Source: Desulfobacteraceae bacterium (GTDB lineage Bacteria; Desulfobacterota; Desulfobacteria; Desulfobacterales; Desulfosarcinaceae). Taken from it: a DNA stretch of 64,000 bases. Under the pieces are notes generated by a model that did no database searches, had not been told where the DNA came from, and saw only the letters and a program-made list of their open reading frames with translations. The position numbers and the translations under genes are program-made. Of this stretch, positions 1-64,000 are shown one piece after another; within the stretch, counting starts at the first letter, position 1; each line of letters begins with the position of its first letter. Location of the stretch: assembly GCA_024230435.1 (NCBI GenBank), contig JAAERL010000739.1, positions 1-64,000 of the forward strand. Direction: 5' to 3'.

Positions 1-114
1 ATTTCAAGTTATCTGCAAACTATGTCAAGCCAAGGTGTAAACCCGCTTGTTGCAATTCAAATGGCATTAGCCGGTTCACAATTCCCTGAGCAGGAAATAG
101 ATACGGGTGAGTAG
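1..114 (+). CDS. C-terminal end of an unidentified protein (partial)
   Basis: Frame 1 is open from the first base to a TAG at 112-114 and encodes 37 residues ending in EQEIDTGE. The composition (YLQTMSSQGVNPLVAIQMALAG) looks like a real helical protein tail, but it is too short to assign to a family. The gene begins outside the window. Confidence 0.45.
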   Translation: MSSYLQTMSSQGVNPLVAIQMALAGSQFPEQEIDTGE

Positions 115-227
115 TTACGAAAAGTCTATACTTTCAAATATTTAGTTTCATACTTACATTTGGAGCACTACCAAATAATTATATAGAGATAGTAATTTGT
201 CATTTATATAACCCTATTACCCTAATT

Positions 228-395
228 TTATTGAAAATTTACACAGAGTACTGCTTGGCCTTTTTCCATTACTGCACGAATAATTGGGCCTGCTTTCTCA
301 TTAGTCATTTGCAATAAATCATATTCAGCTTTAAGTAGAGCAACTCCAGCAATTGAAATTTGAGCGCCTATGCCAACCCAAGGACCAAACGCCAT
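228..395 (-). CDS. small hypothetical protein, possibly a remnant
   Basis: The 55-residue frame starts at ATG (393-395) with MAFGPWVGIGAQ and ends ..GQAVLCVNFQ. A GTG nine codons upstream is an alternative start. The N-terminal third is hydrophobic and Gly-rich and the rest is a charged helix, which suggests a membrane-associated or truncated protein. No family is recognised. It may be a fragment of a longer gene, because the sequence between it and position 820 contains no other convincing frame. Confidence 0.3.
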   Translation of the reverse strand: MAFGPWVGIGAQISIAGVALLKAEYDLLQMTNEKAGPIIRAVMEKGQAVLCVNFQ

Positions 396-820
396 GCCTG
401 CCCACCACCGGCGCACCAACACAGACCTTCACGATCCAAAACAAAAACAGCGATCCAAGAAGGCCGGTTAATCTTCTTCTTAGATCGCCGTTATTTATTG
501 TTTCGTGCGGCCTTTTGTCGGCTTGATGGATCGTTAAGCCGACCTACGCCGCTGCGCTTATCGTTTCGACTACCGGATGATTAAACGTTGGGACGGAATC
601 CTGCCCCCAAACTGGCTGAGTTGGAGGGCAGGGAATTTGGTAGGTACAAAATAAAAGAAAGGAACGCCAAGTCAGGAGATTACGGCAATACCTATGTCGC
701 GTTACGTACCTTTATGTAAATTGACCCCATAACAGGACAAGCGGGATCGAAGCCGCCGCCCAAATCCATTTCGCTGGAGCTTATGGTGCTTTATGTATGG
801 AGCAAGTTTTTGTAGCCTTT
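396..820. other. intergenic region without a supported gene
   Basis: Short open frames here overlap each other and show no recognisable protein motif. The only clear structure is the first copy of a 45-bp direct repeat at 734-778, listed separately. Decayed coding sequence is possible but I cannot identify it. Confidence 0.4.
734..778 (+). repeat. direct repeat D, copy 1
   Basis: The stretch containing GGATCGAAGCCGCCGCCCAA recurs at 1460-1505 in the same orientation with only a few differences. The two copies bracket the Cys-rich secreted protein gene at 821-1339. Confidence 0.7.
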
Positions 821-1339
821 TCATGGTTTACAAACATAGTAGCTTTTATTATCGCAATAATCCCCGCTGCATTTAACACCTACAGCAAAATATCCCGCAG
901 AAAAATGTCCAAGATCGTTCTCTTCAGAATGCGATCCAGTCCAATAACAATTACTCCAATCTCCAATGTCAGAACACTCAATAGAGATATTATCACAATA
1001 GTTTCCGCTACAGGATATGCCCGTTATGAAATAGCCAAACTTACAGAATCCAGTACCTTCTTCCTCAGAAAAGGGCTGTGTCCAATAAGATTGGCCATGA
1101 GAGTTATATTCTCCATCCTGATCGCAAAATAAAGAAATATTATCACAATATTCACCAGAGCAATCGGCTGACCCAACAAGGTATCCATCTGAACAATACG
1201 CTGGAGAGTCCTCTTCAGAGACGTAGGCTGTCCAATAATCTGCTGATTTTGCTATTGAAGCAAAAGCCATATTTAATATTAAAAAAACACTTAAAATTAA
1301 TGCACTTTTTTGACATAGATTGATTACTTTACTTTGCAT
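821..1339 (-). CDS. secreted Cys-rich protein with three internal repeats
   Basis: The 172-residue protein has an N-terminal signal peptide (hydrophobic residues about 12-32, cleavage after a small-residue stretch near ASIAKSA). Three repeats of about 45 residues follow. Each starts YWT, continues with an SEE or SEEN segment and a GYxxxG element, and ends with the pattern CSGxYCDNxS and a further Cys. The even number of Cys per repeat suggests disulfide-bonded modules exported to the periplasm or outside. I recognise the CSGxYCDN signature as recurring in secreted bacterial proteins but cannot name an activity; carbohydrate binding is a guess. A 45-bp direct repeat flanks the gene, hinting at mobilisation or duplication of the surroundings. 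Confidence 0.7.
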   Translation of the reverse strand: MQSKVINLCQKSALILSVFLILNMAFASIAKSADYWTAYVSEEDSPAYCSDGYLVGSADCSGEYCDNISLFCDQDGEYNSHGQSYWTQPFSEEEGTGFCKFGYFITGISCSGNYCDNISIECSDIGDWSNCYWTGSHSEENDLGHFSAGYFAVGVKCSGDYCDNKSYYVCKP

Positions 1340-1459
1340 AAAAACCTTCCTAAATTGTAAAAAAAAAAAATGGCCGCTTCGATATTTTCAGATGAGGCGC
1401 TGCTCGATTGCGTTCTGTGAGAGGATTTAAACCATTCAAAGCCAGTTGAAAATGAGCAC

Positions 1460-1505
1460 AGGGACAAACGGGATCGAAGCCGCCGCCCAAATCAATTTAT
1501 CTGGA
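1460..1505 (+). repeat. direct repeat D, copy 2
   Basis: Second copy of the repeat at 734-778, same orientation, located just upstream of the Cys-rich secreted protein gene (which is on the minus strand). Confidence 0.7.
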
Positions 1506-1645
1506 TCTTTGGAGCCTTGAAGATTCACAATTAAAGCAACGCCCTTTTGTAATGACCAAGCCTGCCGGTGCGCGGTTTTAACTGTGTTGATCTAAAAATT
1601 TAAGTGGTTCTATAAATCTTTGAACATAAAAAAAGAACATTTTAC

Positions 1646-1951
1646 ATGCCAGGCAAAAAAAATCAACCCTTTTACGATCCAAAAAAACGCCTTGCCCTTT
1701 TTGCCGTCTCACACGGTACACCCAAGATCCGCGATTGACATTTTTTTTCGCTGGGTGAAGAGCATCCTGATACAGTACAAAGTGCGATGAACATGGGGTT
1801 TCTGCTCAAGAGTATGGGCAAGTATGATAAAGCGCAGCCGTATTATCAAAAGACTCTTATGATCAGAGAAAAGGTGCTGGGCAAAGAGCATGAGACTACG
1901 GCATATAGCTTGGCCGGGTTGAGAGACTGCCGGACCAGCGGGAGCATTTGA
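1646..1951 (+). pseudogene. decayed tetratricopeptide-repeat gene
   Basis: From ATG 1646 the frame reads MPGKKNQPFYDPKKRLALFA and reaches a TGA at 1736-1738. The same frame continues for another 70 codons to a TGA at 1949. This second part contains GEEHPDTVQSAMNMGFLLKS followed by MGKYDKAQPYYQKTLMIREK and VLGKEHETT, which are kinesin-light-chain-type TPR units (TPR_10/TPR_12). Genes of this type normally carry many such repeats. Here there is one and a half, with a T8 run after the stop. I read it as a deleted, inactive remnant. Reading the TGA as selenocysteine is not supported, because no redox motif surrounds it. Confidence 0.7.
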
Positions 1952-1976
1952 ACAGAAAGTTACGGTTCCGATTTAA

Positions 1977-2146
1977 GGCGATTTGTGTTAAAGAATATAC
2001 CATCTTGTATGTCTTTTTTCCCGTCTTCTGCGTTATGCCAAAGCCAGAATACGTTAAATATGCAAACTGATCATCAATCTTTGGCGCGCCTTGAATACGA
2101 AAAAAAATCGAAGCTCAATCTGGTATATTCTTTTCCGCCAATCGCC
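1977..2146 (-). mobile_element. MITE-like palindromic element, subfamily A, copy A1
   Basis: A 170-bp imperfect palindrome lying in reverse orientation relative to copies A5 and A7-A9. Its right end as printed is CCGCCAATCGCC. It is flanked by TAA (1974-1976) and TAA (2147-2149), a matching 3-bp duplication. It contains the internal arms ..CTTTGGCGCGCCTTG.. and ..TGCGTTATGCCAAAG... It sits downstream of the pRiA4b-ORF3-like gene. Confidence 0.85.
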
Positions 2147-2194
2147 TAAGATATCTTTAAAATATATTTAAAATCATAATACGGCTCGAAAAAA

Positions 2195-2758
2195 TCAGCT
2201 TAGCTTCTTAAGTTCTTCGTTTATAAAATCAATTATGAATTCATCTGGATCAAATTCTTCTCCGACCCACTCCACCATGGATTTGTGTTCTTCATGCTCG
2301 GGATCTTCGATAGCTTCTAATAAACGATAATAACCCCAGACACCTCCACAATTTTCTGGAGGGCAAGCTTTTTTTCCTTTAATCACGACTGGCGAATCGG
2401 AAAAATCCAAGGGCAAGATTTTCTCCAATACAATTTTATGGTCCCAATAATCTCCAAAATCATATTGGTATGAAAAACTGTCCTTTGGGATGGAAACAAT
2501 ATCGCACAATGAAATAGTGCGTTCATCAATTACATCCATATCAAGATCCGGGTCACAAACTCCGATGTAGGATTGTCCGGCAGTAAATTGGTGTAAATGA
2601 CAGTCATACCATCCCATAGCTGTCTGCAATATTAGGTGAAGCTGATCTAATTTGATGGAATCCTGAACAAGTACCCTTCTCCAAATCGGGGGTTTGCTGT
2701 CTTTTAAAGTTACTTTCAATTGATATAATGATTTTGCTTTTTTAGTTTTTTTCCCCAT
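2195..2758 (-). CDS. plasmid pRiA4b ORF-3-like protein
   Basis: The 187-residue protein matches the pRiA4b ORF-3/IS1096-passenger family (PF07929). It has YQLKVTLKDSKPPIWRRVLV near the N-terminus, LHLILQTAMGWYDCHLHQF around residues 40-60, and YDFGDYWDHKIVLEKILP at about 100-115, the family's most conserved stretch. The family is common on plasmids and near transposons; its biochemical role is not established. The start is the ATG followed by GKKTKKAKS. A1 lies just downstream. Confidence 0.85.
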   Translation of the reverse strand: MGKKTKKAKSLYQLKVTLKDSKPPIWRRVLVQDSIKLDQLHLILQTAMGWYDCHLHQFTAGQSYIGVCDPDLDMDVIDERTISLCDIVSIPKDSFSYQYDFGDYWDHKIVLEKILPLDFSDSPVVIKGKKACPPENCGGVWGYYRLLEAIEDPEHEEHKSMVEWVGEEFDPDEFIIDFINEELKKLS

Positions 2759-3099
2759 TTCTAACTTTCCCTAACACTGAACTGTTTATGAAATCCTTTT
2801 AATTCATCTGTAAAGTCTTCAATGTTATCTTTGTTTAGGCCGAGCTTTGGAACTGGGCAATGGCGCTCACTACATCGGCTAACAGGTAGCATGGCCTGTG
2901 GCCTGCCTCCTTAATTTTTTGGAGTTATAGGATACATATGGCAGACTTTAAAATTTCGTAGAAATTTATGCCATTGCGCATATTGGATTATGTTTCTTTG
3001 CTAATTATTTTCTATTTCCCAAACAGGCTCTTATAGTTTACCGCCTGCCATGCCGCCGGTTTGGCGCACTACCGAAGCGCGTATCAGATAAAGCTAATT
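2759..3099. other. intergenic region, nothing assigned
   Basis: 341 bp between the pRiA4b-ORF3-like gene and the 3' end of the YkgJ-type gene. I see no gene, RNA signature or copy of the dispersed repeats. Confidence 0.4.
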
Positions 3100-3915
3100 T
3101 TAATCAGCCTCTTTTTCTTTTTTTTGTTGAAACAAAAGTCCCTTAAGCCATTGGATTCCGAATTTAAGAAGTTCGATATCGTCTGTTTTCAGTTTCTCTT
3201 GAGTAACCTGGTCGGTGGGGAATTTTTGTAAAAACGAGCTTTCAAAGACGAAATTACGAAATTTGTCTATGTTGTAGCTAATCATGAAAAACATCTCTTT
3301 AGCTTGTTGCGTCAGCTTGATATTTACCGGAAAAGATCGTTTCCGGACGACCAGGTCGGTCCAGGCGGCATTGATTTCATCGCGAAGCTCCACACCTTGA
3401 TCCTTGCGCCATTGTGATACAGTCCAGTGATTATCTTCTTCAAAGCCTTTACAATGCGGCTCATTTACAAAAAAGAAAAAATCTGTATCGTCTGCGCCTT
3501 CTTTATGCATCAGCGAGGCCGATCCTAACGGGTAGTACCTGCAGGCGCTTGGACGGTCTTCATATATGATACAGCCCTGATCACGCACGAAGGGGCACGA
3601 CTTGCGCTGATCATCCAATTGTTTAAGAGTGACCACAGGCAAATCGGTTTTTTCAAGCAAATGGACGGTTGTGTATATGGCCAGAAATTCATCCGAATTT
3701 AATCCCAGGCGTGTTTTAAGGCGGATCACATCGTAAGGTGTTAAAATGATATTTATGCCCCGGCAGCATTTAGTAAAGCAGGAAATACCAGGCTGGCAGT
3801 TAAATTTGAATTTGCTGTTTCTGTTGAGCTGGACCGGATCGATATGAGCGGCCTGATCACTTTTGAATTCCATTGACCATTCCTTAAAGCTAAGTAATTC
3901 GTAATCTGTTTGCAC
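3100..3915 (-). CDS. YkgJ/UPF0153-family cysteine cluster protein
   Basis: The 271-residue soluble protein carries the family signature (PF03692). The first cluster is FNCQPGISCFTKCCRGINI (Cys at about 39-53), followed by LTPYDVIRLKTRLG. The second cluster is CPFVRDQGC and YEDRPSACRYYPLG (about residues 106-130). These Cys residues are expected to bind zinc or an Fe-S cluster; the function of the family is unknown. The C-terminal 130 residues are charged and helical. The first ATG is used; an internal ATG (MEFKSDQ) 14 codons later is also possible. Confidence 0.85.
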   Translation of the reverse strand: MQTDYELLSFKEWSMEFKSDQAAHIDPVQLNRNSKFKFNCQPGISCFTKCCRGINIILTPYDVIRLKTRLGLNSDEFLAIYTTVHLLEKTDLPVVTLKQLDDQRKSCPFVRDQGCIIYEDRPSACRYYPLGSASLMHKEGADDTDFFFFVNEPHCKGFEEDNHWTVSQWRKDQGVELRDEINAAWTDLVVRKRSFPVNIKLTQQAKEMFFMISYNIDKFRNFVFESSFLQKFPTDQVTQEKLKTDDIELLKFGIQWLKGLLFQQKKEKEAD

Positions 3916-4111
3916 ATTGTCTTATCCCGGTGACCATAACCGAGGCTGATGATATTTGTCAAATGCGTCATTTGAAAACACACTTTTTTTATCGTTGGAT
4001 TTAGGGGGGGTTAAAGCCTGTTTGGCAATTAAGGCGGTAATAAAAAAGCGCTGGCGGCAATCCATTGGCTGTGAATAACAGTGATCAAGCCTGGAGTTTG
4101 CAGGCCTATTT

Positions 4112-4948
4112 TTACCGGTTGTTATCCGCCGAGTCTGTTTTTTGCCCCTGTTGCTCCAGGGTATCCGTGCACTCTGGTGCATTGAGTTGAAGCCTGGATA
4201 TATCATCAAGTTGGGCGAAGTTACCCTTTTTTCCTAAAATTTCAAGCTGTAACCGGTATTTTTCCACTTCAGCCCGGCTTTCAATGGCCTTAGCTGCAAG
4301 ACGGTATCGAAGGTAAATAATCCAGGCCGCCAGAACAAGCAAAGTGAATATGGCGGCCAGCATGATCCATTTATATTGAGCAATGAGCGCTGTAACATAA
4401 CTGATCAAGCCTGTTAACAACCGGGGACCGGCCCACAGGCCGACCGCGATCAATAGCACCAATGCCCCAAGGACAAAAATATTATACCGGCTGATGCGGT
4501 TGAGCACCCGTTCCTGACGGTTTAAGGATTCGGCCTGCGGTGTTAGCTTTTCCGCTGACCTGCAGACGGTTCGCATAAAAAGCGCTTCATATGCCCGAAC
4601 AAAAAAGCCCAAAAGCAAAACCGCTCCCACGGGCAAGCCCACAGCCGCAGCAAACCAGGCCTGAAAAGGAAACGGGCGATCTATGGTAACCACTTCGATT
4701 TTATAGTTGGCGAGGGGGCCAAAGGTTTGTTCGAATTTAATTTTGTCTTTTTGATCAAGGTGGTTGCCTTTTTCGCTGTAAAGGATATGCTGACTGTCAT
4801 TCAAGATCTGAAGGCGGGTTTCGGAACCTGAGCGGATAGCAGCCATAGCGAAAATTTCCAGTTCCAGAAACAAAAGACCAACGGCGACCATAATAAATAC
4901 GGGCTTATAAACCTGTAGATGGCGGCGCCAGTTAGATTGTGGGGACAT
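4112..4948 (-). CDS. hypothetical inner-membrane protein with four TM helices
   Basis: The gene is read from the ATG encoding MSPQSNWRRHLQVYK, because GGAG lies 12 bases upstream; the longer frame from 4984 would need a TTG. TM segments lie near residues 17-35, 96-116, 158-178 and 197-216. An extracytoplasmic segment of about 60 residues separates the first two. The C-terminal 60 residues are a charged probable coiled coil. I recognise no family. The neighbouring genes give no functional hint. Confidence 0.65.
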   Translation of the reverse strand: MSPQSNWRRHLQVYKPVFIMVAVGLLFLELEIFAMAAIRSGSETRLQILNDSQHILYSEKGNHLDQKDKIKFEQTFGPLANYKIEVVTIDRPFPFQAWFAAAVGLPVGAVLLLGFFVRAYEALFMRTVCRSAEKLTPQAESLNRQERVLNRISRYNIFVLGALVLLIAVGLWAGPRLLTGLISYVTALIAQYKWIMLAAIFTLLVLAAWIIYLRYRLAAKAIESRAEVEKYRLQLEILGKKGNFAQLDDISRLQLNAPECTDTLEQQGQKTDSADNNR

Positions 4949-5118
4949 TAAAAAAATGTTCTCCAATATTGAAGTTACGGACAAATTTTTATTTCAATCT
5001 ACCATATCCAAATGGATACTTGAACTGCTTACCACAATTTGTTCAAACCCTTCAAGAATTGTTGCTGTTCAGGAGTTGTAAACGTATTTGAAATTAAAAA
5101 GGGAAAGGAAAGATAAAG

Positions 5119-6237
5119 ATGGCTCATCTGTTTGAAAAAACAAAGATAAAGAACCTTAGCATGGTAAATCGCCTGGTACGTTCGGCGACATGGGAGGGAT
5201 TGTGCGATGATCAAGGAAGGCCCACTGAAAAACTGAATCAATTCTACAAAGCGTTATCTGACGGAAGTGTTGGACTGATAATTTCAGGATACACCTATGT
5301 CCGGCCGGAAGGAAAACAACTGCCTGGGCAAATGGGGATTTATAGTGATGATTTTGAGAAAAATTATCTGAAACTAACCGAATGTGTTCATAAGGCAAAC
5401 GGTAAAATCGCGATTCAATTGGTTCATGCCGGAGGGCAGGCAAGCCGTCAAGTCAGCGGTTTTGCGCCGGTTGGGCCATCGGCTGTTCAAGCAGCTCAAT
5501 TTCCTGAAAAACCTGAGGCTTTGAGCGTTGAGGATGTCCAAAAAATCGTTAACGCTTTTATCCGGGCTGCGGTTCGTGCAAAACAATGGGGATTCGATGC
5601 TGTTCAATTGCATGGCGCTCATGGTTATCTAATCAACCAGTTTCTTTCACCTTTGACCAATCACCGTAATGATCAGTACGGTGGCGGCATCGAAAACCGC
5701 TGCCGTTTTCTAATGGATATTTATAACGGAATTCGGCAAGAGACGGGCGATGATTATCCGGTAATGATCAAACTGAACATTAGCGACAACCAGGAGGCGG
5801 GACTCGAGCCCGAAGAAGCATTGTATGCCGCCAGGCTCCTTGATCGTTCGGGAATAGACGCTATCGAAGTTTCTTCCGGAACAATGGCTTCAGGGAAAAA
5901 GGGACCCGCTCGGGAACGAATTAACAAGCCGGAAAAAGAGGCCTATAACCTTGATTTAGCCAAGTTGGTCAAAAATGAAGCCGGATGCCCGGTGATGGTT
6001 GTTGGCGGATTCAGGTCTTTTGAAATCGTTCAAAATGCCGTTCAAGACCATGGCATGGATTATGTTGCTCTTTGCCGTCCGTTGATTCGTGAACCGGGTC
6101 TGATAAATCGCTGGCAAAGCGGAAACCGTCAAGCGGCTGAGTGTATTTCGTGTAACCAATGCTTTAGGCCGGGTCTCAGCGGAGAGGGAATCTATTGCGT
6201 AGCCGAACAAAAGGCAAAAAAACACAGCAAAAAGTAA
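5119..6237 (+). CDS. NADH:flavin oxidoreductase, old yellow enzyme family
   Basis: The 372-residue protein is a TIM-barrel FMN oxidoreductase of the OYE/2,4-dienoyl-CoA-reductase type. It has AIQLVHAGGQ near residue 100 and the active-site block LHGAHGYLINQFLSPLTNHR with DQYGG near 170-195. The phosphate-binding part VMVVGGF is near 290. The C-terminus has C342-x2-C345-x2-C348-x11-C360, the pattern that binds a 4Fe-4S cluster in the longer dienoyl-CoA-reductase-like members. The second FAD/NAD domain of those enzymes is absent, so this is the short form. The substrate is unknown. The start has GGAAAGGAAAG upstream. Confidence 0.9.
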   Translation: MAHLFEKTKIKNLSMVNRLVRSATWEGLCDDQGRPTEKLNQFYKALSDGSVGLIISGYTYVRPEGKQLPGQMGIYSDDFEKNYLKLTECVHKANGKIAIQLVHAGGQASRQVSGFAPVGPSAVQAAQFPEKPEALSVEDVQKIVNAFIRAAVRAKQWGFDAVQLHGAHGYLINQFLSPLTNHRNDQYGGGIENRCRFLMDIYNGIRQETGDDYPVMIKLNISDNQEAGLEPEEALYAARLLDRSGIDAIEVSSGTMASGKKGPARERINKPEKEAYNLDLAKLVKNEAGCPVMVVGGFRSFEIVQNAVQDHGMDYVALCRPLIREPGLINRWQSGNRQAAECISCNQCFRPGLSGEGIYCVAEQKAKKHSKK

Positions 6238-6315
6238 TTTCAGGATGTTTGTGCGGTTTTGAAACTTTTTGACTTATCAAAAAACGAATAAATAATTACA
6301 AAAAGGAGCCGTACC

Positions 6316-6960
6316 ATGAAGTTAAAAGAAAAAATAGAGGCGTATAAGGAATCGTTTAAGACCAACGCCCCCAAAAAAGTCCAAACGCTGATACAACGCG
6401 CCACTGATGATTTGACCAATTCCGGAATTCTTTCACGAGTTGTAAAGAAAGGGGCTCCGGCCCCGAAGTTTACGCTTGAAAACATAAATAAAACTCAGGT
6501 GTCTTTAAGCAGTTTGTTATCTAAAGGTCCGCTGGTGCTGGGATTTTTTCGTGGCCGCTGGTGACCGTATTGTAACATGGAGTTGGAAACTCTTTCAGCC
6601 AGTAGTGACGATTTGCGCGCCCAAGGGGCTGATGTCGTATTTATTTCACCGCAGCTTCCCGAACAAAGCAGGGACTTTGTGCAAGAAAAAAAACTATCGG
6701 TTGACATTCTAAGCGACCCGGGAAACGAGGTTGCCGCCAAATTCGGATTAAAATTTCAATTGCCGGATTACCTTAAGACGGTTTACCTGAACTTTGGTAT
6801 AGATTTGGAAAAAAGCAATGGAGACAATTCATGGACATTGCCCATGTCCGCCCGTTACATTATTGATCAGAAAGGCATTGTGCGTTACGCAGACGTCAAT
6901 ACCGACTATACTATTCGTCCCGAGGCAGAAGAGACGTTGGAGGCACTTAAACAAATTTAA
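6316..6960 (+). CDS. peroxiredoxin-like selenoprotein (in-frame TGA = Sec83)
   Basis: Two open frames, 6316-6564 and 6577-6960, form one continuous reading frame of 214 residues if the TGA at 6562-6564 is read through. Across the TGA the protein reads GFFRGRW-U-PYCNMEL. AhpC/TSA-type peroxiredoxin-like proteins have W-C-P-Y-C with a catalytic Cys at exactly this position, so TGA most likely encodes selenocysteine (U83) with Cys86 as partner. Downstream, SARYIIDQKGIVRYADVNTDY is the conserved thioredoxin-fold end. A strong Shine-Dalgarno AAAAGGAG precedes the ATG. A hairpin suited to a bacterial SECIS follows the TGA. A plain nonsense mutation is the alternative, but the rest of the frame is intact. 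Confidence 0.87.
6562..6600 (+). promoter_or_regulatory. candidate bacterial SECIS element after the Sec TGA
   Basis: Sixteen bases after the TGA, 6580-6592 forms GAGTT-GGA-AACTC, a five-pair stem with a tiny loop beginning with G. The distance and the G at the start of the loop fit the known bacterial SECIS layout recognised by SelB. Confidence 0.6.
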
Positions 6961-7305
6961 AACTCTTTCTTGCGGCTAAAGGCTAAACAGCGCTCGGCTG
7001 AAAATAGGCAAATCTGAGATTTTTTGGTTGGGTGCTAAATATGAAATGCAAGAGTTGACGCGCTAATCACTATCGGTGTATTGATATTAACTTTAAGTAA
7101 TATCTATAAATTAAATTTAGTATTGTAGAAAATTACAGTGGGGGGGGGCTCGCAGGCAAATAACGCAGCCCCGGATGCCGGGTTAACAGCTTTGGCGAAT
7201 CTGCTGCGAATATAATCAAAGAAACAATTACTTTTATACTCATCGTTCACTTTGTATGCTTGGTGATTGAAGTTTCATTCAACGATTTTATTAGGAGGAA
7301 GCTCT
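6961..7305. other. upstream region of the TRAP-TAXI genes
   Basis: 345 bp with no gene. It contains an AT-rich stretch (7085-7135) followed by a G run at 7140-7148. Promoter elements for the TRAP genes presumably lie here, but I could not fix them. Confidence 0.35.
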
Positions 7306-8283
7306 ATGAAAAAAACAGCTTTATTTGGATTCTTTACCGCAATCATTTTTGTACTGTCCGTAACCCCGTTACTAGCGGAAAATTATAGTGTCAAAATTGG
7401 TGGTGGCCCAACCGGAGGCACATTTAACACGTTTGCCAATGCCATGGCTATTTATGTTCCTAAAGTCAATTCAACTATTAACGCCACCGCTGTCGGATCT
7501 GGAGGAAGTGTTGAAAACGTAAAAAGGGTTTCCAGGGGAGAATCTGATTTTGGATTGTGCTATGCTGTAGACAGCGATCTCGGATTTCAAGGAAAACTGC
7601 CTCAAGATAAAAAAAAGTATGCCGGTCTACGGGCAATGGGGTATTTGTATGGCGCACCAGCCCAGCTTGTCGTGCGGGCCGATAGCGGTATTAAGTCAGC
7701 AATGGACTTGAAGCGCAAACGGGTGGCTGTGGGCAATGCCGGTTCCGGCGCGGCAGCTTCTGCCGAGCGTTTTTTCCGCCACATTGGAGTTTGGAATAAT
7801 TTTAAACCTCAATTTATGGGATACTCGGCGGCAGCCAGCGCGTTCAAGGACGGCAAAATTGACGCTTTTTGGGTGCTTGTGGGTTATCCCAACCGGTCAG
7901 TCATCGAAGCCTCCGTTCAAGTGAAAATCGCTTTAATGGATGTAGGTGTTGACGCCGAAAAAACAGGTTTTTATAAAAGTTTTGCTTACAGCCCCGTAAC
8001 GATTCCGGCCGGCGCCTATGGTAAAGAATTTCCTGAATGCAAAACCTTTCAAGACTCTACTATTTTAAGCACCAATGAAAAACTGCCCGAACATTTGATT
8101 TACACGGTTATGAAAACCTTGTGGAGTAAAGAGGGTATGAAAAAAATGGTATCTGCAAAAAAAACCTTCAAAGAAATGACAATGGAAAACGCGCTTAAAG
8201 GCGTATCCGTTCCATTTCATCCCGGCGCTGTAAAGTTCTGGAAAGAACAAGGCCAAAAAATTCCGGAAAACTTGATAAAATAG
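7306..8283 (+). CDS. TAXI-family TRAP transporter solute receptor
   Basis: The 325-residue periplasmic protein starts at ATG 7306, with an AGGAGG site seven bases upstream; the in-frame upstream start at 7267 lacks one. The signal peptide MKKTALFGFFTAIIFVLSVT ends near LLAENYS. The mature part has IGGGPTGGTFNTFANAMA, typical of TAXI proteins, VGSGGSVENVKRV, and the central GNAGSGAAASAERF. Such receptors capture small organic anions or amino acids for TRAP permeases; the ligand cannot be told from sequence. The fused permease gene follows 196 bases downstream, after a strong hairpin. Confidence 0.92.
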   Translation: MKKTALFGFFTAIIFVLSVTPLLAENYSVKIGGGPTGGTFNTFANAMAIYVPKVNSTINATAVGSGGSVENVKRVSRGESDFGLCYAVDSDLGFQGKLPQDKKKYAGLRAMGYLYGAPAQLVVRADSGIKSAMDLKRKRVAVGNAGSGAAASAERFFRHIGVWNNFKPQFMGYSAAASAFKDGKIDAFWVLVGYPNRSVIEASVQVKIALMDVGVDAEKTGFYKSFAYSPVTIPAGAYGKEFPECKTFQDSTILSTNEKLPEHLIYTVMKTLWSKEGMKKMVSAKKTFKEMTMENALKGVSVPFHPGAVKFWKEQGQKIPENLIK

Positions 8284-8331
8284 CAGCTCATTATTTGCTA
8301 AAATTTTGTAAAAATTCCAAATAATTACACA

Positions 8332-8378
8332 GAGGCGATTCATCCCCAAGGCTAAAGACCTTGGGGTTTTCTCGCCTC
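8332..8378 (+). terminator. hairpin between TRAP receptor and permease genes
   Basis: CCCCAAGG (8344-8351) and CCTTGGGG (8359-8366) pair perfectly around a seven-base loop and are followed by TTTT. An outer stem GAGGCGA/TCTCGCCTC extends it. This looks like an intercistronic terminator or attenuator that would give more receptor than permease, or an mRNA-protecting 3' stem. Confidence 0.7.
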
Positions 8379-8479
8379 ATCATTTTATAAAACTTTATTA
8401 TAAGTTGTATTTTAAAAAATAGAAAAGACAGGTTAAATGCCTGTACCGGTTAAGCCTCAACTAAAAAAAGGAAACCGAT

Positions 8480-11008
8480 ATGAGCGAACCAGAAGTTTCA
8501 CAGGCCGTAGATAAGGAAAAACTAAAACAGATCATACAAAAAGATGAAAAAACCGGTCGCGTCATGACTGGCTTTTGGCACTATTTGTCCGCCGGTATGG
8601 GGATCATGATGGTGCTGTTTTATATGTATAGTGCAGCAATACCAGTGGATACCCAATACTTTTTGGGAATTTATGTACTGCTTACCTATGTGATGATTTT
8701 TATTAATTATCCATACACAACCAAATCACCTGATAACAAATGGTATTATATCGATAGCGCCATATCCTTTATTACCCTGGCGATGGCCGTATATTTTATT
8801 CTGCATTTCATTACCGCTGATGAGGGTGTCCACCAACCCTTTGAACCATTTAACTGGCTGTTTATTCTTTTAGCACTGATCGTGGCGCTTGTTTTTTTTA
8901 TTCCCGTCAAATATTGGAGCCGGTCTGAATCCCAGTTGCCGATTGCATTGGATGTGGCGCTGGTTCTGACCGCCATTTTTGTAGTTGGTTATTTTATTTA
9001 TCAATACCAGGCTATTAACTATCGAATGGGATCGGAAAACGCGCTGGATACAGCTGTAAGTTTTGTGGGGATTTTAATTTCCCTGGAAGCATCCAGGCGG
9101 GTATTGGGATGGTCGATGACCCTGGTGGGAGTTGTGTTTCTTGCCTATGCTTTCTGGGGTGATGTTTTACACGGTATTCCGATATTAAAAGCGTTTGCCC
9201 ATACCGGCTTTAAAATCGACCGGGCCCTGAACCATATTTATTATAAGCAAGAAGGCGTTTTTGGTATCATGGCCACCGTTTTGGTGACCTATGTTATTTT
9301 GTTCATCTTTTTCGGTTCATTTCTCAAGGCATCAGGCGCCAGCCGTTTTTTTCTCGACCTTCCCATGGCCCTTGCGGGACGCACTGTGGGCGGCCCGGCT
9401 AAAGTGGCGGTAATGGCCTCGGGTTTTTTCGGCTCAGTATCCGGTTCAGCCATTGCCAATACGGTGTCCACCGGGGCATTCACCATTCCCCTGATGAAAA
9501 AAGCCGGGTTCAGGCCCCATGTGGCAGGCGCTATTGAACCTTCGGCCTCCATTGGAGGGATGTTTATGCCGCCTATCATGGGAGCCGGCGGCTTTATCAT
9601 GGCTGAAATGACAGAAATACCCTACGTGGATATTATGCTGGTGGCTATTTTCCCGGCGATAATTTACTTTCTTTCAGTTTTTGTGATGATTCACTTCGAG
9701 GCCAAACGTTACGGCTTGGTGGGACTTCAGGATGAAAAGGCCCCTTCGGCTTTACAAATCCTTAAATCTCAATGGTTCATGTCAATGCCCCTGGTCATTA
9801 TCGTAGTGATGATGCTCATGGGATTTTCACCCGGTTATGCGGCCTTCTGGGCAATCTTGTCATGTATTTTTGTAAGCCGGCACGATACTGAAAATCGATC
9901 TGATATTAAAGAAACTTTGTTATATCTTGCAGTAGGGGGCGGTGTATTTTTGGTTTTGGCGATAGGGTTGCCCAAGTTTCTGGACGCAGACGCCTCTTAT
10001 GGCATATGTGCTTTCTGTGCAATTGTAGCAACCTGCGTATTGGAAACAAAATTTGCCAAGAAAAACCGCATGGGAATTAAAGAATTGCTCAACTGTATGG
10101 CCGAAGGCTCTCGCTCAACATTGATCATCGGCGCCACGGTAGGGGTCATCGGTATCATTGTCGGGACCATTCAGTTAACGGGCATTGGTTTGAAATTTTC
10201 CCAAATCATCATTGATCTGTCTTTCGGATTTTTACCCCTGGCCATTTTGCTTATCGGTCTGGCATCACTTGTTTTAGGTATGGGCGTTCCGGTTACCGCT
10301 GCTTACCTGATTACTGCAGTATTAGCCGTGGGGGCGCTTACGGATATGATCTCCCGAAGCATGTGGGGAGTCGGTTTTTCCGAGCTGCAATTTCCCCTTG
10401 GAGAACTTTTGCCCGGAGATCCGGCTCGGGATCTGATCACAGCCAAGGTGGCGTGGGCATTATTGGCTTCGCATATGATTGTTTACTGGTTTAGTCAGGA
10501 TTCAAACATCACACCGCCGGTTTGTGTTGCGGCTTACGCGGGCGCCGCAATTGCCGGTTCCGAGCCTTGGAAAACAGGATGGACCGCTTTTAAATTTGCA
10601 AAAATGCTATATATAGGTCCATTTTTATTTGCCTTTTCACCGGGGTTTTTACTGGGAGGCCATTTTATCGGCGGTTCCGGGCATGTTATTGGATGGTTCC
10701 AGGTGATCAGTACATGGGTAACCGTAATTCTTGGAACTATAGCTTTTGGCAGCGTAACCATGGGGTATTTTTTGTGCGGTACAACCATTGCTGAATGGAT
10801 TGTCTGCGCCGTGGCTACGGTATTGTTGTTTTTCCCGAAAATTGTCAACTTGATAAGCGGTTTGGATCTGCCGACAATCCTTATCGACGGTATCGGCATA
10901 GGATTGTGGGTGCTAATTTATTTTAAACAAAAAGTACGGATCCACAAGGATCCGTCCCTTACATTGCCAATCCATGAACGCGAAAAATTGCGATCTGCAC
11001 CGGCTTAA
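8480..11008 (+). CDS. TRAP transporter permease, fused small and large subunits
   Basis: The 842-residue inner-membrane protein corresponds to the fused 4TM/12TM TRAP permease (DctQ-DctM fusion) that partners with TAXI receptors. The N-terminal part holds about four to six TM helices. The DctM part begins near residue 250 and has the conserved segments MASGFFGSVSGSAIANTVST, GFRPHVAGAIEPSASIGGMF and MPPIMGAGGFIMAE, then a second repeat with LGMGVPVTAAYLI and NITPPVCVAAYAGAAIAG. The length fits full-length family members. Sodium-coupled uptake of the receptor's ligand is expected from the family. Confidence 0.93.
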   Translation: MSEPEVSQAVDKEKLKQIIQKDEKTGRVMTGFWHYLSAGMGIMMVLFYMYSAAIPVDTQYFLGIYVLLTYVMIFINYPYTTKSPDNKWYYIDSAISFITLAMAVYFILHFITADEGVHQPFEPFNWLFILLALIVALVFFIPVKYWSRSESQLPIALDVALVLTAIFVVGYFIYQYQAINYRMGSENALDTAVSFVGILISLEASRRVLGWSMTLVGVVFLAYAFWGDVLHGIPILKAFAHTGFKIDRALNHIYYKQEGVFGIMATVLVTYVILFIFFGSFLKASGASRFFLDLPMALAGRTVGGPAKVAVMASGFFGSVSGSAIANTVSTGAFTIPLMKKAGFRPHVAGAIEPSASIGGMFMPPIMGAGGFIMAEMTEIPYVDIMLVAIFPAIIYFLSVFVMIHFEAKRYGLVGLQDEKAPSALQILKSQWFMSMPLVIIVVMMLMGFSPGYAAFWAILSCIFVSRHDTENRSDIKETLLYLAVGGGVFLVLAIGLPKFLDADASYGICAFCAIVATCVLETKFAKKNRMGIKELLNCMAEGSRSTLIIGATVGVIGIIVGTIQLTGIGLKFSQIIIDLSFGFLPLAILLIGLASLVLGMGVPVTAAYLITAVLAVGALTDMISRSMWGVGFSELQFPLGELLPGDPARDLITAKVAWALLASHMIVYWFSQDSNITPPVCVAAYAGAAIAGSEPWKTGWTAFKFAKMLYIGPFLFAFSPGFLLGGHFIGGSGHVIGWFQVISTWVTVILGTIAFGSVTMGYFLCGTTIAEWIVCAVATVLLFFPKIVNLISGLDLPTILIDGIGIGLWVLIYFKQKVRIHKDPSLTLPIHEREKLRSAPA

Positions 11009-11047
11009 TTAAAGGGGCTTGAAAAATTCAAATCGTTAGGGTCTTGG

Positions 11048-11072
11048 AAGAGCGGGTGATTTTGATTTGCCA
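11048..11072 (+). repeat. solo end of a subfamily-B element
   Basis: GGGTCTTGGAAGA after TTA (11045-11047) is identical to the first 13 bases of copy B1 at 43155. No matching second end is visible, so this is a fragment. Confidence 0.5.
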
Positions 11073-11128
11073 TGCTCTATCATAAAGCGGGGCTCATCAA
11101 TTTCTTGTTGGGCCTTGCTTTATGGGCA

Positions 11129-11566
11129 CTATTTATAGCCTATATCTTCTGAAAGCTTTATTTTTCCGGGAACAAAAATACCGCTTCCCCTGGCGATTTC
11201 CCGGCCTTGTGTATTATAGGCAACGGCTTCAGCGGTTATTTGGTTGCTAGTTTTGGCAACAACCGTACCATTGGCGGTAATTTCGCCATTACTGACGGGC
11301 CGAAAAAAATGAATGTTAAATTGAGATGTAAGTATAAAAACGTCCTGAACAAGGGAGCTGGCCGCAAAAAAACAGGCATTATCCAACGCCATAAAAATAA
11401 TCGCACCGTGCAGGCAGTCGCCTGCATGGAAAAATTGTCTTTTGACGGGAACTACGAGCTCTGTAGTTCCTTCGCCAACAGTGATACGAACTTTTGTTAA
11501 TTGCGAAATAGGCGCAGATGCCAGCATATTCTCCAATTTTCGATAATGAGCACTGAACTGCATCAC
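11129..11566 (-). CDS. PaaI-type hotdog thioesterase
   Basis: The 145-residue protein has the hotdog-fold pattern of the PaaI/YbgC superfamily: FFHAGDCLHGAIIFMALDNA around residues 45-65, with the conserved H-G-x-x-x-x-x-x-D, then FNIHFFRPVSNGEITANGTV around 85-105. Such enzymes hydrolyse acyl-CoA thioesters. The gene stands alone between the TRAP permease and the DJ-1-like gene. Its specificity is unknown. Confidence 0.85.
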   Translation of the reverse strand: MMQFSAHYRKLENMLASAPISQLTKVRITVGEGTTELVVPVKRQFFHAGDCLHGAIIFMALDNACFFAASSLVQDVFILTSQFNIHFFRPVSNGEITANGTVVAKTSNQITAEAVAYNTQGREIARGSGIFVPGKIKLSEDIGYK

Positions 11567-11718
11567 TTCGATCCTTTGTTTTTTTGGGATGTAGTTATCT
11601 TAAATATCGATATTTGATAGTTAATAGATTCGTTTCTGGAACTAAAAAAGATGATATATAAAAGATCTGGAAAAAACAACAGCAACATCTGAACTACCCA
11701 TACAACTCGAGGCAGTGC

Positions 11719-12266
11719 ATGACAAAGCCAGTTTTGGCGCCGGTTGCGGACGGCACACAAGAGATGGAAGCCGTAATTCTTATCAATGTATTACGGCGAG
11801 CGGGTGCAAAGCTAACCGCGGCTTCGGTGAGCCAGCTCCAAATAACGGGCTCGCGGGGCGTAAAACTAGTGGCGGATTGTCTTATCGATGAATGTTTGGA
11901 TCGCACTTTTGACCTTGTTGTGTTGCCCGGAGGAATGCCCGGAGCAGAAAATTTACGGGACGATGAAACACTTAAAAAGATTTTGCTGCGGCAAAACAAT
12001 CGTGGAGGTCTTTATGGAGCGATTTGTGCGGCGCCCAAGGTGGTTTTAAAAACCCATGGACTTTTAGACGGCAAGCAGGCAACTGGTCACCCTGTTTTTT
12101 CCGATGGCCTGTGTGATCCAAATACAGCCGCTTCCCGAGTTATGGTTGACGGTAATTTATAACAAGTCAAGGACCGGGAACGGCTCTTGAGTTTGCTCTT
12201 GAACTGGTATCTTTACTATTCGGCAGAACAATAAGGGACGAGGTTGCGGTTCATATGGTAAAATGA
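11719..12266 (+). pseudogene. frameshifted DJ-1/PfpI-family gene
   Basis: From ATG 11719 the protein reads like a DJ-1/PfpI (glutamine-amidotransferase-like) member: ADGTQEMEAVILINVLRRAG, VVLPGGMPGAENLRDD and the nucleophile elbow GAICAAPKVVL with Cys at about residue 104. It stops at TAA 12160-12162 after VMVDGNL. One base further in frame, the sequence continues as TSQGPGTALEFALELVSLLF to a TGA at 12264-12266, exactly the expected family C-terminus (family pattern ..NLITSxGPGTA..). A single missing base near 12157-12162 explains this. It is either a recent frameshift or a sequencing error; the catalytic part is otherwise intact. Confidence 0.85.
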
Positions 12267-12389
12267 CCCGCTATTAATAGATATAAATCGATGTCCTGCA
12301 AAAAGGGCATCAGAATCATTTTTATTCGCCACAGCTCATGGCTTGAGAATGCGGCGATCAAGGTTAAAGATTGGCTTATTATCGTTTTA

Positions 12390-12548
12390 GGCGATTAGCG
12401 CAAAGAATATATACTTATTGCGCTTAAACTTTTTAGTCTTCAAGGCGGGCCAAAGTTTGCATAATTAACGTATCCGCATCTTTGGCACAACTTTAGAAAC
12501 CGGAAAAAAAAGACAAATAAGATGGTATATTCTTTGACACAAATCGCC
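12390..12548 (+). mobile_element. MITE-like palindromic element, subfamily A, copy A2
   Basis: 159 bp beginning GGCGATTAGCGCAAAGAATA and ending ACACAAATCGCC, flanked by TTA (12387-12389) and TTA (12549-12551). It lies between two convergent gene ends. Confidence 0.85.
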
Positions 12549-12572
12549 TTAGTGCAACGGCTATAACACAAA

Positions 12573-12617
12573 ACAAATAATTAGCCTATGTTTCAATAGC
12601 AAAGGCTAATTATTTTT
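12573..12617 (-). terminator. bidirectional hairpin terminator
   Basis: AATAATTAGCCT (12576-12587) and AGGCTAATTATT (12603-12614) are perfect inverted repeats followed by T-rich sequence on both strands. It lies just past the end of the PEP-CTERM lectin gene. Confidence 0.7.
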
Positions 12618-12639
12618 ATATTAATATATTTGTGCGTGT

Positions 12640-13212
12640 TTAGGATTTTTTACGTTTGCGAACACGGCGAGCAGCGCCCATACCGGCTAAGCCTGTACCG
12701 AGCAGCAACATCGTTGTAGGTTCGGGAACGGGAGCCGTTGTGTCCATTTCGGCCACAAACCCGGAAATGTTAGTTGCGCCGTGCTCATCATTCCATTGCC
12801 AATCGTAGTTGCTCCAAATTCCCAAATGATCTTCTACAGTTCCCATCCAATTATTTGGCTCACCTGAAGCAAAGTTTTCATAATTCCACGCTTCGCCAGT
12901 TTCCCAATAAAAGCGGCTTTCACCGCATGCTAAATCATCACAAGTCTGACTTGCGCCCAACCAGAATTCTCCGGTGTATTCACTTAATAATGAAACGACA
13001 TGATCTTGCTCTTCCGCGCTGGTAATCGTTGCAAGGTAATAACCATTTTCAGAGGCTATTGCATTGGCTTCATCCCATGTATAGTTACCCTCAAAAATCA
13101 TATATTCGTGATTATCAACACTATAAGCTTGAGCCATGGAGCCAGCACCAAAGACTGCAAAAAGTGCCACAAAAATACCCACGGATATTTTCATTTTCAT
13201 TTTCATCCTCAT
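12640..13212 (-). CDS. PEP-CTERM protein with C-type lectin domain
   Basis: The 190-residue protein has a signal peptide (hydrophobic 10-27, AQA cleavage). A C-type lectin-like domain follows: YTWDEANAIASENGYYLATI, then FWLGASQTCDD, ASGEPNNWMG and WQWNDE. The EPN and WND motifs are those that coordinate calcium and sugar in mannose-type C-type lectins. The C-terminus is a classic PEP-CTERM signal: VPEPTTMLLLGTGLAGMG followed by a basic tail, which is processed by an exosortase for export to the surface. This implies an exosortase and an exopolysaccharide locus elsewhere. The N-terminal MRMKMKMK comes from a short ATGAAA tandem. Confidence 0.9.
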   Translation of the reverse strand: MRMKMKMKISVGIFVALFAVFGAGSMAQAYSVDNHEYMIFEGNYTWDEANAIASENGYYLATITSAEEQDHVVSLLSEYTGEFWLGASQTCDDLACGESRFYWETGEAWNYENFASGEPNNWMGTVEDHLGIWSNYDWQWNDEHGATNISGFVAEMDTTAPVPEPTTMLLLGTGLAGMGAARRVRKRKKS

Positions 13213-13628
13213 CTGTATTCCTTTCTTTCAGCACATGTTGGTTTAGAATTTTTTATAGCCATTACATTCTCCCCATAATGTAGCATAAGTCGTGCCAAAA
13301 TTTAACGCAGGTTAAATATGTTTAGAAATTTAATGCTTTATAAACTTTTTATAATATTAGAAGGCTAAAGCCTGTGGGTAAATTACCAACCAGAACTTTG
13401 GTAGTGGGAATTTTTTTCCCATTTTAGTAACTAATTGTAATCCATCATAGAATACGAGAACGATTCTCAAAAAGACTTTGCGCGTGGCCGAGGCAAAACA
13501 TCTGGTGATAAACTGTTCCGGTACACTAACTTTAATTGACATGTACGACCGGCCAACATATTTCAAATGCTGACGGTTTATAGCTTCACAGACGCGGCGA
13601 TCCTTTATGGGTAATGCTGATCAGTAGC
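13213..13628. other. upstream region of the lectin gene
   Basis: About 415 bp with no gene that I accept. A 69-codon minus frame at 13357-13566 has no recognisable features. Confidence 0.35.
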
Positions 13629-13770
13629 GCCCATCGGCGAAATGGGAAAATTTGTTCGAGATCATGGCGTGCCCAAGTTTGCATACTTTACGGATTCGCA
13701 TCTTTGGCATAACGCACAAGACGGGAAAAAAGACATACAAGAAGGTATATTCTTTAACTGTAAATCGCCT
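13629..13770 (+). mobile_element. MITE-like element, subfamily A with variant left end, copy A3
   Basis: The right end is a normal subfamily-A end (TTTAACTGTAAATCGCC followed by TAA). The left end instead reads CCCATCGGCGAAATGGGAAA. The same variant half occurs, inverted, at the right end of copy A6. A matching left-flank duplication is not evident. Confidence 0.65.
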
Positions 13771-13887
13771 AAGCACTATACTGAAAAAAATAAGCGGCGC
13801 ATTCCCTACCCTATAGAGTATAGAAAGGCGCCGCCTGTTTTTAATAATTTCTGAACCACGATCCGCGGGTTCAGCATGAAATGCTAA

Positions 13888-15375
13888 TTAGCGAACCTTC
13901 ATCGCGATTTTTAGGCTTGTAGCCATTCGTTTAAACGCTTTTGTCAGATTTCCGATTTCATCGTTGCGGTTGGCTGTCCGAAGCTCTAAATCTATTTCGC
14001 CTTTACTGATGCGCTCTGCGGCATAAGTCAGTTCGTTTATCGGCTTGGTAATTCCATTGCCAACCAAAAAACCTATGATGATGGCTATCACCAAAACAAC
14101 GAACCAAACACCAAGGATAATCCTCTGGAGCTTAACGGCAGGAGCCACCACTTGATTCTTGGAAGCGACAATCGCCACGCTCGCTCCGATAACCGGAAGC
14201 GAGGCGTAGGCCACATATCTATCTGCGCCAGATGTATTATATGTCTCTATACCGGAGAATCCGCCAACCATATTTTCTACAATCGAATTAAACTTGCTAT
14301 TAGTGGTATGTAACAAGTTCATGGTCTTGTATGTTTCATCCCAGCGTGTATCTTCTTCCTGCATGCCCGGCCGAACCAGTGCTTTACCTAGATTGTTTAC
14401 CAGAAATGCATAGCTTTTATACCCTATATCCAAAGACAGGATGTCTTTCTGAATGGTGCCTAACAGCACGTCATATCCAACAACCCCGGCCAGGAGACCA
14501 TTACTAAGAATTACCGGACTGGCGCAGGTTACGACCAGCAGATTCGAATCCGCATCAATATACGGGCCGGACCATATCGTTTTTTTCTCTTCTTTAGCCT
14601 TGATGTACCAGGGGCGTTTGGTGCAATCATAGCCATCAAGCTTTGCAAGGCCCGAAACTGTTGTCGGATTATCGATAACCAATATTCCGGAAGCCGAGCC
14701 AATATAGCCAATAGAGACAAATGGATTATTGTTTACCATGCTTGAAAGCAGCGGCGCCATGTGCTGCAAAGCCTGAAGTTCATCTTTCAGTTTTTCCTGA
14801 TTTTTGTACTCCTTGCCGTTCCATGGTAACAGAATCTGGTCAAAAACATTCAATTTATCATCGCCACTATCACGCTCATAAAGCGTTTTGGCATAGTCTG
14901 TTATGCTTTCGGTTTCCTGTTTGACCCGCTCGAAAACAAGCGAATATTGTTCGGCTTTTTGATTTGCAGTCAAGGATAAAAACGTTTCAGCCTGGCGGCT
15001 GAGCGATAAACGGCTATTACTGCTTGCCACCAGCCCGACTATACTAAGCGAAACTGCCACAAGCGTGACCAAAACGGCAATAATTTTCGTACGAATGGAT
15101 ATGGCGCTGAAAAATCCAGCCTCTTGATTATAATCCGGATCATAAAGAGGAATATCTTTTTGCGGTTGGGACCTGTAGGAGATTTTGTCCGATAAGTCGC
15201 CCATCACGGACCCTGCGGCGGCATCACCAACCGGCCGGTTGTTATACGATGGATTTTTCAATGTATTTTCCGTTTGGCAACTTTGGCACTTGAATTTTAT
15301 ATGCCTGCTACTGACATTTTTAACATTAAGTTTGTATCTTTTCTCGCAACCTGCGCACTGAGTCTCTATTTTCAT
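13888..15375 (-). CDS. zinc-ribbon / dCache / HAMP receptor lacking an output domain
   Basis: The 495-residue protein begins with a cytoplasmic zinc ribbon (C7, C10, C30, C33; MJ0042-like). A first TM helix lies near 95-118. A large periplasmic dCache_1-type sensor follows, with VSGLAKLDGYDCTKRPWYIK and GPYIDADSNLLVVTCASPVI. A second TM helix is near 420-442. The C-terminus is a HAMP domain (ITKPINELTYAAERISKGEI ... NDEIGNLTKAFKRMATSLK). It ends there, where a methyl-accepting, kinase or GGDEF module would normally follow. No frame downstream encodes such a module, so the protein either signals through a partner or through the N-terminal ribbon, or is truncated. Confidence 0.85.
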   Translation of the reverse strand: MKIETQCAGCEKRYKLNVKNVSSRHIKFKCQSCQTENTLKNPSYNNRPVGDAAAGSVMGDLSDKISYRSQPQKDIPLYDPDYNQEAGFFSAISIRTKIIAVLVTLVAVSLSIVGLVASSNSRLSLSRQAETFLSLTANQKAEQYSLVFERVKQETESITDYAKTLYERDSGDDKLNVFDQILLPWNGKEYKNQEKLKDELQALQHMAPLLSSMVNNNPFVSIGYIGSASGILVIDNPTTVSGLAKLDGYDCTKRPWYIKAKEEKKTIWSGPYIDADSNLLVVTCASPVILSNGLLAGVVGYDVLLGTIQKDILSLDIGYKSYAFLVNNLGKALVRPGMQEEDTRWDETYKTMNLLHTTNSKFNSIVENMVGGFSGIETYNTSGADRYVAYASLPVIGASVAIVASKNQVVAPAVKLQRIILGVWFVVLVIAIIIGFLVGNGITKPINELTYAAERISKGEIDLELRTANRNDEIGNLTKAFKRMATSLKIAMKVR

Positions 15376-16244
15376 TTAAAAATTCCCCCTTTCATAACAT
15401 TGCCCAATCAATTGCACTATTAAAAATGAATTAAGCAGTCCATAAGAATTAGACACCTGATTTAATACATTGATTTTTAGAAGATCATATTATCTTTACA
15501 TAGAGCCTATTTCCTGTAAAAGTTTAAGAATGCTCAACCACTACCCATTGCTCATAGTCTTATCATAGTCTTAGAAGTTTTAAGCCGCCTGTTATTATTT
15601 CGTTTTCACCCGAAAATAGTTAGCTTGCCATGTATCCTTAGGGTCTTGGGTTGTGCTCAAAAATTTATCCCGGCAATACCGGTTATATGCCAGCGATAAT
15701 TTTTTTTCATGTCTTTTTATCGGCCAACGTTGTTCAACATCCGCCATTTACCGATGGGCGCACCTCATCTTCGGATTTGTTTTCGGGGTTCAATAAAACA
15801 TATTATCCGATATTGCACTAATGAGTCCTTGTCTGTACCTCATTGACGCAACATAACGAAAACGGATTCAAAAGGGCATATAGATCAAGGCAAGCAAAAT
15901 TTGTTGAATGCATCTTCCATGCCCCTGAGTTAGCAGAACATCGGAGGCTGTATACCTGCAAGCCCCCCCCTTTTTCATAATCATCAAGCTTGAGCAGCTA
16001 CAGCCGATTCTCCGTTATTTGCACCAATGCGCAGTAAGGAGAAAAATTTTTTACTTTTGCTTTATTTTACCAGTGCCGCTTGGTGGTATCTTACCCTTGG
16101 CGCTGGCTCGTAAGGACAACTTTAGAAGGGTTATAAACAAATGATTGTTTAGATTCCGTACCAAGATAGCCACTAATAGTTAAGAAATTATTTCACGCGT
16201 TTAATTTTTTAGCACAGGCGCCGCGTACTGTACAGCAAAAAGTT
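15376..16244. other. long intergenic region with a possible B-element remnant
   Basis: No gene is apparent. Around 15840-15925, sequence ending ATGCATCTTCCATGCCCC resembles the right end of subfamily B elements (compare 31690-31714), with CATTGACGCAACATAACG inside. A C7 run occurs near 15964. No clear left end is seen. Confidence 0.35.
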
Positions 16245-16269
16245 CTGCTGGCATGCCGGATGCCAGCAG
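16245..16269 (-). terminator. inverted repeat, likely terminator of the downstream minus-strand gene
   Basis: CTGCTGGCAT and ATGCCAGCAG pair perfectly around GCCGG. On the minus strand the stem is followed by AACTTTTTG. It lies about 120 bases past the end of the gene at 16389-16925. Confidence 0.5.
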
Positions 16270-16322
16270 GTTGCGATCCTTCGAAAAATTATATTAAAAA
16301 AGACTTTTTCCACAGGCATTTA

Positions 16323-16345
16323 GGCGATTGGCGAAAAAAATTGAG
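16323..16345 (+). repeat. solo left end of a subfamily-A element
   Basis: GGCGATTGGCGAAAAAAATT after TTA matches the left end of copies A5 and A7-A9, but the rest is missing. Confidence 0.5.
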
Positions 16346-16388
16346 CACAACGAAAACATCCGGCAAATTGGTAATTGTTGTATCGACA

Positions 16389-16925
16389 CTAACTATGACT
16401 ATTTACCTGTGCCATCATTCGCCTTTTAAAATCTATGGCATCGCTTTGATTCTGGATAAATACTGCTAATTTTTCCAATAGCTCGGGAACCCTGCCAATG
16501 GGAAAATTATAAGTGTCAAACCCCATTTTAGTTGTGTTGTCCTCTATCAGAATTCTGGCCACCGGACCTATCATTTTCGATAAATCTTCTTCCAGTCCAT
16601 CAAAAAAATTTGGGCTGATATTTACGTTGCCTATATCATCGCCGCCATTTTCAAGTATGTTGCTTTCGTCCCAGTTAAATGAACCGGTGTTGCCGTGTGT
16701 CTTTTCAAGCAAACCTTTTTTTACCAATTTGCTGACTAAATTCACCAAAGCCGCCAAATCATAAAAGTCTTCTTTAGCAATTGCCGCAACCGACCGGGTT
16801 CCGTCCATAGCCAATAAAATATTGAAAATTTGCAGATTGCTTTTGCTTGTTGAAATATCTTTTCCAGGAACGCGTTTGAATGTCATGTTTGCTATGTCAT
16901 TTAAGGTTGCCATCTTCTTTTTCAA
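16389..16925 (-). CDS. hypothetical protein with winged-helix-like N-terminal part
   Basis: The 178-residue soluble protein has two apparent parts. Residues 30-75 (ILLAMDGTRSVAAIAKEDFY ... LVKKGLLE) resemble a winged-helix module of the type found in DUF4388/PatA-like regulators. Residues 110-178 (LSKMIGPVARILIEDNTTKM ... LPIGRVPELLEKLAVFI-like) are helical and resemble a small conserved domain found next to kinases and regulators in Deltaproteobacteria. No catalytic motif is visible. A regulatory adaptor role is a guess. Confidence 0.65.
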   Translation of the reverse strand: MKKKMATLNDIANMTFKRVPGKDISTSKSNLQIFNILLAMDGTRSVAAIAKEDFYDLAALVNLVSKLVKKGLLEKTHGNTGSFNWDESNILENGGDDIGNVNISPNFFDGLEEDLSKMIGPVARILIEDNTTKMGFDTYNFPIGRVPELLEKLAVFIQNQSDAIDFKRRMMAQVNSHS

Positions 16926-17272
16926 TACCTTTCTCTTTTCTGACTATATCCAACGGGGATAATAGAATAAATATAATTCATTCATTGAAGCCAAAATCAA
17001 ATGATAACCGCTACGCAGTATATATAAATTTACGTTCAATTGCCAGTTCTGAACAAATTAGCACCTTGGATAAGAAATGGGCCAATAATAATAAACTGCG
17101 TTTAACGCACTAAATTATAACCATAAAAAAAAATGATTTGTTTTCAACAATTAATTTTAAAAAATCCGGAATAGCCACCTAATATGAACAAAGATATGAA
17201 AAATTGGCCGCCACACCAACATAGAATGTAATTTATAGCAACACTGCCTGCTGTTCATTTAAAAACAGGTAC
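16926..17272. other. intergenic region, nothing assigned
   Basis: AT-rich sequence upstream of the minus-strand hypothetical gene. No gene or RNA is seen. Confidence 0.35.
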
Positions 17273-17275
17273 TAA

Positions 17276-17450
17276 GGCTATTTGTGTTAAATAATATACC
17301 ATCTTGCATGTCTTTTTTCCCGTCTTGTGTGTTATGCTAAAGGTGCGAATACGTTAAGTATGCAAACTTTGGCATACCTTGAAGACGAAAAAAAAATCTA
17401 AGTCCAATATGGTATCTGTTAAGATGCTAAATTTTTTTCCGCCAATCGCC
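17276..17450 (-). mobile_element. MITE-like palindromic element, subfamily A, copy A4
   Basis: 175 bp in reverse orientation, flanked by TAA (17273-17275) and TAA (17451-17453). Read on the minus strand, it carries a distinctive extra segment AGCATCTTAACAGATACCAT near its left end. That segment also occurs in the older copy interrupted by A5 at 19708. Confidence 0.8.
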
Positions 17451-17453
17451 TAA

Positions 17454-18048
17454 GAGGCTTGAAAAGTGTTAGGCGCCGCAAATTAAAAGTATTCAAAATT
17501 CAGGAAAAAACTTGCATTTTTAAATCCCCGCCCTTAATAATTAACATGTAAATCATTCATGCATTGAAATCTCTTTTCATCCAACCACACATTTATAATA
17601 TAAAAATCGCCAACCAGTCCGGTATTTGAAATTGTACGATCTTTTTTGATTTTTTTTCGAATCTATTAGTGAATTTCAAGTAGCTAGTGAATTTCAAGTA
17701 GCATTCATCCTTAAACGGGGTATGGTTTGGTAATGCCGATCCATTAATGTTGTAGCATTAGGGGCTTTCATAAACGGCTGACAAATAGGGCGTATGTCTA
17801 TTCCCAAATATAAAGCACCGTAGTTTTCCCGTGCCTGTACCGCATAGGAGAGTTACTGATAATGGCCTTTTATCTGGATTATTATTCGTGTATCCCAAGC
17901 GTAATTATTCACTATCAGGATCTTCGCGTATACTTGCCGCCTTAATTATATCCTTCAATGGCCGTAATACCTATCGCCATTCATTCAAACCTGCCAAAGA
18001 AACACCAAACCGGAAAAACAGCAAACTATATTATAAAAGGAGAAGAGA
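17454..18048. other. upstream region of the metallopeptidase gene with an 18-bp tandem repeat
   Basis: No gene is accepted. The sequence AGTGAATTTCAAGTAGCT at 17668-17685 is repeated directly at 17686-17702. The metallopeptidase gene has AAAGGAGAAGAGA immediately before its ATG. Confidence 0.4.
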
Positions 18049-19707
18049 ATGAAAAAATGGATAATCTGTTTTGTTTTAGCGACTTGTTTTGTCTATTCTC
18101 ATACATGGGCGGTTGAACTACGGGAATATCAAGCCGGACAAGTTGATGTAGATGCACAGCGTGTCATCATGCGCAGCCGCACAAGTATACCCCATTGGGC
18201 GGACTTCAAACCCAGCAGCAATATAAAACATAAGAATTTTTTTAGCCGTTACAGGGGACTGTCCAGTCAAAACACTTTTAGACAAAAGAGGCAAATCATT
18301 GACAACCTGGGCATACGCCATACCTGCTATCAGCAATATTACAAAGGGCTTCGCGTCATCAATGCAGAGTATATCCTACATGAAAAAGGCAACCGTATCT
18401 TTAGGTCCAACGGTATCATCTTTTCCGGCTTGGCTGTTGATGTAAACCCCACATTGAAAGAACCGGAGGCCTTTGAACTTGCCTTGCAGCATGTTGGCGC
18501 GGATATTTATACCTGGCAGGTAAAAGCTGAAGATAACAAAAGAGCCTTTGGGGAATTGGCCATCAGCGGCCGCAATCCGTGGTTAGACAAAGAAAATCTG
18601 CATTTGGTTTACAGGTTTGATATCGAAACAGTGCAGCCATTGGCAAGATTTGTAATCGACATCAGTGCAAAAACCGGAGAGCTGATTAATAAAATAAGCA
18701 AGATGTATGACAATACATTAATTTCCAGTCCAAGTTATTACAACGCAGACGTTGATATCTGGGCCACCGAGAACAGCAGCAACAGCTCTTATACATCATA
18801 TGCGCTGTCTGAAACCATATCCGGCGGCGGCATAACCACCTACAACACTAAAGTGAACACTTTTTTGTTAAATTTCGGTATGGTTGTGCTTAAAAACACA
18901 TCCGAATCCGTGGTTTCGGTACCTTCCAGCTTTAAGCAGGACCCTGAGGCTGTCAATGTTCATTGGGCCATTGAACGAACCTATGATTATTTCTACAATA
19001 TTCACGGCCGCAGCAGTTATGATAACGCGGATAAAAAGATAGAAGCTTATGTTATGACCAATTACGGCGGCAATGCTTTTTATCTTAGCGATAAAATATA
19101 TTTTGGCGGTATAGCTGCAAACATAAGCGGTTATGAGTTTGGCCCTCTGATAAGCATTGATGTCGTGAGCCATGAATTTACGCATGGTATTACCGAGTAT
19201 TCGGCTGGCTTGGAATACAGATATGAATCAGGGGCGTTAAATGAGTCGTTTAGCGATATTTTCGGTGAAATGGTTGAAAAATACGCCTCTGGCGAAAATG
19301 ATTGGCTGATTGGTGACGATGTACATTTGAATGGAAATGGGATCAGAAATTTTATAAATCCCAATGAAGACAGACAGCCTGATACCTATAAGGGAGATTA
19401 CTGGCATGCGAACGCCTCTGATAACGGAGGGGTGCACATCAACAATGGCGTTGGTAACCACTGGTTTTACTTACTGTCCGAAGGCGGCAGCGGCACAAAC
19501 GACAATGGCGGCAAATATCAAGTCGAGGGAATTGGAACCGAAAAAGCCGCAAAAATCGCTTACCAGGCTTTAACCGCCTACCTTACCTCCGCATCAGATT
19601 ATGCCGATGCATATACCGCAACCATGGCTGCTGCACAGGAGTTGTTTTCAACTTCGGCTCAGGAAAGTGTTAAAAGCGCATGGGATGCAGTGGGCGTAAC
19701 GAATTAA
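18049..19707 (+). CDS. M4-family (thermolysin-like) metallopeptidase
   Basis: The 552-residue secreted protein has a signal peptide (residues 1-22) and an FTP/PepSY-type propeptide (about 60-220). The M4 catalytic domain follows. The zinc motif HEFTH is at 375-379 and the third ligand Glu399 lies in ALNESFSDIFG. The transition-state His463 is in DNGGVHINNGVGNHW. All thermolysin catalytic residues are therefore present. It ends ..AWDAVGVTN, the usual M4 C-terminus, with no extra C-terminal domain. The stop TAA at 19705-19707 is also the flanking triplet of a repeat element. A role in extracellular protein degradation is expected. Confidence 0.92.
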   Translation: MKKWIICFVLATCFVYSHTWAVELREYQAGQVDVDAQRVIMRSRTSIPHWADFKPSSNIKHKNFFSRYRGLSSQNTFRQKRQIIDNLGIRHTCYQQYYKGLRVINAEYILHEKGNRIFRSNGIIFSGLAVDVNPTLKEPEAFELALQHVGADIYTWQVKAEDNKRAFGELAISGRNPWLDKENLHLVYRFDIETVQPLARFVIDISAKTGELINKISKMYDNTLISSPSYYNADVDIWATENSSNSSYTSYALSETISGGGITTYNTKVNTFLLNFGMVVLKNTSESVVSVPSSFKQDPEAVNVHWAIERTYDYFYNIHGRSSYDNADKKIEAYVMTNYGGNAFYLSDKIYFGGIAANISGYEFGPLISIDVVSHEFTHGITEYSAGLEYRYESGALNESFSDIFGEMVEKYASGENDWLIGDDVHLNGNGIRNFINPNEDRQPDTYKGDYWHANASDNGGVHINNGVGNHWFYLLSEGGSGTNDNGGKYQVEGIGTEKAAKIAYQALTAYLTSASDYADAYTATMAAAQELFSTSAQESVKSAWDAVGVTN

Positions 19708-20010
19708 GGCGATTGGCGGAAAAATATAACATCTTAACAGATACCATATTGCGTTTAATTTTTTTTAGGCGATTGGCGGAAAAGAATATACCAGATTGAG
19801 CTTCGATTTTTTTTCGTATTCAAGGCGCGCCAAAGTTTTGCTGATCAGTTTGCATACTTAACGTATTCGCATCTTTGGCATAACGCACAAGACAGGAAAA
19901 AAGACAAGCAAGATGGTATTCTCTTTGATTGCAAATCGCCTTATCTTCAAGGTGTGTCAAAGTCAGCATACTTATTGTATCCGTGCTTTGTATCCGGGCT
20001 TTGACACGCC
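19708..20010 (+). mobile_element. older subfamily-A copy split by insertion of A5
   Basis: The left part, 19708-19764, begins GGCGATTGGCGGAAAAATAT and continues CATCTTAACAGATACCATAT, matching copy A4 read on the minus strand. The matching continuation TCTTCAAGGTGTGTCAAAG resumes at 19944, after the intact A5 copy. Its far end, to about 20010, is degraded but keeps the inner hairpin arms (GTGTGTCAAAG / CTTTGACACGCC). Confidence 0.7.
19768..19940 (+). mobile_element. MITE-like palindromic element, subfamily A, copy A5 (nested)
   Basis: An intact 173-bp copy from GGCGATTGGCGGAAAAGAAT to GATTGCAAATCGCC, flanked by TTA (19765-19767) and TTA (19941-19943). It lies inside an older related copy. Confidence 0.88.
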
Positions 20011-20030
20011 GTAAAGGAGGCCCGGAAAAA

Positions 20031-20459
20031 TCAAAGCCCAAGATGCCCCTTGGCCCTGGACAATTCAGGGTTGGCAAACAGTCCCATGGCTGTCAGCAAT
20101 TCGCCGAATCCGAATGCCCGATAGAAATCCTGCTTGCCGGGTGTTGCATAAAGCACCACCGTTGATTTTTCAGGTAATGAATCCAAAAGAGCTTTCATGA
20201 GTGACCTGCCCACTGCCTTTTTCTGAAAATCCGGCAATACAACAACATCGTAAATTGCCGACTGGTATTGACCATCTGAAATTGCCCGGCCGAAACCAAC
20301 AAGTTGATTGTCAACATATGCAGAGCAAACCGAATAGCTATTTTCAACGGCAGCCTTGTATCTGTCCGGTTCGCGCGTACCCAATGGCGCTCGCCTGATA
20401 AGATCACATAATTGCTCCCAATCGAGGTGTTCAGTACCATATTTGATAGATAAATTCAT
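20031..20459 (-). CDS. GNAT-family N-acetyltransferase
   Basis: The 142-residue protein fits a single GNAT domain: AYVDNQLVGFGRAISDG (strand 3-4), YDVVVLPDFQKKAVGRSLMK (acetyl-CoA pyrophosphate loop, with Ala in place of the first Gly of QxxGxG), and YATPGKQDFYRAFGF, the C-terminal strand with the usual FYxxxGF. The substrate is unknown. It ends close to the degraded repeat copy at 19944-20010. Confidence 0.88.
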   Translation of the reverse strand: MNLSIKYGTEHLDWEQLCDLIRRAPLGTREPDRYKAAVENSYSVCSAYVDNQLVGFGRAISDGQYQSAIYDVVVLPDFQKKAVGRSLMKALLDSLPEKSTVVLYATPGKQDFYRAFGFGELLTAMGLFANPELSRAKGHLGL

Positions 20460-21018
20460 AGATAGCGCTCCTGCATAAATGATTGATTTGTGCTGAAAAA
20501 TTTTATCCCCGTAATATCACTCTGGTATATGAATCAGATATCTGCGGTAAAATTTTTTCACACGCCTTGACCACGGCCAAATTTTGTTATTACGCTAAAG
20601 GTCACTATGCATGTTCCAGATAGAATGAGTTGTAATTTACACAAGCAGATTAATTTTACAAGCCACCAAATCCATGATTTGCAGACACAGGTACAATTTT
20701 TGCATTGGCTTACCATTAACAAGGTGCTTGAATCAAACACCTTCGGATTGCAAATTGCTTGTTTGTTGCCCCTTAGTTTCGCTTAACCCACCTAATATTA
20801 CGCGAAATAAAAGCAACGGCCAGTATAACACTTTGTGTTCTGTATTTATTAGGAGATTTTAATTAGGTATGCTATACAATTGCATGATCGTAATTTACCA
20901 TATAGAGGGGCTCCAATTTTTGCATGCCGTGGTAAATTAAAGTACACTACACACAAGATTCTTTATTAGATTAAATAGCTCGATTTGATATGACTATCCT
21001 GAAGCACAGGAGGATGTA
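20460..21018. other. intergenic region, nothing assigned
   Basis: 559 bp between divergent genes. No gene, RNA or repeat copy was recognised. An AGGAGG site lies just upstream of the lipoprotein ATG. Confidence 0.4.
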
Positions 21019-22908
21019 ATGAAAACGATAAATTTACAGCGCCAACGGTTTTTTTTAGTTCTCGTTGGTCTGTTGATGATGATAATGATCCTCGGCGGAT
21101 GTGGCGGCGGCAGTTCAGACACTGCCGAAAACGTTACGCAAAGGGGGGATTTAGCTATAAGCGTTGCAGATGAAAAAGGCGACTTTGCAAGCTATACCGT
21201 AGATCTGCTTTCGCTGATTATGACCAGGGAAGATGGTGCGGAAGTCACAGTCGTGCCCAACAACGAATCTACGCGGGTCGATTTTTCGCAACACACGGAC
21301 CTGAAAGAATTTTTATCCGTGGCCAGTATTCCCTCCGGCAATTATGTGGCTGCGCGTATGACCCTGAGTTACAGCAACTCCGAAATCTGGGTGAAAAACC
21401 AGCTCGGAGAACTGGTGCAGGTTAAAAACATTGTTGATGAAGATAACAAAAAATTATCTGTTGTTGAAGTTTCGGTTCAACTGGAAAATTTCAACAACCT
21501 GACCATTTCAGACCAAAGTCTCGCCCATCTGCAGCTTGATTTTAATTTGAGCGCCACTAACCATATCAGTTTCGATGCAAATGCAAATCCTACCATAAAG
21601 GTGGACCCTTACCTTGTAGCGAACGTAAATGATGCCGATTCGAAAACTTATCGTTTGAGAGGGGTATTAAATTCCGCGGATCTGCAAGGCGGTTCCTTTT
21701 CAGTTGCCATTCGTCCTTTCAATACAACATTAGATGACAACGGCAACGGTTTCGGAAGCCTGACAGTAGGAATCGAAGACGATACTTTTTTTGACATCGA
21801 TGGTAAAACTTACAAAGGTTCAGACGGCCTGGAGGCCATGGAAAATCTCAATCCCAAGGCTGCTGTTGAAGTAAATGGCGTGCTGGAATACGATCTCATG
21901 CGTTTTCAAGCCGGTGCAATCTATGCAAAAAGCCAGACAACGGCTCAGACAAAGCAGCGTACTGTCACCGGCTGCGTGACATCCGTTGACGCCGGTATTC
22001 TGACCCTTAAGGGCGCTACCCTGACAAACGGCAGCGGCAATGCCGTTTTCAAAAAACAAGCAACAATCAAAGTATCCGGCGCCACACATGTCACCTGTCA
22101 GCGCTCAGAGGAAAATTTCGACATCAGTTCTATCGGCGTGGGCCAAAAGGTTACTGTATCCGGGGCCCTGGCCGGTGATGACCCTCAGAAAAAGATGGTA
22201 GCCCTGGACGCCACCGAAGGGCATGTCCGCATGATGATGACTACGGTGCGAGGAACAATCGTAAGTGTAAATGAAAACGATCCCGATGCCAGGCTGGTAG
22301 CAAATCTTCAGGCAATAGATAACAATGGTGTAAAAAACTTTGATTTCAAAAGATCAGCAGCGGATGATACTGACACTGCAAATAACACTGCCCCTGATAA
22401 ATATGCCATAGATACAGGATCATTGGATATTTCCGATTTCGCCGTCACCGAACCGGTTAAGGTGCGCGGCTTTGTCCAATCAAAAGGCGATCAAGCACCT
22501 GACTTTAAAGCGTTTGCCGTTCTCAGCCCGGCTGGCGCAAAAACACTGATGAAAGTTCAATGGACACCGGAAACCTCCAATGCCTTCGAAGATATTTCCA
22601 TAGCCGGCATCACCATTGACTTGCAGGGCGCAGGAACGGACCACCACCTTTACCAACAATGGGTATCCAAAGATCTCAAGACCATGCAACATGCACCCAT
22701 AGTGACTCCACAGCCTGATGGCGCAGGCTTGTTTATCCTGCGTGTCAGCGGCGTAATGCAGTCGTTTCAAAGCTTTCCCGATTTTATTGAAGACGTGCAA
22801 AGCCGTTTGGCTGATGGCTGGCTAATCGATAAAATGTGGGCCTCCGGAATTTTCGATTATTCAAAAGCAACATTGACAGCAGACCAGGTGGATATCCACC
22901 TGAAATAG
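21019..22908 (+). CDS. large lipoprotein with DUF4382-like domain
   Basis: The 629-residue protein has a lipoprotein signal: hydrophobic VLVGLLMMIMIL then the lipobox LGGC at about residues 25-28, followed by a Gly/Ser linker. Residues 43-200 (GDLAISVADEKGDFASYTVD, IPSGNYVAARMTLSYSNSEI) resemble DUF4382, a beta-rich domain of surface lipoproteins. Later segments with TVTGCVTSVDAGILTLKG and VRGTIVSVNENDPDAR resemble DUF5666-type beta repeats. It is probably anchored in the outer membrane. Function is unknown. The TAG stop lies three bases before repeat copy A6. Confidence 0.82.
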   Translation: MKTINLQRQRFFLVLVGLLMMIMILGGCGGGSSDTAENVTQRGDLAISVADEKGDFASYTVDLLSLIMTREDGAEVTVVPNNESTRVDFSQHTDLKEFLSVASIPSGNYVAARMTLSYSNSEIWVKNQLGELVQVKNIVDEDNKKLSVVEVSVQLENFNNLTISDQSLAHLQLDFNLSATNHISFDANANPTIKVDPYLVANVNDADSKTYRLRGVLNSADLQGGSFSVAIRPFNTTLDDNGNGFGSLTVGIEDDTFFDIDGKTYKGSDGLEAMENLNPKAAVEVNGVLEYDLMRFQAGAIYAKSQTTAQTKQRTVTGCVTSVDAGILTLKGATLTNGSGNAVFKKQATIKVSGATHVTCQRSEENFDISSIGVGQKVTVSGALAGDDPQKKMVALDATEGHVRMMMTTVRGTIVSVNENDPDARLVANLQAIDNNGVKNFDFKRSAADDTDTANNTAPDKYAIDTGSLDISDFAVTEPVKVRGFVQSKGDQAPDFKAFAVLSPAGAKTLMKVQWTPETSNAFEDISIAGITIDLQGAGTDHHLYQQWVSKDLKTMQHAPIVTPQPDGAGLFILRVSGVMQSFQSFPDFIEDVQSRLADGWLIDKMWASGIFDYSKATLTADQVDIHLK

Positions 22909-22914
22909 CATTTA

Positions 22915-23060
22915 GGCGATTCGTGCTAAGGGTCGTGGAAGATGCGAATATACCATCTTGCATGTCTTTTATCCCGTCTTGTGCGTTATGCCAAAGGTGC
23001 GAATACGTAAATGCAAACTTTGGCGCGCCTTGATCCCGAACAAATTTTCCTATTTCCCCG
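22915..23060 (-). mobile_element. chimeric repeat element, copy A6
   Basis: The left end is subfamily A (TTA then GGCGATTCGTGCTAAG), followed at once by a subfamily-B end (GGGTCGTGGAAGATGCGAAT). The interior is A-type in reverse orientation. The right end is the variant half shared with A3 (TTCCTATTTCCCCGATGG). It looks like a product of recombination or nested insertion between subfamilies. Confidence 0.65.
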
Positions 23061-23169
23061 ATGGACACCAGTTAAGATTTTTAGTAAGAATTCAAGGTAT
23101 TCATTTGCGGGAGCAGACACACCAATGTCCTTGCCAAATAAGAGTGGGATATTTGCAGCTTTCAAGATT

Positions 23170-23220
23170 GTGACTGCTCCCGGCAATAAATTACCGGGAA
23201 CTCTCGCTGGATAATCTTAA
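23170..23220 (-). repeat. repeat C1 with hairpin, probable IS200/IS605-type right end
   Basis: The same 50-bp sequence occurs at 52587-52636. Read on the minus strand it contains TCCCGG ... CCGGGA as an inverted repeat and ends GGGAGCAGTCAC. That terminal sequence is shared with the decayed TnpB gene at 48258. Confidence 0.65.
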
Positions 23221-23345
23221 AAAATACCTTTGTTTGTCTCCATATAGGGGAAAAAAGCCTTTTTTTAGGGGCTTGCAAATCTTCAGATAGCCCGGTATTT
23301 TGCAGGATTTGAAGCTTTTAGACCCCTGAGATAAAAGGTTTATAC

Positions 23346-26267
23346 ATGGACAAGACCAACCTCAAACTGCCCGATGTTCAAATAAAAAAACACGCGGCTA
23401 ATGATCAAACAGTTTCAGAGCTGGACACTATCGTGATCAAGGGAGCGCGTGAACACAATCTGCAAAATATCGATGCACAATTACCTAAAAAAAAACTTAT
23501 TGTATTCACCGGTGTTTCAGGCTCTGGTAAATCAAGTCTAGCTTTTGACACTTTGTTTGCCGAGGGCCAGCGCCGCTACGTGGAAAGCCTTTCAGCTTAT
23601 GCTCGCCAATTTATCGGTCAGCTTGAAAAACCGCGCTACGACACAATAAGAGGCTTATCCCCCACCATTGCAATTGATCAAAAGGCGGCTTCCAGAAATC
23701 CGCGCTCCACGGTAGGCACGATTACGGAAATTTACGATTACCTGCGTGTTCTTTTTGCGCGAATTGGTGAACAACACTGTATCCATTGCGGGAAAAAAGT
23801 GGGGCGCGGCGACGCGCAAAGCATGGTCACGCAAATCCTGAACATGCCAGCAGGCTCTAAAATTTTGATCCTTGCGCCGCTGGTGCAAAACCGCAAAGGC
23901 GAACATCGCGATCAAATCGAATCGTTACGCCGCCAGGGCTTTGCCAGGGTGCGCGTTGATGGTGTTGTCCAGGAACTTGAAAATGTGCAGCAACTTGCAA
24001 AAAACAAGAAACATAACCTGGAAGCCGTTGTGGACCGCCTGGTAATTAAGGAGGGCCAAAGCTTCAAGGACCGGCTCACCGATTCTCTGGAAACCGCTTT
24101 GAAACTATCCGGCGGCAATCTGATTGTGCATCTTATGGGCGGCAAAGATTTGAAAATGAGTGAAGCCCGCACTTGCTGCGGTCTCGCTTACCCTGAACTG
24201 GACCCGCCATTGTTTTCATTTAACTCACCACAGGGCATGTGCCCCGAGTGCAATGGAATAGGCACACAATTGACAATGGACGTGGATAAACTTGTGCCGG
24301 ATAAAACGCTTTCAATACGCCAGGGCGCAGTGGCGCCCTTGCGAAACTATGCCGGTAAAATGGAATCCGGAAACGGCTCCCTGGGCGGCAGCCAGTTGGC
24401 GGCGCTGAAAAAGGAATTTAAAATCGATTTTGACCGCCCATGGAACAAATTGCCAAAAAAACACCGGGACATCATTCTCAATGGGGCCCATGGTCATGAA
24501 TTTGACGTCAAGTGGAATTCTCAAAGAATCCAGGGGCATATTACAATGAGCTGGGAAGGGGTGATAAACACAATGATGCGCCGTTACCGGCAAACTCAAT
24601 CCGAAGGTCAAAAAAAATATTATAACAGCTTTATGTCTTCCAAAGCCTGCCGGGTCTGTCAGGGCCGGCGGCTCAAACCTGAAGTGTGCAACGTTCGCGT
24701 GGCAGACCGCTCAATTATTGAAGTGACCGCCATGACCATCGGCGAAACATATACCTTTCTTAAAGGACTTGAACTGACCGGTAACCGTAAGCTGATCGCC
24801 GAAGAGCTTCTCAAGGAGATCACCAACCGGCTGCGTTTTTTAAACAACGTTGGGTTAGAATACCTTAGCCTCGACCGCAGTGGTCCAAGCCTTTCAGGCG
24901 GTGAAGCCCAACGTATCCGCCTGGCCTCCCAGGTTGGTTCAGAACTTACCGGCGTGCTTTATATACTCGATGAGCCATCTATCGGCCTGCATCAGCGCGA
25001 TAACATCAAATTGCTCGAAACCCTTTGTCACCTGCGCGACATCGGCAATACACTGATTGTTATCGAGCATGACCAGGAAACCATGCAAGCCGCCGACCAC
25101 ATCGTGGACATGGGGCCGGGAGCCGGGTTGATGGGAGGTAAAATAATCGCCCAGGGATCGCCGGCCCAGGTGCGCCGGGACCCCGCCTCCATCACAGGCC
25201 GTTATCTTCAGGGACTGGACAAAATCCACATTCCGAAAAAACGTAGAATTCCTAAAAAAGGAGCCAGGCATTGGATCACCATCAAAGCGGCTGCCGCTAA
25301 CAATTTAAAAAAAATAACCGCCAAAATCCCCACCGGAGTTATGGTAGCAGTAACAGGCGTATCCGGTGCGGGAAAATCCTCACTTATCAACCAGATTCTC
25401 TACCCGGCCCTTGCAAACCAGCTCAACGGCGCAAGCCTGGAAGTAGGCTGCCACGGCGCAATTACCGGCCTTTCAGACCTGGATAAAATCATCAACATCG
25501 ATCAAAAAGCCATCGGGCGCACCCCCCGAAGCAATCCGGCCACGTATACCAAAGTCTTCGACCTTATCCGGAATTTTTTCGCTCTGCTGCCCGAATCCAG
25601 GGTGCGCGGATTCTCAAAAGGGCGTTTTTCCTTCAATGTCAAGGGAGGACGCTGTGAAGCCTGCCGCGGAGACGGCTCCATAAAGGTGGAAATGCACTTC
25701 CTGGCCGATGTCTATGTGCCTTGCGAAATCTGCCGTGGCCGCCGATTCAACGATGCCACCCTGGAAGTACGTTACAAAGGCCATTGCATCTCAGATGTTC
25801 TGAACCTTTCAGTACGCCAGGCAAGAGAGCTGTTTGCCAACCATCCTGGTATCCGCCGCATCCTCGACACCTTGTTTGAAGTGGGTTTGGGATATATCAA
25901 ACTTGGGCAATCGGCCACAACTTTGTCAGGCGGTGAAGCCCAGCGAATCAAACTGGCCCGCGAACTGGCCAAGCGTGATACCGGCAGAACCCTTTACATT
26001 TTAGATGAACCAACCACCGGCTTGCACTTTAAGGATATAGAAATGCTACTGGCGGTTTTGCACCGCTTGGTGCAAAGCGGTAACTCAGTAATCGTGATCG
26101 AGCATAATCTGGATGTCATCAAAACATCAGACTGGATAATCGATATTGGCCCCGAAGGCGGAAACGCGGGCGGCCGCATAGTGGCCCAGGGATCACCCGA
26201 AACCGTGGCCGAATCCCGCTCCAGCTATACCGGAATATTTCTGAAACAAACCCTGAAGAAAAAATAA
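23346..26267 (+). CDS. uvrA: UvrA, excinuclease ABC subunit A
   Basis: The 973-residue protein is a full-length UvrA with a short N-terminal extension of about 27 residues. It carries two ABC ATPase modules. The first Walker A is GVSGSGKSS at 56-64 with LSAYARQFIGQLEKP; its signature is LSGGEAQRIRLASQVG with ILDEPSIGLHQRD. The second Walker A is GVSGAGKSS at about 671-679, with LSGGEAQRIKLARELAKRD and ILDEPTTGLHFKD. Zinc-binding CxxC pairs are present (CPECNG; CEACRGDG ... CEICRGRRF). UvrA loads UvrB on damaged DNA in nucleotide excision repair. No SOS box was identified. Confidence 0.97.
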   Translation: MDKTNLKLPDVQIKKHAANDQTVSELDTIVIKGAREHNLQNIDAQLPKKKLIVFTGVSGSGKSSLAFDTLFAEGQRRYVESLSAYARQFIGQLEKPRYDTIRGLSPTIAIDQKAASRNPRSTVGTITEIYDYLRVLFARIGEQHCIHCGKKVGRGDAQSMVTQILNMPAGSKILILAPLVQNRKGEHRDQIESLRRQGFARVRVDGVVQELENVQQLAKNKKHNLEAVVDRLVIKEGQSFKDRLTDSLETALKLSGGNLIVHLMGGKDLKMSEARTCCGLAYPELDPPLFSFNSPQGMCPECNGIGTQLTMDVDKLVPDKTLSIRQGAVAPLRNYAGKMESGNGSLGGSQLAALKKEFKIDFDRPWNKLPKKHRDIILNGAHGHEFDVKWNSQRIQGHITMSWEGVINTMMRRYRQTQSEGQKKYYNSFMSSKACRVCQGRRLKPEVCNVRVADRSIIEVTAMTIGETYTFLKGLELTGNRKLIAEELLKEITNRLRFLNNVGLEYLSLDRSGPSLSGGEAQRIRLASQVGSELTGVLYILDEPSIGLHQRDNIKLLETLCHLRDIGNTLIVIEHDQETMQAADHIVDMGPGAGLMGGKIIAQGSPAQVRRDPASITGRYLQGLDKIHIPKKRRIPKKGARHWITIKAAAANNLKKITAKIPTGVMVAVTGVSGAGKSSLINQILYPALANQLNGASLEVGCHGAITGLSDLDKIINIDQKAIGRTPRSNPATYTKVFDLIRNFFALLPESRVRGFSKGRFSFNVKGGRCEACRGDGSIKVEMHFLADVYVPCEICRGRRFNDATLEVRYKGHCISDVLNLSVRQARELFANHPGIRRILDTLFEVGLGYIKLGQSATTLSGGEAQRIKLARELAKRDTGRTLYILDEPTTGLHFKDIEMLLAVLHRLVQSGNSVIVIEHNLDVIKTSDWIIDIGPEGGNAGGRIVAQGSPETVAESRSSYTGIFLKQTLKKK

Positions 26268-26654
26268 ACATAAGGCCTTTGCCCTGTTGCTTGGGATAAT
26301 CAGTGTTGACATGTTACATCGCTTTCGATATTTTTTTAGAAACGGCCAACCCAAAAGTATTGATCTTCATTTATACATGACGCCAGATTACAGATGGAAC
26401 TTCAGAGCCCATTCTACCCGTTTATCTTTATCAAATTATCAAATCCCGGATTTATTCTTCAACAAATCTATCGCTGTATAGAACCGGGAGCAATTCTTTG
26501 AGAATTCGATGCGCAACATCTTTTTTCAAAACGAATCCCTATAAGATGGAACCTGCAAAGCTTCACTCTGCTTTTTGTAAAGTATGTTACGGTTAGTCAT
26601 TTTGCTAATTTTTTCTATCCATCAATAACACTCAAAAAAAGGAGAGCAGGCCGA
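26268..26654. other. intergenic region, nothing assigned
   Basis: 387 bp after uvrA with no accepted gene. AAAAAAAGGAGAG at 26634-26646 is the ribosome binding site of the next gene. Confidence 0.4.
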
Positions 26655-27116
26655 ATGATAAATATAAAGAATAAATTAATGGAAGCGGCCGGTCCTTTGA
26701 AAGGAAGTGCCGAGTTTAAGGGCTTGATGTTAAAAACCGCCCGGATCAGGCACGGTGCAGGCACAAAGCCAGCGGATCTTTTAGGATGGGATGTCGTGGC
26801 GAAAAACACAGACGGATCTTGCTATGCGTTCTATGGAGCCCAGGAACCGCTGACTGGTATGTCAGGACCCGAACCGGTTCTATGCCCACTGGGTGTTGTG
26901 GCTTTTGACAAGTACAAAATCAATTTTCGGGAAGCCTTGGCAATTGCAGGCAGCCTGAACTGTGGCTCCACTTTTGTGGCCATATCCTTATCCCGCCCGC
27001 TTACACCAAAAACAGGTGAACCATTATGGCATATTCGCATGTCGAACGGAAACGACATTGTTATAGGCGCTGCTACCGGCGAAGCGCATTGTTGCCCGCC
27101 CACCGCAATCTTATAA
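26655..27116 (+). CDS. hypothetical protein
   Basis: The 153-residue protein from ATG 26655 has a good upstream AGGAG. It has no signal peptide or TM segment. Notable features are a Gly/Pro-rich centre (GPEPVLCPLG), a single CGSTF and a terminal HCCPP. I do not recognise a family. A terminator hairpin follows directly, so it is a single-gene unit. Confidence 0.65.
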   Translation: MINIKNKLMEAAGPLKGSAEFKGLMLKTARIRHGAGTKPADLLGWDVVAKNTDGSCYAFYGAQEPLTGMSGPEPVLCPLGVVAFDKYKINFREALAIAGSLNCGSTFVAISLSRPLTPKTGEPLWHIRMSNGNDIVIGAATGEAHCCPPTAIL

Positions 27117-27162
27117 TCCCGGCAGACACTGCTAATACCTACAGACACTGCACTGCGTCAGG

Positions 27163-27200
27163 GTAGCCGGGCAAATCGTAAAATCCCGGCTACTTTTTTT
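27163..27200 (+). terminator. Rho-independent terminator
   Basis: GTAGCCGGG (27163-27171) and CCCGGCTAC (27185-27193) pair perfectly and are followed by T7. It ends the transcript of the hypothetical gene at 26655. Confidence 0.88.
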
Positions 27201-27322
27201 TACTCTATTCTTTAATCAAACTATTGAAATACTTTTTCGTTAGATGTATGCATGGAGCAACCTTAATTACCCCATCGCTGCAATTTGAAAAATACCGATA
27301 GTGACAGCGGTTATGGTGGTTA

Positions 27323-27404
27323 GGCACGTGGAAGTTTCAAATCGTCCTGTATAGCACTAAATTTAAAAACAAGCAGGAAAATCTGATTCGCAATTTCCAC
27401 GCCC
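27323..27404 (+). mobile_element. short subfamily-B element, copy B4
   Basis: 82 bp from GGCACGTGGAAGTTTCAAAT to CAATTTCCACGCCC, flanked by TTA (27320-27322) and TTA (27405-27407). It is an internally deleted member lying directly upstream of the octaheme cytochrome gene. Confidence 0.7.
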
Positions 27405-27424
27405 TTAGTCCGCTTGGAGGCTTT

Positions 27425-28927
27425 ATGCAAAGAAAAGGTTTGATCCGTGTTAGTATCATGTTATTTGTGCTGACATTTATTCACATCACCGTTTATGCCG
27501 ATGCAGGGCAAATTAGTGATGATACCCAGGAATGTTTAGATTGTCATGCCATTTATCATCCTGGAATTGTGCAGGATTGGAAAAAAAGCCGGCATGCGGT
27601 CACAACTCCTAAAACCGCAGGAAAGGCCAAAGCCCTGTCCCGTAGAATTAGCAGCGAAAGGATTCCCGGAAATTTAAAAAACAACATCGTGGGCTGTGCC
27701 GAATGCCATAGTTTGAAAGCCCGTGATCATGCTGATACCTTTGAGCACAACGGCCATGAGATTCACGTAGTGGTCAGCCCGAATGACTGCGCAGTCTGCC
27801 ATAGCGTAGAACAAGAGCAGTTCTCCATGAACATCATGTCAATGGCTGAAAAAAACCTAACCGAAAACTCACTTTACCAGGATCTTCAAAAAAATATACT
27901 GGGCACCGCCCGCTTAGGGAAAAATCACCTTGAATTTATGCCTGCCGATGATTTAAACCGTGCCGACGCCTGTTATCATTGTCACGGAACCCGTTTGCAA
28001 GTAAAAGGATTTAAAGAACGTGAAACCGATGTAGGGGAATTGACCTTTCCGATTATCGACGGATGGCCCAACCAGGGCGTGGGCCGTGTGAATACGGACG
28101 GCAGCCGCGGAACCTGTAGCGCCTGCCACAGCCGCCATCAGTTCTCCATTGAAACGGCACGCAAGCCCTATACCTGCAAACAATGCCATTCGGGACCGGA
28201 CGTACCGGCCTTTAAAGTCTATTCGGCAAGCAAACACGGCAATATTTTCAACAGCCAGGGTCAAAAATGGAACTATTCCAGCGTGCCCTGGGAAATAGGT
28301 AAGGATTTTAAGGCGCCCACTTGTGCGGTCTGTCACATCAGCCTTACAATAAACAGTGACGGCGAAGTGATCAATGAACGCACCCACCAGATGAGCAACC
28401 GGCTGGGCATGCGCATTTTCGGGCTGATTTACGCTCATCCCCAGCCCAAATCACCGGATACTACCATCATTCGCAACACCATAGGCCTTCCATTGCCCAC
28501 GGACTTAGATGGCAAGCCATCGGCTGATTATCTCATCAGCTTCGAGCAAGTCGAAATTCGGCGTGAAGCCATGCAGAAAACCTGCCTGGCCTGCCACAGC
28601 AACTCCTGGGTCAAAAACTATTTTAAACGCCTGGACGGCAACATAGCGGCGTCAAATGACGCTATACGTACGGCAACACAACAAATGCAAACAATTTGGC
28701 ACAAAGGATACGCCAGAGGCTTGAGCAATAAAGGCAGTATCTTTGATGAATATATCGAACGGCGTTGGAGTGACGCATGGTTACTTTACGCTAACAGCAT
28801 CCGTTTTAGTTCCGCCATGGCCGGCGGAGGTGATTACGGTGTTTTTGAAAACGGACGCTACCATTTAAGCAAAACGCTGATGGAGCTGCAAGACTGGCTA
28901 GACACAAGAGAACAACTAAACAAGTAG
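27425..28927 (+). CDS. octaheme c-type cytochrome, hydroxylamine-oxidoreductase-like
   Basis: The 500-residue exported protein has a signal peptide (residues 8-25, VYADA). It has eight CxxCH heme sites: CLDCH, CAECH, CAVCH, CYHCH, CSACH, CKQCH, CAVCH and CLACH. The order and the C-terminal helical part (FDEYIERRWSDAWLLYANSI, then GGGDYGVFENGRYHLSKTL) fit the HAO/octaheme family rather than the NrfA or tetrathionate-reductase types. In that family the protein oxidises hydroxylamine or reduces nitrite and related nitrogen oxides, and reductive members often lack the crosslinking Tyr. Whether the DY here is that Tyr needs alignment. Periplasmic location is expected. A short B-element lies directly upstream. 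Confidence 0.88.
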   Translation: MQRKGLIRVSIMLFVLTFIHITVYADAGQISDDTQECLDCHAIYHPGIVQDWKKSRHAVTTPKTAGKAKALSRRISSERIPGNLKNNIVGCAECHSLKARDHADTFEHNGHEIHVVVSPNDCAVCHSVEQEQFSMNIMSMAEKNLTENSLYQDLQKNILGTARLGKNHLEFMPADDLNRADACYHCHGTRLQVKGFKERETDVGELTFPIIDGWPNQGVGRVNTDGSRGTCSACHSRHQFSIETARKPYTCKQCHSGPDVPAFKVYSASKHGNIFNSQGQKWNYSSVPWEIGKDFKAPTCAVCHISLTINSDGEVINERTHQMSNRLGMRIFGLIYAHPQPKSPDTTIIRNTIGLPLPTDLDGKPSADYLISFEQVEIRREAMQKTCLACHSNSWVKNYFKRLDGNIAASNDAIRTATQQMQTIWHKGYARGLSNKGSIFDEYIERRWSDAWLLYANSIRFSSAMAGGGDYGVFENGRYHLSKTLMELQDWLDTREQLNK

Positions 28928-28967
28928 AAACAGACATATTGATCTGTAATAGAAAAGAGAAGTACTC

Positions 28968-29240
28968 ATGCAGTATGTTGATGCGACAGCCCAAGAGCTG
29001 ATTGAAATGACCTTTAATGAAAGTGAACCGCAACAGAATTTCAATCTTCCAGAAACCGCAGCCGCCGGTGATTCCGGCGAGTTGCCACCGCTGATCAGCG
29101 AAGACGGTTCGTTTATTTCAAGAACCTGGTCCGCGGAAGACGCCGGCAACGGCCTGCTGAACATTGTTGAAAATATGGCCCATCAATACAATGACGGCAG
29201 CATTTATCATGTTTCCATAATAAGACATACCATCGGTTAA
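28968..29240 (+). CDS. small hypothetical protein downstream of the octaheme cytochrome
   Basis: The 90-residue acidic protein starts MQYVDATAQELIEMTFNESE, 40 bases after the cytochrome gene and in the same direction, so it is probably co-transcribed. It has no Cys, signal peptide or TM segment. I do not recognise it. Confidence 0.6.
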   Translation: MQYVDATAQELIEMTFNESEPQQNFNLPETAAAGDSGELPPLISEDGSFISRTWSAEDAGNGLLNIVENMAHQYNDGSIYHVSIIRHTIG

Positions 29241-29329
29241 AAACCCGTGATAAGCGAATCAAGGCAAATTGCGCCGGACGGCAAAGCTGGTTCGGTGCGG
29301 TTTCGCCATTTCGTTTAATCTATGATTTA

Positions 29330-29502
29330 GGCGATTGGCGGAAAAGAATATACTATATTGAGCTTCGATTTTTTTTCGTATTCAAGGCGCGCCAAAGTTT
29401 TGCTGATCAGTTTGCATACTTTACGTATTCGCACCTTTGGCATAACGCACAAGACGGGAAAAAAGACATACAAGATGGTATATTCTTTAACTGTAAATCA
29501 CC
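29330..29502 (+). mobile_element. MITE-like palindromic element, subfamily A, copy A7
   Basis: 173 bp, nearly identical to A5, from GGCGATTGGCGGAAAAGAAT to CTGTAAATCACC. It is flanked by TTA (29327-29329) and TTA (29503-29505) and lies between convergent genes. Confidence 0.88.
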
Positions 29503-29542
29503 TTAATATCAGAGAAGATATCTTTTCTGGCGCCGCTGGATT

Positions 29543-30391
29543 TCAGGGGATCAATTGCCGGGATTTTAACAAAGGGCGCGGATCGATAAGATGTTTGCGA
29601 AAGAAACCATTTGAATTTGTTTCATCGATGACAACGGCAAGTAATTCTGCAAAGTGGAAAATGGGCATGCTGGTGTCAGGGTTACAGCGGATTTCAAGAT
29701 TCAGGTGACACATGGCGCAGGCTGTTACCAAACATTCGGCGCCCCATTGAGCTGCATCGTTCATGATGGAGTTGACCATGGAACTGACCACATCCGGGCG
29801 CACCACTGATAAAAAGGTGCCGCAGCATCGGTTTCCATGACTCCATTTGATGGGAGAAGCCCCGAATTTTGCTAAAAAACGCTCCATAAGGCCGTGGTAG
29901 TTCTTTTCCCTATGCATTAACGGAGGACGGGCAAGCATACAGCCGTAATATGGGGCAAACTTTAATCCTTTGAGACGGTTGTTTTTCTTGGGAGCAATTG
30001 AAGAGAGATCGGTTTTGCCCAGCAATTCAATAAACGTTGTTATTTTAATGCTCCGGGCCGGTGACCGGCCAAACCAGGATTTATATTTGCGCCTTGCTTC
30101 TTTGCTGGTGCGCAGTTTTTCACGGGCATACCTTAACCGCAGGTTGCAGCTTGGGCAGGCCACTAGCAAGGCAGTATTTGCAGGCGTAATATCCAGGTTG
30201 CGCATCGCCAGTTTATCAGCCACTGTAGCATCAATACTGTGGGCTGATGAGCTGCCGCAGCAGTTCCAGTCATCAAGTTCCACTAGGCGGACGCCCAATT
30301 GACGACAAAGATGGATTAACGCCTGACTGTTTTCTCTGGCTGTTGTAGCCAGCGAACAGCCCGGAAAGTAAGCATAAACTTTTTCAGTCAT
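29543..30391 (-). CDS. heterodisulfide reductase subunit B-like protein (HdrB)
   Basis: The 282-residue protein has two CCG domains (PF02754). The first is YFPGCSLATTARENSQALIH followed by ELDDWNCCGSSSAH and CPSCNLRL. The second is APYYGCMLARPP with HGNRCCGTFLSV and CAMCHLNLEI. The paired Cys clusters bind the non-cubane 4Fe-4S clusters of HdrB, the site of disulfide reduction. Its HdrC partner lies 18 bases upstream on the same strand. No HdrA is adjacent, so the electron donor must be encoded elsewhere. Confidence 0.92.
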   Translation of the reverse strand: MTEKVYAYFPGCSLATTARENSQALIHLCRQLGVRLVELDDWNCCGSSSAHSIDATVADKLAMRNLDITPANTALLVACPSCNLRLRYAREKLRTSKEARRKYKSWFGRSPARSIKITTFIELLGKTDLSSIAPKKNNRLKGLKFAPYYGCMLARPPLMHREKNYHGLMERFLAKFGASPIKWSHGNRCCGTFLSVVRPDVVSSMVNSIMNDAAQWGAECLVTACAMCHLNLEIRCNPDTSMPIFHFAELLAVVIDETNSNGFFRKHLIDPRPLLKSRQLIP

Positions 30392-30409
30392 TGTCTAATT
30401 GCTCTTTGC

Positions 30410-30952
30410 CTATTTTTTGTCAGTATTTAAAAGTGTATTAATTAAGGCGGGGTCCCTGACCTTGGAAGCAAAGATATCAAGTTTTCGTTTGGCCAGCATT
30501 TTCAATCCCACCTGCCAATCCTGCAGCCATGTCCGGGTTTTGAGCTTGTAACGGATCATGATGTCCAGCTTATTGGTGCGGCCGTATTTGGATATGGAAT
30601 CCATAACAGCCTGATGAAAGCTCAAGATATCCGGTTCGGCAGGCGGTACGCCGGTGGCAAGGGCCAATTGGCGCAGTCCGTCCATAAGCCCTGCGATATC
30701 AATAAGCATGGGGCACTCCATCGAGCAGGTGTTACATCCCACACAGGCCCATATCGTAGTGCTTTCAAGGGCTTCGTTAATCAGGTTAAATTGCAATAAT
30801 CGAATAATGGTGTTTGGGGCAAAATCAAAGGCCGGTAGAAAGGGACAACCGTTGCCGCAACAACGGCAATGGTAACAGCGGCTAAAATGCACGCCATTAT
30901 TAGCCATGTGCTCTTTGAACAATCCGATTTGTTTTAATGAAATGGATGACAT
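30410..30952 (-). CDS. heterodisulfide reductase subunit C-like ferredoxin protein (HdrC)
   Basis: The 180-residue protein carries two 4Fe-4S sites: CYHCRCCGNGCPF (about residues 26-38; irregular, with an additional Cys) and CVGCNTCSMECPM (about 72-84). The helical C-terminus (YKLKTRTWLQDWQVGLKMLA) is typical of HdrC/QmoC-like cytoplasmic subunits without the membrane cytochrome b part. It is followed at 18 bases by HdrB. Together they would pass electrons between ferredoxin- or flavin-type partners and a thiol/disulfide couple. Confidence 0.9.
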   Translation of the reverse strand: MSSISLKQIGLFKEHMANNGVHFSRCYHCRCCGNGCPFLPAFDFAPNTIIRLLQFNLINEALESTTIWACVGCNTCSMECPMLIDIAGLMDGLRQLALATGVPPAEPDILSFHQAVMDSISKYGRTNKLDIMIRYKLKTRTWLQDWQVGLKMLAKRKLDIFASKVRDPALINTLLNTDKK

Positions 30953-31163
30953 TTATCCACCGGAAAATAAGCAAATGATAAAAATATGGGTATGTCCCAC
31001 TTTTCACACATTTACCGCGCAAAGACCGGAAAATTGGAAAATGTCACAGTATAAAAGAGGATTTTCAAGCATTTTCCCCGCGTATTCCGTATTTCCAGTG
31101 GTTTAAGATCTGTTTTGTGTAGAAGGCGGGACACGCTCAAAAATATAACGATTACAGGCTTTG

Positions 31164-31198
31164 CAATAAAAACCGGGGCAACGCAGCTTTTGCCCCGG
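31164..31198 (-). terminator. Rho-independent terminator of the dodecin gene
   Basis: CCGGGGCAA (31173-31181) and TTGCCCCGG (31190-31198) form a perfect stem. On the minus strand it is followed by TTTTTATT. It lies about 95 bases past the dodecin stop. Confidence 0.85.
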
Positions 31199-31291
31199 AG
31201 TCAGATAGGGTTATCTATAGTGTGATTCATTTTTTAAAAAATTTTTCAGGTTAATCACTCATACGCAAAGTATGAATGCGATAAATTTGAC

Positions 31292-31504
31292 TTATTCTGA
31301 TTTGTATTTAAACGACAGTTGAACTCGTGTGCGAAAGGCGACCACCCTTCCATTTTCAACCTTCATATCAAGCTTTTCAATTTCTGCGATCCTGAGGTCT
31401 CTGATGCTTTGCCCGGCTGTTTCAATGGCATTGCGGGCTGCATCCTCCCACGAGTTTGGACTTGTTCCAACCAATTGGACGACTTTGTAAACGCTATCAG
31501 GCAT
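31292..31504 (-). CDS. dodecin
   Basis: The 70-residue protein starts at the ATG of MPDSVYKVVQLVGTSPNSWE, with AAAGGAGG ideally placed upstream; the longer frame to 31561 starts inside repeat B2 and is not used. SWEDAARNAIETAGQSIRDL and the final VRVQLSFKYK-like strand match the dodecin family, small dodecameric flavin-binding (FMN/riboflavin) proteins that store and shield flavins. Confidence 0.93.
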   Translation of the reverse strand: MPDSVYKVVQLVGTSPNSWEDAARNAIETAGQSIRDLRIAEIEKLDMKVENGRVVAFRTRVQLSFKYKSE

Positions 31505-31538
31505 AGAAACCTCCTTTGATTTAAGGTGTGTTTGCTTA

Positions 31539-31714
31539 GGATCGTGAAAGATGCAAATCATCCGATATTGCAGAGGCTTAAACTGGCTTTCAGGGTCGTC
31601 AATGGATGCTTTTATTGCTTATTTTGCCCATTGAAGCAACATTGCAAAACCCAATTTAACTGCATTAAAGATTAGGATAAAGCAAGATTGGGTGATTTGC
31701 ATCTTCCACGCCCC
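31539..31714 (+). mobile_element. MITE-like element, subfamily B, copy B2
   Basis: 176 bp from GGATCGTGAAAGATGCAAAT to TTTGCATCTTCCACGCCCC. It is flanked by TTA (31536-31538) and TTG (31715-31717), an imperfect duplication. It sits between the divergent dodecin and murJ genes. Confidence 0.7.
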
Positions 31715-31717
31715 TTG

Positions 31718-32047
31718 TGTCTGTTTAGAACAGACCGCTTTTACCTATAAAAACAGGCCGGTGTATCAGAATTGAAAAATCGGACAGCCTTAGTTCAACT
31801 TACCCAGGTCAGATATTTTCCTGGGCGATAGACAAAGCAAGTGTTCCGTTTCTGGATCTACGGTTCACCGCACATTTGTTATTGGAACATTTTACTTACC
31901 TGCTGTCAACATCTGCTAAAAGATAGTGTTTGAATCGTCAAATCCACATGCAGAGACAATAATTGAAAAATATGGTGTATTTTCCAAGTCTGTGCTGCTA
32001 TACAGCCCAATTGTAAACTGTTTCGAACGGTTGAGGTAACTAAGCCA
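31718..32047. other. upstream region of murJ
   Basis: 330 bp with no gene or recognised regulatory site. GAGG about 12 bases before the murJ ATG is a weak ribosome binding site. Confidence 0.35.
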
Positions 32048-33616
32048 ATGAGAACACCTATTCAGCGAAAAATCGGCTTGGCCGCAGTGATCATGATGAG
32101 CTCTGTTTTTCTGAGCCGTGTGTTAGGACTGCTGCGCGAATCCACCATTGCTGCTATTGGCGGGTTGAGCCTGGAGATGGACGCTTATAAAACAGCCTTT
32201 GTTTTGCCGGAAATTCTCAATCATGCATTGGCCAGCGGTTTCCTTTCCATTACCTTTATTCCAATCTTTTTGCGTTACACCGCCAATGATGACGAAACCG
32301 GAGCCTGGCGCATTTTTTCCATACTGCTCAACGTTTTCGGACTGGTTTTAAGTGCCCTTATCAGCCTTTGCCTGATAGCCGCCCCTGCAATGATGCCTGT
32401 TTTGACACCGGGCCGCAGCGAACCCGAATTTTTTGAAATGGCTGTACGAATGACGCGCATTGTATTGCCCGCACAATTTTTCTTTTTCGCAGGCAGTTTG
32501 TTTATGGCGGTGCAGTTTGCCCGTAAACGGTTTTTCATACCGGCTCTGTCACCTATAATATATAACACGGCCATTATTCTGGGCGGCCTTTTGCTGGGCC
32601 CCCGGCTTGGAATGGAGGGATTTTCCTGGGGCGCATTAATCGGCGCTTTTTTAGGCGCTTTTGTTCTCCAGTGGTATGGCGCGTGCAAAGCAGGAATGCG
32701 CTTTTGCCTTTGTTTTGACCTTCGCCACCCTGATCTTCTCCGCTATATTTTGTTGACCCTTCCGCTGATGCTGGGGCTTACCATGACCTTCTCAGCAGAA
32801 ATTTTTTCAAAATTTTTCAGTAGTTATTTACCTCCAGGCTCCATAGCCTGCGTCGATTTTGCCTGGCGTATCGTCATGATGCTTTCCGGTTTTTTCGGCC
32901 AAGCGGCCGGAGTGGCCAGTTATCCGTTCCTTGCCCAACTGGCCGCAGAAAAAAAGTTTGTGCAAATGAACACCCTGTACAATACCACGTTAAAATATTT
33001 GGCCTTTGTCATCCCGGTTTCAATACTGATGATCATTTTGCGCCACGAAATTATATTTGTGCTGTTTGAACGGTTTGATTTTACCTCCGCAAATACCAGT
33101 CTTACAGCCAAGGCTCTTTGCGCGATGTTGACCGGGGCGTTTGCCATTACCGCCCAGACCGTTGTCAGCCGTGGGTTTTACGCCACCCAAGATACGCTTA
33201 CCCCTGCTGTCTATGGTACGCTGACCACCGCGCTCAGCTTACCCATTTATTGGTTTGGTATGCAATTGTTTGGAGTTTTTGGGGTGGCGCTGGGCATCTC
33301 CATATCCGCCATCGCCCAAGTGCTGGTGCTCTTTTACATATGGAATCGAAAAAGTAAAAATAAAGGCAGCATAGCCGTCTGCCGGTTTTATCTGAAAATG
33401 ACCTTGCTGTGCCTGCCTACCGGTGCGCTGTTATGGGCCGGGCGCCGGCTTTGCCTGAACCTTTTAAGCCCCTCCGGATTTGCCGGTCATTTTATAATCA
33501 TTGTTTTGATGTCATGCCTGTTTTTATGCCTTATGGTTTTATGTACCCATCTTTTTAAAATCAGTGAAGCTCAATTTTTCATGCAAAAAATAAGATCAAA
33601 ACTGCGCCGGTTCTGA
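32048..33616 (+). CDS. murJ: MurJ, lipid II flippase
   Basis: The 522-residue polytopic protein is MurJ/MviN of the MOP exporter superfamily. It has about 14 TM helices. The conserved start SSVFLSRVLGLLRESTIAAI precedes the segment DAYKTAFVLPEILNHALASG, where the family has AFxxPNxxRxLxxEG. PVLTPG and YNTTLKYLAFVIPVSILMII follow. Note that the usual LR-x-L-F-A-E-G element is replaced by LNHALASG. It flips the peptidoglycan precursor lipid II across the inner membrane. The length is typical. Confidence 0.93.
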   Translation: MRTPIQRKIGLAAVIMMSSVFLSRVLGLLRESTIAAIGGLSLEMDAYKTAFVLPEILNHALASGFLSITFIPIFLRYTANDDETGAWRIFSILLNVFGLVLSALISLCLIAAPAMMPVLTPGRSEPEFFEMAVRMTRIVLPAQFFFFAGSLFMAVQFARKRFFIPALSPIIYNTAIILGGLLLGPRLGMEGFSWGALIGAFLGAFVLQWYGACKAGMRFCLCFDLRHPDLLRYILLTLPLMLGLTMTFSAEIFSKFFSSYLPPGSIACVDFAWRIVMMLSGFFGQAAGVASYPFLAQLAAEKKFVQMNTLYNTTLKYLAFVIPVSILMIILRHEIIFVLFERFDFTSANTSLTAKALCAMLTGAFAITAQTVVSRGFYATQDTLTPAVYGTLTTALSLPIYWFGMQLFGVFGVALGISISAIAQVLVLFYIWNRKSKNKGSIAVCRFYLKMTLLCLPTGALLWAGRRLCLNLLSPSGFAGHFIIIVLMSCLFLCLMVLCTHLFKISEAQFFMQKIRSKLRRF

Positions 33617-33913
33617 TTAATGTCCATCGTTCGTGTGAAAGTCAATTACAAAAATGGCGCAAACGGCGCCGCTGCGTCATACCATTTATGGACACTATGT
33701 AAAGTTTAAGCTAAACTATAAAGATATATTAAAAAGATTGTATTTTATTGATAGCTTCTTTGGGAAATAGAAAATTTAGCGAAAAAGTGAGAGGCGAGGC
33801 CAAAATGTCTCAAATTTGAAATGAATAGCCGGTCTATTTGCCGGAAATTTGCGTCATTTTAGACCGTTCTCGCGCTTTTGCAGCCGATTTAATAATTTTC
33901 AAACAGGCTCTAA
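33617..33913. other. intergenic region, nothing assigned
   Basis: About 295 bp between murJ and copy A8. No gene or RNA is seen. Confidence 0.35.
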
Positions 33914-34072
33914 GGCGATTGGCGGAAAAGAATATACCATATTGGGCTTCGATTTTTTTCGTCTTCAAGGCATGCCAAAGTTTGCATACTTAACGTATTC
34001 GCACCGTTGACATAACACAAAAGACGGGAAAAAAGACATGCAAGATGGTATATTATTTAACTGTAAATCACC
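33914..34072 (+). mobile_element. MITE-like palindromic element, subfamily A, copy A8
   Basis: 159 bp in forward orientation, flanked by TAA (33911-33913) and TAA (34073-34075). Forward copies A2, A5, A7 and A9 have TTA on both sides. The flanks therefore co-vary with the site rather than being part of the element. The element lies directly upstream of cheD. Confidence 0.87.
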
Positions 34073-34094
34073 TAAGATACAAAAGGTCATTTCT

Positions 34095-34580
34095 ATGCCA
34101 TTTGTTCAGGTCGTAAAAGCCAACATCAAGTTCAGTCAAAACAAAAATGATGTTTTAACAGCAACGTCTCTGGGATGCTGTATAGGCGTTTCTTTATTTG
34201 ATTATCAAGTGAGCCTTGGAGGGTTGCTCATCAGCATCCTGCCGTATTCCAAAAAAGCGCAACGTGTTTATGTGGAAGAAAATCCATTTATGTTCGTGGA
34301 TTTGGCCATACCTTATTTTCTCAAGGCCGCCATGGAAAAGGGCATGCAACCCGAATCGATAAAAATCGTATTGGCTGGCGCCGGAAGGTTGGGCCTGCGG
34401 CAAAGCCCCTTCGATGTCGGTACCATGAACAGCCAATCGGCCCTGGCATCTCTTGAACAATTCGGATTAAAACCTGTGTATCAAAACATTGGAGGCAGAT
34501 TAAACCGGTCAATGCAATTGGAGCTTAAAACAGGTACTACAAAAGTCCTGGCTGCCGGAGAAGAAATCGGAAAAATATGA
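34095..34580 (+). CDS. CheD-like protein lacking the catalytic histidine
   Basis: The 161-residue protein starts at ATG 34095 (AAAAGG upstream); a longer frame would begin inside repeat A8. CheD family features are TSLGCCIGVSLFD (catalytic Cys position = C29, with the usual Ser replaced by C28), LVLAGAG-like IVLAGAGRLG and PVYQNIGGRLNRSMQLEL. The family motif GGxxHxxLP here reads GGLLISILP, so the catalytic His is Ile46. Deamidase activity on receptors is therefore doubtful, and a CheC/CheX-binding role is more likely. It overlaps the HDOD gene by four bases (ATGA), so the two are translationally coupled. Confidence 0.88.
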   Translation: MPFVQVVKANIKFSQNKNDVLTATSLGCCIGVSLFDYQVSLGGLLISILPYSKKAQRVYVEENPFMFVDLAIPYFLKAAMEKGMQPESIKIVLAGAGRLGLRQSPFDVGTMNSQSALASLEQFGLKPVYQNIGGRLNRSMQLELKTGTTKVLAAGEEIGKI

Positions 34581-35419
34581 GCGTTCAAAAAATTATTGAC
34601 GAAATCGAATCAATGGCTCCGTTTTCACAAAGCAGCCTCCAGATCATTGAAATGATGTCTTGTCCTGAAAGCGGATCGTCTAAAGTGGCCAGGGTGGTAA
34701 AAAAGGATGCCAATCTGGCGGCAAACGTTCTCAGACTTGCCAATTCATCTTTTTTTGGTTTGAAACAAAAAGTTGACTCTATCGATCATGCGGTAACAAT
34801 TATCGGCAGTAAAAGGGTATTAGAAATTGCCCTGTATTCAATGACCAGTGCGGCCTTAAAAAAACCGCAATTGGGGTATGCGTTAAAAGGTGGTGAACTG
34901 TGGCGTCATACCGTTATAGGAGCCGCATTTGCTCGAGAAATCGCCATAGAGCAAAACCTGGACAATGCCGAGGTTGTATTCACAGCGGCTCTGATCAAAG
35001 ACTTAGGAAAAGTGATTCTCAGCCGCCACCTGGCAGAAGCAGAAAAAGAAATAGACCAACTGGTTTTTGAAAAAAAGATGCCGTTTTGCGAGGCTGAAAA
35101 AAAGATTCTGGGCATCGATCATGCCGAGTTGGCAGCTATAGCCTTTGAACGCTGGAGTTTCCCGGAAAACTTGATCCACGTTGTCAGGAATCATCATCTT
35201 CAAAAAGAGCCGGTAATTGCACCCAAGGAAACGTGCATTGTCTTTTTGGGGGATGTAATTTGCTCAATTTTGGGGATTGGTTCCGGCAAAGACGGTTTGG
35301 CCTATCGTTTCTCAGACGATATACTACTTCGTTATTTTGACATCCATAATTTTCACAACCTTGTTTCATCTCTTTTTAGCAGGATATCACAGCTCGATCA
35401 ATTGGCGGATTTGCTTTAG
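34577..35419 (+). CDS. HDOD domain protein
   Basis: The 280-residue protein is a single HDOD domain (PF08668): LPPFSQ-like APFSQSSLQIIEMM, DANLAANVLRLANSSFFGLK, IDHAVTIIGSKRVLEIAL, and the degenerate HD site ALIKDLGKVIL, where His is replaced by Lys. LGIDHAELAAIAFERWSFPE follows. HDOD proteins act as signalling scaffolds and are usually non-catalytic. The start overlaps the CheD-like gene by four bases. The stop TAG (35417-35419) is formed by the TTA flank and first G of the adjoining repeat element. Confidence 0.9.
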   Translation: MSVQKIIDEIESMAPFSQSSLQIIEMMSCPESGSSKVARVVKKDANLAANVLRLANSSFFGLKQKVDSIDHAVTIIGSKRVLEIALYSMTSAALKKPQLGYALKGGELWRHTVIGAAFAREIAIEQNLDNAEVVFTAALIKDLGKVILSRHLAEAEKEIDQLVFEKKMPFCEAEKKILGIDHAELAAIAFERWSFPENLIHVVRNHHLQKEPVIAPKETCIVFLGDVICSILGIGSGKDGLAYRFSDDILLRYFDIHNFHNLVSSLFSRISQLDQLADLL

Positions 35420-35548
35420 GCGATTTGTATTAAGGCGCGTTAATGGGTGCATATTAATTGATACACTAATTGTCTGTGCACATTGGCGTAACACAAAAAA
35501 CGAATTCAAGAACAAGCATAAGCGGTATATTCGCATCTTCTGCGAGCC
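35419..35548 (+). mobile_element. chimeric repeat element, copy B5
   Basis: 130 bp. The left end is subfamily A (GGCGATTTGTATTAAGGCGC). The interior and right end are subfamily B (TAATTGTCTGTGCACATTGG ... TTCGCATCTTCTGCGAGCC), closely matching B1. The flanks differ (TTA left, TAA right), as expected for a recombinant. Both convergent neighbouring genes end in its termini. Confidence 0.7.
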
Positions 35549-36378
35549 TAAAAAGCATATGCCCGTCCCGCAAGGCTCTGAATAAATTTGCAGCACTTAT
35601 CCACAACAGCCTGTTTTGCCTGACGGTGGGGTACATGGCCACACTCCGGGATAAAGCAGGTTTCACCTGAGCCGCCCAACCCGTTGATAATTGAGACTGC
35701 CTGTTCTGGCAAACCGTATTGATCGTCCTCGCCCTGGATGGCCAAAACCGGGCAGTGAATATTTTTGAGCATATGCTCGATATTCCAAGTGGAGAATTCT
35801 TCCGACATCCAGGTCTTTGCCCAGCGCCAAAACATGCTATCGGTATTTTGGCCATGGAACTTGGTCAAGCGCTGTTTCAGGTTCGAATCTTTGTAGTTAT
35901 GAACCGCGTTTTGCACTCCCCGGATCGTCAGATAATCTACATAAACATGCGCAGCCTCTGTTATAACAGCTGTTACGTGCTTGCCATAACGGGCGGTGTA
36001 CATAAGGGCGATAGTGCCTCCATCGCTGTGCCCAAAAAAAATTGAATTTTTTATGCCTTCTTTTTGGAGAAGTTCCGGCAAAAAAGAAAATGCTTCCTTT
36101 TCCAAGTAAGTTAAATCAATTTCATGACTGGCAAGAGGATCGGAGCCGCCATGACCTGACCGGTCGAATAAAAATCCGTCCAAACCTGTGGCTGTAGTGA
36201 TTTTTTGCGGAAAATCCCCCCACATGTCAATGCAACCCAATCCCTCGTGCAGAAAAACGAGTATAGGATCTGATCTCTTTTTTCTGAAGGTATGGCGAAG
36301 CCACCTGGCGCCAATCCTGACGCCGTTTACCTTCAGGTGTTTATCCTTGTGGACGCTATCCGAAAATACAAGTTGCAT
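35548..36378 (-). CDS. alpha/beta hydrolase
   Basis: The protein, 276 residues from ATG 36378, has the alpha/beta hydrolase fold. The oxyanion region is FLHEGLGCIDMWGDFP and the strand DGFLFDRSGHGGSDP follows. The nucleophile elbow is GHSDGG with Ser118. The acid lies in LAIQGEDDQYG and the His in ECGHVPHRQ, so the triad is complete. The longer frame starts with TTG inside a repeat end and is rejected. The substrate is unknown; an esterase or C-C hydrolase is possible. Its stop TAG lies in the end of repeat B5, so its last residues (AYAF) may be altered from the ancestral ones. Confidence 0.88.
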   Translation of the reverse strand: MQLVFSDSVHKDKHLKVNGVRIGARWLRHTFRKKRSDPILVFLHEGLGCIDMWGDFPQKITTATGLDGFLFDRSGHGGSDPLASHEIDLTYLEKEAFSFLPELLQKEGIKNSIFFGHSDGGTIALMYTARYGKHVTAVITEAAHVYVDYLTIRGVQNAVHNYKDSNLKQRLTKFHGQNTDSMFWRWAKTWMSEEFSTWNIEHMLKNIHCPVLAIQGEDDQYGLPEQAVSIINGLGGSGETCFIPECGHVPHRQAKQAVVDKCCKFIQSLAGRAYAF

Positions 36379-36396
36379 GATTTCATACCATTTTTT

Positions 36397-36414
36397 TCTT
36401 AACTGCAAATCGCC
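36397..36414 (+). repeat. solo right end of a subfamily-A element
   Basis: TTCTTAACTGCAAATCGCC followed by TTA is a typical A right end without its other half. It lies directly upstream of the hydrolase start codon. Confidence 0.55.
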
Positions 36415-36485
36415 TTAACGCTATCTTATCATCATAGCCGGTTTGCTGCAAAAAAGGCGGCCCTGACAAAAACAATCCTTTTTGC

Positions 36486-36514
36486 TTGACCACATAACAT
36501 TGATGCCATATGGT
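36486..36514 (+). promoter_or_regulatory. candidate sigma-70 promoter for the ABC transporter genes
   Basis: TTGACC (36486-36491) and TATGGT (36509-36514) are separated by 17 bases, about 225 bases before the binding-protein start. No experimental or comparative support is available. Confidence 0.3.
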
Positions 36515-36740
36515 TAACAATTAAATCGTTGCATGCCTCGAAACGGGCTTGGTTCTAACATCGATCACTAATTATGAGGCATACAAGCCACTGTTTAATA
36601 TCATCCTGAATTTATATATTTTATTTAGTAAAACATATGGGCGTTAAATTTCAATAGCCCAACTTAAAGCCAAGCCCCCTCAAGACTAAGATAAATCGTT
36701 TTATCAATTATAGGACCACTAAAACTGAGGGAGGAATTTT

Positions 36741-37568
36741 ATGAAAAAAGGATTATTGGTACATTTAACTCTGATTTTCTTTTTTTGCACGGGCGCTGTA
36801 ACTACGGCATTGGGTTCTGATATTGAGTTGTGGAAAAAGTCCACATTAAATGAAATTATTAAAAGAGGAGAATTACGGGTTGGATTTGAAGCCGGTTACC
36901 TGCCTTTTGAAATGGCTGATAAAAAAGGCAAATTTATCGGTTTTGATATTGATGTCGCCAAAGAGATGGCCAAATCGATGAACGTAAGATTTGTACCGGT
37001 AAATACAGCTTGGGACGGCATCATTCCGGCCCTGGTGACCAAAAAGTTCGATATCATTATGGGCGGCATGACGGTTACCCAGGAACGAAACCTGAACATC
37101 AATTTTGCCGATCCTTACATTATCGTAGGCCAAACCATTTTGCTGAATAAAAAAAATAAAGACAAAGTCAACTCTTACAAAGACCTCAATGATCCTAAAT
37201 ACACCATCACCTCAAAGTTGGGAACCACCGGCGAGCAAGCCATTAAACGAATGATTCCCAAGGCGAAGTACAAATCTTTCGAATCTGAGTCCGAAGCAGC
37301 GCTTGAAGTTCTCAACAATAAGGCGGACGCTACGATTTACGATTTGCCGTTTTGCGCCACCTTTATGGCTCAGCAAGGCAAAGGAAAACTTATTTTCCTG
37401 GATGAGCCCTTTACTTATGAACCATTGGCCTGGGCAGTGCGTAAGGGGGATCCGGATTTTTTAAACTGGTTGAATAATTTTTTGCGCCAGCTGAAAAATG
37501 ACGGCAGATACGATAAAATTTATAATAAATGGATCAAGAGCACAGATTGGATAAAAACTGTAAAATAA
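36741..37568 (+). CDS. polar amino acid ABC transporter substrate-binding protein
   Basis: The 275-residue periplasmic protein has a signal peptide (residues 7-26) and one SBP_bac_3 domain. The mature part has GELRVGFEAGYLPFEMADKK, FIGFDIDVAKEMAKSMNVRF, the Arg-containing TVTQERNLNINFADPY, and LEVLNNKADATIYDLPF. It is preceded by GAGGGAGG. The permease and ATPase genes follow in the same direction. The ligand is probably a polar amino acid; the exact one cannot be told. Confidence 0.93.
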   Translation: MKKGLLVHLTLIFFFCTGAVTTALGSDIELWKKSTLNEIIKRGELRVGFEAGYLPFEMADKKGKFIGFDIDVAKEMAKSMNVRFVPVNTAWDGIIPALVTKKFDIIMGGMTVTQERNLNINFADPYIIVGQTILLNKKNKDKVNSYKDLNDPKYTITSKLGTTGEQAIKRMIPKAKYKSFESESEAALEVLNNKADATIYDLPFCATFMAQQGKGKLIFLDEPFTYEPLAWAVRKGDPDFLNWLNNFLRQLKNDGRYDKIYNKWIKSTDWIKTVK

Positions 37569-37642
37569 TAATTATACATTATGATTTTTGTATTTTGAAA
37601 ATTTCTTCCATTTATTAGATCCCCATTGCTAAGGCATAATAT

Positions 37643-38656
37643 ATGGAAAAATCAAGCCTGGACCGAAATAGAAGCAGAGCGAACTACTATACCTGGGTAG
37701 GTGTCTTCTTTTTTTTCATCACCTTGATCCTTTGCGCTTTATATTTCGCCACTATTAAAATCGACTATGTCTGGCGCTGGAAAAATTTACCTGACTATTT
37801 TTTCGGCAGCTATGAAGATGTTGATATCGTGTCACTTGAGGCGGGCGAAGTCAAAAAAATCACAACCGTTGATGATGATGCCGTTGTACAGATTAGGACC
37901 GAAGATGATAAATATACAGACACCGAAATACCCGGTGGTGATGTATGGGTGTATGAAGGAGACACCATCTATCCGGGCGATATTTTAGGCAAATATAAAA
38001 AGTGGGGCACGGGCATTCTTTTGCAGGGCGCCTACCTGACCCTTAAAATCAGTTTATATTCAATTATTTTTGGTATCGTCCTGGGACTGATCGGCGGTGT
38101 GGCGCGGATTTCAACAAATCCGGCCTTGAGGTGGTCGGCCATAACCTATGTGGAGCTGATTCGGGGCTCTCCGCTGTTAGTTCAAATTTTTATCTGGTAC
38201 TTTGTTTTAGCGACCCTTTTCAACGAATTGCTTAAAAAATACGGTCTGTCGCAAATCCCGGCGCTATGGTACGGTGTTGCCGCCCTGGCTTGCTTTACCG
38301 GCGCCTATGTAACCGAAATCGTCAGGGCGGGCATCCAGTCCATTCACCGGGGGCAAATCGAAGCTGCCCGTTCCTTGGGAATGACCGGACTACAGGCCCT
38401 GCGGCACATCATTTTACCCCAAGCCATCCGAAGAATCCTGCCGCCGCTTGCAGGTCAGTTCATCAGCCTGATAAAAGATTCTTCGTTATTGGGCATGATC
38501 GCCATTCGCGAGCTGACTAAAGCAACCCGTGAAGCGATTACCTTCAGCCTGCAGCCATATGAATTCTGGTTTTTATGCGCAATCCTTTATCTAATGCTAA
38601 CTTTTACGCTATCTATGTTTGTCCAATATATGGAAAGGAGGCTGGAAATAAAGTGA
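37643..38656 (+). CDS. amino acid ABC permease with periplasmic insert after TM1
   Basis: The 337-residue protein is longer than usual HisM/GlnP-type permeases (about 220-240). TM1 is at 17-37. Residues about 41-120 form a hydrophilic beta-rich insert with [20 protein letters not shown] and [18 protein letters not shown]; the latter resembles the edge of a lipoyl/biotinyl-type barrel. From about 124 the ordinary permease core begins ([20 protein letters not shown]), with [13 protein letters not shown] and the EAA loop [20 protein letters not shown] at about 237-256. It overlaps the ATPase gene by four bases. Confidence 0.92.
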
Positions 38657-39384
38657 TAGAAGTTCAAAATGTTTTTAAAACATTTTACGTGCCCCACAAG
38701 ATTATGGCATTGAAAGATATTTCTGTAGAAGTTAAAGTCGCAGAGGTGGTGGTTGTGATCGGGCCTTCAGGCTCCGGCAAGAGCACCTTTTTGCGCTGTC
38801 TGAATCACCTGGAAACTGCAAACCGGGGCCATATTTACATTGATCAAGTCGACATCCTTAACCCAAAAACCAATATCAACAAGGTGCGCGAGGAAGTCGG
38901 CATGGTGTTTCAATCCTTTAACCTGTTTCCCCACAAGAGCGTATTGGAAAATATTACCCTGGCGCAAACCGTAGTACGCAAACGATCCATGAAACAGGCC
39001 AAAGAAAAAGCCATGGCCCTGGTTAATAAGGTAGGTATTTCCGATAAAATCAACACCTATCCCGATCAGCTCTCAGGCGGCCAGCAGCAACGGGTGGCCA
39101 TAGCGCGCGCTTTGGCCATGGACCCAAAAATCATGCTGTTTGATGAGCCAACCTCGGCACTTGACCCGGAAATGATTGGAGAAGTGCTTGATGTTATGAA
39201 AACCCTTGCCAAGGAAGGCATGACTATGATTGTGGTGACCCATGAAATGGGATTTGCCCGTGAAGTAGCCGACCGGGTGATTTTCATGGATGACGGAGCC
39301 ATTGTCGAGGTGGGTACGCCCGAACATTTTTTTAAGAACCCAACCCACGAACGAACCAAACTGTTTTTGAGCCAGATCTTATAG
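38653..39384 (+). CDS. amino acid ABC transporter ATP-binding protein
   Basis: The 243-residue protein starts at GTG 38653, which overlaps the permease stop (GTGA) and has GGAGG 10 bases upstream; the longer frame from 38575 lies inside the permease gene. Walker A is GPSGSGKST at 37-45, the Q-loop is FQSFNLFPH, the signature is LSGGQQQR, and Walker B is [15 protein letters not shown], with the switch THEMGFA. All motifs are intact. It closes the three-gene transporter operon. Confidence 0.95.
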
Positions 39385-39433
39385 ACTTTAAAGTCAAGCC
39401 GCTATTCCAAAACCGTTTGACGCACCCAATGCT

Positions 39434-39766
39434 AAATTTACGAGTGTTGGGCTTTGCGTCATCAAAAGCAAAAAGCGCAAATTGATAAAACGCATGATAT
39501 TTTACATATGGCGGCCATGCTGCATAACGTGGGAAAAGTATCCATCCCGGATAAAATTTTAAAAAGAGCCTTGGGAGGAAAAAAAAGTTTTCTTTCTGAT
39601 AGAAAAAAACGCGGGTACGCAATTTACCCCTGAATTAGTCGCAATTTTCTTTAATTATTACGGGGTAATCGTCTCGATAGAAGAACGCTTCAAGGATAAA
39701 AAAACTTCAGAAATAAACGAGTCAGATCTTACAGGTATTGACACATTGCTATCTTTTCCAGCATAA
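39434..39766 (+). pseudogene. remnant of an HD-GYP domain gene
   Basis: One frame encodes HDILHMAAMLHNVGKVSIPD followed by KILKRALGG. This is the HD-GYP metal-site region (AAMLHDVGKVxIPDxIL) with Asp changed to Asn, and it then stops at TGA near 39631. A second frame continues GTQFTPELVAIFFNYYGVI to a TAA at 39766, resembling the C-terminal end of such response regulators (DPELV..F). The GYP part and upstream REC domain are missing, so internal deletion and frameshift have inactivated it. Confidence 0.75.
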
Positions 39767-39782
39767 CATTGCGCAGTATTAA

Positions 39783-39833
39783 GGGGTTTGAAAGCTGCAA
39801 ATCACTCAATCTTACACTAACGGGTGATTTGAA
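39783..39833 (+). repeat. solo end of a subfamily-B-like element with small hairpin
   Basis: After TAA, GGGGTTTGAAAGCTGCAAATC resembles ends at 53894, 47979 and 60071. AAATCACTC / GGGTGATTT pair around TTACACTAAC. Confidence 0.45.
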
Positions 39834-39909
39834 CGGCTTTTAACCGATATAGCGGCTTCAGAAGATTATGTTTTCCGCTAAAACCTTTAAACTCTATGGG
39901 AAAACCACA

Positions 39910-40488
39910 ATGACAGAATTCAAACCTACCCGTGAAGAGGCATTTGAACTGCTTTGCCAATACAATACCAGTGATAGTCTTGTCAGGCACGCCCTGGCCG
40001 TAGAGGGCGTTATGCGCCATTTTGCCGCCAACCGTGGTGAAGATGAACAGTTGTGGGGCATCATCGGCCTTGTTCATGATCTGGATTATGAGCAATTTCC
40101 GGAACAACATTGTCAAAAAAGCGCCGAAATTTTACGTGAACACAATTGGCCCGAATCCTATATCCGGGCCGTTGTCTGCCACGGATGGGGACTTTGCTCT
40201 GACCTGAAACCTAAAACGGACCTGGAAAAAGTGCTCTATGCTGTAGATGAGCTCACAGGGCTGGTGGCCACCTGCGCCTTGGTGCGTCCCTCAAAAAGCG
40301 TTTTGGATTTGACCGCCAAATCCGTGAAAAAAAAATGGAAAGACAAACGATTCGCATCCGGTGTGGACCGGACCATTATAGACCGGGGCGCCGAAATGCT
40401 TGCAATGGAGCGAACGGAACTGATTACCGAAACGATTATGGGAATGAGAATGGTGGCTAAAGTTATCGGTCTGAAAGGAGCTCTTTGA
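39910..40488 (+). CDS. HD-superfamily (HDIG) hydrolase
   Basis: The 192-residue protein starts at the ATG encoding MTEFKPTREEAFELLCQYNT. It carries an HD domain: LVRHALAVEGVMRHFAANRG (first His), GLVHDLDYEQFPEQH (HD pair) and VVCHGW, then AVDELTGLVATCALVRPSKS, the usual late Asp motif. This matches the small HDIG proteins predicted to act on phosphomonoesters or nucleotides. It overlaps the next gene by one base (TGATG), indicating an operon. Confidence 0.88.
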   Translation: MTEFKPTREEAFELLCQYNTSDSLVRHALAVEGVMRHFAANRGEDEQLWGIIGLVHDLDYEQFPEQHCQKSAEILREHNWPESYIRAVVCHGWGLCSDLKPKTDLEKVLYAVDELTGLVATCALVRPSKSVLDLTAKSVKKKWKDKRFASGVDRTIIDRGAEMLAMERTELITETIMGMRMVAKVIGLKGAL

Positions 40489-40691
40489 TGGAGTGCAATC
40501 TTGAAAAAAACAAAAAAAATTGCAACTGTAGTTATGAACCCTGCCCACGAAAGGGAATTTGCTGCGAATGCCTCCAATATCATTTAAAAAAACGCCAATT
40601 GCCCGGTTGCTGTTTTTCCAATGACGCCGAACGAACCTACGATCGGTCATTTACTCATTTTGCCAGGCTTGTAAATGAAAAAAAGATTTAG
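40488..40691 (+). CDS. small Cys-rich protein (DUF6485-like)
   Basis: The 67-residue protein has CNCSYEPCPRKGICCECLQYHL and PGCCF, nine or more Cys in 45 residues, consistent with a metal-binding or Fe-S protein. The pattern matches short proteins commonly annotated DUF6485 in anaerobes. An AAAGGAG site precedes the ATG, and the gene overlaps the HD protein stop. Confidence 0.75.
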   Translation: MECNLEKNKKNCNCSYEPCPRKGICCECLQYHLKKRQLPGCCFSNDAERTYDRSFTHFARLVNEKKI

Positions 40692-40730
40692 CTTATATAA
40701 CACCTATAAAAACAACTGGCTGGCTGCCTT

Positions 40731-41360
40731 ATGAACACGGATCGCATATCCTGTCCTTCGTGCGGCGCCGGCCACAGCATCCACAACCCTGGAATTGTTA
40801 CAGTGGTCTGTGAATACTGTGGCAGCGCAATTTATTGGGATGATCAAAAAGTCGAACTGGCCGGCAAGCAATCCATAGTTCCGGAAGGTTTTACCCGGCT
40901 TTACCGGGCAGCGGCAGGCAGTTTGAATACAAAACGTTTCATTGTCATGGGCCGTGTACGGTACAGCTTCGGCCGTGGATTCTGGGACGAATGGTTTTTG
41001 GAATTTCAGGACGGCTCCATTGGCTGGCTTACTGAAGACAATTACGAATTGGCCCTGCAAACCAGGACATCCCTGCAAAAAACGGCCTCTTTTGAAACTG
41101 TGCGTCCCGGGCAAAAAATAGTGTTTCAAAATAAGGAATTTATCGTGCATGAAGTAGGCAACGCCGAGTGCATCGGCATGGAAGGCAACCTGCCAATTGC
41201 CGCCCAGACCGGGGAAAAATACAAATTTGCTGATGCAACAAGCCCTGACGGAAAATATGTATTGGGCATTGAATACGATGCCGTGCCGCCATCCATATTT
41301 ATCGGCAGATGGCTCAGCTATGGAAACCTGACCCTCGACGATGAAGGAGTACAGTGGTAA
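40731..41360 (+). CDS. DUF4178 protein with N-terminal zinc ribbon
   Basis: The 209-residue protein begins with a zinc ribbon (CPSCGAGHS ... CEYCGSAIYW; two CxxC pairs about 20 residues apart). A DUF4178 domain follows: FIVMGRVRYSFGRGFWDEWF and DGSIGWLTEDNYELAL. It has no TM segment. DUF4178 proteins occur with DUF350, SPFH and aminopropyltransferase genes in conserved clusters whose function is not known in detail. It is followed three bases later by a second DUF4178 gene, so the two likely act together. Confidence 0.85.
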   Translation: MNTDRISCPSCGAGHSIHNPGIVTVVCEYCGSAIYWDDQKVELAGKQSIVPEGFTRLYRAAAGSLNTKRFIVMGRVRYSFGRGFWDEWFLEFQDGSIGWLTEDNYELALQTRTSLQKTASFETVRPGQKIVFQNKEFIVHEVGNAECIGMEGNLPIAAQTGEKYKFADATSPDGKYVLGIEYDAVPPSIFIGRWLSYGNLTLDDEGVQW

Positions 41361-41363
41361 ACC

Positions 41364-42665
41364 ATGGATTCTGCACGGTTTAAATCCCGAGAAGGCCGTT
41401 CGCGTCCGCCTTACCAGCCAAAAACCATACGCTGTGAAGCCTGCGGGGCCAGCCTGACAGTCAAGGATGAGCACAGTGAAATGGTGGTGTGCGAGTATTG
41501 CGGCAGTCGTCTGGATGTTTCCGCCACCGAACAAAAGGTGCTTGGTAAAAAGCAAGCCCGTACCGTTAATTTCGCCATTCACATCGGTGATTCCTTTTAT
41601 CATAAATCCTGCCGGTTTGAAGTTATCGGACGCCTGGCCTATATCGAAGACGGCAATGTCATGGAGATGACCAAGGAATACCTTTTGTACAACCCGCGCC
41701 ACGGGTCTATGTGGCTGGGGCAATACCAGGGAAGCTATTCTTTGACAAAACCCTGCCATGTCATGCCCTATGGCAATCCCCTGAAAAGCGCACGGGGCAA
41801 GGTCATAAAAACCTATGACAACAAAAAATGGGTTTCCGAAGGCAGCGGCGAGTATGAGTTATACTATGTAGACGGCGCTCTGCCGTGGGTGGCCCAGGTA
41901 GGTGACCGCGTCGAATACGCCGAATTTGTACATGATTCCGGATCAGGACGCCTGTACGAAGCTCAAAAGTCCAATCAGGAATTGGAATATGGCATGGGAT
42001 GGCGGCTTTCACCGCAAACCGTTGCCCGGGCCTTACGAAAACCCGAATTTGAGCAAACCGCGAAAGACAATACCGGCGCAGATACAGCAATTAACAAAAA
42101 ATGGTATAAGCAACTGATGTTGTTAGCATTGTTGGGATTGCTGATCAATGGCCTGGCTGCATTGTATTGCGCCGGACGCGGAGAGCTTGTCTTGCAGCAA
42201 CGATTGAACGCCGCAGAATTGGATCAAGGCGCGTATACCAATCGATTTCCCATCCGGGGCGGAACCGCTGTCAAGATTAAACTAAACGCGCCGTTGAATA
42301 ACGCATGGATGCAAGCTATCACCTCAATCGTTAGAGAAGATGATAAAATGGTGCATGATATTCAAACCAGCATGGAATATTACTACGGCGCCCAGAGCGG
42401 CGAAAGTTGGTCTGAAGGCAGCAGGAAACGTTCATTTATTGTGTTGATACCCCAAGCGGGCAATTACCGGCTGTTTGTAAGAGCTGTCAGTGCAAAAGGA
42501 AATACCACTAGGGCCAAACACGCCCTTCACAGTCTTTCCGTTAAGATATATGACGGAGCCCTGCCCTGGAAGATGCTTGCCTTCGTGGCGGGTGTATGCG
42601 CTTTTTTGCTGATTGTCACCTTTATCTCATATTCAAAATGGGCGGGCATCATTGAGTTCGATTAA
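41364..42665 (+). CDS. DUF4178 protein with zinc ribbon and two TM helices
   Basis: The 433-residue protein has an N-terminal zinc ribbon (CEACGASLTV ... CEYCGSRLDV). DUF4178 follows (CRFEVIGRLAYIEDGNVMEM, PRHGSMWLGQYQGSYSLTKP). A TM helix lies near 250-268. A beta-rich extracytoplasmic domain of about 120 residues follows (FPIRGGTAVKIKLNAPLNNA ... AGNYRLFVRAVSA), and the protein ends with a second TM helix near 408-426. The ribbon and DUF4178 are cytoplasmic, so it could relay an envelope state to the cytoplasm. It is the second of two tandem paralogues. Confidence 0.85.
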   Translation: MDSARFKSREGRSRPPYQPKTIRCEACGASLTVKDEHSEMVVCEYCGSRLDVSATEQKVLGKKQARTVNFAIHIGDSFYHKSCRFEVIGRLAYIEDGNVMEMTKEYLLYNPRHGSMWLGQYQGSYSLTKPCHVMPYGNPLKSARGKVIKTYDNKKWVSEGSGEYELYYVDGALPWVAQVGDRVEYAEFVHDSGSGRLYEAQKSNQELEYGMGWRLSPQTVARALRKPEFEQTAKDNTGADTAINKKWYKQLMLLALLGLLINGLAALYCAGRGELVLQQRLNAAELDQGAYTNRFPIRGGTAVKIKLNAPLNNAWMQAITSIVREDDKMVHDIQTSMEYYYGAQSGESWSEGSRKRSFIVLIPQAGNYRLFVRAVSAKGNTTRAKHALHSLSVKIYDGALPWKMLAFVAGVCAFLLIVTFISYSKWAGIIEFD

Positions 42666-42704
42666 ACCTAAGGATTTCGCAAGTTATATTAAAAGGTAAT
42701 AATA

Positions 42705-42923
42705 ATGCAGTTTTTACGTATTTTAGTTTTTGCTGCTGTTTGTTTCGGAACGTTGGGTGCTTTTACAGGTACTTTCGCCAAATGGGGTGTTCCTCTGGCC
42801 AACCATCCCCAGGGAGTTCAATTGCGCCAGGATAGCGTCGGCACCAGCCGTTCGTCTGGTTTCATTTTTTTCGGCACGAGACGCCGGAGTTATCGGGGAG
42901 GCGGTCTTTCCGGTGGAAAATAG
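42705..42923 (+). CDS. small membrane protein of the DUF4178 cluster
   Basis: The 72-residue protein has one N-terminal TM helix (FLRILVFAAVCFGTLGAFTG) and a Gly/Arg/Ser-rich tail (FGTRRRSYRGGGLSGGK). Small Gly-rich single-pass proteins accompany DUF4178/DUF350 genes in other genomes. It lies between those two genes here with short spacing. Confidence 0.7.
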   Translation: MQFLRILVFAAVCFGTLGAFTGTFAKWGVPLANHPQGVQLRQDSVGTSRSSGFIFFGTRRRSYRGGGLSGGK

Positions 42924-42945
42924 ATTATTATAAGGACAAAAACTT

Positions 42946-43155
42946 ATGGAACAACATTTTATACAATTCTTGCTCTCATTGATTTATACCGGTTTAGGTT
43001 TGCTGGTATTTGCGGCGGCTTTTTTCATTTTTGAAAAAATTACGCCGTTTTCCATCCGAAAAGAAATCGAAGATGATCAAAATATTGCCCTGGGCATCAT
43101 TTTCGGATCGGTGATTATTGGCCTGGCTATCATCATTGCCTCGGCTATTGGTTAG
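42946..43155 (+). CDS. DUF350 family membrane protein
   Basis: The 69-residue protein has two TM helices (about 8-28 and 46-68) with IEDDQNIALGIIFGSVIIGL, the DUF350 motif. The start has AAGGAC upstream. Its stop TAG (43153-43155) is made from the TTA flank and first G of repeat B1, which was inserted exactly at the gene end and separates it from the aminopropyltransferase gene. Confidence 0.85.
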   Translation: MEQHFIQFLLSLIYTGLGLLVFAAAFFIFEKITPFSIRKEIEDDQNIALGIIFGSVIIGLAIIIASAIG

Positions 43156-43313
43156 GGTCTTGGAAGATGCCAATATACCGTTATTGCGCCGGATTTGGAT
43201 TCGTTTTCAAGACGCGTCAATGGGTGCTTACTCATTGTCTGTGCACATTGCCGCAACACAGAAACCGAATTTAAGGACAAGCATAAGTGGTACATCCGCA
43301 TCTTCCACGACCC
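43155..43313 (+). mobile_element. MITE-like element, subfamily B, copy B1 (inside an operon)
   Basis: 159 bp from GGGTCTTGGAAGATGCCAAT to CGCATCTTCCACGACCC, flanked by TTA (43152-43154) and TTA (43314-43316). The best-preserved B copy. Confidence 0.87.
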
Positions 43314-43362
43314 TTAGTGTTCATCCATAAATGGCATCCGGCCGATTCATAGCGAAACGAAA

Positions 43363-44922
43363 TTGACGATAAAAGAAGATTCTCATCCAGTCTCATCCAA
43401 AGCCGGTTTCTTAATCCTGCTGGGTTCTGTGTTTCTCATCGCCGCCTGCGGCATGGTCTATGAATTGGTCGCAGGAGCCGTATCGAGTTATATTTTAGGA
43501 GATGCCGTAACCCAGTTTTCAATAGTCATTGGCGTTTTTCTTTCCGCAATGGGACTGGGGTCTTATTTCGCCAAATTCATCCGCAAGCGGTTGCTTGAAA
43601 CATTTGTCGAGATAGAAATCTGGATTGGCATTGCCGGTGGCTGCAGCTCAATGCTTTTATTTACCATAAGCGCATTTGCCGATAAATTATTTCCAATTTT
43701 GTTTTACGCCCAGTGTACAATTATCGGCGTGTTGATCGGAATTGAAATCCCTTTGCTGATTCGTATTCTCAAACAACACATGGCCTTTAAGGACGCCTTG
43801 AGCAATGTGCTGGCCCTTGACTATATTGGCGCTTTAGCCGGGGCGCTTCTTTTTCCCCTTGTTGCACTGCCCTACTTGGGTTTAAGCCGGGCCAGCCTGG
43901 TGTTTGGAGTAATGAACCTATCCGTGGCGGCTGTTGGAATATACTTGCTTGGCAAATCACGTTTTTGGATCAGCATGCGGCTTGCTGCAGCGGCCCTGAT
44001 ATTGTTGTTTACCCTTTTTTTTTCTAACCGTATGGTGGGATTTCTGGAAGATTTACTTTATCAGGACCATATTGTTTATGCCAAAAGCACACCTTACCAA
44101 CGCATTGTCCTGACCCGCTGGCGAAACGACATACGCCTTTATCTTAACGGCAATATTCAATTTTCTTCGATTGACGAAGCCCGCTATCATGAGCCGTTGG
44201 TCATCCCGGCCATGGCGTCACACCCGAACCCCAGGCAGGTGCTGATTTTAGGCGGAGGAGACGGTCTTGCGGCCAGGGAGGTATTAAAATACGATAGTGT
44301 TCAAAAAATTGTACTGGTCGATCTTGACCCTGAAATGACCCGCCTGGCAAGACAGCGTCTCGAGTTGACCGCCTTAAACAAAGGCTCGTTAAATCATCCA
44401 AAGGTTAGGATTGTTCACCAGGACGCCTTTACTTACCTCGAACGCGCCACTGATTTTTTCGACGTCATTGTCGCGGATTTGCCCGATCCTGGAAGCGAAT
44501 CCCTATCCAAGCTGTACAGTACATCTTTTTATGCCTTATGCGTGCGAAGACTCAGTCTGAAAGGGGTGCTGGCTACTCAGGCGACCTCTCCGTTTTTCGC
44601 ACCCGAAGCATTCTGGTGTATCGTGCAAACCATTGAAACAGCCATGCCGGATCATGCAGATTTACCAAAAGTCAAGTCCTGCCCCTATCATGTGCATATC
44701 CCTTCATTCGGCGAATGGGGTTTTGTTTTAGCCGCCAGGCATAAGATCGATTTGAAAAGGTTGAAGGTAGATATTCCCACCCGGTTTCTGACCGAAGCCT
44801 CTTTGCAAGCCATGTTTGTATTTGGTAAAGATCTAAGTGCTCCAGAAAAGCTTGAATCCAACCATCTCGATGCTCCAATTCTTTATAATTATTATAAAAA
44901 TGGCTGGCAACGGTATCAATAA
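43363..44922 (+). CDS. membrane-bound polyamine aminopropyltransferase (spermidine synthase-like)
   Basis: The 519-residue protein has about seven N-terminal TM helices (residues 12-225) and a C-terminal spermidine-synthase-type domain. That domain has IVLTRWRNDIRLYLNGNIQF, LILGGGDGLAAREVLKYDSV (decarboxylated-SAM loop), VDLDPEMTRLAR and FDVIVADLPDPG (catalytic Asp region). The start is TTG; the next plausible starts would cut into TM1. Membrane-linked aminopropyltransferases regularly occur next to DUF350/DUF4178 genes. It is expected to make spermidine or a related polyamine or conjugate. Confidence 0.88.
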   Translation: MTIKEDSHPVSSKAGFLILLGSVFLIAACGMVYELVAGAVSSYILGDAVTQFSIVIGVFLSAMGLGSYFAKFIRKRLLETFVEIEIWIGIAGGCSSMLLFTISAFADKLFPILFYAQCTIIGVLIGIEIPLLIRILKQHMAFKDALSNVLALDYIGALAGALLFPLVALPYLGLSRASLVFGVMNLSVAAVGIYLLGKSRFWISMRLAAAALILLFTLFFSNRMVGFLEDLLYQDHIVYAKSTPYQRIVLTRWRNDIRLYLNGNIQFSSIDEARYHEPLVIPAMASHPNPRQVLILGGGDGLAAREVLKYDSVQKIVLVDLDPEMTRLARQRLELTALNKGSLNHPKVRIVHQDAFTYLERATDFFDVIVADLPDPGSESLSKLYSTSFYALCVRRLSLKGVLATQATSPFFAPEAFWCIVQTIETAMPDHADLPKVKSCPYHVHIPSFGEWGFVLAARHKIDLKRLKVDIPTRFLTEASLQAMFVFGKDLSAPEKLESNHLDAPILYNYYKNGWQRYQ

Positions 44923-44965
44923 CCCAACCATGCTCCTAAGCATTACCGGCTCGATTTCGTATAGC

Positions 44966-45163
44966 TTAATCAAGTTTTAACATCTCTGGCATAGGAGCAA
45001 TCATCGGGTTGCGCTCCTGAACAATGTCATCCATGCGTGCTTGAATTTTAACTTTTTCTTCAGGATGGGTAAAAATATAAAATTTTTCATCAACAATGGC
45101 TTGAAAGACTTTCTCAGCTACCTGTGAGGCAGGCATACCTGCTTTGATCAATTTCGTTGTCAA
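44966..45163 (-). pseudogene. C-terminal remnant of a short-chain dehydrogenase gene
   Basis: The 65 residues GMPASQVAEKVFQAIVDEKF, YIFTHPEEK and RMDDIVQERNP match the end of a subgroup of short-chain dehydrogenases (SDR family: substrate-loop end, then THPE and R-x-x-x-I). The Rossmann and catalytic parts are missing. A region with a long G tract (about 45226-45247) lies where the rest of the gene should be. Confidence 0.7.
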
Positions 45164-45225
45164 TGAATACTGAGAATACTGAAATATCGATGATTTTTCT
45201 CAGCATTTCATTTCCTTTTTTTTTG

Positions 45226-45247
45226 AGGGGGGGGGGAGGGGGGGGAT
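45226..45247 (+). repeat. G-rich homopolymer tract
   Basis: Two runs of G (ten and eight) separated by one A follow a T9 run. It adjoins the truncated SDR remnant. Length may be uncertain in assembly. Confidence 0.6.
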
Positions 45248-45374
45248 CGTGAAACCCGATTATCGTTATCATTTTTTTAAGATTTATGGAATATATAAGA
45301 CAATTATCTCTTGAAGTTCATTGGCTTTTCTGTGCAGGTATTTTATTTAAGATAGCGAGCTGGGTAATTACCGT

Positions 45375-47933
45375 TTATTCCAATGCGTCACATTTGTCTT
45401 CCAGCACAGACCTGACCTTACTAAAGACTTCTTTAAAGGCAAAAGGTTTTTTAATGAAGTCTTCAGCACCCGCGCTTAAAATTTCCTGTACCGGACCATC
45501 TGAAGAATAACCGCTGCAAACAATTACTTTTATTTTCGGGCGATATTCCTTGATAATTTGATAAATCCTGCTGCCCTCCATATCAGGTAAATTGACATCT
45601 AAAAAAGCAAGATCAATAGCATCTTCAAAACTCTCTGCAATACTAATTGCTTCTTTGCCGGTTCTTGCACATAAAACGCGATAACCCGTTTTCTTCAGCA
45701 TTTCATGAACTATTTCCAAAATCACCTCATCATCATCAATAACGAGTATTGTGCCACCATCCTGCGCCTGTTCGGGATCAACACGCTTAGTCTCTTTTTC
45801 AATGTTCTTTACCGAGGGCAAAAAAATACGCGCCACGGTTCCTTTTCCAAATTCAGAGTCAATATAAATATAGCCTTCATGGTTTTTGACAATACCATAC
45901 ACCGCGGCCATACCAAGGCCTCGGCCCTGAAATTTAGTTGTAAAAAAAGGTTCGAATATTCTGTTTCTGGTTTCTTCATTCATGCCTTTGCCGTTATCTT
46001 CGAGTGTAAGACAGGCGTATCTGCCGGGTTGCAGATTAAAACGATCAGCGTCATTATCTTCACTGATGGATGTATCTTTAATACGAACTTTTAAAATACC
46101 TTCTTGTTCTATCGCCTCCAGTGCATTGGTAATAACCTCGGATAAAACCGTTTGCAATTGATTCAGATCGGCTTTTACATAAGAAATATCGCTTAAAAGC
46201 TCTGTTTCGATTTTTATTTTTGGATCTACATCGTGTTGCCTGATCGCTAAGGTATCTTTGACAAAATCATTCAAATTTACAATTTTGGGCAGATATTTCC
46301 CTCCATGCCCATAGGCAAGTAACATGTTGGTATGATTGGTCATCCTTTCAATCAACCGCATCGTTATTTCGCCAAAATTTAAAACGTTTTTATGATCGGG
46401 CAAGTGCATCATAAGCAATTCAATATTACCGGCAAGCCCGGCCAAGGCGTTGTTGAACTCATGGGCGATACCGCCTGCCAGAACGCCAATAGCTTCCAGC
46501 TTTCGAGATTGCTGAAGGTGGGCCTCTAATTTACGCTTTTTTTCCTCTGCCCGTTTGAGCGGTGTAATGTCAATTAATGAAGCGATACTTTGTTTTGTAC
46601 CGGGAATCAATCCTACTTGAATAAGTAATGTTTTCACATTCCCATATTTATCGACAAGTTTGAGCTCATATTCAGACGGTGCTCCTTGAGACTTCTTTAA
46701 TCTTTCATTATGATATTTTTTTATTTTTCCCAAATCTTGAGGAAGAACAAAATCGATGGGCTTCATCTTGCCCACTATCTCTTGCCTTGAATAGCCTGAT
46801 AGTTCAACACATTTTGAATTAACCTGAGATATGGTCATGTCTTCTTCGACTACAAATGTTGCGGTGCCCGTGTTTTCAAAAAGGTTCCGGTATCTGTTTT
46901 CGCTCATTTTCAAATCCGATTCTGTTTTTAAACGTTCAGTGACATCCGTTATAATGTGTACACCGGCTTTCAAATCGCTATTTTCATCCAGCACTGGATC
47001 TACGGTCACCTCTATCCATTTGTTGTCCTGTAGCGGTAAAATCGCTGTTTCCCGTCGAAGTGTTTCTTTCATCTTTACAAATGGGCATTCCCGGATCGGC
47101 TCTGATGTATTATGAACTATTTTCCAGCATGTAGCTCCTATGATTTCAGAAATAGTTCTATTTAAAAAATTCGCCATCGCCTGATTGCATTTTAAAATAG
47201 TTCCGTCCAGATAAAGCAGGCAGATACCGCTGCTCACAGCATCAAAGGTTGACCGCCACTGCAAGATGGAATTTTGTAATTCGACTTCAATTTTTTTACG
47301 TTCATTTATTTGCAGGGTAAGCTGCTGGTTGGCGTCACTTAATTCGGCAGTGCGTTGCTTAATCTTGTGCTCCAATTCATTTTTCGCCTTTTTCAGGCTA
47401 TGCTCAGCTTGCCTGCGCTCTGTCTCATCTCTATAAACTGCGACAATCTCACCCGAAGGCAGCTTATAAACGTGATTTTTCCTCCATCCTGAGATTCTGT
47501 CGTCTTTGTAATGGGCAATTGGCAAAATTTCGGGCTTTCCCGTTTTCCAAACTCTTTGGAAAACATCAAAAAGGCCGAACTCTTTTACTGCCGGAAATAG
47601 TTGCCGGATACTTTTTCCAACCACTTTATCTTTGCTGATACCATCAATTTTTTCACCGGCAGGATTAAAATCAGTAAAAATGAAGTCCTGACCATCATTT
47701 ACTGCTTTATATACAGCGACACCATCATTGGTGTGATGAAAAATGCTTCTGTATCGAATTTCACTTTCTTTTGCCGCATTTTCAATCTGATTTCTTTTGG
47801 TTGCATCTGCCCCTATCTTCATAACATGACTATCTTGTGGAAGAGAAAGTGCAGCCAATTGCCACTTATTTTTTTCGTTTTCTAAATCACTTATCCTTTG
47901 TTCTAACTCTTCGTAAGCAGGTTTTTCTTTCAT
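45375..47933 (-). CDS. hybrid PAS-domain histidine kinase with receiver domain
   Basis: The 852-residue cytoplasmic protein starts with a short coiled coil. PAS domain 1 (about 50-170) is followed by a coiled coil. PAS domain 2 (220-340) has the redox-like LDGTILKCNQAMANFLNRTI, and PAS 3 (345-460) follows. The histidine box GIAHEFNNALAGLAGNIELL has its His near 491. The HATPase part is VITNALEAIEQEG, LEDNGKGMNEETRNRIFEPF and GLGMAAVYGIVKNHEGYIYI. A C-terminal REC domain has its phospho-acceptor Asp near 779 (LAFLDVNLPD) and KKPF. No TM segment is present. The partner is unknown. Confidence 0.93.
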   Translation of the reverse strand: MKEKPAYEELEQRISDLENEKNKWQLAALSLPQDSHVMKIGADATKRNQIENAAKESEIRYRSIFHHTNDGVAVYKAVNDGQDFIFTDFNPAGEKIDGISKDKVVGKSIRQLFPAVKEFGLFDVFQRVWKTGKPEILPIAHYKDDRISGWRKNHVYKLPSGEIVAVYRDETERRQAEHSLKKAKNELEHKIKQRTAELSDANQQLTLQINERKKIEVELQNSILQWRSTFDAVSSGICLLYLDGTILKCNQAMANFLNRTISEIIGATCWKIVHNTSEPIRECPFVKMKETLRRETAILPLQDNKWIEVTVDPVLDENSDLKAGVHIITDVTERLKTESDLKMSENRYRNLFENTGTATFVVEEDMTISQVNSKCVELSGYSRQEIVGKMKPIDFVLPQDLGKIKKYHNERLKKSQGAPSEYELKLVDKYGNVKTLLIQVGLIPGTKQSIASLIDITPLKRAEEKKRKLEAHLQQSRKLEAIGVLAGGIAHEFNNALAGLAGNIELLMMHLPDHKNVLNFGEITMRLIERMTNHTNMLLAYGHGGKYLPKIVNLNDFVKDTLAIRQHDVDPKIKIETELLSDISYVKADLNQLQTVLSEVITNALEAIEQEGILKVRIKDTSISEDNDADRFNLQPGRYACLTLEDNGKGMNEETRNRIFEPFFTTKFQGRGLGMAAVYGIVKNHEGYIYIDSEFGKGTVARIFLPSVKNIEKETKRVDPEQAQDGGTILVIDDDEVILEIVHEMLKKTGYRVLCARTGKEAISIAESFEDAIDLAFLDVNLPDMEGSRIYQIIKEYRPKIKVIVCSGYSSDGPVQEILSAGAEDFIKKPFAFKEVFSKVRSVLEDKCDALE

Positions 47934-47978
47934 AATTTTACTTTGCTCATAAATTTTTTTTTAACTTTTTAGAATTAA

Positions 47979-48015
47979 GGTCTTGAAAGCCGCAAATATC
48001 CCGTTGTTCGGCGAA
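47979..48015 (-). repeat. solo end of a subfamily-B-like element
   Basis: After TAA, GGTCTTGAAAGCCGCAAATA matches other B-like ends. It sits in the upstream region of the kinase gene. Confidence 0.4.
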
Positions 48016-48253
48016 AATTACAAACCGTTCGCCGCCGGAGCAGTCGCTAATATAAAAAACCTGATAACCGATACCCAGTAAGCATAGGTTCATCTGTTAA
48101 CGAAAAATTGATTTTCAAAAGTTCCTTCGAAATTATAATAGGATTAAATTACGCCAGATTTCAGACAGATAAACTATTGGTGTGGACAATTCTTTAAGAA
48201 TCCAAACAATGTCATAATAAAATGGCCTCAAGCTTATTACAAACATTTTTTTT

Positions 48254-48303
48254 GTGACTGCTCCCCCGCCTTCGTTACACGAAAAAGAGGGCTTCTAAGC
48301 GGC
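48254..48303 (-). repeat. repeat C', right end of the decayed TnpB element
   Basis: Starting GTGACTGCTCCCCCGCCTTC on the plus strand, it shares its first 14 bases and general hairpin layout with 53081-53130. Its first 12 bases also match C1 at 23170. Confidence 0.65.
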
Positions 48304-48684
48304 CTTTAGCCGCTATCATATCGACACCCGATACGCGAAATATTGATTGCTGCGTTGTAATCCCGCCTTGTTTTGTCCTTTGAAAAAACGATTGGAAACC
48401 TTTGTCCGGGCGTTTCAAAACATTTTGCAACACCTGATAGTATATAAATTTAGAGTAGACGGATTTAAACTAGGGGCTCTGTTTTTTCAGGTCAGGCAAT
48501 TTTTTAACCAAATCGTTATAGGCAACCGGAATATTGTCTTTTTTTTGCGTATCAATTCTGTCCTGAAGGTTCGAAGTTGTACAAATACCGGCACATGGAA
48601 AACTGGTTTTCCAACGCCGGAATTTGAGATTTTGCTGGACAGATTCGATATTTGAAAAATTTTCGAGGACTAATTTGCACGCAT
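48258..48684 (-). pseudogene. decayed TnpB (OrfB, IS200/IS605 family) gene
   Basis: Read on the minus strand from ATG 48684, pieces in different frames spell a TnpB N-terminus. They are MRAN and, in a second frame, KYRICPAKSQIPALENQFSM then CRYLYNF, followed in a third frame by LQDRIDTQKKDNIPVAYNDL, VKKLPDLKKQSP, a stop, and VLQNVLKRPDKGFQSFFQR. Directly after this, RDYNAAINISRIG appears, which is the C-terminal end of the RuvC-like domain (DRDxNAAxNI). The whole nuclease middle is deleted, and frameshifts and stops interrupt the rest. Its tail (SPLFRVTKAGEQS) overlaps the repeat described at 48254. No TnpA is nearby. Confidence 0.82.
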
Positions 48685-48929
48685 ACCAAATACAAAAAAA
48701 ATATTATCATCGTCAATTTATAGAAAAATACCGATTCATCCGCCGCTTTCGCTGCGCCAAGGAAAAAGTCTTGCTGGTATAAAGAATAAATATGCCGTTA
48801 TCTTTGTTAATACGTCAGATGAGTTTGACACCTTTTTAAGCTGGTGTTAGGTTTTTATCATCAATGATACAATTTTCAATTTTGTGTTAACCACGATAAG
48901 CAAACTGTATAAGAGCTAAGAGGTAAAAG
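48685..48929. other. upstream region of the SPFH protein gene
   Basis: 245 bp without a gene. AAGAGGTAAAAG precedes the SPFH start codon. Confidence 0.35.
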
Positions 48930-50057
48930 ATGGGATTATGGGATAAGGTTAAAGGTCAGTTTATCGATGTAATTGAATGGACTGACGATACCGGTGACAC
49001 CCTTGTTTGGAAATTTCCACGAGGCGATAATGAAATAAAAAACGGTGCTCAGCTCATCGTACGCGAAAGCCAGGAAGCTGTTTTTTTGCATGAAGGCGAG
49101 TTGGGCGATGTATTCGCCCCTGGGAGCGCAGAGTTGACTACTCGAAATATACCCGTTTTAACCACCTTGAAAAGCTGGAAATACGGCTTTGACTCACCTT
49201 TTAAATCTGATATTTTTTTTGTCAGTACAAGGCAGTTCACCGACTTGAAGTGGGGAACCAAAAATCCCATTATGATGCGTGACGCCGAATTCGGTCCCGT
49301 ACGCCTGCGCGCCTTTGGTTCATATTGTATTCAGGTAAACGACCCCGGCCTTTTTATCATGCACATTGCCGGAACAGGTTCGTGGTTCCACACAGACGAA
49401 ATCACCGGCCAGTTGCGAAATATTTTGACCAGCCGTTTCGCAGACGCCCTGGCCGAGGCAAAAATTCCCATGTTGGACCTGGCTGCCAACTACAACGAAA
49501 TGGGAGACCTGTTATTAAATAAGCTGCAACCCGAATTTCAAGCGTATGGCGTCACCCTGACTAAGTTTTTAATTGAAAATATCTCTGTTCCGCAAGCGGT
49601 TGAAAAAGCATTGGATAAAAGGACTCAAATGGGAGTTGTGGGAAACCTGCAGTCATATACTCAATTTCAAACTGCTGAAGCCATTGAATCCATGGCCAAC
49701 AACCCCAACGCGACAGGTAACGCCATGGGTATGTTTGCCGGAGTGGGAATGGGTAATATCATGGGAGGCGCTATGCAAGGCGCTTCGCAACAATCCGGAC
49801 AGGTCAACCAGCAATCCGAGGGACAGCAATCCGGGCCGCCGCCTTTGCCACAATCTGTGCAATGGTATGCAGCCATTAACAACCAGCAAGCCGGTCCCTT
49901 TTCTGCCGATGACATTAAACACATGATCCAAAACGGCCAGCTCAATAGGAAAACACTGATATGGAAACAGGGTATGCCCGATTGGCAACCGGCTGGAAAC
50001 CAACCTGAACTGACAGCATTTTTCGGATCAGTTCCCCCCCCTTTGCCTAAAGGATGA
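48930..50057 (+). CDS. SPFH-domain (YdjI-type) protein with C-terminal GYF_2 domain
   Basis: The 375-residue protein matches the virion-core-like SPFH group typified by B. subtilis YdjI. It starts MGLWDKVKGQFIDVIEWTDD and continues with QEAVFLHEGELGDVFAPGSA, LTTRNIPVLTTLKSWKYG, FGSYCIQVNDPGLFI and VTLTKFLIENISVPQAVEKA. A Gln/Gly-rich linker (about 255-305) leads to a GYF_2 domain (WYAAINNQQAGPFSADDIKH ... WKQGMPDWQPAG). It lacks a TM segment and may bind membranes peripherally. In other genomes such proteins occur with DUF4178, DUF350 and zinc-ribbon proteins, as found about 4-8 kb away here. Confidence 0.9.
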   Translation: MGLWDKVKGQFIDVIEWTDDTGDTLVWKFPRGDNEIKNGAQLIVRESQEAVFLHEGELGDVFAPGSAELTTRNIPVLTTLKSWKYGFDSPFKSDIFFVSTRQFTDLKWGTKNPIMMRDAEFGPVRLRAFGSYCIQVNDPGLFIMHIAGTGSWFHTDEITGQLRNILTSRFADALAEAKIPMLDLAANYNEMGDLLLNKLQPEFQAYGVTLTKFLIENISVPQAVEKALDKRTQMGVVGNLQSYTQFQTAEAIESMANNPNATGNAMGMFAGVGMGNIMGGAMQGASQQSGQVNQQSEGQQSGPPPLPQSVQWYAAINNQQAGPFSADDIKHMIQNGQLNRKTLIWKQGMPDWQPAGNQPELTAFFGSVPPPLPKG

Positions 50058-50382
50058 ATTCGGCCATTTTATAATCTTAAACAAATTCTAAAAGCGTCTT
50101 AATAATTTTCGTTGCATCATGTCATTTTTTGGCATATAGGGACAGCCTATATAAGTTATTAGTGTTGATTATTATTAAATCGAAAGGTAATTTATTTAAT
50201 AAAATTTCAACGCTCTGTCCGTGTATCACAGGTACGCTTTAATTTTAAAAAATAGGCCGTTTATGGACTTGAAATTTGATTAAAGGGTACTATTTTAGTT
50301 CGTTTAAAATGATTTAGGAATCAGGGACAGTTTAAATAACGGTCCCGGAGCCGGTAGCAACATTGTTATAAAAGGGTGCGTT
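50058..50382. other. intergenic region, nothing assigned
   Basis: AT-rich sequence of 325 bp with no gene or recognised RNA. The phrase GGGACAG occurs twice, without further structure. Confidence 0.35.
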
Positions 50383-50634
50383 ATGATGAGTAGAGATATC
50401 AAGGACATAAAAAAGGATATTCTTGATAAATTCAGAGCCATTGGCGGCGAAGAAGACGATATGCTGCCCGAAGAATGGCTAAAGCAGGAATATCTGCCCA
50501 TACTTAGTTCTTTTGAACGTAAGGATTTTGAGAAAGCCATACGTCAACTTGCAGCTCAAGGAGTTCTAAAATATGAAAAAGGGACAGTTCCTAAACTCCA
50601 GCTTACAGAAAAAGGAGCTAACTTGATTCATTAA
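50383..50634 (+). CDS. small hypothetical protein, winged-helix-like
   Basis: The 83-residue protein (MMSRDIKDIKKDILDKFRAI ... LPEEWLKQEYLPILSSFERK ... LAAQGVLKYEKG ... LQLTEKGANLIH) has the helix-helix-strand layout of a winged helix, ending like many small transcription factors (LTEKG). DNA binding is plausible but unproven. The gene stands alone. Confidence 0.65.
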   Translation: MMSRDIKDIKKDILDKFRAIGGEEDDMLPEEWLKQEYLPILSSFERKDFEKAIRQLAAQGVLKYEKGTVPKLQLTEKGANLIH

Positions 50635-50635
50635 A

Positions 50636-50782
50636 TCATGATAGCTCCTGCCGGAAATTAAGAATCTTAATTTCCTTACAAAGTTGAGGTATTAACAAAT
50701 CGGCCGGGATTTTCACTTCATATCGAACCGGTTTACGGACTATTTTTTCTATAGCGGTTGTGTCCTTTGCAAATGTATTCAT
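50636..50782 (-). CDS. 48-residue protein translationally coupled to the radical SAM gene
   Basis: The frame MNTFAKDTTAIEKIVRKPVR ... LNFRQELS starts at ATG 50780-50782, which overlaps the stop of the upstream radical SAM gene as ATGA, with CAAGG just before. The tight overlap and the ordered charged/hydrophobic sequence argue for a real gene. I do not recognise a family. Confidence 0.55.
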   Translation of the reverse strand: MNTFAKDTTAIEKIVRKPVRYEVKIPADLLIPQLCKEIKILNFRQELS

Positions 50783-52533
50783 CCTTGATAATTAGTGCTC
50801 GTTGAATTTGCTTGCAATTTTTCAAAATAGCTCCGGGCTTTGGGCATATTGCCCAAAGCCTGATAGCAGTGAATGAGCTGCGGCCAGACTTCGGGTTGGG
50901 CCTCCAGAGCAATTAACACATCCAGGGCGTTACGGTAATCTGCCCGTTTAAAATAAGAATTGGCCAGATTCAGGGTTAATTCCTTGCTGCCGGGAAAATG
51001 TTTCAGCCCTTTTTTGAGCAGTGTTTCAGCTTTTTCTTCAAGCCCTTTTTGTTGATATATCAAAGCCAGCCCCCAAAAAGCCCGGTGATCCGGACAAAGA
51101 TTTAGCGCACGCTCGAACAGGATCCGGGCTACCTTCAAAGGGGCGGGTGTGCTCTGCAGGTTGGAATAATCGCCATGGCTGAAAGTCAAGGCCAGCCGAG
51201 ATAAAAAGTCGGCTCGCTGTGCTTTGAGTTTATCATTTTCAGCAACCTTTATATCCAGGGCGAATTCAGGCAGCCCAAGCTGGAAGTGCTGGCGTAAACG
51301 CTTGCCAAAAGCCAATATGGTTTCTTTATCCAGGCCTGGATCACTTTCAAAATAGAGCAGATCTTCAATTCGCTGGAGCCAAATATCATCCGTAAGGCCG
51401 CTTTTTTTCAGGTAGTTCTCGTAAAGCTCTGTTCCGGGAAAAAGCGTCATAATGTAAAAAATAACACTTAGCGGCTTAATTTGAGATATCAAATCCATAG
51501 TGGCGTTAATCGTTTGCCAAGTTTCCCCCGGTGCTCCATAAATAAAGTAAGCGCGGGCCAGAATACCGTATCGCACACAGCTTTTAAAAGCAGGCCGAAT
51601 CTGCTTTGTTTGAATATCCTTGCACAACAGATTGCGAATTTCCGGCGCACCGCTCTCCACACCGAAACTGATCTGAATGCAACCGGCCTTGCGCATCCAA
51701 TAGAGCATATCGTCGTTAATGCTATTAACTTTTGAAATGGCCTGCCAGGTAATTTTCAGACCGCGGCGGATAATTTCCCGGCACACCTGAATGACCCGTT
51801 TGGGCTTGAGGGTAAATGTATCATCGGAAAAATATAAAAAAGTGATACCCCTTGCAGACAACAATTCCAATTGATTTACAAAATAAGCAACCGAGTGCGA
51901 ACGAACCCGCCGCCCCCAAAACCTGACAGAGCCGCAAAAAGAGCAACGTCCGGGGCACCCGCGAGTCATGGCAATGTGCTGAAAGTCAAAATAGCGGGCC
52001 GGAGGCGGCAACTGGTCCAAATTTTCAATAGGTTTCACCGGTGCTGTCTTGAAAGGTTTGCCGTCTACCCGCAACGCAAGCCCCGGCAGCGTATCCAGAG
52101 CCGGAGAATGTCCGTTGCGGCATTCCAGCGTTCGAACCAGCTCTAAAAAAGTGCGCTCGCCTTCGCCAAGAACCACATAATCAATATGTTCAAAATGGGT
52201 AAGCAGGTGCCTCCATAAAAAGGTGGCTCCGATACCGCCGAACACAACCTTTACATCAGGATTGATGGATTTTGCCAGGCGTGCGATGTCGATACCGCCC
52301 CAGCGGTTTGCGTGTACTATAGAAAACCCTATGATATCAGGTTTTTTTATTAAAAGCGTCTGTCTTATCCGGTTTTGATGTTGCCGTGATCCGTGCCAAT
52401 TGATCACCTCGACATCATAGCCGTGATCCTTTAAAAGGGCGGCTACGTAATATACCCCTATCGGTACAGCCGCAATTTCCTCCTCATGAACGCGTTCTTC
52501 CAGAAAAAAAGGATAAATCAATAAAATTTTCAT
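50779..52533 (-). CDS. B12-binding-type radical SAM protein with C-terminal TPR repeats
   Basis: The 584-residue protein has an N-terminal B12-binding-like Rossmann domain (about 1-150; PIGVYYVAALLKDHGYDVEV, VVFGGIGATFLW, VVLGEGERTF). The radical SAM core (190-400) has the cluster motif CPGRCSFC (C-x3-C-x2-C), FLYFSDDTFT and FGVESGAPEIRNLLCKD. Three TPR units follow at about 450-575 (ARILFERALNLCPDHRAFWG, KAETLLKKGLKHFPGSKELT, NALDVLIALEAQPEVWPQLI). This architecture is found in BchE/P-methylase-like enzymes that modify lipids, peptides or secondary metabolites. The substrate is unknown. It overlaps a 48-residue ORF downstream. Confidence 0.9.
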   Translation of the reverse strand: MKILLIYPFFLEERVHEEEIAAVPIGVYYVAALLKDHGYDVEVINWHGSRQHQNRIRQTLLIKKPDIIGFSIVHANRWGGIDIARLAKSINPDVKVVFGGIGATFLWRHLLTHFEHIDYVVLGEGERTFLELVRTLECRNGHSPALDTLPGLALRVDGKPFKTAPVKPIENLDQLPPPARYFDFQHIAMTRGCPGRCSFCGSVRFWGRRVRSHSVAYFVNQLELLSARGITFLYFSDDTFTLKPKRVIQVCREIIRRGLKITWQAISKVNSINDDMLYWMRKAGCIQISFGVESGAPEIRNLLCKDIQTKQIRPAFKSCVRYGILARAYFIYGAPGETWQTINATMDLISQIKPLSVIFYIMTLFPGTELYENYLKKSGLTDDIWLQRIEDLLYFESDPGLDKETILAFGKRLRQHFQLGLPEFALDIKVAENDKLKAQRADFLSRLALTFSHGDYSNLQSTPAPLKVARILFERALNLCPDHRAFWGLALIYQQKGLEEKAETLLKKGLKHFPGSKELTLNLANSYFKRADYRNALDVLIALEAQPEVWPQLIHCYQALGNMPKARSYFEKLQANSTSTNYQG

Positions 52534-52586
52534 GCATTCTTTCTGGAACAGCTTATCTCAAAGGTCAAGGGGGGTATCCAAATTTA

Positions 52587-52636
52587 GTGCCTGCTCCCGG
52601 CGATAAATTACCGGGAATTCTCGCTGGATAATCTTA
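52587..52636 (-). repeat. repeat C2 with hairpin
   Basis: Near-identical to C1 at 23170-23220, including the CCCGG / CCGGG arms around AATAAATTA. The stop codon TAA of the gene at 52634 is formed by its outer edge. Confidence 0.65.
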
Positions 52637-53062
52637 AGATATGCCGGCTTTTTTCTCTTCCGAAGACCGGGAGCTGTGTAATAAATCACGAACTCTCATG
52701 ACAAATCGCCAAAAAATAAAGACATCGCTATCATTGTAATCAATGCGCAAATGCACCTTGACGCTATCTTTTATGCGAACAACCATTCCGGATAATTCTG
52801 AATCTTTTGAGGGAAGCTCTATCATGATTGAATTATAAGGCAATAAGTGCAACTGGTTGTCCAACTGAACATAAAGCCCTTTGTCTGCGATAATTACAGC
52901 GTGATCAGGTTTGCCGGTTTTTCCTTGATAAATTCCAACTACATCTTTTTTTGAAATATGAACAGATTCCAACCAATCCGGAGCAAGAGAAGAATCTTGA
53001 TCCAGGTTTATATACGCATCCATACGAGCAAGTATTGTATTTGCGCAGGCTCTAACATTCAT
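52634..53062 (-). CDS. hypothetical protein
   Basis: The 142-residue soluble protein has a beta-rich centre (HAVIIADKGLYVQLDNQLHL, SIMIELPSKDSELSGMVVRI, VHLRIDYNDSDVFIFWRFVM), suggestive of a PH-like or Sm-like barrel. I do not recognise the family. Its last codons (KAGIS, stop) run into repeat C2, so the original C-terminus may have been changed by that insertion. Repeat C' and A9 lie upstream. Confidence 0.6.
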   Translation of the reverse strand: MNVRACANTILARMDAYINLDQDSSLAPDWLESVHISKKDVVGIYQGKTGKPDHAVIIADKGLYVQLDNQLHLLPYNSIMIELPSKDSELSGMVVRIKDSVKVHLRIDYNDSDVFIFWRFVMRVRDLLHSSRSSEEKKAGIS

Positions 53063-53080
53063 ATACAGACCTCATTAGTA

Positions 53081-53130
53081 GTGACTGCTCCCCCACCTTC
53101 GCTACGCGAAGCAAGGAGTCTTCTCGGCAT
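53081..53130 (-). repeat. repeat C', TnpB-type right end
   Basis: GTGACTGCTCCCCCACCTTC followed by CTACGCGAAGCAAGG. Read on the minus strand it encodes LLRVAKVGEQS, the same tail as at 48254. Only the element end is present. Confidence 0.6.
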
Positions 53131-53199
53131 GAAGGATAAATTTGAATTAAATTGGTTTTGTATCCGATATTAAAAAAAAAATGAGAAAATAAGAACTTA

Positions 53200-53368
53200 G
53201 GCGATTGGCGGAAAAGAATATACCAGATTGAGCAGGATTTTTTTTCGTATTCAAGACGCGCCAAAGATTGATGATCAGTTTGCATACTTAACGTATTCGG
53301 GCTTTGGCATAACGCACAAGACGGGAAAAAAGACATACAAGACGGTATATTCTTTAACACAAATCGCC
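53200..53368 (+). mobile_element. MITE-like palindromic element, subfamily A, copy A9
   Basis: 169 bp from GGCGATTGGCGGAAAAGAAT to TAACACAAATCGCC, flanked by TTA (53197-53199) and TTA (53369-53371). Confidence 0.88.
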
Positions 53369-53371
53369 TTA

Positions 53372-54082
53372 TTCCGGTAAGATAATATCGCTTGCAGACA
53401 GGGGATCGTTGACAGGCAGTTTCAGTCTTCATTTTCATTGTCCATAGCAATACTTTAACTCTATTGATTACAACTGAACACTTTCTTCTAAATGTTAGGT
53501 GGCGATGCTATCATTTGTTGTGTCTTGGAGCAAGATTTTTGCTTACAAAAATTCATTCAGCCTTCAAAGCTCTGCTCTTATGTTAAGGTATAGTTGATTG
53601 TTTTTGTTCCACTTTGGCGAATTTAAGAATATTTATTTCAGCAACGCATTGTTAATGCGTACTATTTTGGGATTTCTGGCCATTCAAATCCTCTCCTTTT
53701 TATAATCCTTGTGTTTTATTTTGTGCAGGCAAAACCACCTTGAACACGAATCTTTACTTTGCAAGAGACAAAAAATCTTTTGAGATTGACAGGAGCCGAT
53801 GTTATAATTTTTTTACTTTTTATCACTGATAAACAGTGCCTATATGAAAACTAAAAAGGTGAACCCTTTTTTCGTTGCAACATGAAGTCTTTAGGGCATG
53901 GGAGCTGCAAATCACTCATATATCCAGTGATATAGATCAGTTTTCGTTTGTTGAGTCAATGGCCGCAGCGTTTGACGCGGTTTGAGAACAAATCCAATCC
54001 GGGCAATATGGTACGCCTTGCATCTTTTAAGGCATAAAAAAATATTTTCTAACAAACGGATTTTTAAGAATAGGTGATTTAA
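53372..54082. other. upstream region of cheX with a B-like repeat end
   Basis: 711 bp without an accepted gene. At 53894, after TTA, GGGCATGGGAGCTGCAAATC resembles the B-like end at 39783. Confidence 0.4.
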
Positions 54083-54538
54083 ATGAATGTCAAATATATA
54101 AATCCTTTTCTGTCCGCTGTAAAGAATGTTTTCGAAACCATGATTGACGTGCCTTTCAGGATAGGCAAGCCAGCGTTAAAAAAGGAAGGGTTAACCCCAT
54201 ATGAGATCAGCGGCATAATAGGCATCACTGGTGATATAACCGGATGTGTCACAGTCAGCTTTTCCGAATCCGTAGCCTTGGGGTTGGCCTCAGCGCTGCT
54301 TGATGAAAAAATTACGCAGGTGGACGAAGATTGCAAGGATGCTATTGGTGAAATCGCAAACATGCTGGCCGGAGACGCCAAAAAAGGATTCCCGGAAGGT
54401 AACACCTCGGTATCGGTCCCCAGTATTATCATAGGAAAACACGAAGTTGCCTATCCAAGGGGGGTTCCCATCATCTTTATACCTTGCGAAACCGATGACG
54501 GCAAGTTTGCCATTGAGGTGGCGTTAAAGGTTCCGTAA
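54083..54538 (+). CDS. CheX-like chemotaxis phosphatase
   Basis: The 151-residue protein matches CheX/CheC-type CheY-P phosphatases: YEISGIIGITGDITGCVTVS, FSESVALGLASALLDEKI, and the active-site helix DCKDAIGEIANMLAGDAKKG, with the E-x-x-N pair (GEIANM) that performs dephosphorylation. VPSIIIGKHEVAYP and FAIEVALKVP complete the fold. CheX normally has one such helix, as here. It lies alone, but other chemotaxis-type genes (CheD-like with HDOD; a dCache receptor) are elsewhere in the window. Confidence 0.9.
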   Translation: MNVKYINPFLSAVKNVFETMIDVPFRIGKPALKKEGLTPYEISGIIGITGDITGCVTVSFSESVALGLASALLDEKITQVDEDCKDAIGEIANMLAGDAKKGFPEGNTSVSVPSIIIGKHEVAYPRGVPIIFIPCETDDGKFAIEVALKVP

Positions 54539-54993
54539 TCAAAGGGCTTTTGTCAAACTTAGCAGCCCCGCAAGCTATATATTGCAAAAGGTCATCATCT
54601 GCAGGCGGCAATAATGCACACGGGCGTATAATTTGTGTTAAAAATTATAAAAAAGCTGCTCTCGCACCCGGTCTCGAACAAAAATTTTGACAGCTTTTTC
54701 TAATTTTTTCCTCTATCATTTGAAATAAAATCTATTTCTGATATCATTTTAATATTCACGCAACGCCGCAATCGAATCTGACCTCCACTTCTCGTTCACG
54801 ACGATATGAAGCAAACGTTCCCAATGGTAAGCTTTTAAATATTGAACGAATCAAAACCGGGACTGCAGGTGTAACGCAACAAAAAAACCTCCGGCAGTCA
54901 GGACTCGGGATTATGGTTTAAATATTACAACATTCCATAAACATATTTTGTCTGTTCCGCTCCATAGTCAATAGCCAAATTAAGAGGGGGGGG
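54539..54993. other. intergenic region, nothing assigned
   Basis: 455 bp with no gene. A run of G (about 54985-54993) ends it. Confidence 0.35.
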
Positions 54994-55002
54994 GTGATAT
55001 CT

Positions 55003-55200
55003 ATGGAAAACAAAAAACTTGAAAAAAATCTAATCTTTTTTAGTCCGGGAAATCGCGGGGCGCTGTTCACCCACAAGGCCGGCAACCTTATCAATGACAC
55101 TATCATACATGAAACCATGGAAATTTTGACCAGCGAAATGGAAGCTGAAGGCCGTATTGAATGTGTGGAAGAACGCCGCCTTCTACCACGGCTTGTATGA
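55003..55200 (+). CDS. small hypothetical protein, possibly truncated
   Basis: A 65-residue frame from ATG 55003 (MENKKLEKNLIFFSPGNRGA ... HKAGNLINDTIIHETMEILT ... RIECVEERRLLPRLV). The G run just upstream serves as ribosome binding sequence (GGGGTGATATCT-ATG). Another frame stays open past its stop for 30 codons, so a frameshift in a longer gene is possible. No family is recognised. Confidence 0.4.
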   Translation: MENKKLEKNLIFFSPGNRGALFTHKAGNLINDTIIHETMEILTSEMEAEGRIECVEERRLLPRLV

Positions 55201-55421
55201 AACCATAACGTGGCAAGGTTGCGGAACAGACAAAAACCAATTTTTGATTGCAAGAATTTATTAGATTTTTTGGCCCTGAAGATGGCAGGCCAGGAGGAAC
55301 TCGACCCCCCCAGCACCCGGATTTGGAGTGCGGATTTGGAGTCCCGGATTTTAATAAAGGGCTCAGCCATTTAAGGGTGAGTCAAGAGCAGATTTGATTC
55401 TATTCTTCTTTTCGCCTTATA

Positions 55422-55946
55422 TCATAATGATAATGACCTTTTTTCTTGGAAATTTTTTTTATAATTAAACCTTCCTCTTTCCCCAATAGAATTTCTATTT
55501 TGCGGTGCAGGCAAAATTAGTGGGCCTTTAATTGGGCTTATCTTATTAATTGGTTGGTTTGACTCAATAACCAAATACTGACCGGGATAAGGTTGGTTTT
55601 GCATATATAGATGTTTGGGCAAGTGATTCATAAATACCGCAACTCTGGGCATAGAAGGCCACAAGTAGCACGTTATCTCGCTCATACTACAACTACTGGG
55701 TAATGCAAAGGAGCTGATACTGCTCATACTGAAACTTTCTATGCTTTGATCATCTGTTTTGTATTTTTTCTCATCAAAATCGTTACTTTTTGAATGTGAT
55801 TTAACCTTCCCGTACAAAGGCTCGATCTTATTAAGAGGGGCTTTGTTATCAAAGTTTTGCACAAAATAATAATCATTAGAAGGAGGGGTCTTTGAAAAAG
55901 AAGGGGGGGTCTTTGAAAAATAATAACGATTTCTTTGTGGAATCAT
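55422..55946 (-). CDS. hypothetical protein, low confidence
   Basis: The 174-codon frame is Ser/Asn/Lys-rich, with a duplicated FSKTPPS at its start and a cluster YLWPSMPRVAVFMNHLPKHL in the middle. The middle looks protein-like; the ends do not. No signal peptide, TM or known domain is seen. It lies downstream of the GH15 gene in the same direction. Confidence 0.35.
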   Translation of the reverse strand: MIPQRNRYYFSKTPPSFSKTPPSNDYYFVQNFDNKAPLNKIEPLYGKVKSHSKSNDFDEKKYKTDDQSIESFSMSSISSFALPSSCSMSEITCYLWPSMPRVAVFMNHLPKHLYMQNQPYPGQYLVIESNQPINKISPIKGPLILPAPQNRNSIGERGRFNYKKNFQEKRSLSL

Positions 55947-55991
55947 TGGTCGATTGCTCCTTTTCCTTCTATGCTCTCTTTTTTCAAATAA

Positions 55992-57788
55992 TTACGAAAT
56001 CCTTACATCTGAAACACTATCGCCGTTAAATATTATTGCGGTATCAATTAAGGCAAGGTGGCTGTATGCTTGTGGAAAATTTCCAAGAAGGCGCTTGGTG
56101 GTAAAATCAATATCTTCGCTAAGAAGTCCGACATGGTTACTGTAAGAAAGAACTTTTTTAAATAACTCTTCGGCAAGGCTGGTTTCACCAATTTTATGCA
56201 GGCTTTTAATCAGCCAAAATGTGCAAATCGTAAATGAGGAGGAGGGCACACCGAAATCATCGGCATTTCGATAACGATACATCAGGCCATCGCGGCTCAG
56301 ATGCTCCAGAGACAAACGAACAGTTTCTACATATTTAGGATCATCGGCTGAGATAAATCCATATTGCTCCATCAACAGGTTGGCAGCATCAAGATAGGGC
56401 TCACCATAAGCCTGCGTAAAAGCACCTATTTCCGAATTCCATCCATTTTTTAAAATATTGGTTTTGATCGTATCGCCGATGTTTTTCCATATTTGGGCAT
56501 ACTTTGGCATATTAAAATACTCGGCAATTTTCATGGCGCGATCCATTGCCACCCAACTCAATACCTTGGAAAAGGTAAAATGTTTCGGATTGCTCCTGAA
56601 CTCCCAAATACCGCAATCTTTGCTATGCCATGTTTTTTGCACATGCCGGGCAAGTGTTCGCACAACAGTCCAGATATCTTCACGATCTTCTCCTGTTTCA
56701 CGTTGATAAATACTCAGGTATTGATAGATGGCATCAAGCAATACTCCAAAAATATCATTTTGTTTTTGATAATATGCGGCATTGCCGATACGAACCGGCC
56801 TTGAATTTTCATAGCCTTGAAGCCAGTCGAGAATTTTTTCGGTTAATTTTTTTTCTCCATTGATGCCATACATAATTTGAATTTTTTCATTCTTGAAAGG
56901 AATTACCCCAAGAATGAAACTCAAAAAACGGTGAGCCACTTCATAATTGCCCAACCTGGTTAGCACGGCAATGGTCATGGAGGCATCACGTAACCAGCAA
57001 TAGCGATAATCCCAATTGCGCTCAGCGCCTATTTCTTCAGGCAAACTGGTTGTCAGGGCGGCTAATATTGCGCCGGTTTTCTGATAGGACAACAATTTTA
57101 ACACCAGGGCGCTGCGCTGGATTTCATCATTGTAAACAGAAAATTGCCTTGTATTGGCAGAATAGTTCATCCAGTAGACCTTGGTTTTTTGGTATTCCAA
57201 ATCTATGCTATCAATGTCTAGGCCGGTTAGTTTCTGATTGTAGCTCAGCAGCAAAAAACAATTTTCTCGGATTACAACCGGAGCGCGAGCGGCGATTGTA
57301 GATAGATCAATGTCCGAGTAAAGATAAACTGACTCGTAAGATCCTTTCAACGTGCTTATTTTTAGGTATTGCTGGCGCACTTCTGTTTTTACGTCATACT
57401 GACCGTAGCAAGGCCGGGGATTGTAATGGATACGAACCTTAGGTTTTCCTGAAATATGGCGGATATATCGAATAATATCCGGCGGACAGTAGCATTTTTG
57501 GTTTTGCCGGTAATATCGCGGCATAAAATCAAGGACTTCAAAATGGTTACGGCCTTGAGTAAAGGTTGTTACCAAAATATTGGTTCGAGATTTATAAGAC
57601 TGTTTGATATGATAATCCTTGGATACGAGAATCGCAAATTCTCCGCCAATATTTCTATCTAAAAGTTTTGCAAATATAGCTTGTGAATTAAACTGCGGCA
57701 TGCAGCACCACTCAATAGAGCCATTTTTTGAAACCAATGCAGCACTAGTACAGTTTCCGATTACACCGTAGTTCATTTGATTTGTCAT
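55992..57788 (-). CDS. glycoside hydrolase family 15 protein, trehalase/glucoamylase-like
   Basis: The 598-residue cytoplasmic protein has the N-terminal trehalase-like domain (YGVIGNCTSAALVSKNGSIE, WCCMPQFNSQAIFAKLLD) followed by a GH15 (alpha/alpha)6 barrel (GAERNWDYRYCWLRDASMTI, FEFRSNPKHFTFSKVLSWVA-like, NADDFGVPSSSFTICTFWLI with catalytic-acid regions). In actinobacteria such proteins are GH15 trehalases. The start overlaps the stop of the OtsA-OtsB gene by four bases, which links it to trehalose metabolism. Trehalose hydrolysis or a related glucosidase step is likely but not proven. Confidence 0.88.
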   Translation of the reverse strand: MTNQMNYGVIGNCTSAALVSKNGSIEWCCMPQFNSQAIFAKLLDRNIGGEFAILVSKDYHIKQSYKSRTNILVTTFTQGRNHFEVLDFMPRYYRQNQKCYCPPDIIRYIRHISGKPKVRIHYNPRPCYGQYDVKTEVRQQYLKISTLKGSYESVYLYSDIDLSTIAARAPVVIRENCFLLLSYNQKLTGLDIDSIDLEYQKTKVYWMNYSANTRQFSVYNDEIQRSALVLKLLSYQKTGAILAALTTSLPEEIGAERNWDYRYCWLRDASMTIAVLTRLGNYEVAHRFLSFILGVIPFKNEKIQIMYGINGEKKLTEKILDWLQGYENSRPVRIGNAAYYQKQNDIFGVLLDAIYQYLSIYQRETGEDREDIWTVVRTLARHVQKTWHSKDCGIWEFRSNPKHFTFSKVLSWVAMDRAMKIAEYFNMPKYAQIWKNIGDTIKTNILKNGWNSEIGAFTQAYGEPYLDAANLLMEQYGFISADDPKYVETVRLSLEHLSRDGLMYRYRNADDFGVPSSSFTICTFWLIKSLHKIGETSLAEELFKKVLSYSNHVGLLSEDIDFTTKRLLGNFPQAYSHLALIDTAIIFNGDSVSDVRIS

Positions 57789-59962
57789 AAGTTCTTTCCT
57801 TTACGCTTTTCTATCAGGCGCGCCAGAAATTGACGGAACTTGGCAGGGCTGTCGACCTTAAAGCCGGCATACGTTTTACCAGGGCCTACCTTTATGCTTG
57901 TAATTCGATCACCTGTGATGCGAAACATGCTTTCATCCGTTTCATCGTCACCGGCGCATAACGCCATATCATATTTATTTTTGTTAATAAAATATTCCAT
58001 AGCCATTCCTTTGTTGATGTGTATGGAACAGACTTCGACAATTTTTTTTCCATGGTGAATTTCTACAGGTAAATTTGAGAGCATCTCGTAGAGTTCCGCA
58101 ACCAGTTGATTGGCTTTCCATGTGCCAAATTCCGGGTCAGACTGGCGGTAATGCCAGACAACGGAGGATGTTTTCACCTCTACACAACTGCCCGGCGTCA
58201 TACCAAAATAGTGATTGAAGACCTCTATGATTTTTTCCATCCAGGATAAATCGGCGCTATTGTCGAATGCTTCCCATTTTTTTAATCTTGGAAGACTATA
58301 GAAAAATCCATGTTCGGCGATCAGGGTAAAATTGTAATCCCCGAACCAATTTATCATCTCTTCTTTTTTCCGTCCACTGGTGATGTAAACATCCGTCTGT
58401 GGAAAGTGTTCAAGTTTGGCAAACAAGTTTTTGATTGCGCGATTGGGCTTTGCATCCGACGGTTTTTTCTTTAACTCAGCCAAGGTGCCATCATAATCCA
58501 GAAACAAAGCCACCCGTTTTGCTTTTATCAGAGGCTGAATATCTTTTAAAGATATCCTTTGAAGATTGACCATCTCCACCTCACTATTTGCTTGGCTGGA
58601 TAAATCGTTTAAAAATACTTTTGCCCAGTAAGCTGCATCATAGCAAAACACCCTTTCTTTCATAGGTTCTAAACGTCTTCTTTTTTCATCTTCATCCATT
58701 TTAAGGGCCATGTTCAATTGCTCAACCATTTGCTTAGGGTCGTAAGGATTAACGATGAGCGCATTAGGCAACTCCTGGGCGGCGCCGGCAAATTCACTTA
58801 AAATCAAAACCCCGTTTTTTTCTTTTTGGCAGGCGATGTACTCTTTGGCAACCAGATTCATACCGTCAATGATGGGTGTCACAAGACATGCATCCGCCAA
58901 TGAGTAAAGCGCACATAGTTCGCTAAATCCGATGGAGTGTTGAATATAATTCAAAGGCACATTTTTAATAGTTGAGTATTTCCCGTTAATTTGACTTACG
59001 CGCCCTTGAACTTCGTCCACAAGCACTTGATATGCTTCGACAGATTCACGCGAAGGAATACTGATAAAAATAAATAGAATTTTATCTTTATGAGAATACT
59101 GGCTAAGGAACTGTTCTATGGCGTCCAAACGCTGAAGAATACCCTTCGTGTAGTCTAGCCGGTCAACACTGAGAACGATTTTCTTTCCTTTATATACTTT
59201 CTGGTAATCAGCCAAATGCTTTGCATATACCGAAGAGTTTAGCTCTTCTGAAAATTTCCCTGCATTAATGCCAATAGGGTAAACGCCAAGAGCTGTTTTG
59301 CGGTTTTTGCAGACAATAAGTTGCATTTCCGATTCAATTCCCAGCACACGCAGAACCGTACTTCGAAAATGCCTCAAGTAACCAAAGGTTTGAAAACCGA
59401 TCAGGTCCGCTCCAAGCAACCCGTTCATAAGCTCTTCCCGGTTGGGGTGACAGCGGAATACTTCGGAAGAAGGAAACGGAGTATGCAAGAAAAATCCGAC
59501 CTTTAAATCCGGCGATCTGTCTTTTAAAATAGCAGGCAGCAACATAAGATGATAGTCATGCACCCATACTTGATCACCTCGACGAACCTGTTGAATAACC
59601 GCATCTGCAAATTGATGGTTTACCCTCTGGTAGGCTTCAAACCATTCGGTTTCATATCGGCTATAGGTTGTCATGTAATGCATCAACGGCCAAAGGCTTG
59701 AGTTCGAGTATCCGTTATAATAGTTGACGGCGTCTTTTTCTTCGAGAAAAATTACGTAATAATTGAAAGCTTTCCTGATTTCTTTGGCGATTTTCTTTTT
59801 CTGGGATGAATCGGAAATATTTCCTCCCGCCCACCCGACCCATTTTAACTGAAATGTTTCATTCAAGTCCTCCAAGGCTGAAACCAACCCGCCGGACGAC
59901 CGTGTAATTTTATCACCGATGGTAATCGGCAACCGATTAGAAACATTGATCAGGGTTTTCAC
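57785..59962 (-). CDS. bifunctional trehalose-6-phosphate synthase/phosphatase (OtsA-OtsB fusion)
   Basis: The 725-residue protein starts at GTG 59962, with GAAGGAGG seven bases upstream; the ATG at 59986 lies upstream of this site. Residues 1-470 are a GT20 trehalose-phosphate synthase: ISNRLPI-like [58 protein letters not shown] and [14 protein letters not shown]. From about 490 to the end is a HAD-type phosphatase ([50 protein letters not shown]). It makes trehalose from UDP-glucose and glucose-6-phosphate in one polypeptide. GH15 follows in the same operon. Confidence 0.95.
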
Positions 59963-60307
59963 GGGTAATCCTCCTTCAGAATTCATAGGATGGCAACGTT
60001 GGGGCAGCCTGTTTCAGGCATTTAGATTCAAGGTAAAGATCATAGCCTTAAAGGCTAATAATAAACTAATGAGTGTGAAAGATGCAAACCCTGTATTTTG
60101 TTTGGCTGCAATTTTGATTGCATTTGAGTTCGTTTTCCAAACATAAAGATGGTTAAAAACAATGAGACAGCGCTTACTGAAAATTCCAAAAAAATCAAAA
60201 TTCAGCGTAATATCGGCATAGTTACATCCTCAACAGATTAAATATTTTCCTTAGAGCCTTTTTGATCTTAATTTGGGAACACGTTAACTGATTCTGGTTA
60301 AGCGCTT
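59963..60307. other. intergenic region with a B-like repeat fragment
   Basis: 345 bp without a gene. Around 60071, GAGTGTGAAAGATGCAAACC resembles a subfamily-B end. Confidence 0.4.
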
Positions 60308-63151
60308 TTATAAGTTGTTGCCGGACAACGTTTGGACCACGACCTCAATCGGGTGTAGAACCTGAAGGTTCCCCAAATGTTCCATTTGCATCTGGCAAGT
60401 GGGGCAATCCGTGACGCCATAGCTGGCGCTGCTGGTGTTTAATCGCTGGATCATCTCGGAGCCAATGGTTTTGCTCAGATGATAGTTGGCTGAAGTGAGA
60501 CCCCAGCTTCCCGCCATTCCGCAACAGTGGCTTTGAAGATCATTAACAGTTAGATTCGGTATTGAACAAAGCATCCTCACCGAGCTTGCCGCCCCGGATT
60601 GCAGCCTCAAGTGACAAGGCTGGTGATATGCTATGGTGATGGGCAAAGGATTAAACTGTATACGTTGACGATATTGGATGAGCAGGTCGGAAATGTGCGT
60701 CAGTTTGACGCTAACCTGTTCAGCCTCCTTACGGTCGAGCAAATAGAACCAGTCCTTAATCAAGGAATATCCACACGAAGAGCAGGTCACTACGATATGA
60801 TCCACCTGCTTAACCAGGCCTGCCCATGACTTCAGGTTTGCCTCGGCTTTAATCCGGGCCTTAGAGACCATCGCCTTGGACAAGTGCGGCAGGCCGCAGC
60901 AATGCTGCGGCGGCAGATGGATTTGCATTCCCATGTGCTTGAACACGTCAATGGCGGCCTGCCCGAGGCGAGGGCGGATATATCCGGCGTAGCAGCCTGC
61001 ATAATAAAGGATCTTAGGTCCCTGCCCCGGTATTAAACGGGGCAGCCGTTCATATAGTGATTGTTTATGAAAACTTACCATAGGCCGTTGGCGTGCAAGA
61101 CCCGTCAGCCGGCTCGTCAGGTTGTGAATTTTCGGTTGGTTGACCAAGGGGCTAATTACCGGTGACAGTTTATGCAGCCATTGGGCGGCTGTCTCCACAT
61201 TGGCAGTCAAGGTGTCTATTAAGGCAGACCCGTACTTGCGGACGAATTGAGCCTTGGCTTCCAATGCAAGTTTGGGAATATTTACATTGGAAGGGCATTC
61301 ATCAAAACAGCTCCCGCAATTGATGCATTGACTCATGACATTCTGAAAGCTTTGCCCATAGATGTCTTTGTCTTTGAAAACGCCGCTGATCATGGCCCGC
61401 AGTACATTCGCTTTGGCCTTTGGAGAAGCGGCTTCATCCCGGGTAAATTTAAAAACCGGACACATTCGCGTAGCCGTGGTGATCGTAGTACACTTGGAAC
61501 AGCCGTGACACCCTTCAACCTCTTGCATGAAAGGTTTGTCCCAATAAAGCTGCAGGTTTTCCAATGGCTTAGCCTGGTAATTGCCACCATAGCGCAGGTC
61601 AACGGCCATCTGACCGGCGCCTTGAAAGGATTTAATATCCGGATTTAAAATTCGTTCCGGGTCCAATAAAGATTTGGTTTTCTGAAAAAGCGGATAAATT
61701 TCAGGATACTTACGCATAAGATAAGCGCTGCGTAAACGCCCGTCTCCATGCTCGCCGGACACGGTTCCGTCAAGGCGGTCGACCAGTTCATATACGGCAT
61801 CGGCAATGGGTTGCAACAGCGCCACATCATCCGGGTTCTTTAAATCAAGTAATGGACGGGTATGCATCAAGCCCTTGGCAATGTGGCCGTAAAGTACAAA
61901 CGGCACTTTAAAACGATCAAAAATAGCGTAAATGCCCTTAAAATAAGGAACCAGTTGCGTCAGGTCAACAGCGGCGTCCTCTACCAGGGCAAGGATTTTG
62001 CGCTGGCCTTTGAGCTTGTAAAGAATAGGAACAGCGGCCTTGCGCAAGGCCCAAAATTTTTCTTTTTCTTGTTTTGAAACAGCGGTATAAACCTGATGAC
62101 CCAGTCCGGCGCTTTTCAAATCGCGCTGAATGGTTTCAGCTAAACGGTTGCATGTTTGCTTGTTAGCGCCATCCCATTCCATGAGCAGAACATTGTCAAT
62201 GCCCGCCGGGATCTTTCTTTTTAAAACGTCATCACCGGCCCGGGCAAATTCCAACAATGATTTATCCATAATTTCAATGCCGGAAGGCTTTAGCTTCATG
62301 GCAATCTGGGTGGCGCGGGCAGCACTGACAATATCGGTGAAATAGGCGACCACCAAACTATCAGCCAAAGGTTTTTTGATCAGTTGAAACTTCAGCCGCA
62401 CGGCAATTCCCAATGCGCCTTCAGAACCGGTTAAAAGCCGATGAAGGCGCAACCGGTTGTTTTGAACAAGTTGCCGTAAATTGTATCCGGCTACGTTGCA
62501 GGCAATCGGCGGATAGGCGGCTTCGATAACGTCAGCGTGGCAAAGATAAAGCTGAACTAATTTTTTCAGATGGGGCGGCAGGTTTTCAGGGGGCATGGCT
62601 TCAATTTCCGATAGCCGCTGTGTTCCGCCATTTGCAAAAACAACCTGAGCATCAAGCACATAATCGGCCACATTTCCGTATTTAACGGAATGTGCTCCGC
62701 TGGCATTTGTTGCAAACATACCGCCGAAGCAAGCATATTCGCCGCTTGAAGGGTCAGGAGGAAAGAACAATCCGCTGCTTTTGAGGCGCTCTTGCAGTTC
62801 GCCCAAACGGAAACCGGGCTCACATTCAAACCATTGCTCTTGAAGATTTAACGTGATCAACCGGTTCATGAATTTAGAAAAATCAACGACTATACCGTCA
62901 CCGATACAAGATCCGCATAATCCGCTGCCGGCCCCGCGTGGGTGTACGCTCAGGCCATTTCCGGCTGCAAACCGCACCACGGCCTGAATATCAGCGGCGG
63001 ATTTTGGATAGACCACGCCTGCCGGTATTTTCTGGAAGATGCTGCCGTCTGTAGAAAGCATATACCGGCGTACTGCATCGGTATGCACTTCACCGGCTAC
63101 CTGTTGCCGAAGCGGATCAAAATTCACAACATGCTTTGAATCTTTTTTCAT
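60308..63151 (-). CDS. FAD-linked and Fe-S oxidoreductase, D-lactate/glycolate dehydrogenase type
   Basis: The 947-residue cytoplasmic protein fuses an FAD_binding_4 domain (about 45-220; GNGLSVHPRGAGSGLCGSCI, VNASGAHSVKYG-like), an FAD-oxidase C-terminal domain (to about 520; KGLMHTRPLLDLKN, SGEHGDGRLRS), and a GlpC-like part. That part has two 4Fe-4S sites (CHGCSKCTTITTATRMCPVF; CINCGSCFDECPSN) and two CCG domains (YAGCYAGY, HCCGLPHL, CSSCGY; YHQPCHLR, SHCCGMAGSWGL). It oxidises a 2-hydroxy acid, most plausibly D-lactate, and passes electrons through Fe-S clusters. Its start overlaps the LarA stop by four bases. Confidence 0.93.
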   Translation of the reverse strand: MKKDSKHVVNFDPLRQQVAGEVHTDAVRRYMLSTDGSIFQKIPAGVVYPKSAADIQAVVRFAAGNGLSVHPRGAGSGLCGSCIGDGIVVDFSKFMNRLITLNLQEQWFECEPGFRLGELQERLKSSGLFFPPDPSSGEYACFGGMFATNASGAHSVKYGNVADYVLDAQVVFANGGTQRLSEIEAMPPENLPPHLKKLVQLYLCHADVIEAAYPPIACNVAGYNLRQLVQNNRLRLHRLLTGSEGALGIAVRLKFQLIKKPLADSLVVAYFTDIVSAARATQIAMKLKPSGIEIMDKSLLEFARAGDDVLKRKIPAGIDNVLLMEWDGANKQTCNRLAETIQRDLKSAGLGHQVYTAVSKQEKEKFWALRKAAVPILYKLKGQRKILALVEDAAVDLTQLVPYFKGIYAIFDRFKVPFVLYGHIAKGLMHTRPLLDLKNPDDVALLQPIADAVYELVDRLDGTVSGEHGDGRLRSAYLMRKYPEIYPLFQKTKSLLDPERILNPDIKSFQGAGQMAVDLRYGGNYQAKPLENLQLYWDKPFMQEVEGCHGCSKCTTITTATRMCPVFKFTRDEAASPKAKANVLRAMISGVFKDKDIYGQSFQNVMSQCINCGSCFDECPSNVNIPKLALEAKAQFVRKYGSALIDTLTANVETAAQWLHKLSPVISPLVNQPKIHNLTSRLTGLARQRPMVSFHKQSLYERLPRLIPGQGPKILYYAGCYAGYIRPRLGQAAIDVFKHMGMQIHLPPQHCCGLPHLSKAMVSKARIKAEANLKSWAGLVKQVDHIVVTCSSCGYSLIKDWFYLLDRKEAEQVSVKLTHISDLLIQYRQRIQFNPLPITIAYHQPCHLRLQSGAASSVRMLCSIPNLTVNDLQSHCCGMAGSWGLTSANYHLSKTIGSEMIQRLNTSSASYGVTDCPTCQMQMEHLGNLQVLHPIEVVVQTLSGNNL

Positions 63152-64000
63152 AAAACTGCCTGCTCAGCTACACCAACCATCATGCTTGCATTGGGAATCA
63201 ACGCCAAAGCTCCTTTGTGTGACAGCACCGCTTGACGAGCCTTAGAATAAGACAATTTTATCATACCAATTTTTTTAACTATCTGCCGGGGCAATTGCGT
63301 CACAATGCTTGCCCGGATGCGTCTGGTTTTCGCCATGGTTGCCAGTGCCGTGCCTCCGTTGCCTGCATAGTCAGCCGCCAGGAGATCAAATGCGTCCTGC
63401 CAACTATTTAACTCAAACCACGGCAAAAAAGTCCGGGAGCCTACGTCGTCCTTGCACTGGGCAAGCAGGATCAACCACCCTCCGTCTTTGACGAAAGCGG
63501 CCGCATGATGAAAGCCTTTATGGCTTTGGATAAAATTGATATCTTTTGGAAAACCGCCACAGGAAGCCAAAACCATATCGAATTGATCTTTGCATAGTGT
63601 TTCATAATGTTTGCCATGGATGCCGCACGCTGACCGGAAATGATCCTGCCCCCGGCCAATCAACAGTTTGCATACCCGGCCATGACTGTCCAGAATTCCG
63701 TGAATTGCCAAATCGGCCTGACGATGATTTTCATATTCAGCTAAATCTTCAGCCAGTGGATTGCCATGCAAAAATCCGGGTCTGCAGTCAGGATGCAGGC
63801 GCAAATGATCCCGATCCAAAAATAATCCATGATTGTGATAGATGGCTTTTTTTTCACCCAATCCCGGAAATATAAGCTTACGCCCGCCGCCATATCCGGC
63901 AAAATAATGATGAGAGATAGCTCCAAATGTAATCAGGCAACTGGCATCCATGACATCTGGACGAATTCTTATGGGAGTACCGCGTCTGGTGCGTCCGCGT
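63148..64000 (-). CDS. larA: LarA-type nickel-dependent lactate racemase (partial)
   Basis: The frame extends past the window edge (the stretch before the internal ATG reads RGRTRRGTPIRIRPDV, with no stop). It matches LarA (DUF2088): GAISHHYFAGYGGGRKLIFP, where the conserved His and the Lys of the active-site loop are visible, followed by GLGEKKAIYHNHGL with the downstream His. It then has ADYAGNGGTALAT-like and SKARQAVLSHKGALALIPNA near the end. LarA uses a nickel-pincer cofactor to interconvert L- and D-lactate. The cofactor genes larB, larC and larE are not in the window. It is coupled to the FAD/Fe-S dehydrogenase, so lactate of both forms could be oxidised. Confidence 0.9.
   Translation of the reverse strand, partial: RGRTRRGTPIRIRPDVMDASCLITFGAISHHYFAGYGGGRKLIFPGLGEKKAIYHNHGLFLDRDHLRLHPDCRPGFLHGNPLAEDLAEYENHRQADLAIHGILDSHGRVCKLLIGRGQDHFRSACGIHGKHYETLCKDQFDMVLASCGGFPKDINFIQSHKGFHHAAAFVKDGGWLILLAQCKDDVGSRTFLPWFELNSWQDAFDLLAADYAGNGGTALATMAKTRRIRASIVTQLPRQIVKKIGMIKLSYSKARQAVLSHKGALALIPNASMMVGVAEQAVL

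Follow-up and report, generated by a model that had tools for sequence, protein, structure and literature searches.

At positions 35416-35551 of the 64,000-nucleotide stretch analysed here (the window), a short repeat lies between two convergent genes and contributes one base to the stop codon of each. This raises the question of whether such elements create the stop codons of their neighbours, seek them out, or settle on stops that already exist. The initial annotation had described element ends as supplying the stops of four genes in the window, and on re-inspection all four stop-codon positions that it gave are correct. Its account of their composition, a flank completed by the first base of the element, is accurate for the HDOD, hydrolase and DUF350 genes and does not apply to the metallopeptidase, whose TAA consists wholly of flank. 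The genes and the elements that adjoin them are as follows.

34577-35419, + strand: HDOD-domain gene, 280 aa; stop TAG 35417-35419, made of flank TA and the element's first G
35416-35551, unstranded: hybrid MITE-like element with a type-1 left end GGCGATTTG and a type-2 core and right end (GCATCTTCTGCGAGCC)
35548-36408, - strand: alpha/beta hydrolase gene, convergent with the HDOD gene across the element; stop TAG 35550-35548, made of flank TA and the element's terminal G
42946-43155, + strand: DUF350-type small membrane protein gene, 69 aa (the DUF350 name is that of the initial annotation); stop TAG 43153-43155, made of flank TA and the element's terminal G
43152-43316, unstranded: type-2 element (GGGTCTTGGAAGATGC...GCATCTTCCACGACCC) with an exact TTA/TTA duplication; empty site TTAG
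18049-19707, + strand: M4 (thermolysin-like) metallopeptidase gene; stop TAA 19705-19707, which is the target triplet of the adjoining element
19708-20010, + strand: outer type-1 element with a degenerate right end, broken by a nested copy; its right boundary is approximate

The repeat family and its target site

The elements are MITE-like non-autonomous DNA transposons with two related end types, GGCGATT (type 1) and GGGTC (type 2), that also form hybrids. A 160-bp consensus built from complete copies carries long inverted ends (GGCGATTGGCGGAAAAGAATATACC...GGTATATTCTTTAACACAAATCGCC), and the pattern TWAGGCGATTKR yields 586 matches in the 6.13-Mb genome to which the window belongs (the window genome) vs 9 for the reversed control. 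Within 2.11 Mb of this genome there are 230 non-overlapping matches; both ends are present in 105 copies, mostly 150-189 bp long, and identical TAA or TTA flanks, a 3-bp target duplication summarised as TWA, border 90 of the 105. By extrapolation the whole window genome holds roughly 670 copies, fragments counted in. No element-borne gene was noticed in passing within the copies, and no Rfam match at gathering score was obtained in the window, where the further copies are these.

1974-2149, - strand: complete type-1 element, TAA/TAA flanks
12387-12551, - strand: complete type-1 element, TTA/TTA flanks
17273-17453, - strand: complete type-1 element, TAA/TAA flanks
19765-19943, + strand: nested type-1 element, TTA/TTA flanks, inside the outer element 19708-20010
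29327-29505, + strand: complete type-1 element, TTA/TTA flanks
33911-34075, + strand: complete type-1 element, TAA/TAA flanks
36395-36417, - strand: solo type-1 end (GGCGATTTGCAGTTAAG) with flank TTA, just upstream of the hydrolase gene
53197-53371, + strand: complete type-1 element, TTA/TTA flanks

The nested copy sits at a TTA of the outer copy's T-rich tract, beyond which remnants of the outer copy resume. The longest reading frame upstream of the HDOD gene (34038-34580) has its ATG in the element 33911-34075, and its true start probably lies further in. Contigs of the window genome often break within the element (e.g. C144:86446-86457, C814:1-138 and C1055:1-150), and part of the fragmentation of the assembly into 1238 contigs is likely due to the repeat.

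Type-2 ends (GGGTCKTGGAAGATGC) are likewise accompanied by TWA duplications, and five of the eight hybrid elements, each with one GGCGATT and one GGGTC end, have exact ones (C1166:92126-92307, C284:17269-17436, C144:86279-86457, C610:54749-54977 and C138:28170-28440 of the window genome, G000). From these exactly duplicated hybrids we therefore infer that both end types are probably moved by one transposition system.

Insertion in the window genome follows the motif Y-TWA-R, with C or T at -1 in 78 of 90 cases and A or G at +3 in 67 of 90; sites with neither feature account for 22% of the background and for none of the 87 usable insertions. This Y/R preference was not seen in G019 (n=34), a genome of a different genus, which together with G016 (71 and 23 matches, respectively) was the only one to show clear enrichment of the repeat among 59 other genomes of the family and order. 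Two G019 relics (L196 and L200) of 24-36 bp keep both ends and the TWA flanks, and probably arose when internal sequence was deleted at short repeats.

IS5-family elements (IS1031 group) and PIF/Harbinger elements generate 3-bp TNA/TWA duplications. The present family resembles both in duplicating TWA, and differs from both in that no DDE transposase gene bounded by the family's own terminal repeats was found: none of the PF13340, PF13359 and PF01609 hits has matching ends, no transposase was found between paired ends, and inspection by eye of the end positions in G019 revealed no 1-3 kb end pair. The IS5-like copies of contig C541 seem to terminate in GAGCGTGTCTG, a sequence different from the ends of the MITEs. 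The family is accordingly assigned to neither the IS5/IS1031 nor the PIF/Harbinger type.

Placement of insertions at gene ends

The window genome was sampled as stretches amounting to 2.1 of its 6.1 Mb. The 90 copies with matching duplications were spliced out, each leaving one duplication behind; genes were called on the resulting empty sequence with a purpose-written hexamer model, which probably overlooks some genes, and the insertion sites and all remaining TWA sites were classified against the called genes. An original stop codon is overlapped by 9 of the 87 usable insertions (10.3%); among random non-coding TWA sites the share is 4.1% (p=0.009), so that, measured against random TWA, the enrichment of element ends at stops on which the initial annotation had staked its case is indeed found. 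When the duplication filter is dropped, 15 of 129 complete elements of the window genome abut a stop (p=2.7e-4), and in G019 stop overlap reaches 7 of 30 against 4.7% (p=4e-4); all these p values, like those below, were obtained under several related nulls and carry no correction for it. Overlap above random TWA in two genomes bears out the suggestion that stop codons, given the TWA target, are places where the element would naturally land.

Single-ended copies in their raw form gave a very strong association with stops (18 of 123), which was discarded, survivorship being suggested; several of them keep the stop-forming flank and have the other copy of the duplication mutated (TCA, AAA, ATA or TGA).

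The excess extends well past the stop codon itself. In the window genome, 20 insertions lie within 50 bp of a stop vs 8.4 expected and 30 within 100 bp vs 13.7, convergent gaps hold 19 of 78 insertions vs 12% of the background, and counts near gene starts are at or below expectation, a depletion that was not seen in the small G019 sample. Such a bias toward 3' ends and convergent gaps would be expected if the elements were retained there for a role in terminating transcription or in stabilising mRNA 3' ends, and the transcript of the element 33911-34075 adopts a single long hairpin fold (-41.9 kcal/mol, z -3.8). We nevertheless regard this function as unlikely, given that no terminator-like site occurs within 33911-34075 or 35416-35551, that the terminator-like sites of the scanned region do not exceed those of shuffles, and that the patchy presence among relatives suggests a parasite.

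A transposase or host factor (e.g. a terminating ribosome or a DNA structure at the 3' end) could also steer insertion to stops, in keeping with an overlap with stops that, in two genera, is 2.5 to 5 times as frequent as at random non-coding TWA. When the null is confined to TWA sites of the same gap, 9 overlaps are observed vs 6.0 expected in the window genome and 7 vs 4.1 in G019; the pooled excess of 16 vs 10.1 (p=0.02) favours steering, but with the same-gap null weighted by Y-TWA-R the window genome gives 9 vs 6.4 (p=0.16), and the excess extends at a similar level, about two-fold, across the entire 3' flank, as measured over the first 50-100 bp past the stop. Most of the stop excess reflects a broader preference for the 3' ends of genes, and little special affinity for stop codons remains, although the mild pooled residue may reflect some stop-specific retention or targeting. 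Steering as the principal cause is considered quite improbable.

Origin of the stop codons

For every exact-duplication insertion of the two genomes that overlaps a stop (16 of 16), the stop is already present in the rebuilt empty site, as TAA in 14 and TAG in two, and the rebuilt empty site of the DUF350 gene, GGTTAGTG, likewise retains its TAG. The number of matching-duplication copies with an end abutting a stop is nine before splicing and nine after, and therefore no truncation is seen. Enumeration of the possible overlaps between TWA and a stop codon leaves three registers, TAA on TAA, TTA on TAA and TTA on TAG, all of which read TAA or TAG after insertion, and TGA stops cannot be overlapped; the initial G of the element ensures that every register rebuilds a stop. 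The elements do not create these stops, and no case of a created stop was found, contrary to the idea that they supply them. The companion proposal, that insertions at gene ends would be nearly harmless, is consistent with stop overlaps leaving the protein intact.

Comparison of C-termini with relatives, put forward together with the idea of element-supplied stops, speaks against it: the three proteins compared finish about where their relatives do. The metallopeptidase alignment reaches the last residues of thermolysin, the HDOD C-terminus is level with those of its relatives, and the hydrolase extends about 6 residues beyond its shortest relatives, inside their variable tail.

The element 35416-35551 has TTA on its left and TAA on its right (+ strand) and hence no exact duplication. 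Its right end is of type 2, GGCTCGCAGAAGATGC, and its core and right end derive from this second, older-looking type; it likely arose by a deletion that fused two insertions, one at the end of each gene. Alternatively, the hydrolase might be a passenger in a 1-kb unit resembling a mobile insertion cassette (35416-36417, 1002 bp), of which the HDOD boundary would be the left end. The solo type-1 ends of this stretch share a TTA flank, a duplication that 35416-35551 lacks, and they form 17-bp imperfect inverted ends, the first 17 bp of both being alike. A passenger unit is nonetheless very unlikely, as ends are frequent, at about one per 10 kb, other 1-3 kb end pairs hold ordinary genes as they would by chance (fumarase, leuC and lysS homologues, named by eye from translations), and the hydrolase is single-copy in the window genome.

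That insertions truncate or trim genes and that element ends become new stops is extremely unlikely: the element's first G is part of the TAG stops, and trimming by a few residues is possible at the HDOD and hydrolase genes, which have no clean empty site, but the pre-existing stops contradict it for exact-duplication copies and the agreement of the HDOD, hydrolase and peptidase C-termini with relatives stands against it.

Proposed mechanism and related systems

Overall, we favour, with a probability of about 80%, the reading that these TWA-duplicating MITEs hit stop codons mainly as TWA sites in tolerated positions, the stops being neither sought nor created. A DDE-type transposase, presumably working in trans, would insert the elements at Y-TWA-R and duplicate the TWA. 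Where the target TAA is the stop itself, the duplicated TAA stays as the stop; where the target is a T followed by the TA of TAA or TAG, the terminal G of the element completes a TAG. Insertion on a stop codon in this way always keeps termination at the same codon. Insertions at stops, in 3' flanks and in convergent gaps would be nearly neutral and so accumulate, and those in coding DNA would be purged, if selection acts as we suppose.

A stronger version, in which Y-TWA-R and the terminal G were themselves selected so that stop insertions regenerate the stop, seems to us quite improbable; if it held, the element would possess a neutral niche at gene ends, letting copies reach hundreds.

The phenomenon has parallels in other bacteria. 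In Streptococcus pneumoniae, the stop codon of 36 genes is formed by a BOX repeat, with no strong sign that these genes were truncated, and the gaps between convergent genes contain BOX, RUP, SPRITE and IS elements more often than expected, which the authors read as relaxed selection (PMC3049150). The present family resembles BOX, RUP and SPRITE as short palindromic non-autonomous repeats with a convergent-gap bias (PMC3049150); unlike them, it duplicates TWA and retains stops through the target triplet and the terminal G, and the likeness is one of kind, with no sequence relation shown. In Coxiella burnetii, QMITE2 (150-190 bp) lies mainly in 3' untranslated regions and copies of QMITE1 overlap the C-terminal ends of ORFs (PMC5896051, PMC10969869). 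Both are comparable to our elements as MITEs of similar size biased to gene 3' ends. However, the direct repeats of QMITE2 are 7-11 nt long and variable in sequence, and one insertion adds 33 codons to enhC (PMC5896051, PMC10969869). In the present family, by contrast, hardly any in-frame read-through into the element was seen. The Chunjie MITE of Geobacter uraniireducens (178-235 bp) is similarly intergenic, has conserved terminal repeats and includes many partial copies, but it numbers tens of copies where the present family numbers several hundred (PMC10969869). A prior description of this repeat family was not found in the open-access literature; the phenomenon is known in kind, and what appears to be new in detail is this particular family, the motif it targets and the empty-site test.

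Hybrids between the two end types suggest a single transposition system that serves both. For annotation, a gene whose final bases are formed by a repeat is not necessarily truncated. A TWA duplication combined with an initial G gives a checkable rule, namely that stop codons are overlapped only in registers that rebuild them, and this rule helps to explain the harmless presence of a high-copy parasite at gene ends.
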